Shown here: piece by piece, positions 1 to 61,303 of the stretch
How the letters are laid out: each line of letters begins with the position of its first letter
Numbering within the stretch: position 1 is the stretch's first letter
Assembly (NCBI GenBank): GCA_025056175.1
Contig: JANWWK010000002.1
Span: 1-61,303, forward strand
Length of the DNA stretch: 61,303 nt
Direction: 5' to 3'
From: Anaerolineales bacterium
GTDB taxonomy: Bacteria > Chloroflexota > Anaerolineae > Anaerolineales > Villigracilaceae
The notes under the pieces: model-generated
What the model was told of the DNA's origin: nothing
Seen by the model: the letters and a program-made list of their open reading frames with translations, nothing else
The model's database searches: none
Program-made: the position numbers and the translations under genes

Positions 1-1
1 T

Positions 2-1177
2 GCCATCCAATACGTCCCCATGCTATTCAAAGATGCCTTTGGCGGTTCGTATAAATCGGCGCTCTATATCCAGAATCTGGCAAATGTTTCAGCAAATCTG
101 ACCATCGAGTTTATCAATGATACCGGTACGGTCGTTCATACCATCAACGAACCCTTGTCGGCCAAAGCCAGCAAGGGGTACTGGCTCTCCAGCATCGCGG
201 GCATCCCGGCTGGCTTCGCGGGCGGGGCCAAAGTGACGGCAGACCAGCTTGTCCTGGCGGTGGGACGTCCGCACATCGGCGCGGAAGTGATGAGCTACAA
301 CGGCATGAGCAACGGCTCGACGACTGCGTGGCTGCCGATGTTCTTCAAGAACGGCTTTGGCTCCTATAACACTGCGCTTTATATTCAGAACGTTACGAAT
401 AGCAGCGCCAGCCTGATTATCGAATACCTGAACCTGGATGGCAGCATTGCCTGTACCAAAGCTGACACCCTGGCGGCCAATGCCAGCAAGGGCTACTGGT
501 CGCTGGCCGTGACCTGCGACACGGGCAGCCTGCCTTCGGGCTTTGTGGGCGGGGTGAAGGTGACTTCAACCCAGAACATCCTGACGGTCGGTCGCGCCCA
601 TCTTGGCAGCCAAATCACCACCTACAACGGCTTCGCGGGTGGCGCGATGATAGCGTATGTCCCCATGTTGTTCCGCAACGCGTTTTCCGGCGGGTCGTAC
701 AAGGCTGCGCTCTACCTGCAAAACGTGAGCGGCTCAAGCGCGAACGTGACCATTGAGTATGTGGACAACGCGGGAGCAGTGGCGGCCACCCAGAACATGA
801 CGCTCAACGCAGGCGCCATCAGCAGCATCTGGCTGCCGGGCGTGGCTGGGCTGCCGGATGGCTTCGTGGGTGGGGCGCGCATCACGGCCACGCAGCCGAT
901 TATTGCCGTCGGTCGCCCGCATCTGGGGTCTGAAATTACTGCTTACAATGGCGCGTCGCTGGGCAGCGGGATGGTCTACCTGCCGATGCTGTTCAAGAAC
1001 GCGTTTGGGGTGCCGTACAATGCGGCGTTCTACGTACAGAACGTGACGGGAAGCCCGGCGACGGTGAACATCAGTTTCTATGATGACGCCGGGACGCTCG
1101 CGTGCATCAAGAGCATCACGCTGGCGCCGAACGCCACGCAAGGCTTCTGGATGCCCACCACTACCTGCGCGCCGTAA
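2..1177 (+). CDS. Repeat-containing surface-type protein, 3' part only
   Basis: The frame is open from base 2, so the gene begins before the window and only its C-terminal part is seen. It is built of about 107-residue repeats starting near 14, 332, 659 and 980. Each opens with a [VL]-P-M-[LF]-F-[KR]-[ND]-x-F motif, continues with A-L-Y-[IL]-Q-N-V and ends with V-G-R-x-H-[IL]-G-x-[EQ]-[IV]-x-x-Y-N-G. The last copy is only about 65 residues and stops before the V-G-R-x-H block. The repeats are rich in Ser, Thr, Ala and Asn and have no catalytic motif, as expected for an extracellular beta-rich protein. I do not recognise the family. A strong terminator follows. The function is unknown and any secretion signal lies outside the window. 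Confidence 0.85.
   Translation, partial: AIQYVPMLFKDAFGGSYKSALYIQNLANVSANLTIEFINDTGTVVHTINEPLSAKASKGYWLSSIAGIPAGFAGGAKVTADQLVLAVGRPHIGAEVMSYNGMSNGSTTAWLPMFFKNGFGSYNTALYIQNVTNSSASLIIEYLNLDGSIACTKADTLAANASKGYWSLAVTCDTGSLPSGFVGGVKVTSTQNILTVGRAHLGSQITTYNGFAGGAMIAYVPMLFRNAFSGGSYKAALYLQNVSGSSANVTIEYVDNAGAVAATQNMTLNAGAISSIWLPGVAGLPDGFVGGARITATQPIIAVGRPHLGSEITAYNGASLGSGMVYLPMLFKNAFGVPYNAAFYVQNVTGSPATVNISFYDDAGTLACIKSITLAPNATQGFWMPTTTCAP
14..1174 (+). repeat. Protein-level tandem repeats, 3.6 units of 106-109 codons
   Basis: Units start at about 14, 332, 659 and 980, with lengths of 318, 327 and 321 bases and a truncated fourth unit of 195 bases. They are clearly homologous as protein but diverged in DNA, so the duplication is old and not an assembly artefact. 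Confidence 0.85.
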
Positions 1178-1198
1178 CACGGAATCTATCTGCTGATA

Positions 1199-1231
1199 AA
1201 AATGGGCTGTTCCAAAAGAACAGCCCATTTT
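1199..1231. terminator. Strong intrinsic terminator, probably bidirectional
   Basis: Perfect 14-bp inverted repeat AAAATGGGCTGTTC / GAACAGCCCATTTT (1199-1212 and 1218-1231) with a 5-base loop, ending in TTTT. It sits between the converging repeat protein and the AOR gene and can serve both. Confidence 0.9.
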
Positions 1232-1251
1232 GGTTCAGTGTAAAGACCTGG

Positions 1252-3078
1252 TCAAAGAATCTCCAGCTCCTTCAGCTTCTCCTCTGGTACAACGCCATTC
1301 TTCCAGCCGCGCTTCTCGTAGTATTCGGCCAGCATTTGGTCGAGTTCGCATACGTGGCCTTCTGAGCCAGGCATCGTGGAGGGTTCTTCCAGGAAGCGCT
1401 TGGGCAGGTAATCGGACCCTTCGCGGAAGCCCGCCAGGTTATTGTAGTAGCGTTCCAGGTTGTAAATGCGCTCGCCGGTCTTCAAGACATCTTCTGCCGT
1501 GAACGGCACGCCGACCATCGCAGAGTATTGCGCCGCATATTCTTCTGCGCCCTGCGCAAAGGCCGAGAATTTGCACAAATCCATGCTGTCTGAGAAGGCG
1601 TGCACGTCCTGGAAAATCTTGACCAGTTCACCTTTGCCCTTCCATTCGAGTGGGTCCACCTTGAGGGAGCCAAACGGCATTACGCCCAGTTCGGCAGCGG
1701 GGGTGTAGGCGCGCAGGTGGCAGGCGCCGCGGTTGGAAGTGGCATACGCAATCCCCATGCCTTTCAAACCGCGCGGGTCATAGGCTGGGATAGCCTGCCC
1801 TTTAACCGTCATCGCCAGTTCAGGGTGACCGAAGTGCCTGGCAACTGCATCAGCGCCGTTCGCCAGCACATCGCCAAAGCCTTTGCGGAAGGCAATCATC
1901 TCAGCGGCGCGGGTCATGCCCTCCGGGTCGCCCCAGGCCAGTTTGCCCTCTCCGTTGGTATAGCCTTTTTCGCTGGCTTCCATCCAGACTGAAATAGGAT
2001 GCCCGATTTCAATCGCATCAATGCCGAAATCGTTGCACAGGTCAATCATCTTGGCAACCAGGCGGGCATCGGGGTTGCCACAGTTTGCACCCACCGACCA
2101 GGCCGGCTCGTATTCGACCGATTCCATTCGCAGACCAGCAAACGGCCCGTCTTTGATTTCCACTTCCTTTTTACACGCGACTGGACAGGCGTGACAGGTC
2201 GGGTCGTTGACCAGGATGTTTTCTTTTACCCATTCGCCACTCAACGTTTCGGCATGTTCGCCAAAGGCGGTGAACTGGCTGTTCTTGGTGGGATACGCGC
2301 CGATGGAGTTGGTGATGTTGGTCAGCACGTTCGTGCCATACACCGAGAGGCCGCCCTTGCGTGGGCTGGTGATATTCTCCGGCGCCATGATACACTCCAG
2401 CGCACGTTTGTGGGCGGCCTTCCAGGCCTCGCGGTCGGCGGCTTTGGTGATGACTTTTTCGGCCTTAATGACGATGGCCTTCAGGTGTTTGGAGCCGCCC
2501 ACGCATCCTGTGCCGCCGCGTCCGGAAGCGCGGTCGTTTTCGTTGACCCAGCAGGCATAGCGCACCAGGTTTTCTCCGGCGGGGCCGATGGCAATCACCG
2601 TCAGGTCTTTTTCCCCGTATTTCTCTTTAAAGTATCTGACCGTGTCATGCACGCCTTTGCCCCAGACCTCCGAAGCATCGAGCAGTTCCAGCTGCCCGTC
2701 ATGGATGTAAGCATACGTTGGTTTTTCGGCCTTACCCTTGAACAACAGGCCATCGAATCCGGCCCAGCGCAGACGCGCTGCACTCCATCCGCCGTGATGG
2801 CTGTCGGTCACCGTGCCGGTCAGTGGTGATTTGGTCACAATTGCCATGCGACCGCTCATATTGGCCTCGGAACCGGTGAGCGGTCCGTTCATGAAGCACA
2901 GCAAGTTATCTGGCGAGAGGGGGTCTACCTGGGGGCCGTTCTCAAAGACGAACCGGACGCCCAAACCACGCCCGCCGATGTACTTGCGCGCCCAATCTTC
3001 AGGGATGGGCTTGTATTCGACCGTTCCGGCGGTCAAATCCACATGAGCCAGGCGGTTTGCATATCCTCCGAGTGCCAT
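1252..3078 (-). CDS. Aldehyde:ferredoxin oxidoreductase (tungsten AOR family)
   Basis: The family oxidises aldehydes to carboxylic acids and reduces ferredoxin, using a tungsto-bispterin and one 4Fe-4S cluster in the cytoplasm. The 608-residue length is normal. Cluster ligands are visible as C295-x2-C298-x3-C302 plus C502, the spacing known for archaeal AOR. The N-terminal G-G-R-G-L-G block and the G-C-V-G-G-S-K-H-L-K-A segment are typical of the pterin-binding part. The start ATG is preceded by a good AGGAGA site. It is transcribed alone from a promoter at 3150-3178 with an operator-like repeat. No chaperone or pterin genes are adjacent, so the physiological aldehyde cannot be told. It could be another AOR-family member such as a benzoyl-CoA-reductase-type subunit, but the length and cluster spacing fit AOR well. 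Confidence 0.93.
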   Translation of the reverse strand: MALGGYANRLAHVDLTAGTVEYKPIPEDWARKYIGGRGLGVRFVFENGPQVDPLSPDNLLCFMNGPLTGSEANMSGRMAIVTKSPLTGTVTDSHHGGWSAARLRWAGFDGLLFKGKAEKPTYAYIHDGQLELLDASEVWGKGVHDTVRYFKEKYGEKDLTVIAIGPAGENLVRYACWVNENDRASGRGGTGCVGGSKHLKAIVIKAEKVITKAADREAWKAAHKRALECIMAPENITSPRKGGLSVYGTNVLTNITNSIGAYPTKNSQFTAFGEHAETLSGEWVKENILVNDPTCHACPVACKKEVEIKDGPFAGLRMESVEYEPAWSVGANCGNPDARLVAKMIDLCNDFGIDAIEIGHPISVWMEASEKGYTNGEGKLAWGDPEGMTRAAEMIAFRKGFGDVLANGADAVARHFGHPELAMTVKGQAIPAYDPRGLKGMGIAYATSNRGACHLRAYTPAAELGVMPFGSLKVDPLEWKGKGELVKIFQDVHAFSDSMDLCKFSAFAQGAEEYAAQYSAMVGVPFTAEDVLKTGERIYNLERYYNNLAGFREGSDYLPKRFLEEPSTMPGSEGHVCELDQMLAEYYEKRGWKNGVVPEEKLKELEIL

Positions 3079-3121
3079 AAGTCTCTCCTTTGGGTTGTAA
3101 GATTGGGTTGGGGGTTGATTT

Positions 3122-3137
3122 TGTCAGTTGTATGACA
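3122..3137. promoter_or_regulatory. Crp/Fnr-type operator TGTCA-N6-TGACA at AOR promoter
   Basis: Perfect 5-bp arms TGTCA and TGACA separated by 6 bases, flanked by T-rich DNA. This has the geometry of Crp/Fnr-superfamily sites. It lies just downstream of the predicted AOR start point, a position that favours repression. Confidence 0.5.
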
Positions 3138-3149
3138 TTTTGTGCATTT

Positions 3150-3178
3150 AGAATAGCATTCTGAAAAATACGAGTCAA
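3150..3178 (-). promoter_or_regulatory. Sigma70-like promoter of the AOR gene
   Basis: On the minus strand, -35 TTGACT (3173-3178), a 17-base spacer and -10 TATTCT (3150-3155). The start point would be near 3143, giving a leader of about 65 bases before the AOR ATG. Confidence 0.7.
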
Positions 3179-3233
3179 TGGTTAAGTTTTTCCTTAATCA
3201 AAAAATCATCCCTGCCCGTTGTCTGCCACTGTT

Positions 3234-3263
3234 TTGAGACCACCTCCTGATTTCGGTTATACT
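3234..3263 (+). promoter_or_regulatory. Promoter of the bi-domain oxidoreductase
   Basis: -35 TTGAGA (3234-3239), an 18-base spacer and -10 TATACT (3258-3263), followed by a leader of about 45 bases to the ATG at 3316. Confidence 0.55.
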
Positions 3264-3315
3264 TTCTCCGCGTTCAATCCGTTGGTACAACGGGCATCCC
3301 ATTTTGGAAACCGAC

Positions 3316-5496
3316 ATGAAACAACTGCTGCAAAATCTGAAGAACGGCCAAACGACCATCGAAGAAGTTCCCATTCCCACCCCGCGCGCTGGACAGGCGC
3401 TCGTCAAAGTAGCTGCTTCGCTCGTTTCCGCCGGCACCGAACGGATGGTGGTCGAATTTGCCGAAAAATCGCTCCTGGGAAAGGCGCGTTCCCGTCCCGA
3501 TTTGGTCAAACAAGTTCTGCAAAAAATGTCTCGTGAGGGTGTTTTTCCTGCTTTGCAGGCCGCCTTCCACCGTCTCGATAACCCCATGCCGCTGGGCTAT
3601 TCGTCGGCTGGTGTCATCACCGCGCTTGGAGCAGGGATGGAGGGCTTTCAAATTGGTCAGCGGGTGGCCTGTGCGGGCGGGGGGTACGCCGTCCATGCCG
3701 AGTACAACCTGGTGCCGCGTAACCTGCTTACCCCCCTGCCTGCAAGCGTGGATTTTGAATCCGCTGCTTTTACCACCCTTGGCGCCATTGCCCTGCACGG
3801 CTTTCGACTGACCGGAGCACAACTGGGGGAAAATGTGGCCGTCATCGGTCTGGGTCTTTTGGGCTTGTTGACGATTCAACTTGCATCTGCGGCGGGATGC
3901 CGCGTTTGGGGGACCGATACCAACCCCGAACGGGTTGCCCTCGCCCGGCAATTTGGGATTGCGGCCTGCCCTCGTCACGAAGCCGAAGATTCGGCCCGGG
4001 CGTTTACCGCGAATCGCGGTTTCGACAGCATCATCTTGTGTGCTGATACAGCCTCCGACGACCCTGTTCGGCTGGCTGCAACCATTGCCCGTGACCGGGC
4101 GCATGTTGTGGCAACTGGCGCGGTCGGGCAGGCTTTGCCTCGCAAACTGTATTACGAAAAAGAACTTTCGTTCGTCAATTCGCGCTCGTATGGCCCCGGA
4201 CGATATGACCCCAGCTACGAGGAGCAAGGACATGATTACCCGCTCGGTTATGTGCGCTGGACGGAGGGCCGTAATTTCCAGGCTGTTGTTTCGCTTTTGG
4301 AAAGCGGCAAGTTAAATGTTCGCCCGCTCATCACACATCGCTTTCCCATCGAACGAGGGGCTGAAGCCTACGAAATTATCACCGGCAAGAAGAAAGAGCC
4401 ATTTTTGGGAGTGCTTTTAAGGTATCAGGTGTCAGAGGAGGAGCCAGCTGGTGTCACCCATCGGGAAGCAGGCAAAGTTTCTCTGACGCCTGACACCCGC
4501 ACCTTCGATTCCCGAAAACCTGATACAGTCCAGATTGGCGTCCTTGGCGCCGGTCTTTTCGCCAATGCCACGCTGTTGCCTGCGCTCAAAAAGGTAAAAG
4601 ACGTGGAACTGGTCGGAATCGCCTCGTCGGGCGGGTTACATGCTGCGCACTCCGGCAAAAAATTCGGCTTCCGCTATGCCTGCTCGGACGAGGAACAAAT
4701 TCTACATGACCCCGACATCAACACCGTCTTCGTTCTCACCCGTCACGATAGCCATGCCGACCTGGTCGTGAAGGCGTTGCGGGCCGGCAAGCATGTCTTT
4801 GTAGAGAAGCCGCTGGCGGTGAATGGGGAGCAGTTATCGGCCATTCGTGAACAGTTACTGGTGACTGATACCTGTTTGCTGATGGCCGGTTTTAATAGAC
4901 GCTTCGCTCCTCTGGCGGTTTCACTTGCCGCGCATTTTGCGTACCGCACCGAGCCGCTGTATATGCACTACCGCGTCAATGCCGGGTATATCCCTCCGAA
5001 TCATTGGGTTCACGACCCCCAACAAGGCGGCGGACGGATTGTGGGTGAGGCCTGTCATTTCATTGATTTTCTTACTTTTCTGGTTGGCGCGCCGCCGTTT
5101 ACCGTTACTGCTGTGGCTTTGCCCGATGCTGGCAAATACCGCGAGGACAACGTCTCGATGACCTTTACCTTTCCCGATGGTTCGGTTGGCGTGGTAGATT
5201 ATCTTGCCAATGGCGATAAGTCTTTTCCAAAAGAGCGCGTGGAGGTCTTTTGCGGTGGCGCAGTGGCGGTGTTGGATGATTTCAGGACGCTGGAAACGGT
5301 ACGGGATGGGAAGCGGAGAACAGTGCGACTGTGGGGGCAGGAAAAAGGCCATTTTCACGAGATTCAGGCGCTGGTGCAGGGTATCCAGCGCAGGAAACCG
5401 CCGATTCCGTATGAACATCTCATCGGCGTTACACAGGCCAGTTTTGCCGCTGTCGAATCGATTCGCAAAAATGGAGAGAAGGTGAGTCTGGGCTAG
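3316..5496 (+). CDS. Bi-domain oxidoreductase: zinc-less MDR + Gfo/Idh/MocA fusion
   Basis: A continuous 726-residue frame. Residues about 1-355 are a medium-chain (alcohol dehydrogenase-like) domain with the nucleotide-binding stretch V-I-G-L-G-L-L-G-L-L. Residues about 405-726 are a Gfo/Idh/MocA domain with G-V-L-G-A-G-L-F-A and the E-K-P-L-A-V motif. Such fusions are known near sugar and cell-surface polysaccharide genes and probably act on sugar derivatives with NAD(P), but the substrate is unknown. The linker between the domains is coded by degenerate 7-bp repeats (4421-4502). The ATG at 3316 is preferred over an upstream TTG at 3304. The gene converges on purA with a 5-base gap. Confidence 0.85.
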   Translation: MKQLLQNLKNGQTTIEEVPIPTPRAGQALVKVAASLVSAGTERMVVEFAEKSLLGKARSRPDLVKQVLQKMSREGVFPALQAAFHRLDNPMPLGYSSAGVITALGAGMEGFQIGQRVACAGGGYAVHAEYNLVPRNLLTPLPASVDFESAAFTTLGAIALHGFRLTGAQLGENVAVIGLGLLGLLTIQLASAAGCRVWGTDTNPERVALARQFGIAACPRHEAEDSARAFTANRGFDSIILCADTASDDPVRLAATIARDRAHVVATGAVGQALPRKLYYEKELSFVNSRSYGPGRYDPSYEEQGHDYPLGYVRWTEGRNFQAVVSLLESGKLNVRPLITHRFPIERGAEAYEIITGKKKEPFLGVLLRYQVSEEEPAGVTHREAGKVSLTPDTRTFDSRKPDTVQIGVLGAGLFANATLLPALKKVKDVELVGIASSGGLHAAHSGKKFGFRYACSDEEQILHDPDINTVFVLTRHDSHADLVVKALRAGKHVFVEKPLAVNGEQLSAIREQLLVTDTCLLMAGFNRRFAPLAVSLAAHFAYRTEPLYMHYRVNAGYIPPNHWVHDPQQGGGRIVGEACHFIDFLTFLVGAPPFTVTAVALPDAGKYREDNVSMTFTFPDGSVGVVDYLANGDKSFPKERVEVFCGGAVAVLDDFRTLETVRDGKRRTVRLWGQEKGHFHEIQALVQGIQRRKPPIPYEHLIGVTQASFAAVESIRKNGEKVSLG
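4421..4502 (+). repeat. Degenerate 7-bp tandem micro-repeats inside a coding linker
   Basis: GGTATCA/GGTGTCA at 4421-4434 and TCTGACG/CCTGACA at 4482-4495, with a further GGTGTCA in between. The two ends are roughly inverted relative to each other. They code the inter-domain linker of the bi-domain oxidoreductase in frame. Confidence 0.55.
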
Positions 5497-5509
5497 CGAT
5501 TTTATCGCT
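5495..5509. terminator. Possible short hairpin between convergent stops
   Basis: AGCGAT-TTT-ATCGCT overlaps the stop codons of both the bi-domain oxidoreductase and purA. The stem is only 6 bp and there is no long T-run, so this is a weak candidate. Confidence 0.3.
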
Positions 5510-6791
5510 CCACAATTTGTTCCCGTTCAGGTCCCACGCTGACCAGCCGCACAGGTACACCTGCCAGTTGCCCGATGGCATCCAGGTAGGTGCGCGCCGC
5601 TTGCGGCAGGTCGTTCCAGCGACGAAGGCCACTTACATCTTCCTTCCATCCGGGAAATTCTTTATAGACCGGCTCGAAACCTTCCAGCTCGGTTGGGCCA
5701 AAGGGCAGGTCCTGATACACCGTCCCATTTTTGCGGTAGGCAACGCAGAGCTTGACCTGTTCCAGGCCGGAGAGAATATCCAGTTTGGTGATGACCAGTT
5801 CCGTAAGACCATTTACGCGGACGGCATAGCGCAACAGGACGCCATCCAGCCAGCCTACGCGGCGTGGGCGTCCGGTGGTGGTACCGTATTCATCCCAGGG
5901 GTTTGCGCCTGTCCCGCGCAAACGCAGCGCCAGGTCGTCGAAGACTTCGGTCGGAAAGGGGCCGCTTCCGACTCTTGTCTGGAAGGATTTGCAAACACCG
6001 GTGACGGTAGCATCGCGGGCGGCGGTGATGCCGATTCCCAGCCCGGTGAAGACGCCTCCTGCGGTTGTGGCTGATGAAGTCACGAAGGGGTAGGTGCCGT
6101 GGTCGAGGTCGAGCAAAGTCCCCTGGGCGCCTTCGGCCAGCACGCTGCCGCCGCGCGCCAGAACCGCACAGGTTTCGGCGGAGGTATCGGCGATGAAGGG
6201 CGCTATTCGGGATGCGTATGCACTGAATTTCGCCAGAACAGGCGACAGTTCAAGATGCGGCGCTTCGAGCGAGACCAGGGTGCGGTTGGCCGTTTCGATG
6301 TGGGCAGCCAGTTTGTCTCGAAAATCGGGGGAAAGCATTTCTCCAACCCGCAGGTTGGTGCGTGCAGCCTTATCGGTATAGGCCGGTCCGATGCCGCGTC
6401 CGGTGGTGCCGATGCTGTCTTTGCCCCGCCGGGCTTCCAGGGCGGCATCCAGCGCACGGTGTGCCGGGGTAATCAGATGTGCGGCATGAGAAACGCGCAG
6501 ACGACGCGGAGAAATTTCCACACCCAATTCGGCGAGCATATCCATTTCGTGGAGCAGGGATTCCGGGTTGATGACCATGCCGTTTCCCAACACAGCCACC
6601 GGTTTGGGGTGAATGATGCCCGATGGAATCAGGTGCAGTTTGAACAACTGCTCGCCGACAGTAACCGAATGCCCGGCATTGTCGCCGCCGTTATAGCGGG
6701 CAACAATGTCGGCGTCGGCGGCGAACCAGTCTACGATGCGGCCTTTGCCTTCGTCGCCCCATTGTGCGCCAACGATGATTTGAAGCGGCAT
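5502..6791 (-). CDS. purA: Adenylosuccinate synthase
   Basis: Catalyses GTP-dependent condensation of IMP with aspartate, the first committed step to AMP, in the cytoplasm. The protein starts M-P-L-Q-I-I-V-G-A-Q-W-G-D-E-G-K-G, the family's glycine-rich GTP loop with the catalytic Asp, followed by the R-Y-N-G-G-D-N-A-G-H segment. The length of 429 residues is normal. The start at 6791 is chosen over an upstream in-frame codon at 6833 because a GGAGG site lies 7 bases before it and it fits the family N-terminus. It lies downstream of a cysteine hydrolase on the same strand with a 65-base gap. No purine riboswitch is evident in that gap. Confidence 0.97.
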   Translation of the reverse strand: MPLQIIVGAQWGDEGKGRIVDWFAADADIVARYNGGDNAGHSVTVGEQLFKLHLIPSGIIHPKPVAVLGNGMVINPESLLHEMDMLAELGVEISPRRLRVSHAAHLITPAHRALDAALEARRGKDSIGTTGRGIGPAYTDKAARTNLRVGEMLSPDFRDKLAAHIETANRTLVSLEAPHLELSPVLAKFSAYASRIAPFIADTSAETCAVLARGGSVLAEGAQGTLLDLDHGTYPFVTSSATTAGGVFTGLGIGITAARDATVTGVCKSFQTRVGSGPFPTEVFDDLALRLRGTGANPWDEYGTTTGRPRRVGWLDGVLLRYAVRVNGLTELVITKLDILSGLEQVKLCVAYRKNGTVYQDLPFGPTELEGFEPVYKEFPGWKEDVSGLRRWNDLPQAARTYLDAIGQLAGVPVRLVSVGPEREQIVER

Positions 6792-6856
6792 ACATGCCTC
6801 CAGGAAAAGAATGACGGGCAGATTATACAGCAAGCAGGGCGCGCAGCGTATCTGAA

Positions 6857-7486
6857 CTATGCAGTTTTGCCGGTTTCCGTGTGTATTTCCGGGCGTTTTT
6901 GTTGCTTTGCGCTCTGGCTGATTCTCTCATCCCTTTCAGCGGCCAGCTGGGTGAGAATTTGTTCCACCGTCAACACCTGCCCATACGCTTGCAGAGCTGC
7001 GAGGAAGGCGGCCTGTACCTGTTCGGCGGGAACGGTAACATCGCCAAAGGTCAGTGTGCGGGTGGCGCAGGCATCGGCGGCAACCAGAACCTGAAATCCC
7101 AGGTCGGCAGCAGCGCGGGCGGTTGCATCCACGCACAGGTGCGTCATCATGCCGCACAAGATGACGCGCTCGACGCCCCAGGCGCGTAACAGTTCCAGCA
7201 AGCTGGTTTCCCGAAAGGCATTTGGGTAGTGCTTTTGAATGAGTGGTTCACCCTCGAAGTGCGCCGTCAGGTCGTGGATGTTCGTTCCGGGGTCGCCGGG
7301 CAAAAAGAACGTTGCTCCGGCGCGTTTGGAGACGTGTTGAATATGAACGTGCAGGCCGCCGTGTTCCCGGAAGCATTGCAGAAGGGTATAGGCGTTTCGT
7401 GCGGCGCGTTCGGGGTTTTCCAGCGGCATTTTACCGCCGGGAAAGTAATCGTTTTGAATATCGATGAGCAAGAGAGCGGTTTTCAT
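6857..7486 (-). CDS. Cysteine hydrolase of the isochorismatase family
   Basis: 209 residues with the catalytic triad of the family visible: D9 in L-L-L-I-D-I-Q-N-D-Y, K85 in I-Q-K-H-Y-P-N-A-F and nucleophile C118 in G-M-M-T-H-L-C-V-D-A-T-A-R. Family members hydrolyse amide or vinyl-ether bonds (nicotinamidase, isochorismatase, biuret or carbamate hydrolases). The M-T-H-L-C-V-D-x-T-x-R signature is that of the general cysteine hydrolase branch, not of nicotinamidase, so the substrate is not predictable. The C-terminal 30 residues are charged and probably disordered. Confidence 0.88.
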   Translation of the reverse strand: MKTALLLIDIQNDYFPGGKMPLENPERAARNAYTLLQCFREHGGLHVHIQHVSKRAGATFFLPGDPGTNIHDLTAHFEGEPLIQKHYPNAFRETSLLELLRAWGVERVILCGMMTHLCVDATARAAADLGFQVLVAADACATRTLTFGDVTVPAEQVQAAFLAALQAYGQVLTVEQILTQLAAERDERISQSAKQQKRPEIHTETGKTA

Positions 7487-7620
7487 ACGCGTTTTTCTTT
7501 GCAGTGCTGAAAGGTGTCTTGCTAACCTATCAGAGCTATAAGGTGAAAAACCAGGCGAAGTGGGTAAAGTCCAAAGAGAGCGTTTCTGTTGCCGCGAAAT
7601 TTCAAAGAAAGGAGGTAGAA

Positions 7621-7767
7621 ATGGACAGCAAGCCGAAACGGGCTGCCCAGGGCATGGTCGAATATGCGTTTATTCTTGTGCTGGTTGCAATTGTCATTGT
7701 TGTCGCCATCGCCATGCTGGGGCCTGGGGTTGGCAACCTGTATATGTCGGTCGTCAACAGCCTGTAA
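7621..7767 (+). CDS. Flp/Fap-type IVb pilin
   Basis: A 48-residue protein: short basic cytoplasmic N-terminus, then A-Q-G-M-V-E-Y-A-F-I-L-V-L-V-A followed by a single hydrophobic helix. The Glu five residues after the cleavage-site Gly, and the Y next to it, are hallmarks of Flp pilins cleaved by a prepilin peptidase. The ATG at 7621 has a consensus AAAGGAGG site; the longer open frame from 7504 lacks one. No tad/rcp assembly genes are nearby, so it is an orphan pilin presumably exported by machinery encoded elsewhere. A tight terminator follows 6 bases after the stop. Confidence 0.85.
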   Translation: MDSKPKRAAQGMVEYAFILVLVAIVIVVAIAMLGPGVGNLYMSVVNSL

Positions 7768-7773
7768 CAAAAG

Positions 7774-7797
7774 TTCCCGCCGTCAGGCGGGAATTTT
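7774..7797. terminator. Shared terminator; Nudix stop codon lies in its loop
   Basis: Stem TTCCCGCC / GGCGGGAA (7774-7781 and 7786-7793), loop GTCA, then TTTT. On the minus strand the loop is TGAC, whose TGA is the stop codon of the Nudix gene. Both converging genes appear to end here. Confidence 0.85.
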
Positions 7798-8229
7798 CGT
7801 CTCTTCCAGCAATTCCAGCAGGCCAGGCGGGTAGAGCGGGGGAGAGCCAGGGCCGGTTTTGTCTAAATCCAACCACACTGCGCGAAACGGAGATGTCTTC
7901 TCCACGCTGAAAATGACGTTTTTGTCGTACAGGCTTTCGTCCACGAAGCGGCCATCATACACCTGAACAATTTCGTGGCCTTTTTGTCCTTCGTAGATGA
8001 AAATGTTTTCCAGGGTGCCCAGGTAGCACAAGTCGGTCACTTCGGCGTTGATTTCTTCGCGGATTTCGCGGGCAATGGCCTGGTCAGAATATTCGCCAAA
8101 TTCTACCCTGCCGCCCAGCGGACGGTAGTAGGTCTGTTGTTTGACGACATCGTAGCCCTCAAAGGCCAGAATTTTGTTGCCATTGCGAAAGACGCAAATG
8201 GCAATGACGCGAATTTTATCGGGTTTCAT
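7783..8229 (-). CDS. Nudix hydrolase
   Basis: About 148 residues. The Nudix box G-x5-E-x7-R-E-I-R-E-E-I is present; the usual Gly after the E-E pair is replaced by Asn-Ala (x-N-A instead of x-G-U), a mild deviation that leaves the metal-binding glutamates intact. Nudix enzymes cleave nucleoside diphosphates linked to another moiety, so this is probably a house-cleaning pyrophosphatase of unknown substrate. The ATG at 8229 is chosen because GGAG sits 7-8 bases upstream. It lies 20 bases after miaB on the same strand and is probably co-transcribed. The open frame extends further upstream into miaB, but that part has no Nudix similarity. Confidence 0.85.
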   Translation of the reverse strand: MKPDKIRVIAICVFRNGNKILAFEGYDVVKQQTYYRPLGGRVEFGEYSDQAIAREIREEINAEVTDLCYLGTLENIFIYEGQKGHEIVQVYDGRFVDESLYDKNVIFSVEKTSPFRAVWLDLDKTGPGSPPLYPPGLLELLEETKIPA

Positions 8230-8249
8230 GAGCATTCTCCACAGGGGGA

Positions 8250-9587
8250 TTACAGAGAGAGGACGGCGGGCTGGCGCGCAAGCGTGGCCTGCATGCTCCA
8301 GGGGCCAGTCCATGTGATGGTGACAGGCAGGATTCGACCTCGTAAATCATCTTCCGATTCAACAAATACCAGTTTGTTTGTGGGGGTGCGGCCTTTCCAG
8401 CGCCCTTTGACCTTTTCTTCAAACAAGACTGGAACGCTCTCGCCAAGATATTTTGCGTTGATTTCGCCAACGACCTGTTCTTGCAGCTCTTCTAACAGGC
8501 GGAAGCGGCGCATTTTTTCCTCTTCCGGCACATCGTCCACCATCCGGCGGGCAGCGACTGTGCCTTCGCGCACTGAGTAGCGTGCCAGGTGTGCCACATC
8601 CAGTTTCAGGTCGGCCAGCACGCGGTAGGTTTCCATGAACTGTGCTTCGGTTTCGCCGGGGAACCCGACGATGATGTCGGTGGCGATGGAGCAATTGGGG
8701 ATGCGGGCGCGAATTTTTGCCACCAGGTCACGGTATTGCTGTTGGGTATAGCCGCGCTTCATGTTCGCCAGCACGGTATCATCCCCGGCCTGGATGGGAA
8801 TTTCGAAATGCGGCATGACTTTGGGCAGTTCGGCCACTGCTTCGATGATGTCGTCATCGAAGTAGTTGGGATGTGAGGTGAGAAAGCGGATGCGTTCGAT
8901 GCCGTCCACTTCGTGAATGATGCGCAGCAGGCCAGCCAGGTTCGGACCATCGGGAATGTCTTTGCCGTAACGGTCAACGATTTGCCCCAGCAGGGTGACT
9001 TCCTTGACGCCCTGCCGTGCCAGAGAGCGAACTTCGGCCACGATGTCACCCACCGGGCGGGAACGTTCGACACCGCGCTTGTAAGGGATGATGCAAAACG
9101 TACAGGCATGGGAACAGCCGTACACGACCGGAACATGCGCCGAAACCAGTTTGCCGCGCTCGTGCAACGGTAAGACCAGTTCCTCATCCATCGTCAAGAA
9201 GCGGCGGGTGGTCTCGGCGTCTTCCATTGAGCGAATTTCGCCCTGTGTCAGGTACGAAATCAGCGGGCCGGGGTCGGAAGGTGGAGAGAAGACATCCACA
9301 AACGGGAAACGCGCTTTGAGTTTTTCGTGTCCGCGCACGCCCACCAGACAGCCCATCAGGTTGATGACCAGGTTGGGGTTTTTCTGTTTGAGCGGGCGGA
9401 AGGAGTGCAACCGCCCGTAGGCGCGGTCTTCTGCCGATTGGCGCACAACACAGGTGTTGAGGACGATGACATCGGCCTCGGAAGGGTTTTCGGTCAGTGC
9501 GTATCCCAAATGCTCCAGCGCCGACCCTACTCGTTGAGAGTCGGCCACGTTCATCTGACAACCTTCGGTCCAGATATGGTATTTCAT
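8250..9587 (-). CDS. miaB: tRNA-2-methylthio-N6-dimethylallyladenosine synthase
   Basis: Radical-SAM methylthiotransferase that adds the 2-methylthio group to i6A37 of tRNAs. The N-terminal MTTase domain has three cysteines (E-G-C-Q-M-N, N-T-C-V-V, M-G-C-L-V) for the auxiliary cluster. The radical-SAM motif is C158-x3-C162-x2-C165 in Y-G-C-S-H-A-C-T-F-C-I-I-P. A C-terminal TRAM domain follows, with total length about 445 residues. The start at 9587 has AAGGAA 7 bases upstream and matches the family start M-K-Y-H-I-W. An alternative ATG at 9614 lies 9 bases after a TATAAT (9624-9629), so a short leader and nine extra residues are possible. The Nudix gene follows in the same operon. Confidence 0.95.
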   Translation of the reverse strand: MKYHIWTEGCQMNVADSQRVGSALEHLGYALTENPSEADVIVLNTCVVRQSAEDRAYGRLHSFRPLKQKNPNLVINLMGCLVGVRGHEKLKARFPFVDVFSPPSDPGPLISYLTQGEIRSMEDAETTRRFLTMDEELVLPLHERGKLVSAHVPVVYGCSHACTFCIIPYKRGVERSRPVGDIVAEVRSLARQGVKEVTLLGQIVDRYGKDIPDGPNLAGLLRIIHEVDGIERIRFLTSHPNYFDDDIIEAVAELPKVMPHFEIPIQAGDDTVLANMKRGYTQQQYRDLVAKIRARIPNCSIATDIIVGFPGETEAQFMETYRVLADLKLDVAHLARYSVREGTVAARRMVDDVPEEEKMRRFRLLEELQEQVVGEINAKYLGESVPVLFEEKVKGRWKGRTPTNKLVFVESEDDLRGRILPVTITWTGPWSMQATLARQPAVLSL

Positions 9588-9660
9588 CGTTCGTTCCTTA
9601 CGAATAAAAGACATTGGACGCGAATTATACCGTTATAGGGAAAATTTGGCAGGATTTGAC

Positions 9661-10929
9661 TCATTCCTGCCATTCAAACTCGAATTCTCCAATTAAGACG
9701 GTATCTCCCTCCTGGATGCCGGCTTTGCGCAGAGCGTCATCCACGCCAAGGGCTTCCATAAGCTTTTGGAAACGGCGCAGTGAACCGGGATGCTCAAAGT
9801 AGGTCATTTGGGCGGCGCGTTCGATGGCTGTGCCGCACACGCGCCAATCGCCGTTGGGTTCGCGCTGAATGGTGAACTCGTTAGGGTCTTCTTTGGGGCG
9901 GTAAACCGGCAGGGGTGTTTCGACATCGGTCATGGCAGGGGTTTCGGCCAGTTTTTCAACGGCCGCAAGGAGCAATTCCCTCACATTCGTTCGTGCCAGG
10001 GCCGAAATTTCCCACACTTTGCTGACCCCGCGTTTTTTCAGTTCTTGCTTGAGAGCAGGCAGTCGGTCACGCACTTCCGGCTGGTCTATTTTGTTGATGG
10101 CCACAATTTGCGGTTTGCGCGCCAGGTGGGGGTCAAAGAGCGACATTTCGGTGTTAATTTGGCTGTAATCGGCCACAGGGTCTTCGGAAAGCCCATCGAG
10201 CAGGTGAATCAGAACACGGGTGCGCTGTACGTGCCGCAGAAACTCGAATCCCAGTCCGGCGCCCTGGCTGGCACCTTCGATGAGACCAGGAATATCGGCC
10301 AGGACGACCGTGGTCTGGGGGTCTATCTCGGCGACGCCGAGATTGGGTTCAAGCGTGGTGAAGGGATAGGGGGCAATTTTCGGGCGAGCGTTGGTGAGAA
10401 CGGAAAGCAACGTAGATTTGCCAGCGTTGGGAACACCCACCAGGCCGATGTCGGCGATAAGTTTGAGCTCCAGGCGCAGGCGTTTTTCTTCGGCAGGTTC
10501 GCCTTTTTCGGCGGTGCGCGGCACCTGGTGACGGGCGGTGGCGAAGTGCTGGTTGCCGCGCCCACCGCGCCCGCCTTTGCAGACCAGCAGGCGCTGACCG
10601 GGCTGGGTCAGGTCACCGAGCAGTTCACCGGTTTCTGCATCGAACACGACCGTACCAGGCGGGACGGGGATGACCAAATCTTCTCCGCTTTTGCCGGACA
10701 TGTTGTTGGGACCGCCGTTTTTGCCATCTGGGGCCAGGTAGCGCTCTTTGTGTCGAAAGGCGCTCAGCGTGTTCAGGGTCGGTTTGACTTCCAGGATGAC
10801 ATCGCCGCCTTTGCCGCCGTCACCGCCATCGGGGCCACCGCGTGGGACGTATTTTTCGCGGTGAAAGTGTACCATACCATCGCCGCCCTTGCCGGAACGG
10901 ACGTAAATTTCTGCCTGGTCAATGAGCAT
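9661..10929 (-). CDS. obgE: GTPase Obg/CgtA
   Basis: An essential 50S-assembly and stringent-response GTPase. The glycine-rich N-terminal Obg fold (G-G-x-G-G-D-G, G-G-P-N-N-M-S-G) spans about residues 1-158. The GTPase domain has the P-loop G-V-P-N-A-G-K-S-T and switch D-I-P-G-L-I-E-G-A. A C-terminal OCT domain occupies about residues 350-422. The length of 422 residues is typical. The ATG at 10929 (M-L-I-D-Q-A-E-I) has AGGA 8 bases upstream; the open frame extends to a TTG at 10947. An inverted repeat surrounds a TATAAT just upstream. Confidence 0.96.
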   Translation of the reverse strand: MLIDQAEIYVRSGKGGDGMVHFHREKYVPRGGPDGGDGGKGGDVILEVKPTLNTLSAFRHKERYLAPDGKNGGPNNMSGKSGEDLVIPVPPGTVVFDAETGELLGDLTQPGQRLLVCKGGRGGRGNQHFATARHQVPRTAEKGEPAEEKRLRLELKLIADIGLVGVPNAGKSTLLSVLTNARPKIAPYPFTTLEPNLGVAEIDPQTTVVLADIPGLIEGASQGAGLGFEFLRHVQRTRVLIHLLDGLSEDPVADYSQINTEMSLFDPHLARKPQIVAINKIDQPEVRDRLPALKQELKKRGVSKVWEISALARTNVRELLLAAVEKLAETPAMTDVETPLPVYRPKEDPNEFTIQREPNGDWRVCGTAIERAAQMTYFEHPGSLRRFQKLMEALGVDDALRKAGIQEGDTVLIGEFEFEWQE

Positions 10930-10966
10930 ACGCTTTCCTTCGGTCAATCAATCATCTATTCGCCAT

Positions 10967-11006
10967 GCGGCGCAAGGAAGCAGGATTATACCAGTGGTTG
11001 CGCCGC
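10967..11006 (-). promoter_or_regulatory. obgE -10 element flanked by a 9-bp inverted repeat
   Basis: GCGGCGCAA (10967-10975) and TTGCGCCGC (10998-11006) are perfect inverted copies 22 bases apart. They enclose TATAAT on the minus strand (10984-10989). No clear -35 is seen. It could be an operator, or a hairpin that ends the kinase transcript. Confidence 0.4.
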
Positions 11007-11013
11007 CCAGGCG

Positions 11014-14000
11014 TCAACCCACCGTAAAATAAAACGTCGCGCCCTCCCCTTCCCGCGACTCGGCCCATACGCGCCCGCCGTGCCGCTGCAGGATGCGCTG
11101 GACAATTGCCAGCCCCATGCCCGTGCCTTCGTATTCGTCAGGACGGTGTAAGCGCTGAAAGATGCCAAACAGGTTGCCGCTGAACTTCATATCGAACCCG
11201 ACGCCGTTGTCGCGGATGAAGTATTCGGTTTTGCCTTGCGGCTGTTGCGCGCCGATTTCAATTTCTGCCTGCGGACGCGAAGCGGTAAATTTAATGGCGT
11301 TTTCCAGCAGGTTTTTCCAAACCTGACGCAGTAGAAGCGCATCCCCCTGACAGTCTGGTAGTTCCGTGATGTTCAGGTGAATGCTGAAAGCCGCTTTTTC
11401 CTGGAGCAGCTCGGCAGCCACGGCTTTTGCCAGGTCGGTCATGTTCACCGTTTGGATGTGGAGTGGTATCCGTCCCAGGCGCATATACTCCAGCAGGTCA
11501 TCCACCTGCCGCCCCATCAAACTGGCGCTTTCGCGGATGCGTTCCAGGCGGCGTAACGAATCCTGGCTCAGGCGTTCGGCTTCGGTTTCTTTGATAATTG
11601 AGGCGAATCCGTGCATGGCGCGCGCCGGAATGCGCAGGTCGTGGGCAATGGTATAGGCCAGTCCTTCCAGCTCGCGGTTGGCGGCTTCCAGTTGGGCCGT
11701 GCGTTCAGCCACGCGCCGCTCCAGTTGGGCGTTCCATTGGGCGTTTTCGATGGCTAACCCGGCATAGCCCGCGAACAGTTGCAGGGCTTCCAGTTGCTCT
11801 GCGTGAATGGCTTTGCCGGTGATGAAGTTATCAACCGCGATGACCGCTACTGGTTTTTCACCAGCCCATGCTGCCAACATCACGTGATTGCGCGCCGCGC
11901 CGATTTCTCCGATGAGCGGCGTGGTGCCTGTGTCGATTCCTTCGAGATTCACAGCAACCTGCGCGCTGGCAATCACATTTTGCCAGAACGGATATTCTTC
12001 GACCGATTGCAAAAACCAGGAGGTATCTTCAATATCTCCGGCGCGATTCGTCCCGCAAGCGCCTTGAATTTGGCCGGTAGTAGCATCGTAAAGGAATAAC
12101 CATGCCCGGTCGAAGCCCAGTCCCTTTTGTACGCTTTGGTGAATCTCTCGAAGGCAGTGATTCAAATCCGTAATTTTGGTGACGGTTTTGCCCAGTTCAA
12201 TCACTTTTTCCATCATCTCACGCCGCCGCTTCTCGCGCTCTTCAATTTGCTTGCGGGGCGTGATGTCTTGTTTGATAGAGACATAACGGAAAATTCTGCC
12301 ATGCTCATCCCGCACCGGCGTAATGACCTGTTCCTCGAAATACAGGCTGCCGTCTTTGCGTTGGTTGACCAGTTCGCCTCGCCATACGCGCCCTGCGGTC
12401 AGGGTGTTCCACAAATTCTCATAAAAAGCGGGCTCCTGAAAACCAGAACGCAGGATGCTGATGTTTTGTCCTATGGCTTCTTCCAACGGGTAGCCAGTCA
12501 TTGCTGTAAACGCCGGGTTGACCCATTGGATGATGCTGTTTTCATCGGTGATGACGATGGCATTTGCGGCAGCATTCAGTGCTGCTGATTGCAAGCGTAG
12601 CGATTGTACCAGGCGTGAATTTTCGATGGCGGCGCCGACCTGATTTGCCAGGGTGAGAAAAATCTGACGGTGTTCTTCGGTGTACATCCCAAACTGATAG
12701 TGTTGGACTGAAATTGCCCCGATGACCTTACCCGCCGGTTTCAGCGGCGCAATCATGAGCGAAAGGGTATCTTCGCCCGTGCCATAGAACCCGGAACCAG
12801 CATCGAGCATCTCCCAATCCTGGGGGGTCGAGGCCAGCAACATTTCGCCGGTCTGAATGACATAAGTGGTCAGGGATTGTTCGTTGAAGGGAACGCGGTC
12901 GTTCGGGTAGCGCCGTCCCTTATCGAACAGATAGACGTAATCTACCTGTTGTTGACGTTCATCGGTCAGGGCAATGAAGAAGGCTTCTACCGGAAACAGC
13001 TGGCTGGCAGCCTGGTGGGCGGCATGGTAAATCTCTTCCAGGTTTCGAGCGATGGAAATGCGTTGTCCTAATTCGTAGAGAATGCTTAACCGCACAGTTT
13101 GTGCGCGCAGACGTTCTTCGGCCAGTTTTCGCTCGGTCACATCTTGAAAAACGCCCAGAATGTATTCTGCGCGCCCCTGTTCATCGTTGACGCGCACGGC
13201 GCGGTCTTGAACCCAGATGTAACGGCCATCTTTCGTCAGGAAGCGGTATTCACGGTTAAGCGCTTCGCCGGCATAGAAACAGCGTTTGTAAGCTTCCTGC
13301 GCTCTGGCCCGGTCTTCAGGGTGAATGTGCTCCACCCAAAAGTCAATTTCGCTGTTGACCCCTTCGGCCAGGCTGTAACCGGTCATGGGTTCAAATTGCG
13401 GGCTCAGGTACACTGTTTTGCCGTATTCTTTGACTTCATCGAGATAGGTGACGAGCGGTAATTGTTCGACCAACATGCGAAAGCGCTTTTCGCTGGCACG
13501 CAGTGCCTCTTCGGCCTGCTTGCGTTCGGTAATGTCCTGCACTGCGCCGTAAATTCCTGCCAGGCGGTTCTCCCGTGCATCCCAGCGGGGGTAGGCATAG
13601 ACCTGTACCCAGCGAACGCCAGCGTGTTTGGACAGGAAGCGAATTTCACTGGTAATCGGCTGGTTTTGGTGCAGCAGGGCCAAATCCTGGTCGTCTTGAG
13701 CCAGGTCATCGGGGTGCAGGCAGGCGCGCCAACCGCCGCGCGCAACATATTCCTTCATTGTGTAGCCGGTCATCTTCTCAAACGCGCCTGCGATGTCTTC
13801 GAGAACGATACTGCCATCTGGATTGACGCGGCTAAAGAAGACATAATCGGCGATGACGGTCGAAATCAGGCGATAGCGTTCTTCGCTGGCGGTCAGTTGG
13901 GCGGTGCGTTCGGCAATACGCTTTTCCAGGTCGGCATTCAGGCGGCGGATTTTGGCTTCAGTGTGGGAGCGTTCCTCGATTTCCGCGCGCATTTTTTTCA

Positions 14001-14556
14001 GGGCGCGTTCCACCTGCCAGAGTGCAATGCCAATCAGTTGGGCTGCAATGAAGAAGAGCGCTGTATTCGCAATCCAGGAGAATAGTTCGCTGGCAGGTCG
14101 CCCGAGGTTCGTCAGCCAGCCCATGCGGCTTGCCAGCAGCAGGAAAAGGCCATAGAGTGACGAAGCAGTTGCTGCCAGATAACCGGCTTGCCGTCCCAAA
14201 AAGAGCGCGGCGGTAAGAACGGACATGATGAGCGCCGCGTATGTGATGCCCTTGACCCCGGCGCCCATCCACGCGGCCAGGGCTAACCATAGGCCGTTTC
14301 CAATCACAGCCAGATACACCGCCGGTAATATTTTTTTTCGCTGCAACAACCAGATTGCGGTGCCAGAGACCAACGTGAGCACAAGCGAATTCCCAAAAAC
14401 CGTCTCCCAGCCTGGCTCTTGCAAAAAGAGCGCTCCGGCCAGGCCGCTCACATTCAATGCAAGCACAAAAAGGAGCGAAAACTTGAGAAAGCGCGCAATA
14501 TCTTCGGCCTGGAGAATTTCCGGCAAGCCGGGCCATTGTTCAGAAAGACGGAGCAT
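11014..14556 (-). CDS. Membrane multi-PAS/GAF sensor histidine kinase
   Basis: About 1180 residues. An N-terminal membrane region has about 6 segments (residues 20-200). A short coiled coil follows, then a PAS domain, PAS+PAC, GAF, PAS+PAC, a second GAF, HisKA (phospho-acceptor His in I-A-H-D-L-R-I-P) and a HATPase domain with N-L-L-E-N-A-I-K-F, D-N-G-V-G-F and G-T-G-M-G-L-A. PAC ends read I-T-E-R-K-Q-A-E, V-T-E-R-K-L-A-E and I-T-P-R-K-Q-I-E. The H-D-L-R-x-P and G-M-G-L-A motifs resemble phytochrome-like kinases. The ATG at 14556 has GAGG 6 bases upstream; a GTG at 14607 would add 17 residues. There is no adjacent response regulator, so it is an orphan kinase with unknown signal. Confidence 0.9.
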   Translation of the reverse strand: MLRLSEQWPGLPEILQAEDIARFLKFSLLFVLALNVSGLAGALFLQEPGWETVFGNSLVLTLVSGTAIWLLQRKKILPAVYLAVIGNGLWLALAAWMGAGVKGITYAALIMSVLTAALFLGRQAGYLAATASSLYGLFLLLASRMGWLTNLGRPASELFSWIANTALFFIAAQLIGIALWQVERALKKMRAEIEERSHTEAKIRRLNADLEKRIAERTAQLTASEERYRLISTVIADYVFFSRVNPDGSIVLEDIAGAFEKMTGYTMKEYVARGGWRACLHPDDLAQDDQDLALLHQNQPITSEIRFLSKHAGVRWVQVYAYPRWDARENRLAGIYGAVQDITERKQAEEALRASEKRFRMLVEQLPLVTYLDEVKEYGKTVYLSPQFEPMTGYSLAEGVNSEIDFWVEHIHPEDRARAQEAYKRCFYAGEALNREYRFLTKDGRYIWVQDRAVRVNDEQGRAEYILGVFQDVTERKLAEERLRAQTVRLSILYELGQRISIARNLEEIYHAAHQAASQLFPVEAFFIALTDERQQQVDYVYLFDKGRRYPNDRVPFNEQSLTTYVIQTGEMLLASTPQDWEMLDAGSGFYGTGEDTLSLMIAPLKPAGKVIGAISVQHYQFGMYTEEHRQIFLTLANQVGAAIENSRLVQSLRLQSAALNAAANAIVITDENSIIQWVNPAFTAMTGYPLEEAIGQNISILRSGFQEPAFYENLWNTLTAGRVWRGELVNQRKDGSLYFEEQVITPVRDEHGRIFRYVSIKQDITPRKQIEEREKRRREMMEKVIELGKTVTKITDLNHCLREIHQSVQKGLGFDRAWLFLYDATTGQIQGACGTNRAGDIEDTSWFLQSVEEYPFWQNVIASAQVAVNLEGIDTGTTPLIGEIGAARNHVMLAAWAGEKPVAVIAVDNFITGKAIHAEQLEALQLFAGYAGLAIENAQWNAQLERRVAERTAQLEAANRELEGLAYTIAHDLRIPARAMHGFASIIKETEAERLSQDSLRRLERIRESASLMGRQVDDLLEYMRLGRIPLHIQTVNMTDLAKAVAAELLQEKAAFSIHLNITELPDCQGDALLLRQVWKNLLENAIKFTASRPQAEIEIGAQQPQGKTEYFIRDNGVGFDMKFSGNLFGIFQRLHRPDEYEGTGMGLAIVQRILQRHGGRVWAESREGEGATFYFTVG

Positions 14557-14723
14557 ACGCGCCTCACGCAAAAAATGTAACGAACGACGGATGAGTCGAG
14601 AAGTCACTCATGACAGATGTCTGGCCTCTTTTCAAAGGACGCGACATCTGGTCAAAACATGGCGGATAAGTGTTTGGGGCAACACACAGCAAACGCAAAC
14701 CGATGGTGTGGATTGTACAACAA

Positions 14724-14761
14724 AAACAGACCGGAAAGGGGCAAGCCCTTCCGGTCTGTTT
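14724..14761 (-). terminator. Intrinsic terminator of bioY
   Basis: Stem AAACAGACCGGAA / TTCCGGTCTGTTT with an inner GGG/CCC extension and one bulged base. On the minus strand it runs into TTTTTG. It lies 25 bases past the bioY stop. Confidence 0.85.
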
Positions 14762-14785
14762 GGAATGTGCAGAATAGGAAGCCGA

Positions 14786-15355
14786 TTATCGCGCCAGTTT
14801 CCAGGCAGTTGGCAAGGCCAGCGCGGCCAGAAGCAGTTTGAGCAAATCGCCGGGCAGGAAGGGCAAAATGCCTTTGGCAAGCGCCGCCTGCGGGCCGACG
14901 TAGAAAGCCAGCCAACCCGCGCCGAGAGCATAGATGATGACCGTCCCCACAGCAAAAGGCAAAAGCGAGGTACGCAGGTTGCGCTCCAGGCCGCGCTCGG
15001 CCAATGCGCCGATGACATACGCGGCCACCACAAAGCCGACCAGGTAACCGCCCGTCGGCCCAAACAGATGCGATGCGCCCGCCGCGCCGCCTGCAAACAC
15101 CGGCAAGCCGATGACGCCGAGCAAGGTGTATAACCCCAGCGAAGCGAAGCCGCGCTGCGCCCCGAGCGCCGCCCCAACCAGCAGGACGGCAAACGTTTGC
15201 CCGGTGAGCGGGACGGGGGTAAATGGCAGGGGGATGCGGATTTGCGCGAAGAGCGCGACCAGCAGCGCACCGCCAAAGACCAGCAGCAAGTCACGTATGC
15301 GCTGGTCAACCGAAGGGAAGAAGCGGGTGGTAAGGGTAGGGGCGAGAGGAGTCAT
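14786..15355 (-). CDS. bioY: Biotin transporter substrate-binding S component
   Basis: A 189-residue integral membrane protein with about six hydrophobic segments and the BioY signature P-L-P-F-T-P-V-P-L-T-G-Q-T-F and later G-P-T-G-G-Y-L-x-G-F. BioY captures biotin as the S component of an ECF transporter; the energising EcfA/EcfT parts are not in this window and must be shared from elsewhere. No biotin synthesis genes are next to it. No clear ribosome site precedes the ATG, because the upstream 40 bases consist of an 8-bp degenerate tandem repeat (15357-15396). Confidence 0.93.
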   Translation of the reverse strand: MTPLAPTLTTRFFPSVDQRIRDLLLVFGGALLVALFAQIRIPLPFTPVPLTGQTFAVLLVGAALGAQRGFASLGLYTLLGVIGLPVFAGGAAGASHLFGPTGGYLVGFVVAAYVIGALAERGLERNLRTSLLPFAVGTVIIYALGAGWLAFYVGPQAALAKGILPFLPGDLLKLLLAALALPTAWKLAR

Positions 15356-15356
15356 A

Positions 15357-15396
15357 GGATTTTCGGATTGGAGAATTTTCGGATTTTGGGATTTGC
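15357..15396 (+). repeat. Degenerate 8-bp tandem micro-repeat upstream of bioY
   Basis: Five successive octamers of the type GGATTTTC / GGATTGGA / GAATTTTC, starting one base upstream of the bioY start codon. The pattern resembles the short tandemly repeated repetitive (STRR) sequences known from cyanobacteria. Confidence 0.6.
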
Positions 15397-15475
15397 TGTC
15401 AAAAACGCTGCGTGGAATGCTGTAAGAAAAAACAGCCGACAGGGAAAAAAGTTACGAAACCGTAATAAGGAACAA

Positions 15476-15497
15476 GGCGCTGGAACTACCCAACGCC
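15476..15497 (-). terminator. Probable terminator after the cDPG synthase gene
   Basis: GGCGCTGG / CCAACGCC form an 8-bp stem (one G-T pair) around a 6-base loop, followed on the minus strand by the T-rich stretch TTGTTCCTTATT. Moderate strength. Confidence 0.45.
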
Positions 15498-15499
15498 CT

Positions 15500-15535
15500 G
15501 TTTACCTGTCTACCGTTTTACCTGTTTACTTGTTC
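15500..15535 (+). repeat. Degenerate 8-bp tandem micro-repeat over a gene's 3' end
   Basis: Octamers GTTTACCT / GTCTACCG / TTTTACCT and a fourth variant. It covers the stop codon of the cDPG synthase gene, so the last residues of that protein are coded by repeat DNA. Confidence 0.6.
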
Positions 15536-16848
15536 CCAAATTTGCTCTTGAGAATATCCTCCAGCGTTGGCTGGCCGATTTCCTGCAATTCGTAGCGCAC
15601 ACGCTGGTAGGGTTTTTCGATTTTGATGATGCGCGTCAGATCAATCGGCGTGCCGATGATGACCATATCCACGTCGGCGGCGGCGATGGTGGCTTCCAGG
15701 TCTTTCATCTGCGCTTCGCCATAGCCCATGGCGGGCAGAATCGGCCCGGTTTTGGGATATTTGGCGTAGGTGGCGGCAATGGATTTGACGGCAAACGGAC
15801 GCGGGTCCACCACTTCTTTGGCGCCAAAGCGCCGTGCGGCCACGTAGCCTGCGCCATAGGCCATTTCGCCATGTGTCAGGGTGGGGCCATCTTCGATGAC
15901 CAGCACGCGCTTGCCGCGAATCGCTTCCGGATTCTGCACGAATAGCGGCGAGGCCGCCTCGATGAGGATGGCATTCGGGTTCATCGCGCGCAGGTTCTCA
16001 CGGACTTTGATGACGTTCTCCGGGTCGGCGGTATCAACTTTGTTGATGACGAAAACATCTGCCGAGCGGGCGTTCGTCTCGCCGGGGTGGTAGGTGCTTT
16101 CGTGGCCCGGACGGTGCGGGTCAGCGACGACAATTTGCAAATCGGGCTTGAAGAAGGGGAAGTCATTGTTGCCGCCATCCCACAGAATGATGTCCACTTC
16201 CTGTTCGGCCTGGCGCAGGATTTTCTCGTAATCCACACCGGCATAGACAATCACGCCGTTGTCGAGATGCGGTTCGTATTCCTCGCGTTCTTCGATGGTA
16301 CATTCGTGTTCGTCCAGGTCGTCGTAATCGGCAAAACGCTGCACTTCCTGCCGCACCAGGTTGCCATACGGCATGGGGTGACGCACAGCGGCGACTTTGT
16401 AGCCCATCGAACGCAAAATGAGCGAAACGCGGCGGGTGGTTTGGCTTTTGCCCGAACCAGTACGCACGGCACAGACTGAGACAACCGGCTTGCTGGATTG
16501 GAGTTGAGTGTAGCGCGTGCCCATCAGGCGGAAATCGGCCCCCAGCGCGTTGACCAGCGAGGCCTTGTGCATTACGTATTCGTGCGGCACGTCGCTGTAG
16601 GCAAAGACAACCTGTTCCACATTGTGCTTCTTGATAAGTTCGGGCAGGTCTTCTTCCGCGTAAATCGGGATTCCGGCGGGGTACAGGTCTCCAGCCAGTT
16701 CTTTCGGATACTGACGGCCTTCGATATCCGGGATTTGTGTGGCGGTGAAGGCAACGACTTCGTAATCCTTATTCCCGCGGAAGAAGGTGTTAAAGTTGTG
16801 GAAGTCGCGTCCGGCGGCTCCCATGATGATGGTTTTGATGGGGGACAT
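15526..16848 (-). CDS. Cyclic 2,3-diphosphoglycerate synthase-like P-loop enzyme
   Basis: 440 residues. The N-terminus (M-G-A-A-G-R-D-F-H-N-F-N) is followed by a central P-loop R-T-G-S-G-K-S-Q-T-T-R near residue 140, and later I-L-W-D-G-G-N-N-D and V-I-N-K-V-D. This arrangement is that of cyclic 2,3-diphosphoglycerate synthase and its bacterial homologues. In methanogens the enzyme closes 2,3-DPG to the cyclic anhydride with ATP, giving a thermoprotective solute; the bacterial role is unproven. The start has a clear AGGAGAA site 5-6 bases upstream. It stands alone, with a 278-base upstream gap. Confidence 0.82.
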   Translation of the reverse strand: MSPIKTIIMGAAGRDFHNFNTFFRGNKDYEVVAFTATQIPDIEGRQYPKELAGDLYPAGIPIYAEEDLPELIKKHNVEQVVFAYSDVPHEYVMHKASLVNALGADFRLMGTRYTQLQSSKPVVSVCAVRTGSGKSQTTRRVSLILRSMGYKVAAVRHPMPYGNLVRQEVQRFADYDDLDEHECTIEEREEYEPHLDNGVIVYAGVDYEKILRQAEQEVDIILWDGGNNDFPFFKPDLQIVVADPHRPGHESTYHPGETNARSADVFVINKVDTADPENVIKVRENLRAMNPNAILIEAASPLFVQNPEAIRGKRVLVIEDGPTLTHGEMAYGAGYVAARRFGAKEVVDPRPFAVKSIAATYAKYPKTGPILPAMGYGEAQMKDLEATIAAADVDMVIIGTPIDLTRIIKIEKPYQRVRYELQEIGQPTLEDILKSKFGNK

Positions 16849-17126
16849 GCAGTTCTCCTGTGCAGAAAAGATGGTGTTTCAGCGCGGTCTCTGCCGGTCC
16901 GCTGGTTTCATCCCCTTAAAACGCGAGATGACAAAGACCTGCCTGCGCTTCAAGGCGGCCTCTGCCGTAAAAGGAGCCTGCGGATGGAAAAGACGTTGCT
17001 GATTTTTTCGTCCCCGTCCGTCACGGGAACGTCACATCACTTCTGGGGCTGTGATGCCCATAAGCGCCAAGAGAAAAGGCGAAACGAGGTGTGCCCAAAT
17101 TATAACATCCTGCCTGGTGCGTTTCG
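16849..17126. other. Intergenic leader with a repeated GCGG-CTCTGCCG motif
   Basis: No gene is supported here. The motif GCGGTCTCTGCCG (16884-16896) recurs as GCGGCCTCTGCCG (16955-16967), 71 bases apart, upstream of the cDPG synthase gene. They could be paired regulator sites or parts of a structured leader. I do not recognise a known riboswitch. Confidence 0.35.
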
Positions 17127-17540
17127 TCACTTTTCCGGTGGGATGTTCGTCCTCTCCCCTCGTTGTGCTTTGCTTGTGGCGTAAGCCCATATCAGCCGCC
17201 ATATCGTCATCCCCACGGCCGCTGTGCCGGAGAAGACCACCGCAAAGGTTGGGATGACTACCGTGCCGAGCAGAATCGCTCGCAAAAGCGCGGCCAGCGG
17301 GCCGGCAAAGACCATCGTCAGCGCCGCTCGCCACCCCTGACGAACATCTGCCACAATTGGGGGGCGAAACAGCCCCAGCCAGGGCGCCAGACCGAACCAC
17401 GCCAGCGTCAACGGCACAAACGCGGCGGCCATACGCGGCAAAAAAGCCAGGCCGGTTTCGCCATGCGTGGTAAATCCAATCATTACCAGCAACGCCATTA
17501 CAAGCATATCGCCCAGAATTAACCAGCGCAAGGGGGGCAT
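17127..17540 (-). CDS. DUF3054-type membrane protein
   Basis: 137 residues with about four hydrophobic segments. It begins L-I-L-G-D-M-L-V-M-A-L-L-V-M-I-G-F-T-T-H-G, the D...H-G pattern of DUF3054 proteins, which have no known function. The ATG at 17540 lies 7 bases past the stop of the upstream oxidoreductase, so the two are probably translated from one message. The frame also runs further upstream, but that part overlaps the oxidoreductase. Confidence 0.7.
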   Translation of the reverse strand: MPPLRWLILGDMLVMALLVMIGFTTHGETGLAFLPRMAAAFVPLTLAWFGLAPWLGLFRPPIVADVRQGWRAALTMVFAGPLAALLRAILLGTVVIPTFAVVFSGTAAVGMTIWRLIWAYATSKAQRGERTNIPPEK

Positions 17541-17547
17541 GTCGTCT

Positions 17548-18531
17548 CTAAATCTGGATGGGTTTTCCGCTTCGGGCCGATTCGAGCAGAGCAGCAATCG
17601 CTGCCGCGTTGCCGCGGCTATCGGCCAGCGTAACGCGCGGGAGGGTGCCGGTCAGGATGCTATCGGCCAGGTCTTCTACTTCTCCCAGGTAAAGGTCTGC
17701 GCCGGGGACTGGGATGGTCTCGGCGCCATCTTCGCGGGTCAGGGTGATGGTTTCGTTCCAGCCTGGCTTGAAGGGGGTGGGGATGAAAATCGTCCCCTCT
17801 GCGCCGACCACTTCCACAAAGGAGCGATAAGGGCTGCGAAAGCCGCTGTCGAACTGGGCATAAACGCCGTTGGGAAACTTCATCTGGCCGAAGAAGGAAT
17901 CGTCTATGCCGGTTTTGCCCGTCACCTGCCAGCCAAAGACTTCAACCGGTTCGGTGCCTGCCAGGTAGCGGGCGTAACTGATGGGGTAACAGCCTACATC
18001 CCAAATGCTGCCGCCGCCCATCTCCAGGTTCAGGCGGATGTTGGTTTCGGTCTTCATCCGAAAGGTGAATGCGCCGCGAATCAGTTGCAGTTTGCCGATG
18101 GCGCCGCGCTCTACCAGTTCTTTTACTTTAAGTGTTTGCGGATGGTGGCGGTACATGAAGGCTTCGGCAATCACTTTGCCGTGTTGCTGTGCAACAAGGG
18201 CCATCTCGTCTACTTCCGCGGGAGATAGGGCGAGTGGCTTTTCGCACAAGACGTGCTTACCGGCCCGAACCGCCCGAATCGTCCATTCCTTGTGCAGATG
18301 GTTGGGCAGCGGGTTGTAGATGACGTCAATTTCTGGGTCAGCCAGCAGGTCTTCGTACGTGCCGTATGCGCGCGGAATGTTCCATTCTCTGGCATAGCTG
18401 GCTGCCGATTCTGGTGAGCGGCTGGCGACGGCCAGCAGATGGTTGCGCGGGGAAACGCGTAAAGGCGGGATGAGCGCGCGGTTGATGCGGGCGGTGGAGA
18501 GTAAACCCCACTGGAGCGTAGATTTGGACAT
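17548..18531 (-). CDS. Gfo/Idh/MocA family oxidoreductase
   Basis: 327 residues. The N-terminal Rossmann domain (W-G-L-L-S-T-A-R-I-N) and the family signature C-E-K-P-L-A-L are present, followed by the C-terminal alpha/beta domain with D-V-G-C-Y-P-I. Enzymes of this type oxidise or reduce sugars, inositols or trans-dihydrodiols with NAD(P). The G-x-Y-P-I segment and overall layout resemble dihydrodiol/xylose dehydrogenase-type members, but the substrate is not certain. The start codon at 18531 lies exactly 6 bases after TATATT (18538-18543), with no ribosome site, so a leaderless mRNA is likely. It is divergent from the signalling cluster and followed by the DUF3054 gene. Confidence 0.88.
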   Translation of the reverse strand: MSKSTLQWGLLSTARINRALIPPLRVSPRNHLLAVASRSPESAASYAREWNIPRAYGTYEDLLADPEIDVIYNPLPNHLHKEWTIRAVRAGKHVLCEKPLALSPAEVDEMALVAQQHGKVIAEAFMYRHHPQTLKVKELVERGAIGKLQLIRGAFTFRMKTETNIRLNLEMGGGSIWDVGCYPISYARYLAGTEPVEVFGWQVTGKTGIDDSFFGQMKFPNGVYAQFDSGFRSPYRSFVEVVGAEGTIFIPTPFKPGWNETITLTREDGAETIPVPGADLYLGEVEDLADSILTGTLPRVTLADSRGNAAAIAALLESARSGKPIQI

Positions 18532-18605
18532 AGAACAAATATAACACAAACTCTTATCAATTCGTTAGTCCAAAAGGCAGGATTCCTGTATAAAATTGAA
18601 GTGTC
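18532..18605. promoter_or_regulatory. Divergent promoter region
   Basis: On the minus strand TATATT (18538-18543) lies 6 bases before the oxidoreductase ATG. On the plus strand overlapping TATAAA/TAAAAT (18589-18596) lie 9-11 bases before the kinase ATG. Both transcripts would have almost no leader. Confidence 0.5.
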
Positions 18606-20492
18606 ATGACTGACATTAAATCCCTGCCGCAGGTCTTGTATGTGGAAGATAACGCCGATTCGCGCGCGCTGGTGCGCCGTTTACTGGCCGGGCAGTTCAT
18701 TGTGCTGGAGGCCGCCGACCCGTTGAGCGGCATTGAACTGGCACGCGATACGCAACCCGATATTGTGCTGCTCGATATTAACCTGCCAGGCATGACAGGG
18801 GTAGATGTTGCTATCCGTTTGCGGAGTATTTTGCCTCCCCACACGCCGATTGTGGCCGTCACTGCCGATATTACCGACCAGACGCGCGCACGCGGCCTGG
18901 CGGCAGGTTTTACCGGCTTCTTGAATAAGCCAATTGAAATTGACACCTTTGAGGAACAGATACGTGCTTTTCTGGCAGGTAAGCGCGAAGTTCTCAAGGA
19001 TGCCGAAGCACACTTGCGCGCGTATCAGAGCGAGCTGGTGGAACGACTGGAAACGCGCGTGCGGGAATTGACCGACTCTCTGCAACGTAATACCTATCTG
19101 CAGCGGCAGAACCAGGTCATCATTGAAGCCTTGTTGCGCCGTCAGAAACTGCTGGAAGCCGGGGCGCGTGTCAGTCATGCTGTGACGTCCATCCTGAATT
19201 TGGACGAATTGCTCCGTTCAACGGTGGACATCATCTGTACCGAGTTCGGTTTTTACTATTCCGGCATTTTTTTGCTTTCAGAAGATGGCCGGCGGCTGGA
19301 ACTGCACGCCGGTCATGGTGCGCCGGGGGCGGCGATGCTGGCCGATGGCTTTGGATTGCCGGTGGATTCAAACTCTATGTCGGGGCGCGCGCTATTGGAG
19401 CAAAAAGCCCAGATTGCCCTGGATGTGGAAGGCGAAGCCAGCCGCTTTAAGAACCCGTATTTGCCCCAAACCCGTTCGGAGATGGCGCTTCCGCTGGTTT
19501 TTAAGGGGCAATCTCTGGGTGTGTTGACCGTACAAAGCGCCGAACTGAACGCGTTTGCCGAAGAAGACATTACCGCGTTGCAATCTCTGGCCGACCAGAT
19601 TGCTAACGCCATTCACAATGCCCAACTGTTGCGCCAGCTCGAAGCCGCCAACCGCGAACTCGTCCGCAGTAAAACCTTTGAAGCAATTGCCACAGCCACC
19701 GGTGAGGCCATTCACTGGGTGGGCAACAAGGCCGCTCCGGTGCCGGGCAGTGTGCGGCGTGTGCGCGAAGACCTGCTCAACCTGCTGGCGACGTTCCACG
19801 CCCTGTTGCCGACGGCAGAGCATCCGCTTTTTCCGATTGCTCAAAGTGTCTTCGAGGAGGCGGCGTTATCTGGCGTTGATTTGCCTGCTCTGGCCGATGC
19901 GCTCCAGCGCAAACCGCCCAAACAGCGGCTGGCGCTGGTCAGCCTGGAATCGATTCTCGAAGATTTGCAGATTATCGAGAACAGCGCCAAAACCATCCTC
20001 TCCATTAAGGAAGACCTGATTGGCCCGGCACGTCAGCGCAATCCACGCGCCTTTTCGCTCGTTGAAGAGCTGACCCGCATGATTGAGAACATGGCGCTGC
20101 CCAAAGGCGTGGTAACAACCGATTTCGCACCCGATTTGCCGCCCATCTTTGGCGACCCACGTCAGATAGAACAGGTCTTCAACAACCTGGTGAAGAACGC
20201 CTGGGAAGCAATGGACGGACAATCTGACCCGCACATCCATGTTACGGTCAGGCGCGACTCTAACCCGGCTTTTGTGTTGACCTGCGTGCGTGATAATGGT
20301 CCCGGCATTCCGCCGGAAATTCAGGAAAAAATCTGGATGACCTTTTTCACGACCAAAAGCGGTAAAGGCGGCACCGGGTTGGGACTCTCGGCCTGTATGG
20401 AGATGGTGCGCCAAAACGAGGGTAAAATTTGGCTGGAAAGCGAATCTGGCAAAGGGGCGGCGTTTTTTGTCCTCTTGCCGGTAGCGAAATGA
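18606..20492 (+). CDS. Cytosolic REC-GAF-histidine kinase hybrid
   Basis: 628 residues, no membrane segment. The N-terminal receiver has E14-D15, phospho-acceptor D57 (L-L-D-I-N-L-P-G) and K108. A coiled coil leads into a GAF domain (about 190-342). The dimerisation helix carries H370 in E-A-I-H-W-V-G-N-K-A-A-P instead of the usual H-E/D-L-R-x-P. The HATPase domain shows N-L-V-K-N-A-W-E-A-M, D-N-G-P-G-I-P and G-T-G-L-G-L-S. An N-terminal receiver suggests the kinase is itself the target of a phosphorelay. It heads a plus-strand cluster with a lone receiver 40 bases downstream. Its partner is probably that receiver; the output is unknown. Confidence 0.9.
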   Translation: MTDIKSLPQVLYVEDNADSRALVRRLLAGQFIVLEAADPLSGIELARDTQPDIVLLDINLPGMTGVDVAIRLRSILPPHTPIVAVTADITDQTRARGLAAGFTGFLNKPIEIDTFEEQIRAFLAGKREVLKDAEAHLRAYQSELVERLETRVRELTDSLQRNTYLQRQNQVIIEALLRRQKLLEAGARVSHAVTSILNLDELLRSTVDIICTEFGFYYSGIFLLSEDGRRLELHAGHGAPGAAMLADGFGLPVDSNSMSGRALLEQKAQIALDVEGEASRFKNPYLPQTRSEMALPLVFKGQSLGVLTVQSAELNAFAEEDITALQSLADQIANAIHNAQLLRQLEAANRELVRSKTFEAIATATGEAIHWVGNKAAPVPGSVRRVREDLLNLLATFHALLPTAEHPLFPIAQSVFEEAALSGVDLPALADALQRKPPKQRLALVSLESILEDLQIIENSAKTILSIKEDLIGPARQRNPRAFSLVEELTRMIENMALPKGVVTTDFAPDLPPIFGDPRQIEQVFNNLVKNAWEAMDGQSDPHIHVTVRRDSNPAFVLTCVRDNGPGIPPEIQEKIWMTFFTTKSGKGGTGLGLSACMEMVRQNEGKIWLESESGKGAAFFVLLPVAK

Positions 20493-20532
20493 ACTCATCT
20501 GGTTGTGTTCTTTCAAGGAGAATGCGAATCTT

Positions 20533-20922
20533 ATGACCACTATTTTGCTCGTAGATGATGAAAAACTGGTTCAGCGCAGCCTGGAAAAAACTTTGCTGCG
20601 CGCCGGTTATGACGTACTGACCGCTGCCGATTGCCGCAGTGGTTGGGAGATTTTTCAGACCAATGCCGACACGATTGACCTGGCCGTCTTCGACCTGAAC
20701 ATGCCCGATTTCACCGGCCTGAACAAGCCCGGCGCTGGCTTAGATTTGCTCCAGAAAGTGCTGGAAGCCAGGCCGGCGCTGCCGACCATTGTTCTGACCG
20801 CCTATGACGAAGTGAACAAAGCCAGAGATGCGATGGCACTGGGCGCGCGTGCATATTTCGTCAAAGGTCGCGAGCAGGGTCTGGTCGAACTCATTCAGGG
20901 CATTCTGGGGAAACAGGAATAG
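20533..20922 (+). CDS. Stand-alone response regulator receiver
   Basis: 129 residues, a single CheY-like receiver. D8-D9 form the acidic pocket, D54 in V-F-D-L-N-M-P-D is the phospho-acceptor, and the conserved Thr (L-T-A-Y) and Lys (F-V-K-G) follow. No output domain is present, so it acts by protein contact or as a phosphorelay shuttle. A short insertion after the phospho-Asp (L-N-K-P-G-A-G-L) lengthens the loop before helix 3. The ATG at 20533 has AAGGAG about 12 bases upstream. It lies between two kinases sharing an unusual H-box. Confidence 0.9.
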   Translation: MTTILLVDDEKLVQRSLEKTLLRAGYDVLTAADCRSGWEIFQTNADTIDLAVFDLNMPDFTGLNKPGAGLDLLQKVLEARPALPTIVLTAYDEVNKARDAMALGARAYFVKGREQGLVELIQGILGKQE

Positions 20923-20989
20923 TGCCGTCTTTCCCCTGTCTTAACGGGTTTTTGCGTTTTTTCTAAATCATTTTTGGAAGGAGAACTTA

Positions 20990-23056
20990 ATGAAAGCATC
21001 TCATACCACCGGTGCAGAACGCCAGGCCGCGCTGTTGCAGGCTTCGGCGCGTGTTTCCCGCAGTATCGCCTCCATTCTCGACCTGAACCTGCTCTTCAAT
21101 CGCACGGTGGACATCATCTGCGATGAATTTGGTTTTTACTACGCGGGCATCTTTCTGATTGATGAAACTGGCGAATGGGCGGTCCTCAAGGCCGGGCGCG
21201 GCGAAGCCGGGCGTGCCATGCTGGCGGAGCGGCACAAACTCAAAATTGGCGGCAATTCGATGATTGGCGCAGCCATTCAGCATCGCAGCGGGCGCATTGC
21301 GCTCGATGTGGGCAAAGAGGCGGTCTTTTTCCGCAACCCCTTCCTGCCGAAAACCCGCTCTGAAATGGCACTGCCGCTCATCGCCGGGGATGAAGTCATT
21401 GGCGCCCTGACGGTGCAGAGCGAAATCGAAGCCGCCTTCAGCGATGACGATATTGCCGCTCTGCAAACGATGGCCGACCAGCTGGCCGTTGCAATTGCAA
21501 ATGCCAGACTGCACCGTCAGAACCAGGAGTTGCTGCGCCAGGCCGAGCGCCGCACCCGCCTGCTTCAGGCTGCCAATAAGGTCGGTAAAGAAGTTACGTC
21601 CGTGCTCGACCTGGACAAACTGCTGCCCAAAATGGTGGATACCATTGTGGAAGCCTACGGTTTCTACTATGCTGGCATCTTCCTCGTAGATGAAAGCGGC
21701 CAATGGGCGCATTTGCGCGCCGGTTATGGACAGGCCGGCAAAGCCATGCTGGCCGAAGGCCACAAGTTGCAGGTGGGCGGCCATTCGATGATTGGAACGT
21801 GCATTCACCTGAACGAAGCGCGCATTGCTCTGGATGTCGGCGAGGAGCGCGTTCACTTTAAGAACCCGCACCTGCCGCACACCCGCTCCGAAATGGCCTT
21901 GCCGCTGGCCTTTGGCGAAAAAGTTTTGGGCGCAGTCACCGTGCAGAGCGTAGAAGAACGCGCCTTCAGCCAGGATGACATCACCAGTCTGCAAACGATG
22001 GCCGACCATCTGGCGGTTGCCATTCACAACGCCTACACTCTCCAGGCGCTGGAAGCCGCTCACGCCGAAATTTTGCGCAACAAAGTCTATGAAGCCCTTA
22101 CCGCTGCAACCACCGAAGCGATTCACTGGATTGGCAACAAAGCCCTGCCAATCAGCATGACGATTGCCCGCCTGAAAGAAGACCTGGCTGACGGTCAACC
22201 CGACCTGGTCTCGCTGAGCGAAGATTTGGATTTGATTGCCGAAGCTTCCGAGATGATTGTGCAGGTCAAAGAGCAACTCATCGGCCAGGCACGCGAACAG
22301 AAACCGCGCCCTGTTTTGCTGGTTGATGTGCTTCAGGCCGCCATCCGCGCGCGTGGCATTTCGGGCGTGGAGATTCAAATTGCTCCCGAAGCGGCTTATG
22401 TGATGGCCGATAGCACACAACTGGCGCGTGCTTTGGGCAACCTGCTTCAGAATGCTGCCGAAGCAGGTGCCAGTGCCATCCTGGTCGAAGCCCGTGCTGA
22501 TGCCAAAGGCCAGGTGTATCTGACCATCACCGATAACGGCAGCGGCATGAGCGCCGAAACGCTGGAAAAGGCCTGGACGCCGTTCTTCTCCACTAAATCT
22601 GACCATCATGGGCTGGGGCTGCCGGCTGCGTTACACGTCATTACCCAGTTGCAGGGACAAATTCAACTTCATAGCCAGGAAGAAGTCGGCACCACCGTCC
22701 ACATCACCCTGCCGGGTGCGCGGCCTGCGCCTGCGGAACTCTCCGGCGCTCCTTCGATTCTCCTGCTTGATGATGACGATGACTGGGCGCGCTTCTTCCT
22801 TGCTGCGCTGCCCACTGCCAGGCGGGCAGATACCCCGGCAGAGGCTGACCTTGTACTGATTGACCAAAACCTTACGGGAGCCGATTTCGATACCCTCATC
22901 GCGCAGATTCGCCAGGCCGGCCTGGTCGAAAAGACCATCGTCCTCACCGCCGCAATGGATGTGGACAGGATGACCCGTCTCTTGCGCCTCGGCCTGCGTG
23001 ATGTGCGCCTGAAACCCTACAGCCCGGCGGAAATTTCTGCTTTGTGGCAGGCATAA
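20990..23056 (+). CDS. GAF-GAF-histidine kinase-REC hybrid
   Basis: 688 residues, cytosolic. Two tandem GAF domains (about 20-172 and 195-350) are close duplicates: both contain G-F-Y-Y-A-G-I-F-L and T-R-S-E-M-A-L-P-L. The H-box has H379 in E-A-I-H-W-I-G-N-K-A-L-P, matching the other kinase of the cluster. HATPase motifs N-L-L-Q-N-A-A-E-A, D-N-G-S-G-M and G-L-G-L-P follow. A C-terminal receiver has D625 (L-I-D-Q-N-L-T-G) and K675, with a very short helix 2. The start has a consensus GGAAGGAG site. The phosphoryl group could pass from H379 to D625 or to the lone receiver upstream. Confidence 0.9.
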   Translation: MKASHTTGAERQAALLQASARVSRSIASILDLNLLFNRTVDIICDEFGFYYAGIFLIDETGEWAVLKAGRGEAGRAMLAERHKLKIGGNSMIGAAIQHRSGRIALDVGKEAVFFRNPFLPKTRSEMALPLIAGDEVIGALTVQSEIEAAFSDDDIAALQTMADQLAVAIANARLHRQNQELLRQAERRTRLLQAANKVGKEVTSVLDLDKLLPKMVDTIVEAYGFYYAGIFLVDESGQWAHLRAGYGQAGKAMLAEGHKLQVGGHSMIGTCIHLNEARIALDVGEERVHFKNPHLPHTRSEMALPLAFGEKVLGAVTVQSVEERAFSQDDITSLQTMADHLAVAIHNAYTLQALEAAHAEILRNKVYEALTAATTEAIHWIGNKALPISMTIARLKEDLADGQPDLVSLSEDLDLIAEASEMIVQVKEQLIGQAREQKPRPVLLVDVLQAAIRARGISGVEIQIAPEAAYVMADSTQLARALGNLLQNAAEAGASAILVEARADAKGQVYLTITDNGSGMSAETLEKAWTPFFSTKSDHHGLGLPAALHVITQLQGQIQLHSQEEVGTTVHITLPGARPAPAELSGAPSILLLDDDDDWARFFLAALPTARRADTPAEADLVLIDQNLTGADFDTLIAQIRQAGLVEKTIVLTAAMDVDRMTRLLRLGLRDVRLKPYSPAEISALWQA

Positions 23057-23057
23057 G

Positions 23058-24452
23058 ATGAAACTGCACTTTCTCGGCGCGGCTCGTACCGTCACCGGCT
23101 CGATGTACCTGCTGGAAACGAACGGCCACAAACTGTTGATAGATTGTGGCTTGTTTCAGGGTCCGCGCCGCGAGAGCTTTGAGCGCAACCGCCGCTTTCC
23201 GTTTGACCCGCGCAAACTCGATGCCGTTTTGCTGACTCACGCGCACATTGACCACAGCGGGAATCTGCCCAACCTGGTCTTGCAGGGGTTTGATGGCCCC
23301 ATCTACTGCACCCCTGCTACCGCCGAGCTTACTCACATCATGCTGCTCGATTCAGGCCACATTCACGAACGGCAGGCTGAAGCCGTCTCCTGGCGCAATG
23401 CGCAAAAAGGCCTGGAGCCGGTAGACCCGCTTTACACACAGGACGATGCTGCCAGAGTGCAGCCACTCTTGCACGGCGTTCCATACGAGCAGCCCTTTGA
23501 GCCGATTCCGGGTGTGCTGGCGCGTTTTGTGGAGGCCGGTCACATTTTGGGGTCGGCTTCTCTTCCGCTGGAAGTGACCGAAAAAAGGGGGCAGACCTCC
23601 ACCCTGTGGTTTTCTGGCGATGTGGGAAGACGCCGCCTGCCCTTGTTGCGCGACCCGCAACTTCCTGCACAGGTAGATGCCCTGGTGATGGAATCCACCT
23701 ATGGGGATAAGCCCCACCGTCATCCCGAAGAAGCCTACGAGGAAATGCGGCAGGTCATTCAGCGCACCCTCGAACGCGGCGGTAAAGTCATCATCCCCGC
23801 CTTTGCCGTTGGACGTACACAGGAACTGGTCTATAACCTGAACCTGATGCACGAAAACGGTGATTTGCCCGCTGTGCCGGTGTATGTAGATAGCCCCCTG
23901 GCCGTCAACGTCACCGACATCTTCAAGAAACATCCTGATTGTTACGATGCCGAAACCTTGCAATGGATAGAGCGCGGACATCCGGCGCTGGAGTTTCCTT
24001 TGCTGAAATACATCACCAGTCTCGACGAATCCAAAGCCCTGAACGAACGGCGCGACCCGATGATTATCATTTCCGCTTCGGGCATGGCCGAGTTCGGACG
24101 GATTGTTTTTCACATTCGCTGGAACATCGAGAACCCGCGTAATACCATCATGATAGTGGGCTGGCAGGCGCCCGGTACGCTGGGCCGCCGCCTGGCGGAG
24201 CGTGAACCCTTCGTCAAAATTTTTGGAGAAACCTTCGCGGTCAAAGCGGAAATCTCCACCATCGGCGGCCTTTCGGCGCACGCCGGGCAGGATATGCTCA
24301 CAGAATATGCCCGGGCTGCGCGCGCGCAAAAGAAGGGCATTTTTCTGGTGCATGGCGAAGAGAAATCGGCACTGCCTCTACAAGCAAAACTGGAAGAAAG
24401 CGGCCTGAAGCGGGTCTTCTACCCCGCACCGGGGGCCGTGCTGGAGATGTGA
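23058..24452 (+). CDS. Beta-CASP metallo-beta-lactamase-fold hydrolase
   Basis: 464 residues. The metal motif T-H61-A-H63-I-D65-H66-S-G is followed by the G-H-I-L-G-S-A and F-S-G-D-V-G motifs. The beta-CASP part contains P-A-F-A-V-G-R-T-Q-E-L and the late S-A-H-A-G. This is the CPSF/YSH1-like bacterial subgroup, expected to be a zinc-dependent RNA exonuclease or endonuclease and different from RNase J in length and N-terminus. The start codon is one base past the kinase stop, so translation is coupled to the signalling cluster, an odd pairing. The next gene starts 1 base after its stop. Confidence 0.9.
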   Translation: MKLHFLGAARTVTGSMYLLETNGHKLLIDCGLFQGPRRESFERNRRFPFDPRKLDAVLLTHAHIDHSGNLPNLVLQGFDGPIYCTPATAELTHIMLLDSGHIHERQAEAVSWRNAQKGLEPVDPLYTQDDAARVQPLLHGVPYEQPFEPIPGVLARFVEAGHILGSASLPLEVTEKRGQTSTLWFSGDVGRRRLPLLRDPQLPAQVDALVMESTYGDKPHRHPEEAYEEMRQVIQRTLERGGKVIIPAFAVGRTQELVYNLNLMHENGDLPAVPVYVDSPLAVNVTDIFKKHPDCYDAETLQWIERGHPALEFPLLKYITSLDESKALNERRDPMIIISASGMAEFGRIVFHIRWNIENPRNTIMIVGWQAPGTLGRRLAEREPFVKIFGETFAVKAEISTIGGLSAHAGQDMLTEYARAARAQKKGIFLVHGEEKSALPLQAKLEESGLKRVFYPAPGAVLEM

Positions 24453-24453
24453 T

Positions 24454-25374
24454 TTGCGGAAAGCCTTCTCTTCCAGCCGACCCACCTTGCTCCGTGCCGC
24501 CGGCTCTTTGCTCTCGGCGCTTCTGCTGGGCTTCCTGCTCGCCGTCAACTGGGGGGAAGTGCAAACTGCCCTGCGCCAGATTGCTCTTCACCATTTTTTG
24601 ATAGCCTTTGGGCTGGTGTTCGTTTCGCGCCTGTTTACCGTGTTACGCTGGTACATCCTGTTGCGCTCCGGCGGGGTGCCGATTTCTCTCGCTGAAACGG
24701 TTTCGCTTACCTTCACAGGCCTGTTTGCCTCGAATTTCTTACCTACCACCATCGGTGGAGATGTGGTGCGGCTGGCCGGAGCTATTCAGAGGGGTTATGA
24801 CCGCGCCGTGTGCCTGGCCTCTATTGCTGCCGACCGCCTGGTGAACATGGCAGGCATGTCGCTGACTGCGCCACTGGGGCTGTATCAAATCTGGTTGGCG
24901 GCTCCGCCGGCAGCCTCTGCCGTGCTTTCTGCGGGGATGGTTGCCTCGCCCTTTCACACTATCCGACAAAAAACCTGGCATTTTTTACGCCGCACACTGG
25001 AATCGCTGGCCTTTTGGCTGCAAAAACCAGGCTTTCTTTTCCTCGCGCTTCTGGCTGGTCTGGCGAACATGCTCTGTTTGTTTGGGGCAAATTACGTTTT
25101 GTTGCGCGCCCTCGGCGCCGACCTGGCTGCCTGGCGTGTGATTGGCATTTACAGCCTGGCCTATTTTGTGGGTCTTATTCCCATCTCCATCAACGGCTAT
25201 GGCTGGCAGGAACTGACCAGTTCGGCCTTGCTGGCCGGGTTAGGGGGCGTCGTCCCCTCTCTGGGTGCAGCGGTGGCCGTGTTCAACCGCCTTTTGATGA
25301 TGATTGCCAGTTTGCCGGGCGCATTCACCCTGCCGGGCGTGCTGGCGCGCCTGCCGAAAGATGAACAACCCTAA
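24454..25374 (+). CDS. Flippase-like LPG-synthase transmembrane family protein
   Basis: 306 residues with about seven hydrophobic segments. The segment F-L-P-T-T-I-G-G-D-V-V-R and later G-Y-G-W-Q-E-L fit the lysylphosphatidylglycerol synthase TM (AglD/UPF0104) family, which acts in lipid or lipid-linked sugar translocation. The start is TTG at 24454 with GGAG 8 bases upstream, overlapping nothing but immediately after the hydrolase stop. The next gene starts inside its 3' end. It forms a small cell-envelope set with the two large membrane proteins downstream. Confidence 0.82.
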   Translation: MRKAFSSSRPTLLRAAGSLLSALLLGFLLAVNWGEVQTALRQIALHHFLIAFGLVFVSRLFTVLRWYILLRSGGVPISLAETVSLTFTGLFASNFLPTTIGGDVVRLAGAIQRGYDRAVCLASIAADRLVNMAGMSLTAPLGLYQIWLAAPPAASAVLSAGMVASPFHTIRQKTWHFLRRTLESLAFWLQKPGFLFLALLAGLANMLCLFGANYVLLRALGADLAAWRVIGIYSLAYFVGLIPISINGYGWQELTSSALLAGLGGVVPSLGAAVAVFNRLLMMIASLPGAFTLPGVLARLPKDEQP

Positions 25375-27373
25375 AACGTTCTGGCAAACCACCTTTGTTT
25401 TCACCTTTTTTGCCAACCTGGTCGTTCTGGTCTGGTCGGCCATGCGCTGGGCAGAAATCGGTGTCATCCTCTACCGCTCGATTTGGGGACTTGCACTTGT
25501 GCTGTATCTGGGCGTCTTGGCCGGGTGCATTTTCCTGTTCTTTTGGATACGAAGCGCCGACTGGCGCGTCGGGCGGCTGGTTGCCTGGCTCGAACTCCCC
25601 TGGTTCTCGAACCTCCTCTGGCGTGGACTGGGCTGGAGCCTGTTCGCTGGTATCCTCCTGCTGCTTCCCTGGCTGAAGTTCACCCTGCGTGTGGGCCAGG
25701 TGGTGAAAAACTCCACTCAGGACCCCGTACTGACCACGATTCTCTTCTACTGGGTGGCGTGGTGGCTGCTTTTACTGGCCTCCGCCGCCCTCAAAGTTGC
25801 CTTGCGGGCCTCCTGGCAGGGGGCGTTTGCCGCCGCCCTGGTCATTTTGGGCGTGGCTTACGAAATGTTCGTGCAATTCCGCGCCGTGTCCGATTACCCC
25901 TTCTCGCTGGGATGGTCTGAAACCAGCCGTTATTTTTACGCCTCGCTCTACTTCTCCGAATGGTTGTACGGCGAGCGCTTCCCTCTCTCCTCCCTTCACC
26001 CCACGCGCTATTTTCTGCAATCGCTGGCTTACCTCGTCCCCTCCTGGGGGCTGACCGAACACCGCTTCTGGCAATTCCTCTTGTGGATGGTACTTCCCGG
26101 CGCAGCAGCGATTGCGCTGGCCCGACGTACCTTTGCTCTTCATGCGCAATCTGTTGCGCTCTTTGCCGGTTGGTTCTTCCTGTACCTGCTTCTGGTGGGT
26201 GTTTATTATCACCTGATGGTGATGGTCATCTTGCCGCTCCTGTTCGTCTCGCCCAGACACCCCTGGCGGTCGCTGGTGGCCGTCCTCCTCGCTTCGCTCT
26301 GGGCGGGGGTCAGCCGTGTCAACTGGTTCCCCATGCCCGCCATGATTGCGCTCGCCATTTACCTGCTGGAACAACCGGTCAGGAACGATAGACCGCAGCC
26401 CCTTTTCAACGGTCTGCGGTCTATGCTTGCCTATCTCCGCTGGCCTGTCGTCTGGAGCCTGGCCGGCCTGTTTGCTGCCCTTGCTGCGCAGGCCGCCTAC
26501 ATCCCGCTCTCCGGCAATGCCGATAACCCGGAGATTTTCGCATCCAGTTTCACGTCCGATTTGTTGTGGTATCGCCTGTGGCCGAATGCACTTTTCCCGC
26601 TGGGCATTGTTCCGGCCATTCTGATTGTCACCGCGCCGTTTTTGGGTGTTATGGCAGCGGCTACGCTTCAATGGAAGCGCCTGCACCCCCTCCGCTGGCT
26701 GGGGTTATGGGGCATGATTCTCTTGTTGTTTGGCGGCAGTCTGGTGGTCAGCGTCAAAATTGGCGGCGGCGGAGATTTGCACAACATGGATACCTACGCC
26801 GTTTTGCTTGGCATCATCGCCGCCTGGTTGCTCGGCGGCCAGGTGACGGATGAGCAGGGAGCGCGCTTCTCCGTATCCCTTGCCTGGCCTGCGGTAGCAG
26901 CGGCGCTGGTCATTCCGCTCTTGTTCTTGCTCCCCGCGCTCTCTCCGCTCATCACTTACAACAAAGACTGGACAGAAAATAACCTGCGACAGTTGAAAAC
27001 GCTGGTCGAAGCGGCCAACGGCCCGGTATTATTCATCACCGAGCGCCACCTGGTCACGTTCCGAGACATCCAGGTTCCGATGATTGCAAAATACGAGCGC
27101 GTGACGCTGATGGAAGCGGCTATGAGCAACAACCGTAAACTGCTCGAATCCTTCTATGCCGACCTGCGCGCGCACCGCTTTGCGCTGATTGTCAGCGGCA
27201 AAGAGAACCTGTTCGTCAAAGAAAATGAGCCGTTTGCCGAAGAAAACAACGTCTGGAATACGCGCGTTTCGCCGTACCTGCTGTGCTATTATGAACCGAT
27301 AGCCCTCTTCGAGCCAGAGCTCAGCCGCATCGAAGTTTTTGCGCCCCGTGCCGTTTCCCAACCCTGTCCCTGA
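25361..27373 (+). CDS. Large membrane protein, GT-C-like (paralogue of 41608-43635)
   Basis: 670 residues with roughly 11-13 membrane segments and a C-terminal soluble part of about 120 residues. It is clearly paralogous to the protein at 41608-43635: both have D-Y-P-F-x-L-G-W-S-E-T-S-R, L-Y-G-E-R-like segments and K-I-G-G-G-G-D-[IL]-H-N-M-D-x-Y-A-V, and both end in L-F-I-T-x-R-H-L-V and an E-x-x-x-L-M-E-x-A-M-x-N-N block. Early Glu/Asp between segments and the general layout suggest a lipid-linked-sugar glycosyltransferase of the GT-C fold, but no named family is recognised. The ATG at 25361 overlaps the upstream stop by 14 bases. Confidence 0.75.
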   Translation: MNNPKTFWQTTFVFTFFANLVVLVWSAMRWAEIGVILYRSIWGLALVLYLGVLAGCIFLFFWIRSADWRVGRLVAWLELPWFSNLLWRGLGWSLFAGILLLLPWLKFTLRVGQVVKNSTQDPVLTTILFYWVAWWLLLLASAALKVALRASWQGAFAAALVILGVAYEMFVQFRAVSDYPFSLGWSETSRYFYASLYFSEWLYGERFPLSSLHPTRYFLQSLAYLVPSWGLTEHRFWQFLLWMVLPGAAAIALARRTFALHAQSVALFAGWFFLYLLLVGVYYHLMVMVILPLLFVSPRHPWRSLVAVLLASLWAGVSRVNWFPMPAMIALAIYLLEQPVRNDRPQPLFNGLRSMLAYLRWPVVWSLAGLFAALAAQAAYIPLSGNADNPEIFASSFTSDLLWYRLWPNALFPLGIVPAILIVTAPFLGVMAAATLQWKRLHPLRWLGLWGMILLLFGGSLVVSVKIGGGGDLHNMDTYAVLLGIIAAWLLGGQVTDEQGARFSVSLAWPAVAAALVIPLLFLLPALSPLITYNKDWTENNLRQLKTLVEAANGPVLFITERHLVTFRDIQVPMIAKYERVTLMEAAMSNNRKLLESFYADLRAHRFALIVSGKENLFVKENEPFAEENNVWNTRVSPYLLCYYEPIALFEPELSRIEVFAPRAVSQPCP

Positions 27374-27386
27374 CCCATTTTCGTGT

Positions 27387-27418
27387 CCTATCACCCATCC
27401 CTCATCATCCATCATTCC
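27387..27418 (+). repeat. Degenerate 7-bp tandem micro-repeat between membrane genes
   Basis: Heptamers CCTATCA / CCCATCC / CTCATCA / TCCATCA fill the 47-base gap just before the next ATG, leaving no ribosome-binding site. Confidence 0.55.
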
Positions 27419-27420
27419 AA

Positions 27421-29460
27421 ATGTATCTTTTTTCCGAACTTTCCTCTCTCCCGCTTTTCCTTTTGCTTGCGTTGTGGGCAGCTGGTGGCTGGCTGATTCT
27501 TTCCCGTTTTAACGTCCCTGACCATGAACGCGGCCTGCTGGGGCTGGGGGTTGGGTTGACCTTCGCCGCGTTACTCGCCAACCTGACGGCCCGCTTGCTC
27601 CCAACCACACCGGCGTTCTGGCTGGCGGGCGTCCTCACGCTGCTGGTTGGCCTGGGTTTTGCATGGCCTCGCAAATTAAACCTGACTGTTTCCTCATTCC
27701 GGCTTGCATTTTCCACCGCCCCGTTCCTGCAATGGCTTGTTTTCCTGAGTTTGGCTTTCTTTCTCACCCTCATCGGGCGCGGACTGGGCATCTTCGATGA
27801 CTATCAGAATCTGACCCAACTTTCCAGCATGGCGTTGGGGGATATTCCGCCCCACTTCGTGTATGACTCGCGCATTTTGTGGAGTTATCACTACTTTCTC
27901 CTGCTGGTGGCCGCGCAGTTCACCCGTCTGGCCGATGCCCCGCCCTGGGTGGCGATGGATGTGGCGCGCGGGCTGACATTGGCCCTGACTTTGTTCTATG
28001 GCGCTTTTCTGGCACAACGTCTGACGGGCAGCCGCGTCGTTGCTATGCTTTCGGCAGCCTTCCTCTTCTTCGCCGGTGGTGCGCGCTGGATTTTGCTCTT
28101 GCTCCCTGCCGGACTGCTGTCCCGCATCTCCAACGCGGTCACGCTCATCGGCTCCGGCGCCGATTCGGGCGCCAACCTGGCGGCTGTTCTCTATAACAAT
28201 TGGAAAATTCAGGGGCTGGGACCGTTTCCCTTCCCCTTCTTCTACGGCTCCGGCCTGGATGCCTCTCTGGCAATGGCACATGCCGGTTATGGTGCGAGCA
28301 TGTTCATGCTGGTCTTGCTGGTCATTCTCCTCTTTACGGCTTCTTTGGAGAACACAGCCAACGGACAGGCCCCCTGGAGGCAGCAAATTGTTCTCGCCAC
28401 GTTGTTGGGCGCTCTGGCGCTTGCCAACGAAGTGACTTTTGCCTTCCTGTATGCCGGTTTAATTTTCGCCGTCCTGGTCTGGACGCTTCGTCATCGAACG
28501 CTCAAATTGCCTGCTTCGTTGTGGTTTTTTGCTCCGGCGTTGATTGGCGCAGGGTTGATTGCGTTGCTGCAAGGCGGCGTGTTTACGGGCGTGTTGCTTG
28601 GCCTGGTTGGACGCTTCAGCGGCGCAGAGACCGGCGAGGCGCTTTACAAAGTCTCTTTCAGCCTGCGCTGGCCAACCGTCCTCTCAGCCCATCTGGGAAC
28701 ACTTTCCCTGTTCAATCCTCTGCACTGGGCCGTCATCCTGGCCGAGACCGGCCTGGTCGTTTTTGCCCTGCCCTGGGTGCTCAGGTATGGCTGGCGCTGC
28801 CTGCGCGAGGAACAATGGCTTCAGGCGGGCTGGGTCTTTTCGATGCTTCCCAGCCTGCTGACAATTTTCCTGGAATATACCGGCAACGCCGGCCCCACTG
28901 CGCTCTCCCGCATGACCGCGCACTTTTTGATGGTGCTGAAATTCTATGCCGTACCGCTGCTCTGGCAGTGGGGAAGGGAAAAATCTGAAACGGTGCGTGT
29001 TGTCTTACTCGGCGGAGGGTTTGCTGCCATCTTGAGCGGTATGGGCCTCTTCAGCCTCCAGATTCCGGCCATGCCCAACCCCATCTATGCCGAATTTCTC
29101 GAACCGATAGATGCAAAAATGTACCAGCGACACTGGGGAACGCTTCAGCCTGGTGCGCTGGTCTTCGATACCACGCCTCAGCGCGGTCCGACCGTGCTCG
29201 GCCTGCACACTCGCTCTGGCATTCACTACGGCCCGCCAACCTACCCCGAATGGTATGCTCTGTCTGAGTCTCCTGACCCGTTTGCAATGCGCCGCGCCGG
29301 CTTCCGCTATTTGTACCTGGAACGCGCTTACTGGCAAAAATTTGCCGACCATTTCACGCATTCTTGCGTGCAGATATTGGATGACCTGCGGGAAACTGCC
29401 TCGGATGGCCGCCTGACGGCACAGCGTGTGCTTTTGGATGTGGAAACCTGCCAACCCTGA
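27421..29460 (+). CDS. Large polytopic membrane protein, possible GT-C glycosyltransferase
   Basis: 679 residues with about 14 hydrophobic segments and a short C-terminal soluble tail. The loop after the first few segments contains I-F-D-D-Y-Q-N and W-S-Y-H-Y-F, where acidic residues would be placed in a GT-C enzyme. I do not recognise a named family; similarity in layout to DUF2298-like or PMT-like proteins is only an impression. It follows its large membrane neighbour and is presumably in the same transcript. The start lacks a ribosome site because the upstream gap is a 7-bp micro-repeat. Confidence 0.75.
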   Translation: MYLFSELSSLPLFLLLALWAAGGWLILSRFNVPDHERGLLGLGVGLTFAALLANLTARLLPTTPAFWLAGVLTLLVGLGFAWPRKLNLTVSSFRLAFSTAPFLQWLVFLSLAFFLTLIGRGLGIFDDYQNLTQLSSMALGDIPPHFVYDSRILWSYHYFLLLVAAQFTRLADAPPWVAMDVARGLTLALTLFYGAFLAQRLTGSRVVAMLSAAFLFFAGGARWILLLLPAGLLSRISNAVTLIGSGADSGANLAAVLYNNWKIQGLGPFPFPFFYGSGLDASLAMAHAGYGASMFMLVLLVILLFTASLENTANGQAPWRQQIVLATLLGALALANEVTFAFLYAGLIFAVLVWTLRHRTLKLPASLWFFAPALIGAGLIALLQGGVFTGVLLGLVGRFSGAETGEALYKVSFSLRWPTVLSAHLGTLSLFNPLHWAVILAETGLVVFALPWVLRYGWRCLREEQWLQAGWVFSMLPSLLTIFLEYTGNAGPTALSRMTAHFLMVLKFYAVPLLWQWGREKSETVRVVLLGGGFAAILSGMGLFSLQIPAMPNPIYAEFLEPIDAKMYQRHWGTLQPGALVFDTTPQRGPTVLGLHTRSGIHYGPPTYPEWYALSESPDPFAMRRAGFRYLYLERAYWQKFADHFTHSCVQILDDLRETASDGRLTAQRVLLDVETCQP

Positions 29461-29617
29461 AGGGAAACGGGGACGTTTGCGCTTGCTATAGCAAATTATT
29501 ACTATCCGTTAATCCCTCTCTGACAAAATCGTGATATAAACGAAATACATCGGGCGCAGTTTGCGCTGCAGGCATGGACAGCGCCATGCTATCTTCCTTA
29601 AGTGGAAATCTCTTTGT
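29461..29617. other. Intergenic region with small palindromes
   Basis: No gene seen. It holds the 12-bp palindrome TTGCTATAGCAA (near 29483-29494) and a hairpin GCATGG / CCATGC (near 29573-29590) just upstream of the R3H ATPase gene. A TATAAA lies near 29534. Significance unclear. Confidence 0.3.
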
Positions 29618-31243
<1,626 letters not shown>

Positions 31244-31255
31244 GCCGCTTCTCTC

Positions 31256-31870
31256 ATGTTCATCACCCTCGAAGGCCCTGAAGGTTCCGGCAAAACCTCG
31301 CACATTCCCCCGCTCGTCGAATTCCTGCGCGAGCGGGGCTATCATGTCTTCCCTACCCGCGAGCCGGGGGGCACCTCCATCGGTGAGCAAATCCGTGCCG
31401 TGATTCACGACCTGAAAAACGCCGAAATGCACCCCCGTACGGAGACGCTGCTCTATCAGGCAGCCCGCGCCCAAATTGTCGAGGAAGTCATCCGTCCCCG
31501 GCTTGAACGAGGGGAAATTGTGCTTTCTGACCGGTATTTCGACTCGACCATTGCGTATCAGGGCTATGGTCATGGGCAAGAGCTGGAACAGGTGCGCCAG
31601 CTGGTGCACTATGCCACCGGTGGGTTGACTCCTGACCTGACCATTCTGCTCGACCTGGATGTGGAAACTGGCCTGCAACGTAAAGTCCGGCAGCAGGAAT
31701 GGAATCGCCTGGATGCGTACACCGTCGAGTTCCATCGGCGCGTGCGTGCAGGTTACCTGGAACTGGTGCGCCAGGAACCGGGGCGCTGGCGCGTTGTGGA
31801 TGCCAGCCGCGCCTGGAACAGCGTGCAGGAAGACCTGCGCAGTCTGTTGCTTGAGGCTTTGCGCCGCTAA
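31256..31870 (+). CDS. tmk: Thymidylate kinase
   Basis: 204 residues. Phosphorylates dTMP to dTDP with ATP in the cytosol. The P-loop G-P-E-G-S-G-K-T (7-14), the T-R-E-P-G-G-T segment with the substrate-binding Arg-Glu-Pro, and the D-R-Y-F-D-S-T motif are present. The length is typical. No strong ribosome site precedes the ATG, which lies 12 bases after the R3H ATPase stop, so translational coupling is likely. The last 4 bases overlap the convergent DUF2179 gene. Confidence 0.95.
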   Translation: MFITLEGPEGSGKTSHIPPLVEFLRERGYHVFPTREPGGTSIGEQIRAVIHDLKNAEMHPRTETLLYQAARAQIVEEVIRPRLERGEIVLSDRYFDSTIAYQGYGHGQELEQVRQLVHYATGGLTPDLTILLDLDVETGLQRKVRQQEWNRLDAYTVEFHRRVRAGYLELVRQEPGRWRVVDASRAWNSVQEDLRSLLLEALRR

Positions 31871-32403
31871 CCCCGCCAAAAACCGCGCCGCATGGGGCGG
31901 ACTTCTTCAATGGTGACGAAGGCTTCGGGGTCGGTTTCGTGAACCAGTTGCTCAATTCGCCCTGTGTCTTTGCGCAGGATGCTCACCGAGAGCATACTGA
32001 CCATGCCATCTTTGCCACGCGCTGGAATTTCCGTCACCCCGAAGCCAGCCTGGCGCAGCGCATTGGCCAGCAAAACGCCCCGTCGCGGGCTTACAATTTG
32101 CGCCTGAACATGACCAATTGCCAGACGTTCTTCGATTATCATTCCAATTACGTTGCCAGTAGCAAAACCGGCGGCATAGCCGATGATGTTCAGGGGATTA
32201 TCCAGGTTGCCCAGTACCGAAGAAATGGCAACCACGAAAATTACCGATTGAATGAACCCCATGCCCCAGGAAATGGCTTTGCGTCCACGCATGACGAAGA
32301 GGACGCGCAGGGTATCGAAGGTCATATCGGCCACACGCAGGGCAAAAATGCCCAGCGCAGCCAGCCATGCCGCCGGGGAAAGCAGAATTTCGAGCCAATT
32401 CAT
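31867..32403 (-). CDS. DUF2179/DUF5698 (UPF0316) membrane protein
   Basis: 178 residues. Three hydrophobic segments (about 10-85) with R-V-A-D-M-T-F-D-T-L-R-V are followed by a soluble C-terminal domain with G-K-D-G-M-V-S-M-L-S-V and a D-P-x-A-F-V-T-I-E-E-V-R ending. That is the UPF0316 layout (DUF5698 plus DUF2179, a ligand-binding-like domain). Function unknown. The ATG at 32403 is chosen because the membrane segment begins directly after it; the open frame upstream covers the glgP terminator. It overlaps the tmk end by 4 bases. Confidence 0.82.
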   Translation of the reverse strand: MNWLEILLSPAAWLAALGIFALRVADMTFDTLRVLFVMRGRKAISWGMGFIQSVIFVVAISSVLGNLDNPLNIIGYAAGFATGNVIGMIIEERLAIGHVQAQIVSPRRGVLLANALRQAGFGVTEIPARGKDGMVSMLSVSILRKDTGRIEQLVHETDPEAFVTIEEVRPMRRGFWRG

Positions 32404-32477
32404 CTTTTCTGAACCTTTCGAGCCAATCAACGAGTGCGCCAACTTCCTGACATAAACCCGGAGGTCGGTGCGAGAAA

Positions 32478-32504
32478 ACGGGCGCAGGGGGTGCCTGCGC
32501 CCGT
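32478..32504 (-). terminator. Intrinsic terminator of glgP
   Basis: Perfect 11-bp stem ACGGGCGCAGG / CCTGCGCCCGT (32478-32488 and 32494-32504) with a 5-base loop. On the minus strand it is followed by TTTTC, 7 bases after the glgP stop. Confidence 0.88.
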
Positions 32505-32510
32505 TCGCTT

Positions 32511-34646
32511 TTATTCGTTGCGTAAGTACAGTTTTTCGACGTATTCCTTCAACATGCGCCGGGTGCTGAACTGCGGGGTGATGGTGCGCATGGATTCTTT
32601 CACTCGCCGTACCCATTTGACCGGCACGTCGTTTGCGTCGCGGTCACCGTAATACAGCGGGATGATTTCTTTCTCCAGCGTTTCGTACAGGCTTTCAGCG
32701 TCGGCTTCGTCCTGCACTTCGGCATCCAGGTCGGCATCCGGCCCAATTGCCCAACCGTTATCGCCGTTGTAGGCTTCGCGCCACCAGCCATCCAGCACCG
32801 AAAAGTTGAGCGCGCCGTTCAGAGCAGCCTTCATACCAGAAGTACCGCTGGCCTCGTTGGGGCGGCGGGGTGTGTTCATCCACACATCTACACCCTGCAC
32901 CAGGTAGCGCGCCAGGTTCATGTCGTAATCTTCCAGGAAGACGATGCGCCCTCCGTTTTCAGCCTTCTTGACACGGCGGTACACTTCCTGAATCAACTGC
33001 TTGCCGGGTTCATCGGCCGGGTGTGCCTTGCCCGCAAACAGGATTTGCACCGGGCGGTTGGGCTGGTTGATGATTTTGAGCAGGCGGTCGAAATCTTTCA
33101 GCACCAGGCTGGCGCGTTTGTAGGTGGCAAAGCGGCGCGCGAAGCCGATGGTGAGAACGTAAGGGTCGAGCATGGCGCCACTGGCGATAACCTGCACCGG
33201 GTGGTAGCCGCCCTGCATCCAGCGCTGACGCGAGCGTTCCTCGAAATACAGCACCATTTTGCGCTTCAGATGGTTGCGTACTGCCCACAATTCGTGGTCA
33301 GGTATCGTTTCGATGTTTTCCCACATCTCAAAATCATCCAACCGGTCGAGCCAGTCGGGGCCGAAGTATTTTTCGAGCAAAGCACGGATGCGGCGCGCCA
33401 TCCAGGTGGTGGTGTGGACGCCGTTGGTCACGTAGGTAATCGGAACTTCTTCCACGTTCTCGGTATTCCACAGATGTTTCCACATCCGGCGGCTCACCAA
33501 TCCGTGTAACTCAGAGACGGCATTGCGCCCTTCGGAGTTGCGCAAAGCCAGCACCGGCATCGAGAAGGTCTCGCCCCACGATTGATGGTGGCGCGCCAGG
33601 TCAATGAACTGGTCGCGGGTAATGCCCAGTTCAGGCCACATGGTTGCCAGGTATTTATCAATCAGCCAGAGCGGAAATTCGTCGTTCCCCGCCGGAACGG
33701 GGGTGTGGGTGGTGAACACGTTGTGCGGGCGGGTCAGTGCCAGGGCTTCCTCGAAGGTTTTGCCCTGTTTCACCAGCTCACGGGCGCGCTCCAGAATCAT
33801 GAACGAGGCGTGACCTTCGTTCATGTGCCAGACCGTTGGGTTGAATCCCAACGCACGCAGCGCGCGCACGCCGCCAATTCCCAACAGCACCTCTTGCATG
33901 ACGCGCAGGTTGATATCTGACCAGTACAACCGGGTGGTGAGCTGGCGCACCATCGGCGGGTTGATGCTCATGTTGGTATCCAGCAGATAGAGCGGAGTGC
34001 GTCCAATCCGTACTTCCCAAATGCGCGCCTGCACCGGGCCATCAGGAAATTCGACCTGGATGGTCAGTTCTGTGCCATCTTCTTTGCGGACGAGCAGCAA
34101 CGGCAGGCCCTCGAAGTCGAGCGGGTTGTTAATGGCTTCTTGCCAGCCGTCTTCGGTAATTCGCTGGGAGAAGTACCCCTCGGTGTAGAGCAGGCCGATG
34201 CCCACCAGCGGCAGGCCAATATCGGAAGATTCTTTCAAGTGGTCGCCAGCCAGCACACCCAGGCCGCCCGAATAGATAGGCAGGGTTTCATGCAGGCCAA
34301 ATTCCATCGAGAAATAAGCAATCTGGTCTTTGCTGTTGGGGTGCGTAGAGGCAAACCAGGTGTCGCTTCGCCGCATGTAGGCATCGAACTCTGCAAAGAC
34401 CTGGTCATACAGTTCCAGGTAGATGGGGTTTTGCGCGGCAGCATTCAGGGCGGGGCGTTCCGCCTTGCGCAAAAAGATAATGGGGTTGTGCCGAACGCGT
34501 TCCCACAAGTTGTTGTCTATGCGGCTGAACAGACGTTGTGCGTTCGGGTTCCAGGTCCACCACAAGTTATAAGAGAGTTCGCCCAGCCGGTTGATGCGCC
34601 GCGGCAGGTCGAAGTGATTGGGCAATTTCGTTTTGTAGGTCGTCAT
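32511..34646 (-). CDS. glgP: Alpha-glucan phosphorylase
   Basis: 711 residues, the short glucan/maltodextrin phosphorylase type. It releases glucose-1-phosphate from alpha-1,4-glucans with phosphate and PLP in the cytoplasm. The N-terminus L-S-Y-N-L-W-W-T-W-N-P, the motif N-E-G-H-A-S-F and the PLP-lysine K606 in G-T-S-G-M-K-A-A-L-N-G are present. Good AAAGGA site 6-8 bases before the ATG. It has its own terminator and is divergent from ligA. No glycogen synthesis genes are in this window. Confidence 0.95.
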   Translation of the reverse strand: MTTYKTKLPNHFDLPRRINRLGELSYNLWWTWNPNAQRLFSRIDNNLWERVRHNPIIFLRKAERPALNAAAQNPIYLELYDQVFAEFDAYMRRSDTWFASTHPNSKDQIAYFSMEFGLHETLPIYSGGLGVLAGDHLKESSDIGLPLVGIGLLYTEGYFSQRITEDGWQEAINNPLDFEGLPLLLVRKEDGTELTIQVEFPDGPVQARIWEVRIGRTPLYLLDTNMSINPPMVRQLTTRLYWSDINLRVMQEVLLGIGGVRALRALGFNPTVWHMNEGHASFMILERARELVKQGKTFEEALALTRPHNVFTTHTPVPAGNDEFPLWLIDKYLATMWPELGITRDQFIDLARHHQSWGETFSMPVLALRNSEGRNAVSELHGLVSRRMWKHLWNTENVEEVPITYVTNGVHTTTWMARRIRALLEKYFGPDWLDRLDDFEMWENIETIPDHELWAVRNHLKRKMVLYFEERSRQRWMQGGYHPVQVIASGAMLDPYVLTIGFARRFATYKRASLVLKDFDRLLKIINQPNRPVQILFAGKAHPADEPGKQLIQEVYRRVKKAENGGRIVFLEDYDMNLARYLVQGVDVWMNTPRRPNEASGTSGMKAALNGALNFSVLDGWWREAYNGDNGWAIGPDADLDAEVQDEADAESLYETLEKEIIPLYYGDRDANDVPVKWVRRVKESMRTITPQFSTRRMLKEYVEKLYLRNE

Positions 34647-34724
34647 AAGCGTTCCTTTCCAAAATAGCGGGGCAAATCATACCACAGCGAGAAACAAGAC
34701 AAGATGATAGAGAGATTAATTTAG

Positions 34725-36869
<2,145 letters not shown>

Positions 36870-36880
36870 AAAACAAAGCA

Positions 36881-36905
36881 GGACAGGATACACACCTTGT
36901 CCTGC
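36881..36905. terminator. Terminator between ligA and tRNA-Gly, stronger on the minus strand
   Basis: GCAGGACA / TGTCCTGC stem with an inner GG/CC extension and one bulge. On the minus strand it is followed by TTTGTTTTTT, a good tail for the tRNA transcript; on the plus strand the tail is poor. Confidence 0.75.
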
Positions 36906-36913
36906 ACATTTGC

Positions 36914-36988
36914 TGGAGCGGGTGATGGGATTCGAACCCACGATATTTTGCTTGGGAAGCAAACGTTCTACCACTGAACTACACCCGC
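36914..36988 (-). tRNA. tRNA-Gly (anticodon CCC), CCA encoded
   Basis: The full cloverleaf is readable. The acceptor stem is GCGGGTG / CACCCGC, the D arm GTTC..GAAC, and the anticodon arm TTTGC-TTCCCAA-GCAAA with CCC at 36954-36956. The T arm is GTGGG-TTCGAAT-CCCAT, with discriminator T and an encoded CCA end. It reads GGG glycine codons. It has its own consensus promoter and a terminator. Confidence 0.97.
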
Positions 36989-37000
36989 TTGTGGATGGGG

Positions 37001-37029
37001 ATTATAGCCACGCTGAATCAGGATGTCAA
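37001..37029 (-). promoter_or_regulatory. Perfect consensus sigma70 promoter of tRNA-Gly
   Basis: -35 TTGACA (37024-37029), a 17-base spacer and -10 TATAAT (37001-37006). The start would be about 6 bases before the tRNA. The -35 lies 7 bases beyond the rhodanese stop codon at 37037-37039. Confidence 0.88.
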
Positions 37030-37036
37030 GCGTTTG

Positions 37037-37528
37037 TCATTCCCCTTCGGTGGGGTAGCCGGCCTGTTGCCAGGCGGCAAAGCCGCCCAGCAGCGGCGTA
37101 ACGCGCGTGAAACCATTACGGAGCAGGATGAGCGCCGCACGGGCGCTGGCTTCTTCTGCTGGTCAGGTACAGTAGGGAATAATCCACGCACTCTTTTCTA
37201 ATTCGCCCAGTCGGTTGGGTAGTTCGTTTTCCGGGATGTTGACGGCGCCGGTAATGCGCTTGAGACGAAACGATTCGGCGCTCCGAACGTCCAGGAAAAT
37301 GGCTTCTCCCTGCTCAAGCGCCTGGCGAGCTTCCTCCAGGCTGACGCGTGGCACCGAGCGGGTATCTGCTGGCACTGCAGCGGTTGGCGGAGTGGAGGAT
37401 GGCCGGGTGAGCAGAAACGCTGCAAGTACAATCAGAAGGAGACCGCCCAGTCCGAGCAGGGCGAAGGGCAGGGGGTTTTTATGGGGTCGAGCCGCTTTGG
37501 CAGGTTTGCGGCGTGGTTTTTCAGGCAT
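37037..37528 (-). CDS. Membrane-anchored rhodanese-like protein, predicted selenoprotein (Cys-x-Sec)
   Basis: 163 residues if TGA at 37163-37165 is read as selenocysteine; 121 if not. A basic N-terminus precedes one membrane helix (about 20-42), then a Pro/Thr linker and a rhodanese fold with F-L-D-V-R-S and I-T-G-A-V-N-I-P. The active-site strand I-I-P-Y-C120-T is followed by TGA (U122), then P-A-E-E-A-S-A-R-A-A and P-L-L-G-G-F-A-A-W, ending at a TGA at 37037. As I recall the family, many rhodanese-like proteins have Cys at this site (Y-C-x-C-P). The catalytic domain would face outside. The start overlaps the CDF exporter's stop (ATGCCTGA). The role could be thiol or selenium/sulfur redox; the function is not established. 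Confidence 0.78.
37122..37162 (-). other. Candidate bacterial SECIS element
   Basis: Directly after the TGA. The upper stem AGCGCC / GGCGCT (37142-37147 and 37131-37136) has loop CGTGC, whose second base is G, 21 bases from the TGA. A lower stem AGCAG / CTGCT (37156-37160 and 37122-37126) can also form. The distance, loop size and early G fit the loose bacterial SECIS pattern for SelB binding. Confidence 0.6.
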
Positions 37529-38453
37529 GGGAGGCGTGTCCTTCGGTGATTTCACAAAACAGACGCCCGTCACCGCAACATACACTTTCCAGTTGCAGGG
37601 TGGTATGGGCAATACCGTAACGATGGGTGAGCAACTCGTTCAGCGCATCCTGAATGTGTGCACCCTGACTGATAGGAATATCTCCGGTGACCACATGTGC
37701 TGATAGCAGCCGTTTTTGCTGGTCAATGCTCCAGACGTGCAGGTCATGAATGCCTTTAACGCCCGGCACGGCGTTCATCTCGCCGACCAGACGTTCCAGG
37801 TCAATATCGCGCGGGGTGCTTTCGAGCAAAATGTGCAGGGTTTCCCGCAGAATGTTCCACGCATTCCACACAATCAGCAGGCCGATGAGTGCGCTGACGA
37901 GCGGGTCCAGCCAGTTCCAGCGGGTGAAGAAGATAACCACCCCGGCCAGCACTGCTCCCAACGTCGAAAGCACATCTCCCATGAGATGCAGGAAAGCCGA
38001 ACGCAGGTTCAAGTCGTGTTCGCTGCCGTCCTTAATCAACCAGGCGGTGACGGCGTTGACAAGAAAGGCTGCCAGCCCCACGCCTACCAGCAGACCCGAA
38101 TTGACTTCCGGCGGGTTCAGGAAGCGATGCCAGACTTCATAGAAGATTCCCAGCGCAATCAACCCGAGCGAAGCCGAATTAACCATTGCAGCCAGGATTC
38201 CAGCGCGGTGATAGCCAAAGGTGCGGCGAGCATTTGCCGGTTGCAGCGCCTTACGCATGGCGTACCAGCTCAAACCGAGCGCCAGAACATCGGTGAAATT
38301 GTGCGCAGCATCGGTCAGCAGGGCAAGGCTGTTGCCAAGCAGCCCGGCCAGGGCTTCGACGACGACAAAAGCCAGCGTCAGGCCAAGCGAAAGACTCAAC
38401 CGCCTGGTGGACGTTTGTGCAGATTCGGAAGAAAAATGAGCGTGAGGGGACAT
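37521..38453 (-). CDS. Cation diffusion facilitator (zinc exporter, CzcD type)
   Basis: 310 residues with six membrane helices and a cytoplasmic C-terminal domain. Metal site H51-x3-D55 in helix 2 and H156-x3-D160 in helix 5 is the zinc-selective H-D/H-D set. It exports Zn (possibly Cd or Co) in exchange for protons. The C-terminus adds the H-D-L-H-V-W-S motif and a tail with C-C-G-D-G-R-L-F-C. It sits 3 bases behind the ArsR/CzrA-like repressor and overlaps the start of the rhodanese, so the three form one operon. Confidence 0.92.
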   Translation of the reverse strand: MSPHAHFSSESAQTSTRRLSLSLGLTLAFVVVEALAGLLGNSLALLTDAAHNFTDVLALGLSWYAMRKALQPANARRTFGYHRAGILAAMVNSASLGLIALGIFYEVWHRFLNPPEVNSGLLVGVGLAAFLVNAVTAWLIKDGSEHDLNLRSAFLHLMGDVLSTLGAVLAGVVIFFTRWNWLDPLVSALIGLLIVWNAWNILRETLHILLESTPRDIDLERLVGEMNAVPGVKGIHDLHVWSIDQQKRLLSAHVVTGDIPISQGAHIQDALNELLTHRYGIAHTTLQLESVCCGDGRLFCEITEGHASHA

Positions 38454-38456
38454 GAA

Positions 38457-38756
38457 TCAACCGTGTTGAGCGTGTTCCAGCCCTTTTTGAAACAGTTCAG
38501 TAACGTGTTCATCGTCTATGGCGACGAACACCTGCCGCCCCTGTTTACGGGCGCGTACCAGACGTTTTTCCTTCAACCCTCGCAGCTGGTGCGAGATGGC
38601 CGATTTGGTCAGCCCAATTTGCCGCGCCAGACCGCTTACAGTGGCTTCTCCCTCCCGCAACGCCGCCACGATGCGCACGCGGGTTGGGTCGCCCAGGGCC
38701 GAAAACAGGTCGGCCAGGCGGGTGGCGGTCAGGTCATCGAGAGGAATTAGGGACAT
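38457..38756 (-). CDS. ArsR/SmtB-family repressor, CzrA-type zinc sensor
   Basis: 99 residues, winged helix with recognition segment T-K-S-A-I-S-H-Q-L-R-G-L. It has no cysteine, so it is not an ArsR/CadC thiol sensor. The last helix carries D82-x-H84-x10-H95-x2-H98, exactly the alpha-5 zinc ligand spacing of CzrA. It should bind DNA without zinc and release it with zinc, controlling the downstream CDF exporter and rhodanese. The ATG at 38756 has GGAGAT 5-6 bases upstream. A perfect operator and a 17-base-spaced promoter lie just upstream. Confidence 0.92.
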   Translation of the reverse strand: MSLIPLDDLTATRLADLFSALGDPTRVRIVAALREGEATVSGLARQIGLTKSAISHQLRGLKEKRLVRARKQGRQVFVAIDDEHVTELFQKGLEHAQHG

Positions 38757-38765
38757 AACATCTCC

Positions 38766-38791
38766 AATAGTTGAGTGTTTGCTCAACTATT
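38766..38791. promoter_or_regulatory. Perfect inverted-repeat operator of the zinc operon
   Basis: AATAGTTGAG / CTCAACTATT, 10-bp perfect arms with a 6-base spacer, between the -10 box and the ribosome site of the ArsR gene. An extra half-site TTGAG lies within the promoter spacer. This is the expected autoregulatory site. Confidence 0.82.
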
Positions 38792-38798
38792 TGGTATG

Positions 38799-38827
38799 AT
38801 TGTATCTCAACTGTGTCGAAGGGTCAA
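38799..38827 (-). promoter_or_regulatory. Promoter of the zinc operon
   Basis: -35 TTGACC (38822-38827), a 17-base spacer and -10 TACAAT (38799-38804). The start point falls at the edge of the operator. The -35 overlaps the last bases of pxpB. Confidence 0.75.
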
Positions 38828-39480
38828 GCCATGTTGCCGGGAAGAAAACGGACTTCATCCCCCGGCGCGAACAGGAACGGCGGAGTGCGGTTGGGGTCAA
38901 ACAAGGTGAGCGGTGTGTGTCCAATCAACCGCCAGCCGCCGGGCGATTCGACCGGATAGATGCCAGTTTGAGCCCCCGCAATGGCGACACTGCCGGCAGG
39001 AACTCTGGCGCGCGGCGTGGGCAGGCGCGGTACTCGCAGGGCTTCCGGCAGAATGCCGAGATACGGGAAGCCTGGCGTAAATCCCATCATGTAGACCGTG
39101 TAGCGTGTGCCGCAGTGCAGGCGGATGACTTCGTCGGGCGCGAGATGGCAGGTTTCAGCCACAAAATCCAGGTCGGGGCCGTTATATACTACCGGCACTT
39201 CGATTGTTTGGGTTGGGCGTTGCGCGGTCTCTTCGACCAGGTGCAGGCGGGTTTTCAGCCAGGTACGCACTTCGGACTCGGTCAACGCCAGGGGGTCGTA
39301 ATGCACGGTCAGCGAAGCATAGCCCGGCACGCATTCTAAAAAACCGGGCAGCGGAGCTGCCTTCAGCGCCGCCGCCAGCAGATGAACGCGGCGGTTAAGT
39401 GCCGGGTCGAGAACCTCTCCCAGCCGAATGAGCAGGGCGGTATCGGAGAGTGTGAAAATACGAGCAGCTGGTCTGGACAT
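38824..39480 (-). CDS. pxpB: 5-oxoprolinase subunit PxpB (KipI-like)
   Basis: 218 residues. The KipI/PxpB signature M-M-G-F-T-P-G-F-P-Y-L-G and later V-P-A-G-S-V-A-I-A-G-x-Q-T-G-I-Y-P are present. PxpB acts with PxpA and PxpC in ATP-dependent opening of 5-oxoproline to glutamate; neither partner is in this window, so its completeness as an enzyme is uncertain. The ATG at 39480 is used (an earlier in-frame TTG exists). A TAGAAT lies 9 bases before the ATG without a ribosome site, suggesting a very short leader. Confidence 0.9.
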   Translation of the reverse strand: MSRPAARIFTLSDTALLIRLGEVLDPALNRRVHLLAAALKAAPLPGFLECVPGYASLTVHYDPLALTESEVRTWLKTRLHLVEETAQRPTQTIEVPVVYNGPDLDFVAETCHLAPDEVIRLHCGTRYTVYMMGFTPGFPYLGILPEALRVPRLPTPRARVPAGSVAIAGAQTGIYPVESPGGWRLIGHTPLTLFDPNRTPPFLFAPGDEVRFLPGNMA

Positions 39481-39652
39481 TTCAACCAAATTCTACCCAA
39501 CCGCCTTCAATTTGTGAAAAATATCGGGGCGGTTGGACTTGCGTTTTGGCATATAATCAACGCTACAACGTTTCCTATGCCACGCTCTTCTCCCCCATGT
39601 GGGTTTCAGAAGAGAAAAAACACCAGAAGAAACAGATTTTCAGGAGAAGGCA

Positions 39653-40831
39653 ATGTCCAAAACCGAATGGATTACCCAGGAACTTGATGGTCTGAAGCAA
39701 GCCGGACTGTACAATACCATCCGCACCATCGAATCGCCGCAGGGGGCATGGCTGATGGTGGATGGCCGCCGGGTGTTGAACTTCTGCTCAAACAACTATT
39801 TAGGTCTGGCAAACCACCCCAAACTCGTGGAGGCGGCCCAGAAAGCCGTCAACCAGATGGGGGTGGGGCCTGCGGCGGTGCGCTCCATTGCAGGGACGAT
39901 GACGCTGCATGTTGAGCTGGAAAAACGTCTGGCGGCTTTCAAGGGGGTCGAAGCGGCTATCACGTTTCAAAGCGGTTTTACGGCCAACCTGGCCACCATT
40001 CCGGCGCTGGTGGGCAAGGAGGATGTGATTTTCTCCGACCGTTTGAATCACGCCAGCATCATTGATGGCTGCCGCCTTTCGGGTGCCAAAATCATTGCCT
40101 ACGAACACAACGACGTGCAATCGCTCGAAGAGCAAATCAAGGCTAACCTGAGTCAGTATCGCCGTGCGTTGATTGTGACCGATGGCGTGTTCAGCATGGA
40201 TGGCGATATTGCCCCTCTTCCCGAAATTTACGAAGTTGCCAGAAAGTACGAGATTCTCCTGATGGTGGATGACGCGCACGGCGAAGGTGTGCTGGGCAAA
40301 GGTGGACGCGGCATTGTGGACCATTTTGGCCTGCACGGCAAGGTGGATGTGGAAGTCGGCACTCTCTCCAAAGCATTTGGCGTGGTCGGCGGCGTGGTGG
40401 CCGGCAACGCCGTCATCATCGAGTGGTTGCGACAGCGCGGACGCCCATTCCTGTTTTCTTCAGCAGTCACCGTGCCGGATGCGGCGGCTTGCCTGGCAGC
40501 CATCGACCTGTTGGAAAATTCCACCGAACTGGTAGAAAAACTGTGGGAAAATGCGCGTTACTTTAAGGCAGAGATGAAGCGACTTGGTTTTGATACTGGC
40601 GTCAGCGAAACACCCATCACCCCCGTCATGTTGGGGGAAGCGCCGTTGGCCCAGAAATTCAGCCGTGAACTGTTTGAGCAGGGTGTGTTTGCGATGGCAA
40701 TTGGCTATCCCACCGTGCCAAAGGGTAAAGCGCGCATTCGCGTCATGATTTCTGCCGCGCACAGCACCGATGACCTGGACAAAGGTCTCGCTGCATTCCA
40801 GACCGTTGGCAAAAAACTGGGCGTTATCTGA
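39653..40831 (+). CDS. kbl: Glycine C-acetyltransferase / alpha-oxoamine synthase
   Basis: 392 residues, PLP-dependent alpha-oxoamine synthase. K240 in G-T-L-S-K-A-F-G forms the internal aldimine; H133, D207 and H209 (D-D-A-H-G) are the PLP-binding residues. Closest in style to Kbl (glycine + acetyl-CoA to 2-amino-3-oxobutyrate). 8-amino-7-oxononanoate synthase (BioF) is the main alternative, since the families are hard to separate by eye. No threonine dehydrogenase is adjacent. The start is set by AGGAGAAGG before the ATG; the frame runs further upstream without support. The 3' end overlaps the convergent methyltransferase by 8 bases. Confidence 0.85.
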
Positions 40832-41579
40832 CCGGCTGCGGCTTCTCCAGCACGACCAGAATGCGTGTGGCAAAAACCGGCGGCAGTTTATCCAGCCAGC
40901 TATCCAGCGTGCGCAAGAGCGGGTAGAGCGAATCAGGATACAGTTGTGGGCCGGAGTAGCCCCCGCTGGCGACATACGAAAGGGCTGCAAAACGTTTGCG
41001 CGTTACAATATTCCAATCGCGCAACAGAGAAGGAGTCAGCCGGCTGAAGAAAACCCGCGTAGCGTTGCCCTGCGCGGCGTAATAATCTACCTGATGCGCG
41101 TCCCACCCGGGGGGCGCATACCACACGATTTCCTGCCGCCATGCAATTGGCTCTTTGTGCAACAAACCATAGACCACCACCCCCACCAGGCTGATGAACG
41201 GGTCAAACACCAGCACCCGTCCACCGGGTCGCAAAACCCGCCAGAACTCCCGCAGCGCCGTGCCGGGGTAGCGCAAATGGTGAAAGACATCGAACAAAAT
41301 CAAGTCGCTGACTGTCTCCTTGTCGAAACTCAGGGCATACGCGTTCTCAGTCTGGTCGAGCCAGGGGTTGGGAAAGAGGTCGGTGCGAAGCGCATGGGGA
41401 ATCACCTCTTTGATGTTCCCGATGCCCGACCCCAATTCCACCACCAGCGGAGAGGGAAGCGTGGAAAGATGTTTCGCAATCTCCTCATGAAATGCGCGGT
41501 AAATCTGGCGCAAAATTGGCTTTTTTTGCCAGTAGCCTTCGTTTTGAAGAATTTCGGCCTGATGCTGATGAATGTCCAT
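40824..41579 (-). CDS. Class I SAM-dependent methyltransferase
   Basis: 251 residues. Motif I is [10 protein letters not shown], followed by [11 protein letters not shown] and [12 protein letters not shown], the layout of small-molecule or lipid-linked-sugar methyltransferases. The substrate is unknown, but it sits beside the polysaccharide locus and is divergent from its first membrane gene. TAAAAT (41586-41591) lies exactly 6 bases before the ATG and no ribosome site is present, so a leaderless mRNA is likely. Confidence 0.87.
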
Positions 41580-41607
41580 GATATGATTTTACCCGCAATG
41601 CAAACTC

Positions 41608-43635
41608 ATGAACGTCGCTGCTGAGGGAACTCTAACCCCTGAATACTCACCTGTGATGACCGTCTCTCCTGTCTCTTTCTGGCGCGCGGTGTTTGTTTTC
41701 ACCGGCTTTTTATGCTGGCTGGCGGCCTGGCAGATGCTTGGTGTGGCACAGGCGCTGGGCGTCAACGTGTTGATGAGCAAAACCTGGCTGGCGCTTCTGG
41801 GCGGGTTGGGGTGGATGGGTGTCGCCTGTGTGGGTGCGGCGTTTGCCTTGCGCCCGGCCTGGCTGGAACGCTTCCAGCGCCTTAACCTTGCCAGGCGCCT
41901 GCCGCGCGGTGTATGCGCCTTCTTGCTGGTGGTTTGGTTACCGGCTTATTCGCTCCTTTTGCTCCAACCGTATTATGGCAAACTGATTCGCGGCGAAGAA
42001 GCGGCGCGTTTTCTGCTCTTCTGGTTGCTGGCGCTGGGGGGCGCGTGGCTGTTGCGTGCGGTGTGGCCGCGCATACCATGGCCGGCGGCGTTGGGGTTGA
42101 TTCTCCTGCTCCAGGCGAGTTTCCACATCGTCCTGGCGTATCTGGCGGGCATTACCGATTACCCCTTTGCGTTGGGCTGGTCGGAGACAAGCCGCTTTTA
42201 CTACCCTTCGCTCTTCCTCTCCGAAAGGATTTATGGAGAACGCCTGCCCTGGCCGATTCTCCACCCAACGCTGCACCTTGTTCTGGTACCACCGTACTGG
42301 TTGGATTCCCCCTTATGGGCGCACCGCGCCTGGCAGATTTTCATCCGTTTTGTTCTGGTAGGAATGATTGCCCCGGCGCTGCTTATCCGGCTGAAACCGG
42401 GTTCTGCCCTTTGGGGCTTTGCCACCGGAGCCTGGATTTTCCTGGCCTTGTTCGATTTGCCGTTATATCTGCATCTTGCCCCGCCGGTTTTTCTCGTTTT
42501 AGGGGGCTTTTCGCGCCACAATGCGCGCCAGACCTGGCTGTTCGTTTTGCTGGCTTCGGTTTGGGCTGGTTTGAGCCGCCTGAACTGGTATCCCGTGCCG
42601 GGCATGATCGCCGCGGCGCTGTATCTGCTCGAAACACCGTTTGGCATGCCCAACCACGAGCGTAAACCGGGACTTCTCGCTTATCTGCGCTATCTGGCTC
42701 TGCCCGCATCCTGGTTTCTGGTTGGGACGCTCATTGCGTTTCTCTCCATGCAGGTTTACATCGCCTGGTCGGGGATTGGCCAAAGCAGTGATTTTTACAC
42801 CAGCCTGACCTCGTCGCTGCTGTGGTACCGGCTGTGGCCGAACGCCACGTACCCGTTGGGCGTTTTCCCGGCCATCGTTTTGTACTCGCTGCCGATGTGG
42901 CTGGTCTTGTGGCAGGTCTTGCGCCGCGGTGCGCTTCATCCGCTGCGAGTGAGCCTGCTTCTGGCCGGCCTGGCGGTTTTGTTCGCAGGCGGGATTGTCG
43001 TCAGCATGAAAATCGGCGGCGGGGGCGATATTCACAACATGGATGCCTATGCAGTGGCTCTCATTATCGTTGCGGCGTATCTCTTCTTTGGCCGTTATGC
43101 GCCGGAGCCAGGAGTTCACCATCCGCCGCTTCACTTCCCCTGGGCGGTCTTGGCGCTGCTGGTTCTCGTTCCCGTCTGGTTTGGCCAGCGCATGCCGATT
43201 GGGCTGGTTACTTACGATAAGGCAGCGAGTCAGGCGGTTTTAGCGGAACTCCAGCGCCAGGTGCAGGCGGTCTCTGCGCGTGGCGGCGAGATTCTCTTCA
43301 TCACCCAGCGGCATCTCGTTTCGATGAACATGCTCCCGTCTGTCAGGATGATTCCCGAATACGAACGCGAAGAACTGATGGAAATGGCGATGGCAAACAA
43401 CGAAGCGTATCTCGACCGCTTTAAGGCCGAAATACGCGCCCAACGTTTCGACCTGATTGTGGTAGACCCGCTCACGACCAATCTGCTGGGGAGCGATTAC
43501 GCCATGGGCGAGGAAAACAATGCCTGGGTACGTTTTGCCGCGCGTCCGATTCTGTGCAATTACCGCCCGGCGCAAATCTTTTCTGCCGACCGTATTGTGC
43601 TGTATGTGCCGCAAGAAAATCCAAAATGCCCTTAG
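41608..43635 (+). CDS. Large membrane protein, GT-C-like (paralogue of 25361-27373)
   Basis: 675 residues with about 12 membrane segments and a C-terminal soluble domain of about 120 residues. It shares with its paralogue D-Y-P-F-A-L-G-W-S-E-T-S-R, the G-E-R-L-P-x-x-x-L-H-P-T stretch and K-I-G-G-G-G-D-I-H-N-M-D-A-Y-A-V. A role in moving or adding lipid-linked sugars fits the neighbours (epimerases and ABC export) but is inferred. The start may instead be the ATG at 41656; neither has a good ribosome site. The stop is 3 bases from a large inverted repeat. Confidence 0.75.
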   Translation: MNVAAEGTLTPEYSPVMTVSPVSFWRAVFVFTGFLCWLAAWQMLGVAQALGVNVLMSKTWLALLGGLGWMGVACVGAAFALRPAWLERFQRLNLARRLPRGVCAFLLVVWLPAYSLLLLQPYYGKLIRGEEAARFLLFWLLALGGAWLLRAVWPRIPWPAALGLILLLQASFHIVLAYLAGITDYPFALGWSETSRFYYPSLFLSERIYGERLPWPILHPTLHLVLVPPYWLDSPLWAHRAWQIFIRFVLVGMIAPALLIRLKPGSALWGFATGAWIFLALFDLPLYLHLAPPVFLVLGGFSRHNARQTWLFVLLASVWAGLSRLNWYPVPGMIAAALYLLETPFGMPNHERKPGLLAYLRYLALPASWFLVGTLIAFLSMQVYIAWSGIGQSSDFYTSLTSSLLWYRLWPNATYPLGVFPAIVLYSLPMWLVLWQVLRRGALHPLRVSLLLAGLAVLFAGGIVVSMKIGGGGDIHNMDAYAVALIIVAAYLFFGRYAPEPGVHHPPLHFPWAVLALLVLVPVWFGQRMPIGLVTYDKAASQAVLAELQRQVQAVSARGGEILFITQRHLVSMNMLPSVRMIPEYEREELMEMAMANNEAYLDRFKAEIRAQRFDLIVVDPLTTNLLGSDYAMGEENNAWVRFAARPILCNYRPAQIFSADRIVLYVPQENPKCP

Positions 43636-43638
43636 CCT

Positions 43639-43685
43639 AAAATTCAAGGTCTGAATACTGGTGTATAATTCAGGCCTTGAATTTT
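43639..43685. promoter_or_regulatory. 18-bp inverted repeat covering the regulator's -10 box
   Basis: Arms 43639-43656 and 43668-43685 (AAAATTCAAGG..CTGAAT and its inverse) differ at one position that can still pair as G-U in RNA; the spacer is 11 bases. TATAAT (43664-43669) lies within it. It may be an operator of the winged-helix regulator and also the terminator of the upstream gene. Confidence 0.7.
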
Positions 43686-43689
43686 GCTT

Positions 43690-44163
43690 ATGGAAAACTC
43701 TCACGATTCCCTGCACGAGCTTTCGCTTTTGGAGAAAATCGAGACCAATCCAGATGTCACTCAGGCTGACCTGGCAACCCAGTTAGGGGTTGCGGTTGGA
43801 ACGGTGAACTGGCATCTGAAGCGGCTCATTTCCAAAGGTTATGTCAAAGTGATGCGCGCAGAACGGCGCAAGTTGCGCTATATCATCACGCCAGAGGGCC
43901 TGGCAAAGCGCGCCCGTTTGACCGTGGATTACATCGAACAGCAGTTCCTGCTCTATCGCCGCATTCGCGGTAAAGTAAAGGACATCCTGGAAGCGCTCAA
44001 AGCCGAAGGCATTCGGCAGGTGCGCATTGAAGGTCAGGGTGATGTGGCGGATATTTGTCGTTTGACCTGTCTGGAGCAAGGCGTGGAACTGACTGAAGAT
44101 ACAGACGCGCCGGTTTTGCTGGTCGAACATTTGAGCGTACATCTGCGGAGGGATGAGAAATGA
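43690..44163 (+). CDS. Winged helix-turn-helix regulator of the polysaccharide locus
   Basis: 157 residues. The N-terminal wHTH (T-Q-A-D-L-A-T-Q-L-G-V-A-V-G-T-V-N-W-H-L-K-R-L) is of the MarR/Lrp-like kind seen at the head of polysaccharide clusters. The C-terminal half has an alpha/beta segment with C-R-L-T-C-L, perhaps a redox or ligand-responsive part. The stop overlaps the start of the next epimerase (ATGA). A large inverted repeat covers its promoter, suggesting autoregulation. Confidence 0.85.
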   Translation: MENSHDSLHELSLLEKIETNPDVTQADLATQLGVAVGTVNWHLKRLISKGYVKVMRAERRKLRYIITPEGLAKRARLTVDYIEQQFLLYRRIRGKVKDILEALKAEGIRQVRIEGQGDVADICRLTCLEQGVELTEDTDAPVLLVEHLSVHLRRDEK

Positions 44164-45164
44164 GCGCAAAGCACATTGTGCTGACTGGCGGCGCAGGCTA
44201 TATTGGCTCTTTACTGGTTGCACGTCTGTTGCGGACAGGTCACCACGTAACAGTGATTGATAATTTGCTCTTTGGCGGTGAATCGCTGCTGGCATTTTTC
44301 TCCGACCCGCACTTTCACTTCGCCAAAGCCGATGTGACCGAACGCCGCAGTTTGCGCGACTCCCTGCCGCGCCATGCCCCTCGTCCCAATGCCGTCATCC
44401 ACCTGGCCGGGATTGTTGGCTTTCCGGCCTGTCAGGCGATTGGACGGCAGGCCACCTGGCACTATAACGTTGACGCGGTGCGCAACATTTACGAACAAGC
44501 GGCCAGTTTGGGGGTGGAACGCTTCATCTACGCTTCCACCTACAGCGTGTATGCGCCGTCGGATGATGGCCACCCGGTGAACGAAGAGTCGCCTCTGCGG
44601 CCCGAGTCGCTGTATGCCGAATCAAAAGTGGCTGCCGAAGAATACCTGCTCTCACGCACTGACCCGGCGGTGGTGGTTTTTCGCCTGGCGACAGTGTACG
44701 GCCTCTCGCCGCGCACGCGCTTCGATTTGGTGGTCAATCAGTTCGTGTTAGATGCTTTCACCCGCCGCGAACTGCTCATTTATCAGCGCGGATATTCGCG
44801 CTCTTTCATCCACGTTTTGGATGTGGCGCAAGGGCTGATGTTAGGGCTGGATTCACCGCTGGAGAAAGTGCGGGGACAGGTCTATAATCTCGGCAGCGAC
44901 GACGGCAATTACACCAAAGACCAGATTGTGGCCTTCATTATCAAGCGCTTGCCGGAAGTGATTGTGGAATACAAAGACCTGACCTTTGGCGGCGACAAGC
45001 GCGACATCACAGTTTCGTTTGAGAAGATTCGCCGTGAATTGGGCTTTCGGGCCGAGCGCACGGTGGATGAAGGCGTGCGTGAACTGGTCGGGGCGCTCAA
45101 AACTGGCCTGATTCGCAATCCCTACGATGAACGCTATCGGAATGCTCACTTTATTGTTCAATAA
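44160..45164 (+). CDS. NAD-dependent sugar epimerase/dehydratase (extended SDR)
   Basis: 334 residues. Extended SDR with NAD motif T-G-G-A-G-Y-I-G-S and catalytic Y-A-E-S-K (Y-x3-K), plus the S-T/Y-S-V-Y serine region. Such enzymes epimerise or dehydrate nucleotide sugars. The substrate (UDP- or GDP-hexose) cannot be fixed by eye. It overlaps the regulator by 4 bases with a GGAGGGATGAGAA site inside the regulator's end, and is followed 30 bases later by a second epimerase. Confidence 0.88.
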   Translation: MSAKHIVLTGGAGYIGSLLVARLLRTGHHVTVIDNLLFGGESLLAFFSDPHFHFAKADVTERRSLRDSLPRHAPRPNAVIHLAGIVGFPACQAIGRQATWHYNVDAVRNIYEQAASLGVERFIYASTYSVYAPSDDGHPVNEESPLRPESLYAESKVAAEEYLLSRTDPAVVVFRLATVYGLSPRTRFDLVVNQFVLDAFTRRELLIYQRGYSRSFIHVLDVAQGLMLGLDSPLEKVRGQVYNLGSDDGNYTKDQIVAFIIKRLPEVIVEYKDLTFGGDKRDITVSFEKIRRELGFRAERTVDEGVRELVGALKTGLIRNPYDERYRNAHFIVQ

Positions 45165-46226
<1,062 letters not shown>

Positions 46227-46279
46227 TTGGCAGCCCCTTTTCCGGGTCTGCGCCCAATCAACAACCGGTTAAAGACATT

Positions 46280-47140
46280 ATGTCTGAATCCAGCCTTTCA
46301 TCTTCTGCTTACACACCCACGACGGTATATATCCAACCCACCACAGGCCTGGCGGCGCTCAATCTGCGCGATTTGTGGCTTTACCGCGAACTGGTGTGGT
46401 TCATGCTTTGGCGCGATATTAAAGTCCGCTACAAGCAGACCGCCCTGGGGGCAGCATGGGCTATTCTTCAGCCGGTGCTGACCATGCTGGTTTTTAATTT
46501 CCTCTTTGGCAACATTGCCCGCATGGAAACGGACGGCGGCCTGCCCTACCCAATTTTCTCATACACGGCGCTCCTGCCCTGGGGCTTATTCTCGATGGCG
46601 CTCAATTCGGCCAGCCGCTCGCTCACCTCCAACCAGAACATGATTACCAAAACATATTTTCCGCGTCTGGTCTTGCCAATTGCTTCGGTGTTGGGCGGCC
46701 TGCTCGATTTTGCGATTGCCTTTGTGGTGTTGATTGGCATGATGACGTACTACGGCATTACCCCGGGCATTCACGCACTCTGGGCCGTGCCGCTGTTCCT
46801 CCTGCTCGCTATCGTCACGGCTTTGGGGGTTGCCTTATGGCTTTCGGCCATCAACGTTCAATACCGCGATGTGGGTTACGCACTGCCGTTTCTCTCTCAG
46901 TTCTGGATGTTCCTGACTCCGATTGCTTATTCCTCCAGAGTCATTTCGGAGCAGTGGCAGGTCATTTACTCCCTGAACCCGATGGCAGGCGTGGTCAATG
47001 GCTTTCGCTGGGCTTTGCTTGGCGTCGGCAACCCGCCCAACCTGCTGATTGCCGTTTCTGCGGGTATTGCCTTGCTCATCCTGGTCAGCGGTCTCTTTTA
47101 TTTTCGGAACATGGAACGGACGTTTGCGGATATGATTTAG
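46280..47140 (+). CDS. ABC-2 polysaccharide exporter permease (Wzm-like)
   Basis: 286 residues with six membrane segments. An N-terminal stretch L-W-L-Y-R-E-L-V-W-F-M-L-W-R-D-I-K-V-R-Y-K-Q is the interface helix found in O-antigen and teichoic-acid exporters. It partners the ATPase encoded 6 bases downstream to export a lipid-linked polysaccharide across the cytoplasmic membrane. Confidence 0.92.
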   Translation: MSESSLSSSAYTPTTVYIQPTTGLAALNLRDLWLYRELVWFMLWRDIKVRYKQTALGAAWAILQPVLTMLVFNFLFGNIARMETDGGLPYPIFSYTALLPWGLFSMALNSASRSLTSNQNMITKTYFPRLVLPIASVLGGLLDFAIAFVVLIGMMTYYGITPGIHALWAVPLFLLLAIVTALGVALWLSAINVQYRDVGYALPFLSQFWMFLTPIAYSSRVISEQWQVIYSLNPMAGVVNGFRWALLGVGNPPNLLIAVSAGIALLILVSGLFYFRNMERTFADMI

Positions 47141-47146
47141 GTGTTT

Positions 47147-48439
47147 ATGAGCATTGCCATCAAAGTTGAAAACATCAGCAAACGCTACAAAATCGGCCTG
47201 GCTTCTCAGCGCTTTCAGTATGGCATGTTGCGCGATGTCCTGGCCGATGCGGCAAAAGCCCCATTGCGCCTGGCCGCCTCATTGATAGGCCGGCCGTTGG
47301 AAGACCCCGGCCGGAATGCCGGTTACATCTGGGCGCTCCAGGACATTTCGTTTGATTTAGAAGAAGGAAAAGTTCTTGGCATCATCGGGCGCAACGGCGC
47401 CGGAAAATCTACCCTGCTCAAAATCCTCTCGCGTGTCACCGAGCCGACGCGCGGCATGGTCACCGTGCGCGGGCGGGTGGGCTCTCTGCTCGAAGTCGGC
47501 ACCGGTTTTCACCCGGAACTGTCGGGGCGCGAAAACATCTACCTGAACGGTGCCATTCTTGGCATGAAACGCGCTGAAATTGCCCGCAAGTTCGATGAAA
47601 TCGTAGATTTTTCCGAAGTTGGGCAGTTCATTGATACACCCGTCAAACGCTATTCTTCTGGCATGTACCTGCGCCTGGCCTTTGCCGTTGCCGCGCACCT
47701 GGAGCCAGAAATTCTGGTGGTAGACGAAGTGCTGGCCGTCGGCGATGCCGAATTTCAGCGCAAATGTCTGGGCAAGATGAACGATGTCGCCAGCCAGGGG
47801 CGCACGATTCTTTTCGTCAGCCACAACATGAGCGCCATTCTGCGCCTGACGCAAGAATCCATCGTTTTGCAAAAGGGACGCCTGGTGATGCGCGGCCCCA
47901 CCCCTGAAGCAGTAGATTTTTACCTGGCTTCCGGCCAAACGCAGGCAGGCGAACGCCTTTGGAGCGACGAAGAGATTCCCGCTTCGGCGGCGCCTTTTCA
48001 GCCCATTGCTCTGCGTGTGCGCGACCCGCGCGGCGCGGTTTCTGATACCCTGCGTTCGGTCGAACCCATCACGGTCGAACTGGAATATCGTCTCGCTGCG
48101 CCCATCACCGGCCTGCGGGTAGGGATTTACCTCAGCACCGTACGGGGTGAATACGTCTTTACCTCCTTCGACGTGGATGAACCGGCGCTCTACGAGCAAC
48201 ATGCGGTTCGGCAAGCCGGTCATTACCTCAGCAAATGCCAGATTCCTGCCGATTTACTCAATGAGGGCCGTTATATTTTGGGCATCAACGCCAGTTCCTT
48301 CGGCGTCAAACGGTACTTTATGGATGAAAATGCCCTGGCTTTTAATGTAGACCCGATGGGAGCGCCCGGTATGCAGTGGGCCGAACCGCGTCAGGGACCC
48401 ATTCGCCCCCGGCTGGCCTGGGTCATCGAACGTGATTGA
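47147..48439 (+). CDS. ABC polysaccharide exporter ATPase with C-terminal sugar-recognition domain (Wzt-like)
   Basis: 430 residues. The N-terminal ABC domain has P-loop G-R-N-G-A-G-K-S-T, the export-type Q-loop region L-L-E-V-G-T-G-F-H-P-E-L-S-G-R-E-N, signature Y-S-S-G-M-Y and Walker B I-L-V-V-D-E-V. Residues about 265-430 form the beta-sandwich that in Wzt recognises the non-reducing end of the glycan. A GTG at 47141 could also start it. The tail implies that export depends on a specific terminal modification, perhaps made by one of the two methyltransferases of the locus. Confidence 0.93.
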   Translation: MSIAIKVENISKRYKIGLASQRFQYGMLRDVLADAAKAPLRLAASLIGRPLEDPGRNAGYIWALQDISFDLEEGKVLGIIGRNGAGKSTLLKILSRVTEPTRGMVTVRGRVGSLLEVGTGFHPELSGRENIYLNGAILGMKRAEIARKFDEIVDFSEVGQFIDTPVKRYSSGMYLRLAFAVAAHLEPEILVVDEVLAVGDAEFQRKCLGKMNDVASQGRTILFVSHNMSAILRLTQESIVLQKGRLVMRGPTPEAVDFYLASGQTQAGERLWSDEEIPASAAPFQPIALRVRDPRGAVSDTLRSVEPITVELEYRLAAPITGLRVGIYLSTVRGEYVFTSFDVDEPALYEQHAVRQAGHYLSKCQIPADLLNEGRYILGINASSFGVKRYFMDENALAFNVDPMGAPGMQWAEPRQGPIRPRLAWVIERD

Positions 48440-48458
48440 GACAGGAAACACACCTGCG

Positions 48459-50054
48459 ATGGCGCTCAAACGGTTTCTTTCCAAAATCCCCTACTCCGCC
48501 GACCTGTACGACGCGTTGCGTCGTACCCGTCCGCACACACGCTACAACCTGACTCAACTGGAAAAAGCCCTGCCCCAGGCAGCAGCGCAGGTGAGAAATG
48601 TTCTCCGAAGCGATTTTGCGGATGAGAGAAACAAAAAAAACGATACGCCGCACAAGCGCATTGTCTTGTTTGCCACCCTGCATTACTGGGTCGAACAGGC
48701 CGTCATGATTGGCCTGGCCCTGCGCGGCATGGGACATGAGGTCACCCTTGCCTATTTGCCGTATGGCGATTGGGACAGGGACATCAACCCATTCGACCTG
48801 CGCCGCCAGGATTTGTACACGCGCCGGGTGCTGAAACCCCTCACCGGACTGATTCGGTCGCATTCCTTGCTCGAAGTTTCTCCCCTGGCGGCTCTGCCAG
48901 ACGCCTTGAAACCGGCTGTGGAGACCGCTTCTGCGTTTGACGTGATGTACACCCTCCAGGTGGAAGATTTTGACCGGAATTCGGCCTTATACCGCTTTCG
49001 GTGCAAGCGGAACGAACAGGCCGCTTTGGCAGCGCTGTGGCTCTTACAGCAATCTCGTCCCGATACCGTTCTTGTCCCGAACGGTTTGGTGACTGAACTG
49101 GGAATTTTCTACCAGGTGGCGCGCTTCCTGAACCTGATGACCGTGACCTACGAATTCAACGACCAGCGCGAACAAATCTGGCTGGCGCAAAACGACATCG
49201 TGATGCGTCAGAACACCGATGCGCTGTGGGCCGCGCGCGGGCACACGCCGCTGAACGACTCAGAACGCGAGAAAATTGCCGCCCTCGAAGATGCCCGCAC
49301 CAGCGCCAAAAAATATGGCAAAGGCACACGCTTCTGGCAGGATGTCCCCTCGATGGGTGGCGAAACCCTGCGCGCCAGTTTGGGATTGGATTCACGCCCC
49401 ATCGTTTTGCTGGCAACGAACGTGCTGGGGGATAGCCTGACGCTTGGACGCAATCTTTTCACCGCCTCGATGGCCGAGTGGATTGAGAAAACCGTCCAAT
49501 ACTTCGCGCGCCGCACCGATGCGCAACTTGTGGTGCGCGTTCATCCGGGCGAGCGGCTGATGAAAGGCCCTTCTATGGTCGGCGTCATCGAACGCGCTCT
49601 GCCGCAACGCCCCGAACACATCCACGTCATTGGGCCGCACGAAAAAATCAACACCTATGACTTGATGGAAATCGCCTCGCTTGGACTGGCTTACACCACC
49701 ACCGTTGGCATGGAAATGGCCATGCGTGGCGTACCGGTCATCGTAGCCGGACAAACCCACTATCGCGGGCGCGGTTTCACTTACGACCCCGCGACGTACG
49801 ATGAGTATTTTGGGATGCTGGATGGTTTGCTATACAGTTCTTCATCCAACCGTTTGACCGAAGAACAGGTCGAAACTGCCTGGAATTATGCCTATCGCTT
49901 CTTCTTTGAATTTCCTTTCGACTTCCCCTGGCGCTTGATGCACTTTTGGAAAGATTACGAACTCTGGCCGCTGGCGCGCGTTCTCTCCCCCGAAGGCCGC
50001 GCTGCTTTTGGCCGCACTTTTGAGTACCTGGCTGGACAACCGCTGACCTGGTGA
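48459..50054 (+). CDS. Capsule polysaccharide synthesis protein, KpsS/LipB-like
   Basis: 531 residues, soluble. The C-terminal half carries R-V-H-P-G-E, H-V-I-G-P-H-E-K-I-N-T-Y-D-L and Y-T-T-T-V-G-M-E-M-A-M-R-G-V-P-V-I-V, the GT-B-like set of capsule synthesis (Capsule_synth/KpsS) proteins that add Kdo or similar acidic sugars. The acceptor is unknown. The chosen ATG at 48459 has AGGA upstream; a GTG at 48432 would overlap the exporter end. The N-terminal half has no recognised motif. Confidence 0.8.
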   Translation: MALKRFLSKIPYSADLYDALRRTRPHTRYNLTQLEKALPQAAAQVRNVLRSDFADERNKKNDTPHKRIVLFATLHYWVEQAVMIGLALRGMGHEVTLAYLPYGDWDRDINPFDLRRQDLYTRRVLKPLTGLIRSHSLLEVSPLAALPDALKPAVETASAFDVMYTLQVEDFDRNSALYRFRCKRNEQAALAALWLLQQSRPDTVLVPNGLVTELGIFYQVARFLNLMTVTYEFNDQREQIWLAQNDIVMRQNTDALWAARGHTPLNDSEREKIAALEDARTSAKKYGKGTRFWQDVPSMGGETLRASLGLDSRPIVLLATNVLGDSLTLGRNLFTASMAEWIEKTVQYFARRTDAQLVVRVHPGERLMKGPSMVGVIERALPQRPEHIHVIGPHEKINTYDLMEIASLGLAYTTTVGMEMAMRGVPVIVAGQTHYRGRGFTYDPATYDEYFGMLDGLLYSSSSNRLTEEQVETAWNYAYRFFFEFPFDFPWRLMHFWKDYELWPLARVLSPEGRAAFGRTFEYLAGQPLTW

Positions 50055-50085
50055 CAAAAACACAACCGATGACCGATACCCGAAC

Positions 50086-50910
50086 ATGACCAACCCCAAA
50101 CAAACCGTTCGTCAATTTTATGACCAGATTGGCTGGCAGCAAGAAGCCGATGGCAACTACCAGAATGCCCGCTACGAAGACCTGCGCCCCGTCTCGGCAG
50201 AATATATTCACAAGACGCGCCTGCGCGTCAACGCCGGCTTGATTCCAACCGGCAAATTTTTGCTGGATGCCGGCTCCGGCCCGGTACAGTATGATGAGTA
50301 CCTGACCTATTCGCAGGGCTATCACCGGCGCGTTTGTCTGGATATTTCCATTCAGGCCTTGCGCGAAGCCCGTCAACGACTGGGAGAACATGGCCTGTTC
50401 GTGGTTGGCGACCTGGCAAATTTACCGTTTCGGCATGATGCGTTCGATGCCTTCGTCTCCATGCACGCCATCCACCATTTGCCTATCGAAGAACATCCGC
50501 ACGCTTACGGCGAATTGCATCGCGTCCTCTCTCCGGGTCGCACGGGGGTGGTCGTCAATGGCTGGTTCAGCCCGCTGCTCACCTCGCTGGCCGAACCGGT
50601 GATCGCCGTCTTGCGCCGAATGACCGGACGTGGCCCCAAGAAAAAGAAAAAATGGCTTACCGCCCAAACACCCGAAGGAACGTTTGTAGAAAAACCCACT
50701 CCCGCCTGGCTCAAACGCGAAGTTGGCAGCAAAATTCCGCTGGAACTGCGCCCCTGGCGCAGCCTCTCTACCGAAGTGCTGCGCTGGTTCGTGCATCCTC
50801 AACTGGGAGGCCGGTTCTTGCTGAAATTTGTTTTCTGGCTCGAAGATGTATTTCCCCGCTTTTTTGCAGAAAACGGTCAATATCCGATGATAATCATTCG
50901 CAAAAGGTAA
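50086..50910 (+). CDS. SAM-dependent methyltransferase of the polysaccharide locus
   Basis: 274 residues. Motif I L-L-D-A-G-S-G-P-V, D-I-S-I-Q-A-L and F-V-S-M-H-A-I-H-H-L define a class I (methyltransf_11-like) enzyme. A Lys-rich loop K-K-K-K-K in the middle and a C-terminal segment rich in aromatic residues suggest membrane contact. It could methylate the glycan or its lipid carrier, possibly forming the cap read by the exporter's C-terminal domain (inference). It is the last gene of the run. Confidence 0.85.
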   Translation: MTNPKQTVRQFYDQIGWQQEADGNYQNARYEDLRPVSAEYIHKTRLRVNAGLIPTGKFLLDAGSGPVQYDEYLTYSQGYHRRVCLDISIQALREARQRLGEHGLFVVGDLANLPFRHDAFDAFVSMHAIHHLPIEEHPHAYGELHRVLSPGRTGVVVNGWFSPLLTSLAEPVIAVLRRMTGRGPKKKKKWLTAQTPEGTFVEKPTPAWLKREVGSKIPLELRPWRSLSTEVLRWFVHPQLGGRFLLKFVFWLEDVFPRFFAENGQYPMIIIRKR

Positions 50911-50920
50911 AGGCGCTGAA

Positions 50921-51142
50921 TCAGAGACAGGGTTGGGTGCGCTTGTTGCTGTTGATGTGAATGACCTCGCCGGACATAAAACCGTCGGGGTCTTTTTGAA
51001 ATTGCTTGAGGCATTCCACCGAGCAAAGGATGACCTGCCGCCCTTTGTACATGACAATCGGATAGCGCCAGGGGGCATCAATTCGGTCGCCGCAGGCGCT
51101 GCGGTGGACCAGGGGAGCGTGGGAAGGGGGCTTGCCAGGCAT
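50921..51142 (-). CDS. Small cysteine-containing YHS/TRASH-like protein
   Basis: 73 residues. The core Y-P-I-V-M-Y-K-G-R-Q-V-I-L-C-S-V-E-C-L-K-Q-F has the C-x3-C-x3-F pattern after an aromatic strand that is seen in YHS/TRASH metal-binding peptides. An extra Cys (S-A-C-G-D) and a terminal Cys may add ligands. TATAAT lies 9 bases before the ATG and there is no ribosome site. The family assignment is by pattern only; a metal-binding or metal-transfer role is possible but not shown. Confidence 0.6.
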   Translation of the reverse strand: MPGKPPSHAPLVHRSACGDRIDAPWRYPIVMYKGRQVILCSVECLKQFQKDPDGFMSGEVIHINSNKRTQPCL

Positions 51143-51340
51143 CGGTCAGAAATTATACCGCGTGTCAGGCTTTTTCCGGGTAGCACCTCTGGCGTTGGGC
51201 AGAAATTCACACCTGCATTGTGAAAAACTTCTCAACTTCTTTGCCGCCCGCTTCCTTTCACGAATCTTCTCGCAGGCCGATAATACAAACAGAAACACGT
51301 CAAAACGCATCCCGCGCCGAAGCGCGAGAAGGAGACCGAA

Positions 51341-52306
51341 ATGAACGAAACCCTGACCATCACCTTTTGGGGTGTGCGCGGCAGTTATCCTGCTCCAGGC
51401 GGACATACTGTTCGCTATGGCGGCAATACCGCGTGTGTCGAGGTCAATGCCGGGGGACGCCTCCTTATCCTGGATGCTGGCACGGGCATCATCCCGCTGG
51501 GGCGTGACCTGATGCGCCGCTCTCAGCAAACCGGCAAGCCTGTTCAGGCAACTCTGTTATTCAGCCACCTGCACCACGACCATACGCAAGGCTTTCCTTT
51601 CTTCGCACCAGCCTACCACCCGGTCAGCCGACTTTTTCTGTTCGGCCCCGGCGCTTCGGAGCAGGCGCTGGAAGAACTGCTGGCGCGCAATCAGATGCCG
51701 CCCGCCTTTCCCGTTTCGCTGCGCGACATGAACGCCGCCAAAGAAATCCGCTCCCTGAATGAGACGGATGTCCTGTGCTTCGAGGCCGAAACTCCCTGCA
51801 TCTCAAAACAGCCCACCGGCGAATTGTTCATTCGCCTGATGAAATCATACGCGCATCCAGGCGGTGTGTACGTTTACCGCATTGAGTGGCGCGGTCTCAG
51901 TGTGGTTTATGCGACCGATACCGAAGGGTACATTGGCACCGACCGCCGCCTGGCAGCCTTTGCGCGTCATGCCGATTTGCTCATTCACGATGCTCAGTAT
52001 TCGGAAGACCACTATCAAGGACGGAACGGTTGGACTTCCACACAGGGCTACGGACACTCGACCCCTCGCATGGCCTGTGAATTGGCGCAGGCCGCAGGGG
52101 TAAAACAGTTGGCACTTTTTCATCATGACCCGAATTATGACGATGCGCGGATTCAACAAATCGAACACGAAGCGCAGCAAATCTTCCCGCAGGTCTTTGC
52201 GGCTCGGGAGCGATTACAGGTGACCCTCTCTCCTGATACGGCGATGGCTTCTCCGTTTACGGAAATGGACAAAGCCGCTTTTCTCCGAACGGCCAACCGT
52301 TTCTGA
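51341..52306 (+). CDS. MBL-fold metallo-hydrolase
   Basis: 321 residues. The metal motif H76-L-H78-H-D80-H81 and the start F-W-G-V-R-G-S-Y-P-A-P-G define the PhnP/RNase Z-like subgroup that also contains cyclic-phosphodiesterase enzymes. A later Y-A-T-D-T-E-G and H-D-A-Q-Y sequence supplies the further metal ligands. Strong AAGGAGA site. It is followed closely by a Crp/Fnr regulator; a role in signalling-nucleotide turnover is a guess. Confidence 0.85.
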   Translation: MNETLTITFWGVRGSYPAPGGHTVRYGGNTACVEVNAGGRLLILDAGTGIIPLGRDLMRRSQQTGKPVQATLLFSHLHHDHTQGFPFFAPAYHPVSRLFLFGPGASEQALEELLARNQMPPAFPVSLRDMNAAKEIRSLNETDVLCFEAETPCISKQPTGELFIRLMKSYAHPGGVYVYRIEWRGLSVVYATDTEGYIGTDRRLAAFARHADLLIHDAQYSEDHYQGRNGWTSTQGYGHSTPRMACELAQAAGVKQLALFHHDPNYDDARIQQIEHEAQQIFPQVFAARERLQVTLSPDTAMASPFTEMDKAAFLRTANRF

Positions 52307-52376
52307 ACGAGAGCTGAAGAGCATCGTCCCTGGCGTGTCGAATGCGATATGCTCTTTCCGGGTGAAAGGATGTAAA

Positions 52377-53090
52377 ATGAACGTGCGTATGCTCACCTCA
52401 AATACGGCGAACACCCGTAACTTACTCGAGGGCATTGCCTTATTCGAGGGCCTTGACCCGCTCGATTTGAATTGGATTTCTGCCAGAGCGCGCCGCCGCC
52501 TGTTTGCCGCCGGAACGAACATTCTCACTGCCGAGCAGCCCGGCGAGGCCGTGTACGTTATTTTGCATGGGACGGTCAAAATCCATGTAGAACAGGCCGA
52601 TGGCCGCGATGTGGTGCTGGCAATTCTGGGTGCAGGCGATACGCTGGGAGAGATGAGCCTCATAGATAGCGCTGGACGTTCGGCAAGCGCTGTTACCCTC
52701 GAGGAGAGTTTGCTCCTGTGGATGGATAAATCGGCCTTTCAGGAATCTCTGCGCCGCTTTCCGGCAGTAGCGCAGAACCTGGTGCGCATTCTTTCTGCGC
52801 GGGTGCGCCTGGCAAACGAACTGATTCAGGCACTGGCTTCGATGGATGTCAACGGACGGGTAGCGCGCCAGTTACTTGCCTTTGCCGATAAATATGGCCG
52901 CGCCGAAGGCGCATCCGTCTTGATTCCGATTCATCTGACCCAGAGCGATATTGCCGACCTGGTCGGGGCCTCGCGCAAGCGCGTTAATCAGGTGATGGTG
53001 GCCTTTCGAGAACAGGAATTGATTGCAACCAACACAACTGGCCGCATTATTGTCCTGAATCGGGACGGATTGATGCGATATTGCCGCTAG
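52377..53090 (+). CDS. Crp/Fnr-family regulator 1
   Basis: 237 residues. An N-terminal cNMP-binding fold has the phosphate-binding cassette G-E92-M-S-L-x5-R101-S-A intact, matching the Glu and Arg of E. coli CRP that hold cyclic AMP. The C-terminal HTH is L-T-Q-S-D-I-A-D-L-V-G-A-S-R-K-R-V-N-Q. No cysteines for an Fe-S cluster, so it is more CRP- than FNR-like. Start at 52377 with AAGGA 8 bases upstream. Its stop overlaps a perfect 22-bp palindrome. Confidence 0.9.
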   Translation: MNVRMLTSNTANTRNLLEGIALFEGLDPLDLNWISARARRRLFAAGTNILTAEQPGEAVYVILHGTVKIHVEQADGRDVVLAILGAGDTLGEMSLIDSAGRSASAVTLEESLLLWMDKSAFQESLRRFPAVAQNLVRILSARVRLANELIQALASMDVNGRVARQLLAFADKYGRAEGASVLIPIHLTQSDIADLVGASRKRVNQVMVAFREQELIATNTTGRIIVLNRDGLMRYCR

Positions 53091-53110
53091 GTGAGAAATA
53101 TTTCTCACCT
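53089..53110. promoter_or_regulatory. Perfect 22-bp CRP-type palindrome
   Basis: AGGTGAGAAAT / ATTTCTCACCT, of the form TGAGA-N6-TCTCA. Length and half-site spacing match a CRP site (TGTGA-N6-TCACA). It overlaps the stop of Crp/Fnr 1. Confidence 0.7.
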
Positions 53111-53164
53111 GAAGTGTCCCGTATGTCCTTGAAAAAAATGAAAATATGAGAATAATAAGAATTG

Positions 53165-53248
53165 TGTAAGAACTGCATAGGGGGAGCGGGGGATACACGC
53201 TGCAATTATCGCAGGGCCGGAGAGAGACTTTCCGCCCTGCGATTTTTC
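53165..53248 (+). ncRNA. Possible small RNA or leader between the twin regulators
   Basis: A weak promoter (TTGAAA 53129-53134, TAATAA 53153-53158) lies about 65 bases downstream of the CRP-type palindrome's centre. A strong terminator follows at 53208-53248. No ORF is seen. The 84-base product would be G-rich (two GGGGG runs). It is unproven. Confidence 0.3.
53208..53248 (+). terminator. Intrinsic terminator between the Crp/Fnr genes
   Basis: ATCGCAGGGC / GCCCTGCGAT (53208-53217 and 53234-53243), extended by GGA/TCC, then TTTTC. It isolates the second regulator from the first. Confidence 0.85.
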
Positions 53249-53305
53249 TTAAACTGTAAACTGGACTTGTTTTTCTCTGCCTGAAACAACATACCAGTAA
53301 CGAGG

Positions 53306-53311
53306 TAAAAT
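53306..53311 (+). promoter_or_regulatory. -10 box of Crp/Fnr regulator 2
   Basis: TAAAAT lies exactly 6 bases (CCGACT) before the ATG at 53318. It lies downstream of the terminator and implies a leaderless mRNA. Confidence 0.5.
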
Positions 53312-53317
53312 CCGACT

Positions 53318-54019
53318 ATGCCGGACCCATCATCAGATACCCAGAACATCCTTGCGAGCATTCCACTTTTTCGCGGGTTGAACCAGGCTGAACTGGAATG
53401 GATAGCCCGCCGCGCACACCGTAAACTCTTTCCGGCTGGTACGAACGTTTTGGTCGCCGAGCAACCCGGCGAGGCGGTGTATATTATCCTGTATGGAACG
53501 GTCAAAATTTACATTGACCAGCTCGACAAACAGCCAGTTGTGCTTTCGATTATCGGGGCGGGAGATATGCTGGGCGAAATCAGCCTGCTCGATAGTGCCG
53601 GACATTCAGCCAGCGCGGTCACGCTTGAAGATTCACTGATGCTGTGGATGGACAAGAATGCCTTCCACCAGATGCTGGATGAATTTCCCCGCGTTTCGCG
53701 CAACCTCGTGCAGATGATGGGCGCGCGTTTGCGGATGAACAATGAGTTGATTCAATCCCTGGCAACGCTGGATATCAAAGGACGGGTGGCGCGCCAGTTG
53801 CTGGCCTTTGCCGACCGTTACGGAGGCAATCATTCGAGCGAACCGGTTGTCATCCCCATTACGCTGACCCAGAGCGAGATTGCTGATTTGGTTGGGGCTT
53901 CCCGCAAGCGTGTCAACCAGGCGATGGTGGCTTTTCGTGAACAAGGGCTGATTTCGCTCACGCCTTCTGGGAAATTGGTTGTATTAGACCGAAAAGGACT
54001 GGCAAAATTCTGTGAATGA
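53318..54019 (+). CDS. Crp/Fnr-family regulator 2 (paralogue, altered ligand site)
   Basis: 233 residues, clearly paralogous to regulator 1 over its whole length with nearly the same HTH (L-T-Q-S-E-I-A-D-L-V-G-A-S-R-K-R-V-N-Q), so both probably read similar sites. In the ligand cassette the Glu (E87) is kept but the phosphate-binding Arg is His96 (G-H-S-A). This may change or abolish cyclic nucleotide binding. It is expressed from its own promoter, probably leaderless. The twin arrangement suggests duplication followed by divergence in signal. Confidence 0.9.
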   Translation: MPDPSSDTQNILASIPLFRGLNQAELEWIARRAHRKLFPAGTNVLVAEQPGEAVYIILYGTVKIYIDQLDKQPVVLSIIGAGDMLGEISLLDSAGHSASAVTLEDSLMLWMDKNAFHQMLDEFPRVSRNLVQMMGARLRMNNELIQSLATLDIKGRVARQLLAFADRYGGNHSSEPVVIPITLTQSEIADLVGASRKRVNQAMVAFREQGLISLTPSGKLVVLDRKGLAKFCE

Positions 54020-54093
54020 CCCGATGGTAAAAAAACGGGACGCTCCATGCATGGAACGTCCTGTTGAATTGGAGCAGGGTGGGGGTGTATGGT

Positions 54094-54339
54094 CTATTCT
54101 TCGAAAGGAGAAGATGATTTGCGCTGGCGGAAGGTGATGCGTCCGCGCGTCAGGTCGTAAGGGGACATTTCTACTTTGACGCGGTCGCCGAGCAAAATGC
54201 GAATGTAGAACTTTCGCATTTTGCCTGAGAGATAGGCAAGAATTTCATGGCCGTTGTCTAATCGCACGCGAAATTGCGTCCCGGGCAACGCCTCGACCAC
54301 TGTGCCTTCCACCATAAGTTTGTCATCATCTTTCGCCAT
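54094..54339 (-). CDS. infA: Translation initiation factor IF-1
   Basis: 81 residues. The S1/OB fold sequence I[27 protein letters not shown] and [15 protein letters not shown] is diagnostic; IF-1 binds the 30S A site. The C-terminal tail K-S-S-S-P-F-E-E is longer than usual. Start at 54339 with GGAGG. It lies 17 bases after rpsU, away from ribosomal protein operons, so rpsU and infA form a small translation operon. Confidence 0.97.
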
Positions 54340-54356
54340 ACACACCTCCGGTCGTT

Positions 54357-54554
54357 CTATTCAGCCAGTTTTACCTGACGCCGCTTGAGACGGCGGGCGG
54401 CTTTTTTCTCATCCATGCGGCGCTGTTCGCTTTTGGAAACGAACCAGCGTTTGCGGCGCACGGTGCTGAGGACGCCGCTCTTTACGACCTTCTTGCGAAA
54501 GCGCTTGAGCAGTTGGTCCTGAGTTTCGTTGTTTCGCAATACCACAATCGTCAT
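54357..54554 (-). CDS. rpsU: 30S ribosomal protein S21
   Basis: 65 residues. T-I-V-V-L-R-N-N-E[19 protein letters not shown] and a basic C-terminus are characteristic. The strong site GGGAGGTG precedes the ATG by 8-9 bases, but its GGG is inside a small hairpin. It heads an operon with infA and has an attenuator-like leader of about 170 bases. Confidence 0.97.
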
Positions 54555-54565
54555 GCTTTCTCACC

Positions 54566-54581
54566 TCCCTTCTGCGAAGGG
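54566..54581 (-). promoter_or_regulatory. Hairpin that may mask the rpsU ribosome site
   Basis: CCCTTC-GCAG-AAGGG on the minus strand uses the GGG that begins the GGGAGG ribosome site of rpsU. This could reduce initiation when folded. Confidence 0.4.
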
Positions 54582-54595
54582 ATAGGGAAAAATAA

Positions 54596-54623
54596 ATTCG
54601 GCTGGTTGCAGACTCAGCCGAAT
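54596..54623 (-). promoter_or_regulatory. Attenuator-like terminator hairpin in the rpsU leader
   Basis: ATTCGGCTG / CAGCCGAAT, a 9-bp perfect stem with a 10-base loop, followed on the minus strand by TTTATTTTTC. It stands between the only good promoter and rpsU, so it should cut transcription unless overridden. Confidence 0.6.
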
Positions 54624-54631
54624 GCGCGCCG

Positions 54632-54664
54632 TTAACAGAAAGCAACATCGAAATCATTCCACAT
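54632..54664 (-). CDS. Candidate 10-residue leader peptide before the rpsU attenuator
   Basis: ATG at 54664 with AGG just before it and AGGAG 15 bases upstream codes M-W-N-D-F-D-V-A-F-C and stops 8 bases before the attenuator stem. Position and size fit a leader peptide, but no single amino acid is strongly repeated. Confidence 0.35.
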   Translation of the reverse strand: MWNDFDVAFC

Positions 54665-54731
54665 CCTGCGTTCGGACAACTCCTTTTGACCACCAGAACG
54701 GCAATCGAATAGGGCTGGTCTGCGGCGCAAA

Positions 54732-54737
54732 ATTATA
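54732..54737 (-). promoter_or_regulatory. -10 box upstream of the rpsU leader
   Basis: TATAAT on the minus strand. A weak -35 (TTCATG) is 17 bases upstream. It overlaps the end of the small lipoprotein gene. Confidence 0.45.
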
Positions 54738-54903
54738 CTATAGAACCTTTCAAACATGAAGGCGGAATTTTGCAAAAAATCGGGTCACTCCCCTGATTCT
54801 CTCCCTCATCCAACCTGCGCGTGGTGGGCGGCGGGGTGGCCGAGTGGCAGGCAGAGAGGGCCAGCAGCAGCGCAGCGAGCAGGAAACGGGTCAGGCGGGG
54901 CAT
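54733..54903 (-). CDS. Small lipoprotein
   Basis: 56 residues. The ATG has GGGAGG 6 bases upstream. The N-terminus M-P-R-L-T-R-F-L-L-A-A-L-L-L-A-L-S-A-C is a full lipoprotein signal with lipobox L-S-A-C at C19. The mature part is short (37 residues, Thr/Pro rich, then Glu/Gly rich, with two further Cys) and matches no family, so it may be a remnant of a longer protein. Downstream of the cupin gene on the same strand. It is too short for most callers. Confidence 0.5.
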   Translation of the reverse strand: MPRLTRFLLAALLLALSACHSATPPPTTRRLDEGENQGSDPIFCKIPPSCLKGSIV

Positions 54904-55016
54904 GGCAGACCTCCCAAACGAGAACGTATCGAAATGAGACGCGCATTTGCTCGCGGTTTCGATAAATCACGCTGGCTTGTACAGGATGACCTGGCAAGTG
55001 GTCTGTCAGGAGGTGG

Positions 55017-55382
55017 TCAGCACGAGGATTCTTCGAGCAGGGTGGTGGTATCGGGCAGGTTGGGGACGATGCACAGGAACTCGAAGGGTTCGTTGCCGAT
55101 GTTTTGATACCAGTGCGGCACGTCTGCCGGGATGAAGATGACATCCCCTTTTTGCACTTCAAACACTTCGTCGCCGATGCCAATACGCGCTTTGCCGCCC
55201 AGTACGTACTGTTCGTGTTCGACAGTGTTGGTGTGGCGAGGCATGCCGCCGCCTGGTTCCATCACGAAACGGCGCATGGCGAAGTGTGGGCCTTCTTCTG
55301 CCGAAATCAGTACCTGTTTGGTGGTCTTGACGCCGTTGGGGACAACGACTGTCGAAACATCAGTAACATGTTTGACCGACAT
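55017..55382 (-). CDS. Cupin-domain protein
   Basis: 121 residues, single cupin. Motif 1 is E-P-G-G-G-M-P-R-H-T-N-T-V-E-H-E-Q-Y-V and motif 2 G-D-V-I-F-I-P-A-D-V-P-H-W-Y-Q-N, with metal ligands H, H, E and H in the usual places. Function cannot be predicted beyond metal and small-molecule binding. The start has AGGAGG upstream. It is preceded by recF on the same strand. Confidence 0.88.
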   Translation of the reverse strand: MSVKHVTDVSTVVVPNGVKTTKQVLISAEEGPHFAMRRFVMEPGGGMPRHTNTVEHEQYVLGGKARIGIGDEVFEVQKGDVIFIPADVPHWYQNIGNEPFEFLCIVPNLPDTTTLLEESSC

Positions 55383-55422
55383 ACTGCCTCCTTGCTTGAA
55401 AAGAATGTATCCAGATATGCTT

Positions 55423-56637
55423 TTATGTGCCTGTCAATTCTACCGCGCCCTGCCGCACGCGCCATAGGGTAGATTGGCGCACGAAATCGGCCTCGAAGAA
55501 ATGCTCATCGGTGGTGGTGAGCAGGGCCTGCTCTGGCCCACTCAGGGCGGTGAGCAAATTGGTGCGGCGTTCGGCATCGAGTTCGGCCATCACTTCGTCC
55601 AGCAGGACTACCGGCCATTGGCCGGTTTTTTCTTTCATCCAGGCGACTTCGGCCAGTTTGAGCGAGAGCAGCGTGGTGCGGATTTGTCCGCGTGAGCCGT
55701 AATGGCCGAGGTCTACCTTTCCGGCCAGAAAGCGCAGGTCGTCGCGGTGTGGCCCGATGGTGGTGAGGCCGCGTTGGATTTCTTCGGAGCGCAGGCGGCG
55801 CAAGGCTTCCAGAAAGCCTTTCTGGATGTCGGCCAGGTGACAGCTGGTGCGGTCTATATCTACATCCATGTTCAAAGGCAGTTGTCCTTCGGGGTGGATG
55901 GGGTCGAAGGCAGGCAGGTATTTGAGCCGCAACACTTCTTTGCCGCGCGTCAGGGCCAGGTGGGCGCGTTTTGCCAGCCGCTCCAGCTCTTGAATGGCCT
56001 GGATGCGCCATAGAATCAGTTGCGCACCGTTTTCGGCCAGGCTGGCATCCCAGAAATCGAGCTGCGAGGCGTCGCCGCCGCGTTCGGAGAGCAGTTTGAG
56101 CAAAGCATTCCGTTGTTCAAGCGCTTTTTGATAGGCGCTCAGCAAACGCGCATAGCCGGGGATAACCTGGGCGAGCGTGAGGTTGAGCAGCCGGCGGCGT
56201 TCTTCGGGGCCGCCCTCCAGCACGTATGACATTTGCGGGATGTAAAGTGCGGCGTTGAACGTGCCAATCACTTCGCCTGCTGTTCGTTTGATGCCATCCA
56301 GCAGAATTTCTTTGCGCGTGCGCTGACCGTTTTGCGGGCCGACCGGTTCCAGGATGATGCGAACTTCGAGACGGTGCGCGCCGGTGTGGTTGTGAAAATC
56401 GGACACAATGCGCGTCACAGCCATGCTGGAAGGGTTTGCGGCAGCAAAAAAGTTGACCAGCTGCCGGTCGTTATGCGTTTGAAATGAGGAGAAAGTGGCG
56501 AGGTAGTAGACTGCCTCGAGAATGCTGGTTTTTCCCTGCGCGTTGCTGCCAACCAGCAAAACAGCCCGCCGTGGAACGTCCAGGTCCAGGCGGGCAAAGT
56601 TGCGGAAGTTGGTGAGTGAAAGATGGGTGAGGTACAT
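55423..56637 (-). CDS. recF: DNA replication and repair protein RecF
   Basis: 404 residues, SMC-like ATPase that loads RecA at gaps with RecO and RecR. N-terminus L-T-N-F-R-N-F, Walker A G-S-N-A-Q-G-K-T-S, the signature segment G-P-H-R-D-D-L and Walker B V-V-L-L-D-E-V-M-A-E-L-D are present. Slightly longer than E. coli RecF. Not linked to dnaA/dnaN/gyrB here. Confidence 0.96.
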   Translation of the reverse strand: MYLTHLSLTNFRNFARLDLDVPRRAVLLVGSNAQGKTSILEAVYYLATFSSFQTHNDRQLVNFFAAANPSSMAVTRIVSDFHNHTGAHRLEVRIILEPVGPQNGQRTRKEILLDGIKRTAGEVIGTFNAALYIPQMSYVLEGGPEERRRLLNLTLAQVIPGYARLLSAYQKALEQRNALLKLLSERGGDASQLDFWDASLAENGAQLILWRIQAIQELERLAKRAHLALTRGKEVLRLKYLPAFDPIHPEGQLPLNMDVDIDRTSCHLADIQKGFLEALRRLRSEEIQRGLTTIGPHRDDLRFLAGKVDLGHYGSRGQIRTTLLSLKLAEVAWMKEKTGQWPVVLLDEVMAELDAERRTNLLTALSGPEQALLTTTDEHFFEADFVRQSTLWRVRQGAVELTGT

Positions 56638-56717
56638 ACGAACCGAATTACGAAGGGCAGGTAAATTGCCAGTTGGTCGTCCTTCGTAATGCGAATGCGT
56701 AAGCCGCAGGGCGTGGG

Positions 56718-57242
56718 TTATACCTTGTCTTCCACCACCGCTTCAGGTTTCCAGATTTTGCTGGCACGGTCGGTGAAGAGGACGCCATTCAGGTGGTCAA
56801 TTTCGTGTTGAAAGATGCGCGCGGTCCAGTCTTTGAGTTTCAGGGTGATGGGCTGTCCATGTCGGTTCTGGCCTTTGACGGTGATGGCCTGAAAACGCTC
56901 TACTTCTCCCATGTAACCGGGAATGGAGAGACAACCTTCAGGTGCGGTGACGGTTTCGGTGGAAGTGCGCGTAATTTCCGGGTTGACCACCACGTACAGT
57001 CGTTTGGGGAGGTTTTCCGCATCCTCCCGCTCTTCATCTTCTTCTTTTTCAAAGTATTCGACCACGATGACCTGTTCCAGCACGCCGACTTGCGGCGCGG
57101 CCAGCCCCACGCCGGGCGCCTGCCGCATGGTTTCGACCATGTCGTCTATCAGAGTTTGCAGTTTGTCATCGAATCTGGTAACTTTTTGCGCTTTGCGGCG
57201 CAAAACAGGGTTTGGAACGGTAATAATTTCTCGAATTGCCAT
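56718..57242 (-). CDS. def: Peptide deformylase
   Basis: 174 residues. Removes N-formyl groups from nascent proteins. Motif 1 G-V-G-L-A-A-P-Q-V-G (44-53), motif 2 E-G-C104-L-S, motif 3 Q-H146-E147-I-D-H150 supply the metal ligands and general base. An acidic insertion (F-E-K-E-E-D-E-E-R-E-D-A-E, about 64-76) between strands is unusual and probably surface exposed. The ATG has GAGGAA about 7 bases upstream. No fmt gene is next to it. Confidence 0.97.
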   Translation of the reverse strand: MAIREIITVPNPVLRRKAQKVTRFDDKLQTLIDDMVETMRQAPGVGLAAPQVGVLEQVIVVEYFEKEEDEEREDAENLPKRLYVVVNPEITRTSTETVTAPEGCLSIPGYMGEVERFQAITVKGQNRHGQPITLKLKDWTARIFQHEIDHLNGVLFTDRASKIWKPEAVVEDKV

Positions 57243-57293
57243 GCTTTTTCCTCAGGTAGAAGCAGTTACGGATAAGTAGATGACAATTGTACC

Positions 57294-58973
57294 CTATCCT
57301 GCGCTTTCGCGCGCACGGCGGCGTTCTTCTTCGATTTCCTGAATGGTTTTGTGATAGTAGGCCAGCCATTCGGCCATGCGCTCGCGCTCGGCGGCGGTAT
57401 CGGCTTCTTTTTTCTTTGCCAGGCGCACTTGCAGGCGGCGGACGATGTCTTGCTGCACGGCAGGGGGGTCAGCCACGTCCTCGAAGTCGAAGTTCGTGCC
57501 GCCCACCGAGATATAGACTGTGCCGTAGTTGAACAGAATTTCGATGAGGCCGTTACGCCGATACTCGGTGCTGAGAATGCCATCCAGCGGGGCGGCTTTG
57601 CGGTCTTCGGTGCCGAACGGTTTGCGGTAGATGTCAATAATTTGGTCGGGCGTCACCTGGTACAGGTCGTTTTTCCAGTCTTCGTACTTGTAAAACCATC
57701 GCAGCGCCAGAGCGATGAGAACGGTGAACAGGATGAAAATAAGCCAGAGCGGAGCGGGAGAGAACAGGAAAGGAGTGACGATTAATCCGCTCAGGGCAGC
57801 CAACAGGAGCAGTATTTCGGGAATGGTGTGCAGAAAAAGGACAACCCAGTGTTTGTGGTAGGTGACGGTGCCGCCATCTTCCTGCCGCAGGGGGAATAAC
57901 TTGTCCCACCAGCTTTTGACCGGCGCCGGTTTGACCGCCGGTATCGGCTTGGGCATGGGCGGCGGAGGGGGCAAATCGCGCCGTGGAACGCCCAGTTTGG
58001 CACGGATGGAGTTCTTGATGATTTCTTCATCAATTTTGCGCGAAACCTGTTTGGTGCGATTCCAGTATTCTTCAATCATCGCTGCCGCTTGCAGGGGGTG
58101 ACGCACATACGTCATGCGGATTTGCCCTACAAAGGTGCGCACGATGACGGTGCCGTAATCCAGAAAACGCCGTCCCCAATAGTCGGCTTCTGTATTGACG
58201 GAGAGAATGGTACTCATGGGCGCTTCCTGGCGGTTATCGTACAGGCCGATGACTTTTTCCAGGTAGATGACACGTTGATTGGTGACGATGTAAAAGTCGT
58301 TGCTCCAATCCAGGTAGAGCCATCCTGCCCAGGCAAATGCCATCACCAGCAGGAAGCCTCCTGCGCCGGCCAGGATGAGATGAATCGGCAGGCCAGAAGG
58401 CAGCGGGCCAATCAAGAGGCCAAAGCCCAATATCCCTAAGGCGAACAGCAAGCCCAAAACCGGCCAGACCAGGAGTCGCCACAGGACAACTGGATGTTTG
58501 CGCGCCAGGAAGTAGATGACCTCGTTTTCAGACAACCAGGGAAAGTTGAGTTCGCTCGCCAGTTGACGGCTGTCCATCATCAGATCAAAGTTATCCCACA
58601 GCGTGGGCATACGGCTCAAGAGTTTTTTGAACTCGGAGCGATATAAGACCAGCAGGAGCGTTCCGCTTTCGTCTGAAATTGCCGTAGCGTTGCGAATGCC
58701 CGCTTTGAGCAGGCCGCGTTCGCCAAAGTAATCGCCTGGGTAAAGGGTGGCAACGTGAATACTTTTGTCTTTTTGGCGGCGACTCAGGCGTACACGTCCA
58801 CGGTAAATCATGTAGAACGAGTCGGCAGGTGTGCCTTCGGTAAAAATGGTTTCCCCTTGCGCATACACGTTTTCTTGCATGATTTCCGCCACGGCGGCCA
58901 GGTCTTTGTCGTTCACTCCCCGGAACAGGTGCGACTGTTTGAGAAAGGCAACGCGCGCAGAAGTATCGGGCAT
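57294..58973 (-). CDS. Cyclic-nucleotide-binding membrane protein with duplicated PH-like domains
   Basis: 559 residues. An N-terminal cNMP-binding domain (about 10-130) has G-D-Y-F-G-E-R-G-L-L-x3-I-R-N-A with Glu and Arg intact. Two units follow, each a pair of membrane helices and a bacterial PH (YdbS/DUF304-like) domain: W-S-N-D-F-Y-I-V-T-N-Q-R-V-I-Y and later W-K-N-D-L-Y-Q-V-T-P-D-Q-I-I-D. A Pro-rich linker (P-P-P-P-P-M-P) separates them and a coiled coil ends the protein. It may sense cyclic nucleotide at the membrane. TAGAAT lies 6 bases before the ATG, suggesting a leaderless mRNA. Confidence 0.85.
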   Translation of the reverse strand: MPDTSARVAFLKQSHLFRGVNDKDLAAVAEIMQENVYAQGETIFTEGTPADSFYMIYRGRVRLSRRQKDKSIHVATLYPGDYFGERGLLKAGIRNATAISDESGTLLLVLYRSEFKKLLSRMPTLWDNFDLMMDSRQLASELNFPWLSENEVIYFLARKHPVVLWRLLVWPVLGLLFALGILGFGLLIGPLPSGLPIHLILAGAGGFLLVMAFAWAGWLYLDWSNDFYIVTNQRVIYLEKVIGLYDNRQEAPMSTILSVNTEADYWGRRFLDYGTVIVRTFVGQIRMTYVRHPLQAAAMIEEYWNRTKQVSRKIDEEIIKNSIRAKLGVPRRDLPPPPPMPKPIPAVKPAPVKSWWDKLFPLRQEDGGTVTYHKHWVVLFLHTIPEILLLLAALSGLIVTPFLFSPAPLWLIFILFTVLIALALRWFYKYEDWKNDLYQVTPDQIIDIYRKPFGTEDRKAAPLDGILSTEYRRNGLIEILFNYGTVYISVGGTNFDFEDVADPPAVQQDIVRRLQVRLAKKKEADTAAERERMAEWLAYYHKTIQEIEEERRRARESAG

Positions 58974-59058
58974 GCGATAATTCTAGCACGAAAATTGACA
59001 TTGGCGCAGGCGCATTGTTTCTGCATAAATGTATCTGATTTGTCGGGTAAAATTCAGC

Positions 59059-59142
59059 ATGTCAAACGGTGCATGGAATATCCAGAAAACATGGACGGAT
59101 AATGTAGCCAATCTTTGCATTGGAGTTTTGTCCTGCGTCTGA
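59059..59142 (+). CDS. Candidate upstream ORF before mtaB
   Basis: 27 codons from an ATG only 5 bases after TAAAAT (59048-59053). It ends just before the AGGGAA site of mtaB, 14 bases from its ATG. No family is seen. It may be a leaderless leader peptide coupled to mtaB, or chance. Confidence 0.3.
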   Translation: MSNGAWNIQKTWTDNVANLCIGVLSCV

Positions 59143-59156
59143 CAGGGAATCAAAAC

Positions 59157-60431
59157 ATGAAGATTCATCTCGATACGATTGGATGCCGCCTGAATCAGGC
59201 AGAAATTGAACAGATGGCACGGCAGTTTCGTGCTGAAGGCCATACGCTTGTTTCGCAGGCTGCTGAGGCCGACCTGGTTGTGGTGAATACGTGTGCTGTA
59301 ACCAGCGAAGCTGCTGCCGATTCGCGCCAGAAAATTCGTCAGGCGGCACGCGCCGGGGCGGGAGAAATTATCGTGACGGGATGTTGGTCGAGTTTACAGC
59401 CCCAGCAAGCCGCCGAGTTGCCGCGTGTGCGCCGCGTCATTCCAAATGAACGCAAAGACCATCTGGTGGCCGAAGTGTTGGGCTTACCGGCAGAACATTT
59501 TGACCTGGAACCCCTGGCGCGCGAAGCGTTGCCTGGTTTACGCCAGCGCACGCGCGCTTTTATCAAAGTTCAGGATGGCTGTGATAACGCCTGTACGTTT
59601 TGCATCACCACCGTTGCACGCGGCGCTGGCCGCTCGCGCCCGATTGCTGAGGTGTTGGCCGATGTGCGCGCCGCTCTGACGGGAGGCACGCAAGAGGTCG
59701 TTTTGACGGGCGTGCATCTCGGCTCGTGGGGGCAGGATTTCGGTCAATCTCTCTCTGTGCTTGTTCGCGCCATTCTCAACGAAATGGATATCCCTCGTCT
59801 GCGGCTCTCTTCACTTGAGCCGTGGGATTTGAATGAGGATTTCTTCTCGCTCTGGGAGAACCCGCGTCTTCTGCCGCACTTGCATTTGCCCCTGCAATCG
59901 GGAAGTGCTTCGGTTCTCAAGCGCATGCTTCGCAAGACGACCCCGGCTTCGTTTCGGCAACTGGTTCAGGCGGCGCGTGCGGCCATTCCAGCAGTGGCAA
60001 TTACGACCGATGTCATTGCTGGTTTTCCTGGTGAAACCGAAGAGGAGTTCCGTGAAACGCTCGATTTTGTGCGCGAAATTGGCTTTGCCGGCGGGCATGT
60101 TTTTACGTATTCTTCCCGGCCTGGCACGCCAGCAGCGCGCATGAAGAATCATGTATCGGGCGAGGTCAAACGAACGCGCAGCGCGCAATTACGCACCCTG
60201 TTTGCCGAATTGAGTGAAACGTATCGTAAGCAGTTCGTTGGCGATACCCTTTCTGTCTTATGGGAAACGACCAGTGAGCTGGATGAATGGGGCTGGCAGA
60301 TGGAAGGGCTGACTGGCAACTACATTCGTGTCAGCGCCCATGCCCCTTCGCCGCGCTGGAATGTGGTAGACCGGGTAAAAATCACTGCCCTGTCCCCTGA
60401 TGGCTTGCGGGGAGAAATTGTTGCGTCATGA
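59157..60431 (+). CDS. mtaB: tRNA t6A37 methylthiotransferase
   Basis: 424 residues. Radical-SAM methylthiotransferase converting t6A37 to ms2t6A37. N-terminal cysteines (T-I-G-C-R-L-N, N-T-C-A-V-T, T-G-C-W) bind the auxiliary cluster; the radical motif is C142-x3-C146-x2-C149 in D-G-C-D-N-A-C-T-F-C. G-C-R-L-N-Q near the start and the absence of a miaB-type Q-M-N separate it from MiaB, which is encoded separately at 8250. AGGGAA precedes the ATG. The stop overlaps the next start (ATGA). Confidence 0.94.
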   Translation: MKIHLDTIGCRLNQAEIEQMARQFRAEGHTLVSQAAEADLVVVNTCAVTSEAAADSRQKIRQAARAGAGEIIVTGCWSSLQPQQAAELPRVRRVIPNERKDHLVAEVLGLPAEHFDLEPLAREALPGLRQRTRAFIKVQDGCDNACTFCITTVARGAGRSRPIAEVLADVRAALTGGTQEVVLTGVHLGSWGQDFGQSLSVLVRAILNEMDIPRLRLSSLEPWDLNEDFFSLWENPRLLPHLHLPLQSGSASVLKRMLRKTTPASFRQLVQAARAAIPAVAITTDVIAGFPGETEEEFRETLDFVREIGFAGGHVFTYSSRPGTPAARMKNHVSGEVKRTRSAQLRTLFAELSETYRKQFVGDTLSVLWETTSELDEWGWQMEGLTGNYIRVSAHAPSPRWNVVDRVKITALSPDGLRGEIVAS

Positions 60432-61231
60432 ACAATTTGCGCGCTTTTTTCGGTTTTACGCGCCACTCCTCTTATCTTTTGGGGGCGTTTTTGCTCGCCT
60501 GCCTGTTGATCGTTTACATCTGGTGGCCGCTGGCGGTGGAGTATTGGGCGCTTCTGCGCGTGTATGCCGAGGCCGGTTATCCCTGGCACGCGCTGGTGGA
60601 TTGGCTCTTGCTCGGCATTTTTGTCTTTTTATCCGTCACCATTATGGTGCGCGCCGATTTGCGCGCCGATAGCCTGATGATTTTTGTGGGGCTGTGCGGG
60701 GGGCTGGTGATTGAAAGTTGGGGAACCCAAACCGAACTCTGGCGCTATTACACCGCCGAACGGCCTCCGTTGTGGATAATCCCTGCCTGGCCAGTGGCTG
60801 CTTTGAGCATAGACCGGATAACTCACACCCTGCGCCATGTCACCGCGTTTTGTGCTGAAACCGTGTTTCGAGCGCTTTACTGGCCGGTATTTGGCGGTTT
60901 TTATGTGTTGATGCTCTGGTACGTTTGGCCCACACTACACCAATCCTACACCGTCCTGGCCTTGTTGTTGTGTGCGCTGATGATATTGACCCCTACCGAT
61001 ACCCGTCTGGCTGTCTTGACGTTTGTCGCCGGAGCAGGGTTGGGGTATTTTCTGGAATTATGGGGGACGACCCGTGAATGCTGGACGTATTACACTGCCG
61101 AGACCCCGCCCGTCTTTGCCGTCTTTGCGCATGGTATGGCGGCGGTTGCGTTTTGGCGCGCCGGCCTGCTCTTGCAAACGTTTTGGGGGCGCCTGCGGGC
61201 CGGACGCGTCACCCCCTTCGATTTGCGATAA
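60428..61231 (+). CDS. Polytopic membrane protein with duplicated E-x-W-G-T motif
   Basis: 267 residues with about seven hydrophobic segments. Two halves repeat the pattern G-x-x-x-E-[SL]-W-G-T-x-x-[EX]-x-W-x-Y-Y-T-A-E-x-P-P (about residues 90-120 and 200-230). The conserved Glu, Trp and Tyr residues lie at a membrane edge, as in an enzyme or transporter with internal pseudosymmetry. I do not recognise the family. The start overlaps mtaB, so it is translationally coupled. Confidence 0.8.
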   Translation: MNNLRAFFGFTRHSSYLLGAFLLACLLIVYIWWPLAVEYWALLRVYAEAGYPWHALVDWLLLGIFVFLSVTIMVRADLRADSLMIFVGLCGGLVIESWGTQTELWRYYTAERPPLWIIPAWPVAALSIDRITHTLRHVTAFCAETVFRALYWPVFGGFYVLMLWYVWPTLHQSYTVLALLLCALMILTPTDTRLAVLTFVAGAGLGYFLELWGTTRECWTYYTAETPPVFAVFAHGMAAVAFWRAGLLLQTFWGRLRAGRVTPFDLR

Positions 61232-61240
61232 AATACAATC

Positions 61241-61303
61241 ATGAGCGAGCCTTCTGGCGGCCTGATTTTGATTTGCAACGACCTGGGCGAAGTCGAACAG
61301 GTT
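61241..61303 (+). CDS. Start of a further gene, truncated by the window
   Basis: Only 21 codons are seen (M-S-E-P-S-G-G-L-I-L-I-C-N-D-L-G). It lies 9 bases after the previous stop. TAAAAT at 61229-61234 lies exactly 6 bases before the ATG, so a leaderless start is possible, though co-transcription is also likely. No function can be given. Confidence 0.5.
   Translation, partial: MSEPSGGLILICNDLGEVEQV

Follow-up and report, generated by a model that had tools for sequence, protein, structure and literature searches.

A predicted membrane-anchored selenocysteine rhodanese encoded next to a cation exporter in an Anaerolineales bacterium

Introduction

A TGA codon in the middle of the active-site loop of a rhodanese raises the question of whether it is read as a stop or as selenocysteine (Sec), and what a selenoprotein of this kind would do beside a cation exporter. 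The gene lies in a stretch of 61,303 nucleotides (positions 1 to 61,303 of contig JANWWK010000002.1, assembly GCA_025056175.1, from an Anaerolineales bacterium of the Villigracilaceae, Chloroflexota), which as a whole is called the window here. A first-pass annotation, made from the letters alone, had predicted a selenoprotein with a Cys-x-Sec motif at this locus.

The gene and its protein

The gene is located on the minus strand, on which the first-pass annotation was silent, at positions 37037–37528, with an ATG at 37528–37526 and a closing TGA at 37039–37037. Translation confirmed the proposed coordinates and the length of 163 residues, with the internal TGA (37163–37165, minus strand) as residue 122 (U122 or Sec122) and 41 further codons before the closing stop. 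When the UGA is read as Sec, the motif is W-I-I-P-Y-C-T-U-P-A-E-E-A-S-A-R-A-A; with translation table 11 the product stops at ...WIIPYCT, and a standard reading indeed truncates the gene, as had been expected.

The Pfam Rhodanese model (PF00581) matches residues 64–155, across the TGA, with 53.4 bits against a gathering cut-off of 22.2. An AlphaFold2 model from a 52-row alignment has a mean pLDDT of 87, with block means of 93–98 for residues 61–160, and contains one predicted helix at the N-terminus (residues 23–40; 37409–37462, minus strand) at lower confidence (block means of 65 and 81). The description as a membrane-anchored rhodanese is borne out by this helix and by the Pfam score, and relatives have either a similar anchor or a lipobox. 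Because of the anchor and the lipobox, the protein is probably extracytoplasmic.

By Foldseek the best solved match was 3tp9 (prob 1.00), and other rhodanese domains (BH2092 and Alr3790) were also matched. A profile alignment put Y119-C120 on the Tyr-Cys of 3tp9, a solved rhodanese domain. The catalytic residue of rhodaneses is a Cys at the position that matches Cys120 (codon 37169–37171, minus strand). Compared with 3tp9, the active-site loop has two extra residues after Y119-C120, and U122 lies inside this insertion. D80, R82, Y119, C120, U122, E125, and S128 are invariant in alignment A1, which comprises 51 of 62 usable relatives and the window protein; eight of 70 genes had been left out beforehand (the window's own copy, three odd or short ones, and four with over-long starts).

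Conservation of the in-frame TGA

The 29 best-matching relatives that were retrieved from the family's other genomes (27 of the stretches being distinct; the window locus, L034, is not counted) all have a TGA at the U122 column, and none of these closest relatives has a sense codon there. The same codon in the same column of all 29 relatives means that the TGA of the window is not due to chance. Homologues that align past the TGA had been asked for as a check, and the relatives do align beyond it and keep it.

Across the 150 sampled genomes of the family, some match at an E-value of 0.001 was obtained in 145, the window's genome included. Among the matches listed, at least 99 in at least 72 of the 150 genomes carry the TGA, counts that include rows interrupted by an additional stop codon (TAG, TAA, or, in G132, a second TGA). 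When 400 genomes of the phylum were sampled, TGA-bearing matches were also identified in other families, both inside and outside the order. Within the window's genus, the TGA form is present in one of 11 genomes, namely that of the window (G000). Sixteen further loci came from the database genome_contigs; one of them, L018 from the Anaerolineae MAG B4-07, has a TGA at the column, and the other 15 have a different letter or a gap. The column is occupied by Cys in four of these 15 (L020, L028, L029, and L033), apparently the normal catalytic Cys in a shorter loop.

A sequencing error or a pseudogene has a close to negligible probability, as this TGA is shared by many further assemblies of the family and also occurs in families elsewhere in the phylum. 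The first-pass annotation had already taken the open frame as an argument against a pseudogene; the recurrence in the assemblies of relatives and conservation at the RNA level point the same way. It had also stated that many relatives carry Cys in place of Sec (C-x-C-P). Such forms exist but are rare: L191, from a proteobacterial MAG, has Y-C-A-C-P-N-E, with a hydrophobic stretch upstream in the same frame, and is the sole Cys form in a set of 206 rhodanese segments, in which overlapping loci are counted repeatedly. No Cys homologue at the Sec column was found among the family relatives examined.

Selenocysteine machinery

The genome of the window is 100% complete in 95 contigs. As it had been suggested to look there for selA, selB, selC, and selD, profile searches were carried out, and each was present over its cut-off, with 542.9 bits for selA, 334.2 for selB, 360.8 for selD, and 76.4 bits for tRNA-Sec, which ARAGORN also reported as tRNA-SeC with anticodon tca. 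The selD gene (locus L128) has an in-frame TGA of its own, in S-S-C-A-G-U-A, followed by a predicted hairpin. In-frame TGA codons of this kind are found in the genes of Sec-containing SelD proteins, and the one in this genome is an independent sign that UGA is decoded as Sec in the organism.

As selA scores above its cut-off in 140 of the 150 family genomes, its co-occurrence with the TGA gene within the family is uninformative. Two family genomes with the TGA gene had no selA match, G095 (85% complete) and G132 (95% complete, 700 contigs).

A SECIS-type hairpin downstream of the TGA

The candidate SECIS element GCGCC-CGUGC-GGCGC is located at 37132–37146 on the minus strand, 19–33 bases from the U of the UGA. 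Over the relatives the hairpin has the form GCGCC-CGUGC-GGCGY at bases 19–33 counted from this U, and evidence for it comes from frozen codons, from pairing, and from compensatory changes. The codons were analysed in 70 distinct genes, the window and L018 among them, which had been selected for a TGA at the column and which thus test the codons and the pairing and not the TGA itself. The codons U+6 to U+10 (Ser-Ala-Arg-Ala-Ala) are frozen, with AGC in 68/70, GCC in 70/70, CGT in 67/67 Arg, GCG in 67/67 Ala, and GCG in 68/70, whereas in the rest of the same genes AGC, GCC, CGT, and GCG are used for their respective amino acids in 25, 35, 18, and 31% of cases. Codon choice varies at other highly conserved Ala, Gly, and Pro residues, for example at Ala +34, which is distributed 24, 23, 12, and 7 over its four codons. 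The codons just before the TGA are biased as well (ACC at −1 in 69/69 Thr).

Pairing was assessed in 95 distinct sequences drawn from inside and outside the window's family (97 genes minus two repeats; the 27 non-family genes are those with a TGA in the motif pattern). Standard pairs make up 471 of the 475 cells of the five pairs, and 21–60% when the pairing partner is slid by 1–3. As few broken inner pairs as observed (2; shuffle mean 7.8) were reached in none of 2000 shuffles, which overstate the significance because the sequences share ancestry (the 70 genes form 25 clusters at 70% identity). Compensatory changes are found in L018 and L163 (C-G to U-A) as well as in L164, L180, and L177; in L177 the Ser codon family switches from AGC to TCA and the pairing partners change with it. 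The window copy by itself does not fold significantly better than shuffled sequence (z of −1.19; 23 of 200 shuffles equally good), and the covariation term of RNAalifold is slightly unfavourable. An Rfam search around the gene gave the tRNA and four matches below their gathering scores.

If the UGA were a real stop, a short anchored fragment would be made and the rest would be a decaying remnant. This explanation agrees with the end of the table 11 frame at YCT and is nevertheless highly improbable, since both the downstream protein and the RNA are conserved over many diverged loci. Pseudogene, sequencing error, and plain stop were ruled out by recurrence and RNA-level conservation together. 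That the UGA is read through as another amino acid (near-cognate Trp or Cys) is just as improbable as the plain stop, in view of the SECIS-type hairpin just downstream, the complete Sec machinery, and the Cys homologue at the column.

The selenoprotein reading of the first-pass annotation is thus supported by the conserved TGA, the hairpin, the Sec machinery, and the continuation of the rhodanese past the TGA. Judged from sequence, the insertion of Sec at UGA 122 is predicted with near certainty, and the window gene very likely encodes a Sec-containing, membrane-anchored rhodanese. Decoding would be performed by SelB and tRNA-Sec with the hairpin just downstream of the codon.

Variants in other lineages

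Six loci (L162, L163, L164, L165, L166, and L168) have a TGA both at the catalytic Cys and at +2 and read Y-U-x-U-P. They belong to four other families of the phylum and have the same kind of hairpin; their sites are located roughly at position 4,200–4,300 counted on the matching strand. selA was over cut-off in five of the six genomes, with none in G403.

Several other forms were encountered during the comparison. The active site of L183 is YCA-U-P. On the minus strand of L175, two rhodanese domains are encoded in one frame (offsets 3646 and 4081 on that strand), the second with Y-C-T-U-P. L185 has a rhodanese-like frame from position 877. Its TGA follows Y-C-T-G-A-T at a distance of a few codons, off the usual column, and may either mark another Sec site or be a genuine stop. 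L150–L155, from family f25, have a similar anchored architecture, with an active site that reads Y-G-D-A or Y-T-D-Q and contains neither Cys nor Sec; selA exceeds its cut-off in six of six of these f25 genomes. A plasmid search yielded 107 records (15 of the 107 listed), all below 60% identity. In the plasmid records H10–H13, the rhodanese matches lie under genes annotated as ArsR/SmtB family regulators, possibly ArsR–rhodanese fusions.

Relation to known rhodaneses and selenoproteins

The best NCBIfam match of the window protein is NF041203 (rhodanese_LYCAU, 'rhodanese-related (seleno)protein'), with which it shares the rhodanese domain and Cys-x-Sec. With 78.5 bits (71.9 in the genome search) it is below the curated cut-off of 115, which is reached in none of the 150 family genomes (best 85.8). 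The match covers residues 52–161 and leaves the anchor at 23–40 outside, and the window motif is Y-C-T-U, in contrast to L-Y-C-A-U in the model name. Membership in NF041203 was rejected on the score, although the Cys-x-Sec motif is present.

TsoB (NF045694), a rhodanese/DsbD-like double selenoprotein, is likewise a rhodanese-related selenoprotein; its Sec spacing is given as UxxxxU in a passage of PMC13188914. Membership was rejected here as well, with 21.1 bits against a cut-off of 805 for a window protein of 163 residues and one rhodanese domain. The ArsR-type regulator TsoR (NF045707) shares its system name with TsoB, and the ArsR of the window scores 46.2 bits against its cut-off of 115. 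The single-domain rhodaneses GlpE, PspE, and YgaP have the same fold as the window protein, which is below the cut-offs of the GlpE and PspE models and differs by a longer active-site loop and by Sec at +2 from Cys (compared with 3tp9). ArsR/SmtB–CDF metal efflux operons combine a regulator and a transporter as in the window, where a selenoprotein gene is added.

The Cys-x-Sec rhodanese had been called unusual, and this holds only in part. CxU rhodanese selenoproteins are already catalogued: in the passages of PMC13188914, NF041203 is rhodanese form 3 with CxU, one of five rhodanese forms (UxxS, UxxG, CxU, UxxG, and UxxxxU) that do not include UxU, and a passage of PMC9312934 describes COG0607 form 2 with CxU. 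Parts of the Sargasso Sea study (PMC1088965) report a rhodanese-related selenoprotein of another COG, and parts of a 2006 survey (PMC1794560) list three selenoproteins of three families for Chloroflexi. The main text on deep-Sep (PMC12013277) does not mention rhodanese. No earlier account of the window's branch was found in the partial texts of the literature on rhodanese/selenoprotein, Chloroflexota, UxU, and cation diffusion facilitator, including the passages of PMC5322559, PMC5736913, and PMC8318568. What is new are the membrane-anchored or lipoprotein forms, the recurring metal-gene context of the window's type of gene, and Y-U-x-U-P at six loci.

Genomic context

The gene order in the window is ArsR, CDF, Sec-rhodanese, all on the minus strand. 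The exporter neighbour named in the first-pass annotation was identified as a CDF-family (ZitB-like) cation efflux transporter (37521–38453; PF01545, PF16916) that overlaps the rhodanese gene by 8 bases; it is over the cut-off of TIGR01297 (269 bits) and below that of the ZitB model (224 bits against 408). The ArsR/SmtB-type metalloregulator (38457–38786) scores 88.5 bits with NF033788 (cut-off 55), and its C-terminal D-x-H...H-x2-H resembles the alpha-5 zinc site of SmtB. A tRNA-Gly (36917–36988, minus strand), found by a tRNA match, lies downstream of the cluster and outside its function, and marks the insertion point, being in the same place in G011.

A CDF match at an E-value of 1e-60 was obtained in three of the 11 genomes of the genus. 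G011 has ArsR (80%), CDF (82%), tRNA-Gly, and a LigA-like ORF in the window's order, and has no rhodanese between CDF and tRNA-Gly. Zinc efflux is therefore independent of the rhodanese, which is an accessory gene at this place, either gained in the window genome or lost in G011. Locus L195 (2421–2645) is a same-genus place between CDF and tRNA-Gly without the Sec-rhodanese. In the third CDF genome, G064, neither a rhodanese nor an ArsR of the window's kind was present within the 2.7 kb examined.

The relatives fall into two types, which the tree separates weakly and the context and N-terminus separate clearly. In a set of 61 loci with longer flanking sequence, the sister type was defined by a nearby PepF (M3 oligopeptidase) or cupin gene (36 loci), and the other 25, the window included, form the window's type; near-copies, such as L064 and L089, occur among the loci. 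Genes of the window's type have a plain membrane anchor at the N-terminus. A broad lipobox pattern was found in 37/38 genes of the sister type against 1/30 of the window's type (types sorted by hand), and a stricter pattern in 13/36 sister loci against 0/25. The active-site motif of the sister type is the same as in the window's type. L104, L107, and L109 have the sister context, yet group with the window's type in the poorly resolved tree.

At loci of the window's type, an ArsR of the window kind is present on the same strand in 18/25 (in 11 of them at most 1.9 kb upstream of the TGA), a CDF exporter in 8/25, a P-type metal ATPase in 12/25, and a Zn-ABC permease in 4/25. At least one of these four metal genes is found at 19 of the 25 loci and none at the other six; at the 36 sister loci none of the four was found. 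Since the types were told apart by the neighbours themselves and the metal-gene references were taken from the window's type, 19/25 against 0/36 is a description and not an independent test. The ArsR proteins close upstream of 10 relatives have a similar C-terminal motif, D-x-H...H-x2-H (H-x2-Y in one). A second, ordinary rhodanese lies directly downstream in 10/25 loci of the window's type.

Possible function

From the fold and the motif, a redox or persulfide role is the favoured reading of the Sec-rhodanese, at about even chances. Cys120 would take up sulfane sulfur or attack a disulfide, Sec122 in the enlarged loop would resolve the Cys120 intermediate as a Cys-Se selenenylsulfide, and a thioredoxin-like partner would reduce this again. 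Such a cycle would make the protein a persulfide/thiol-disulfide redox enzyme and not a plain sulfurtransferase.

A true sulfurtransferase, in which Sec speeds the transfer of sulfur (or selenium) to an acceptor, for instance the neighbouring second rhodanese, with thiosulfate or persulfides as donors, is unlikely. The rhodanese domain and the ordinary rhodanese just downstream at 10 of the window-type loci would suit it; the loop two residues longer than in 3tp9, with Sec at +2, argues against it, and in the window no second rhodanese adjoins the gene.

It is doubtful, if somewhat less so, that Cys-x-Sec binds a soft metal (Zn, Cd, or Hg) outside the membrane and that the protein serves the exporter as a chaperone or buffer instead of being a redox enzyme. 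The recurrent ArsR, CDF, and P-type ATPase neighbours of the window's type are in line with metal binding, and passages of PMC13188914 suggest metal-binding roles for several other selenoproteins. However, the sister type has the same active-site motif at 36 loci without any of the four metal genes, and D80, R82, and C120 are invariant in A1, as for an enzyme.

A link of the window's type to zinc stress is given slightly better than even chances. Genes of this type are probably expressed together with an exporter of zinc (or Cd/Co) under the control of a SmtB-type repressor, and for the window we infer co-transcription with the exporter and induction by zinc. The protein may shield envelope thiols from damage, or restore them, during metal stress. 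The complete proposal, namely that a zinc-responsive, SmtB-controlled operon with an anchored Cys-x-Sec rhodanese links selenium to envelope zinc tolerance in this phylum, and that Sec-x-Sec rhodaneses exist in other families of the phylum, is put forward tentatively, its chances being somewhat short of even.

Implications

Standard annotation cuts such genes at the active site, and a group present in at least 72 of the 150 sampled genomes of the family can therefore be missed. The recurring metal-sensor and exporter neighbours offer a direct hypothesis for the function of a rhodanese selenoprotein. If the Sec-x-Sec rhodaneses are true, both of their active-site residues would be selenocysteine, and this version would allow three natural active sites, Sec-x-Sec, Cys-x-Sec, and Cys-x-Cys, to be compared within a single fold.
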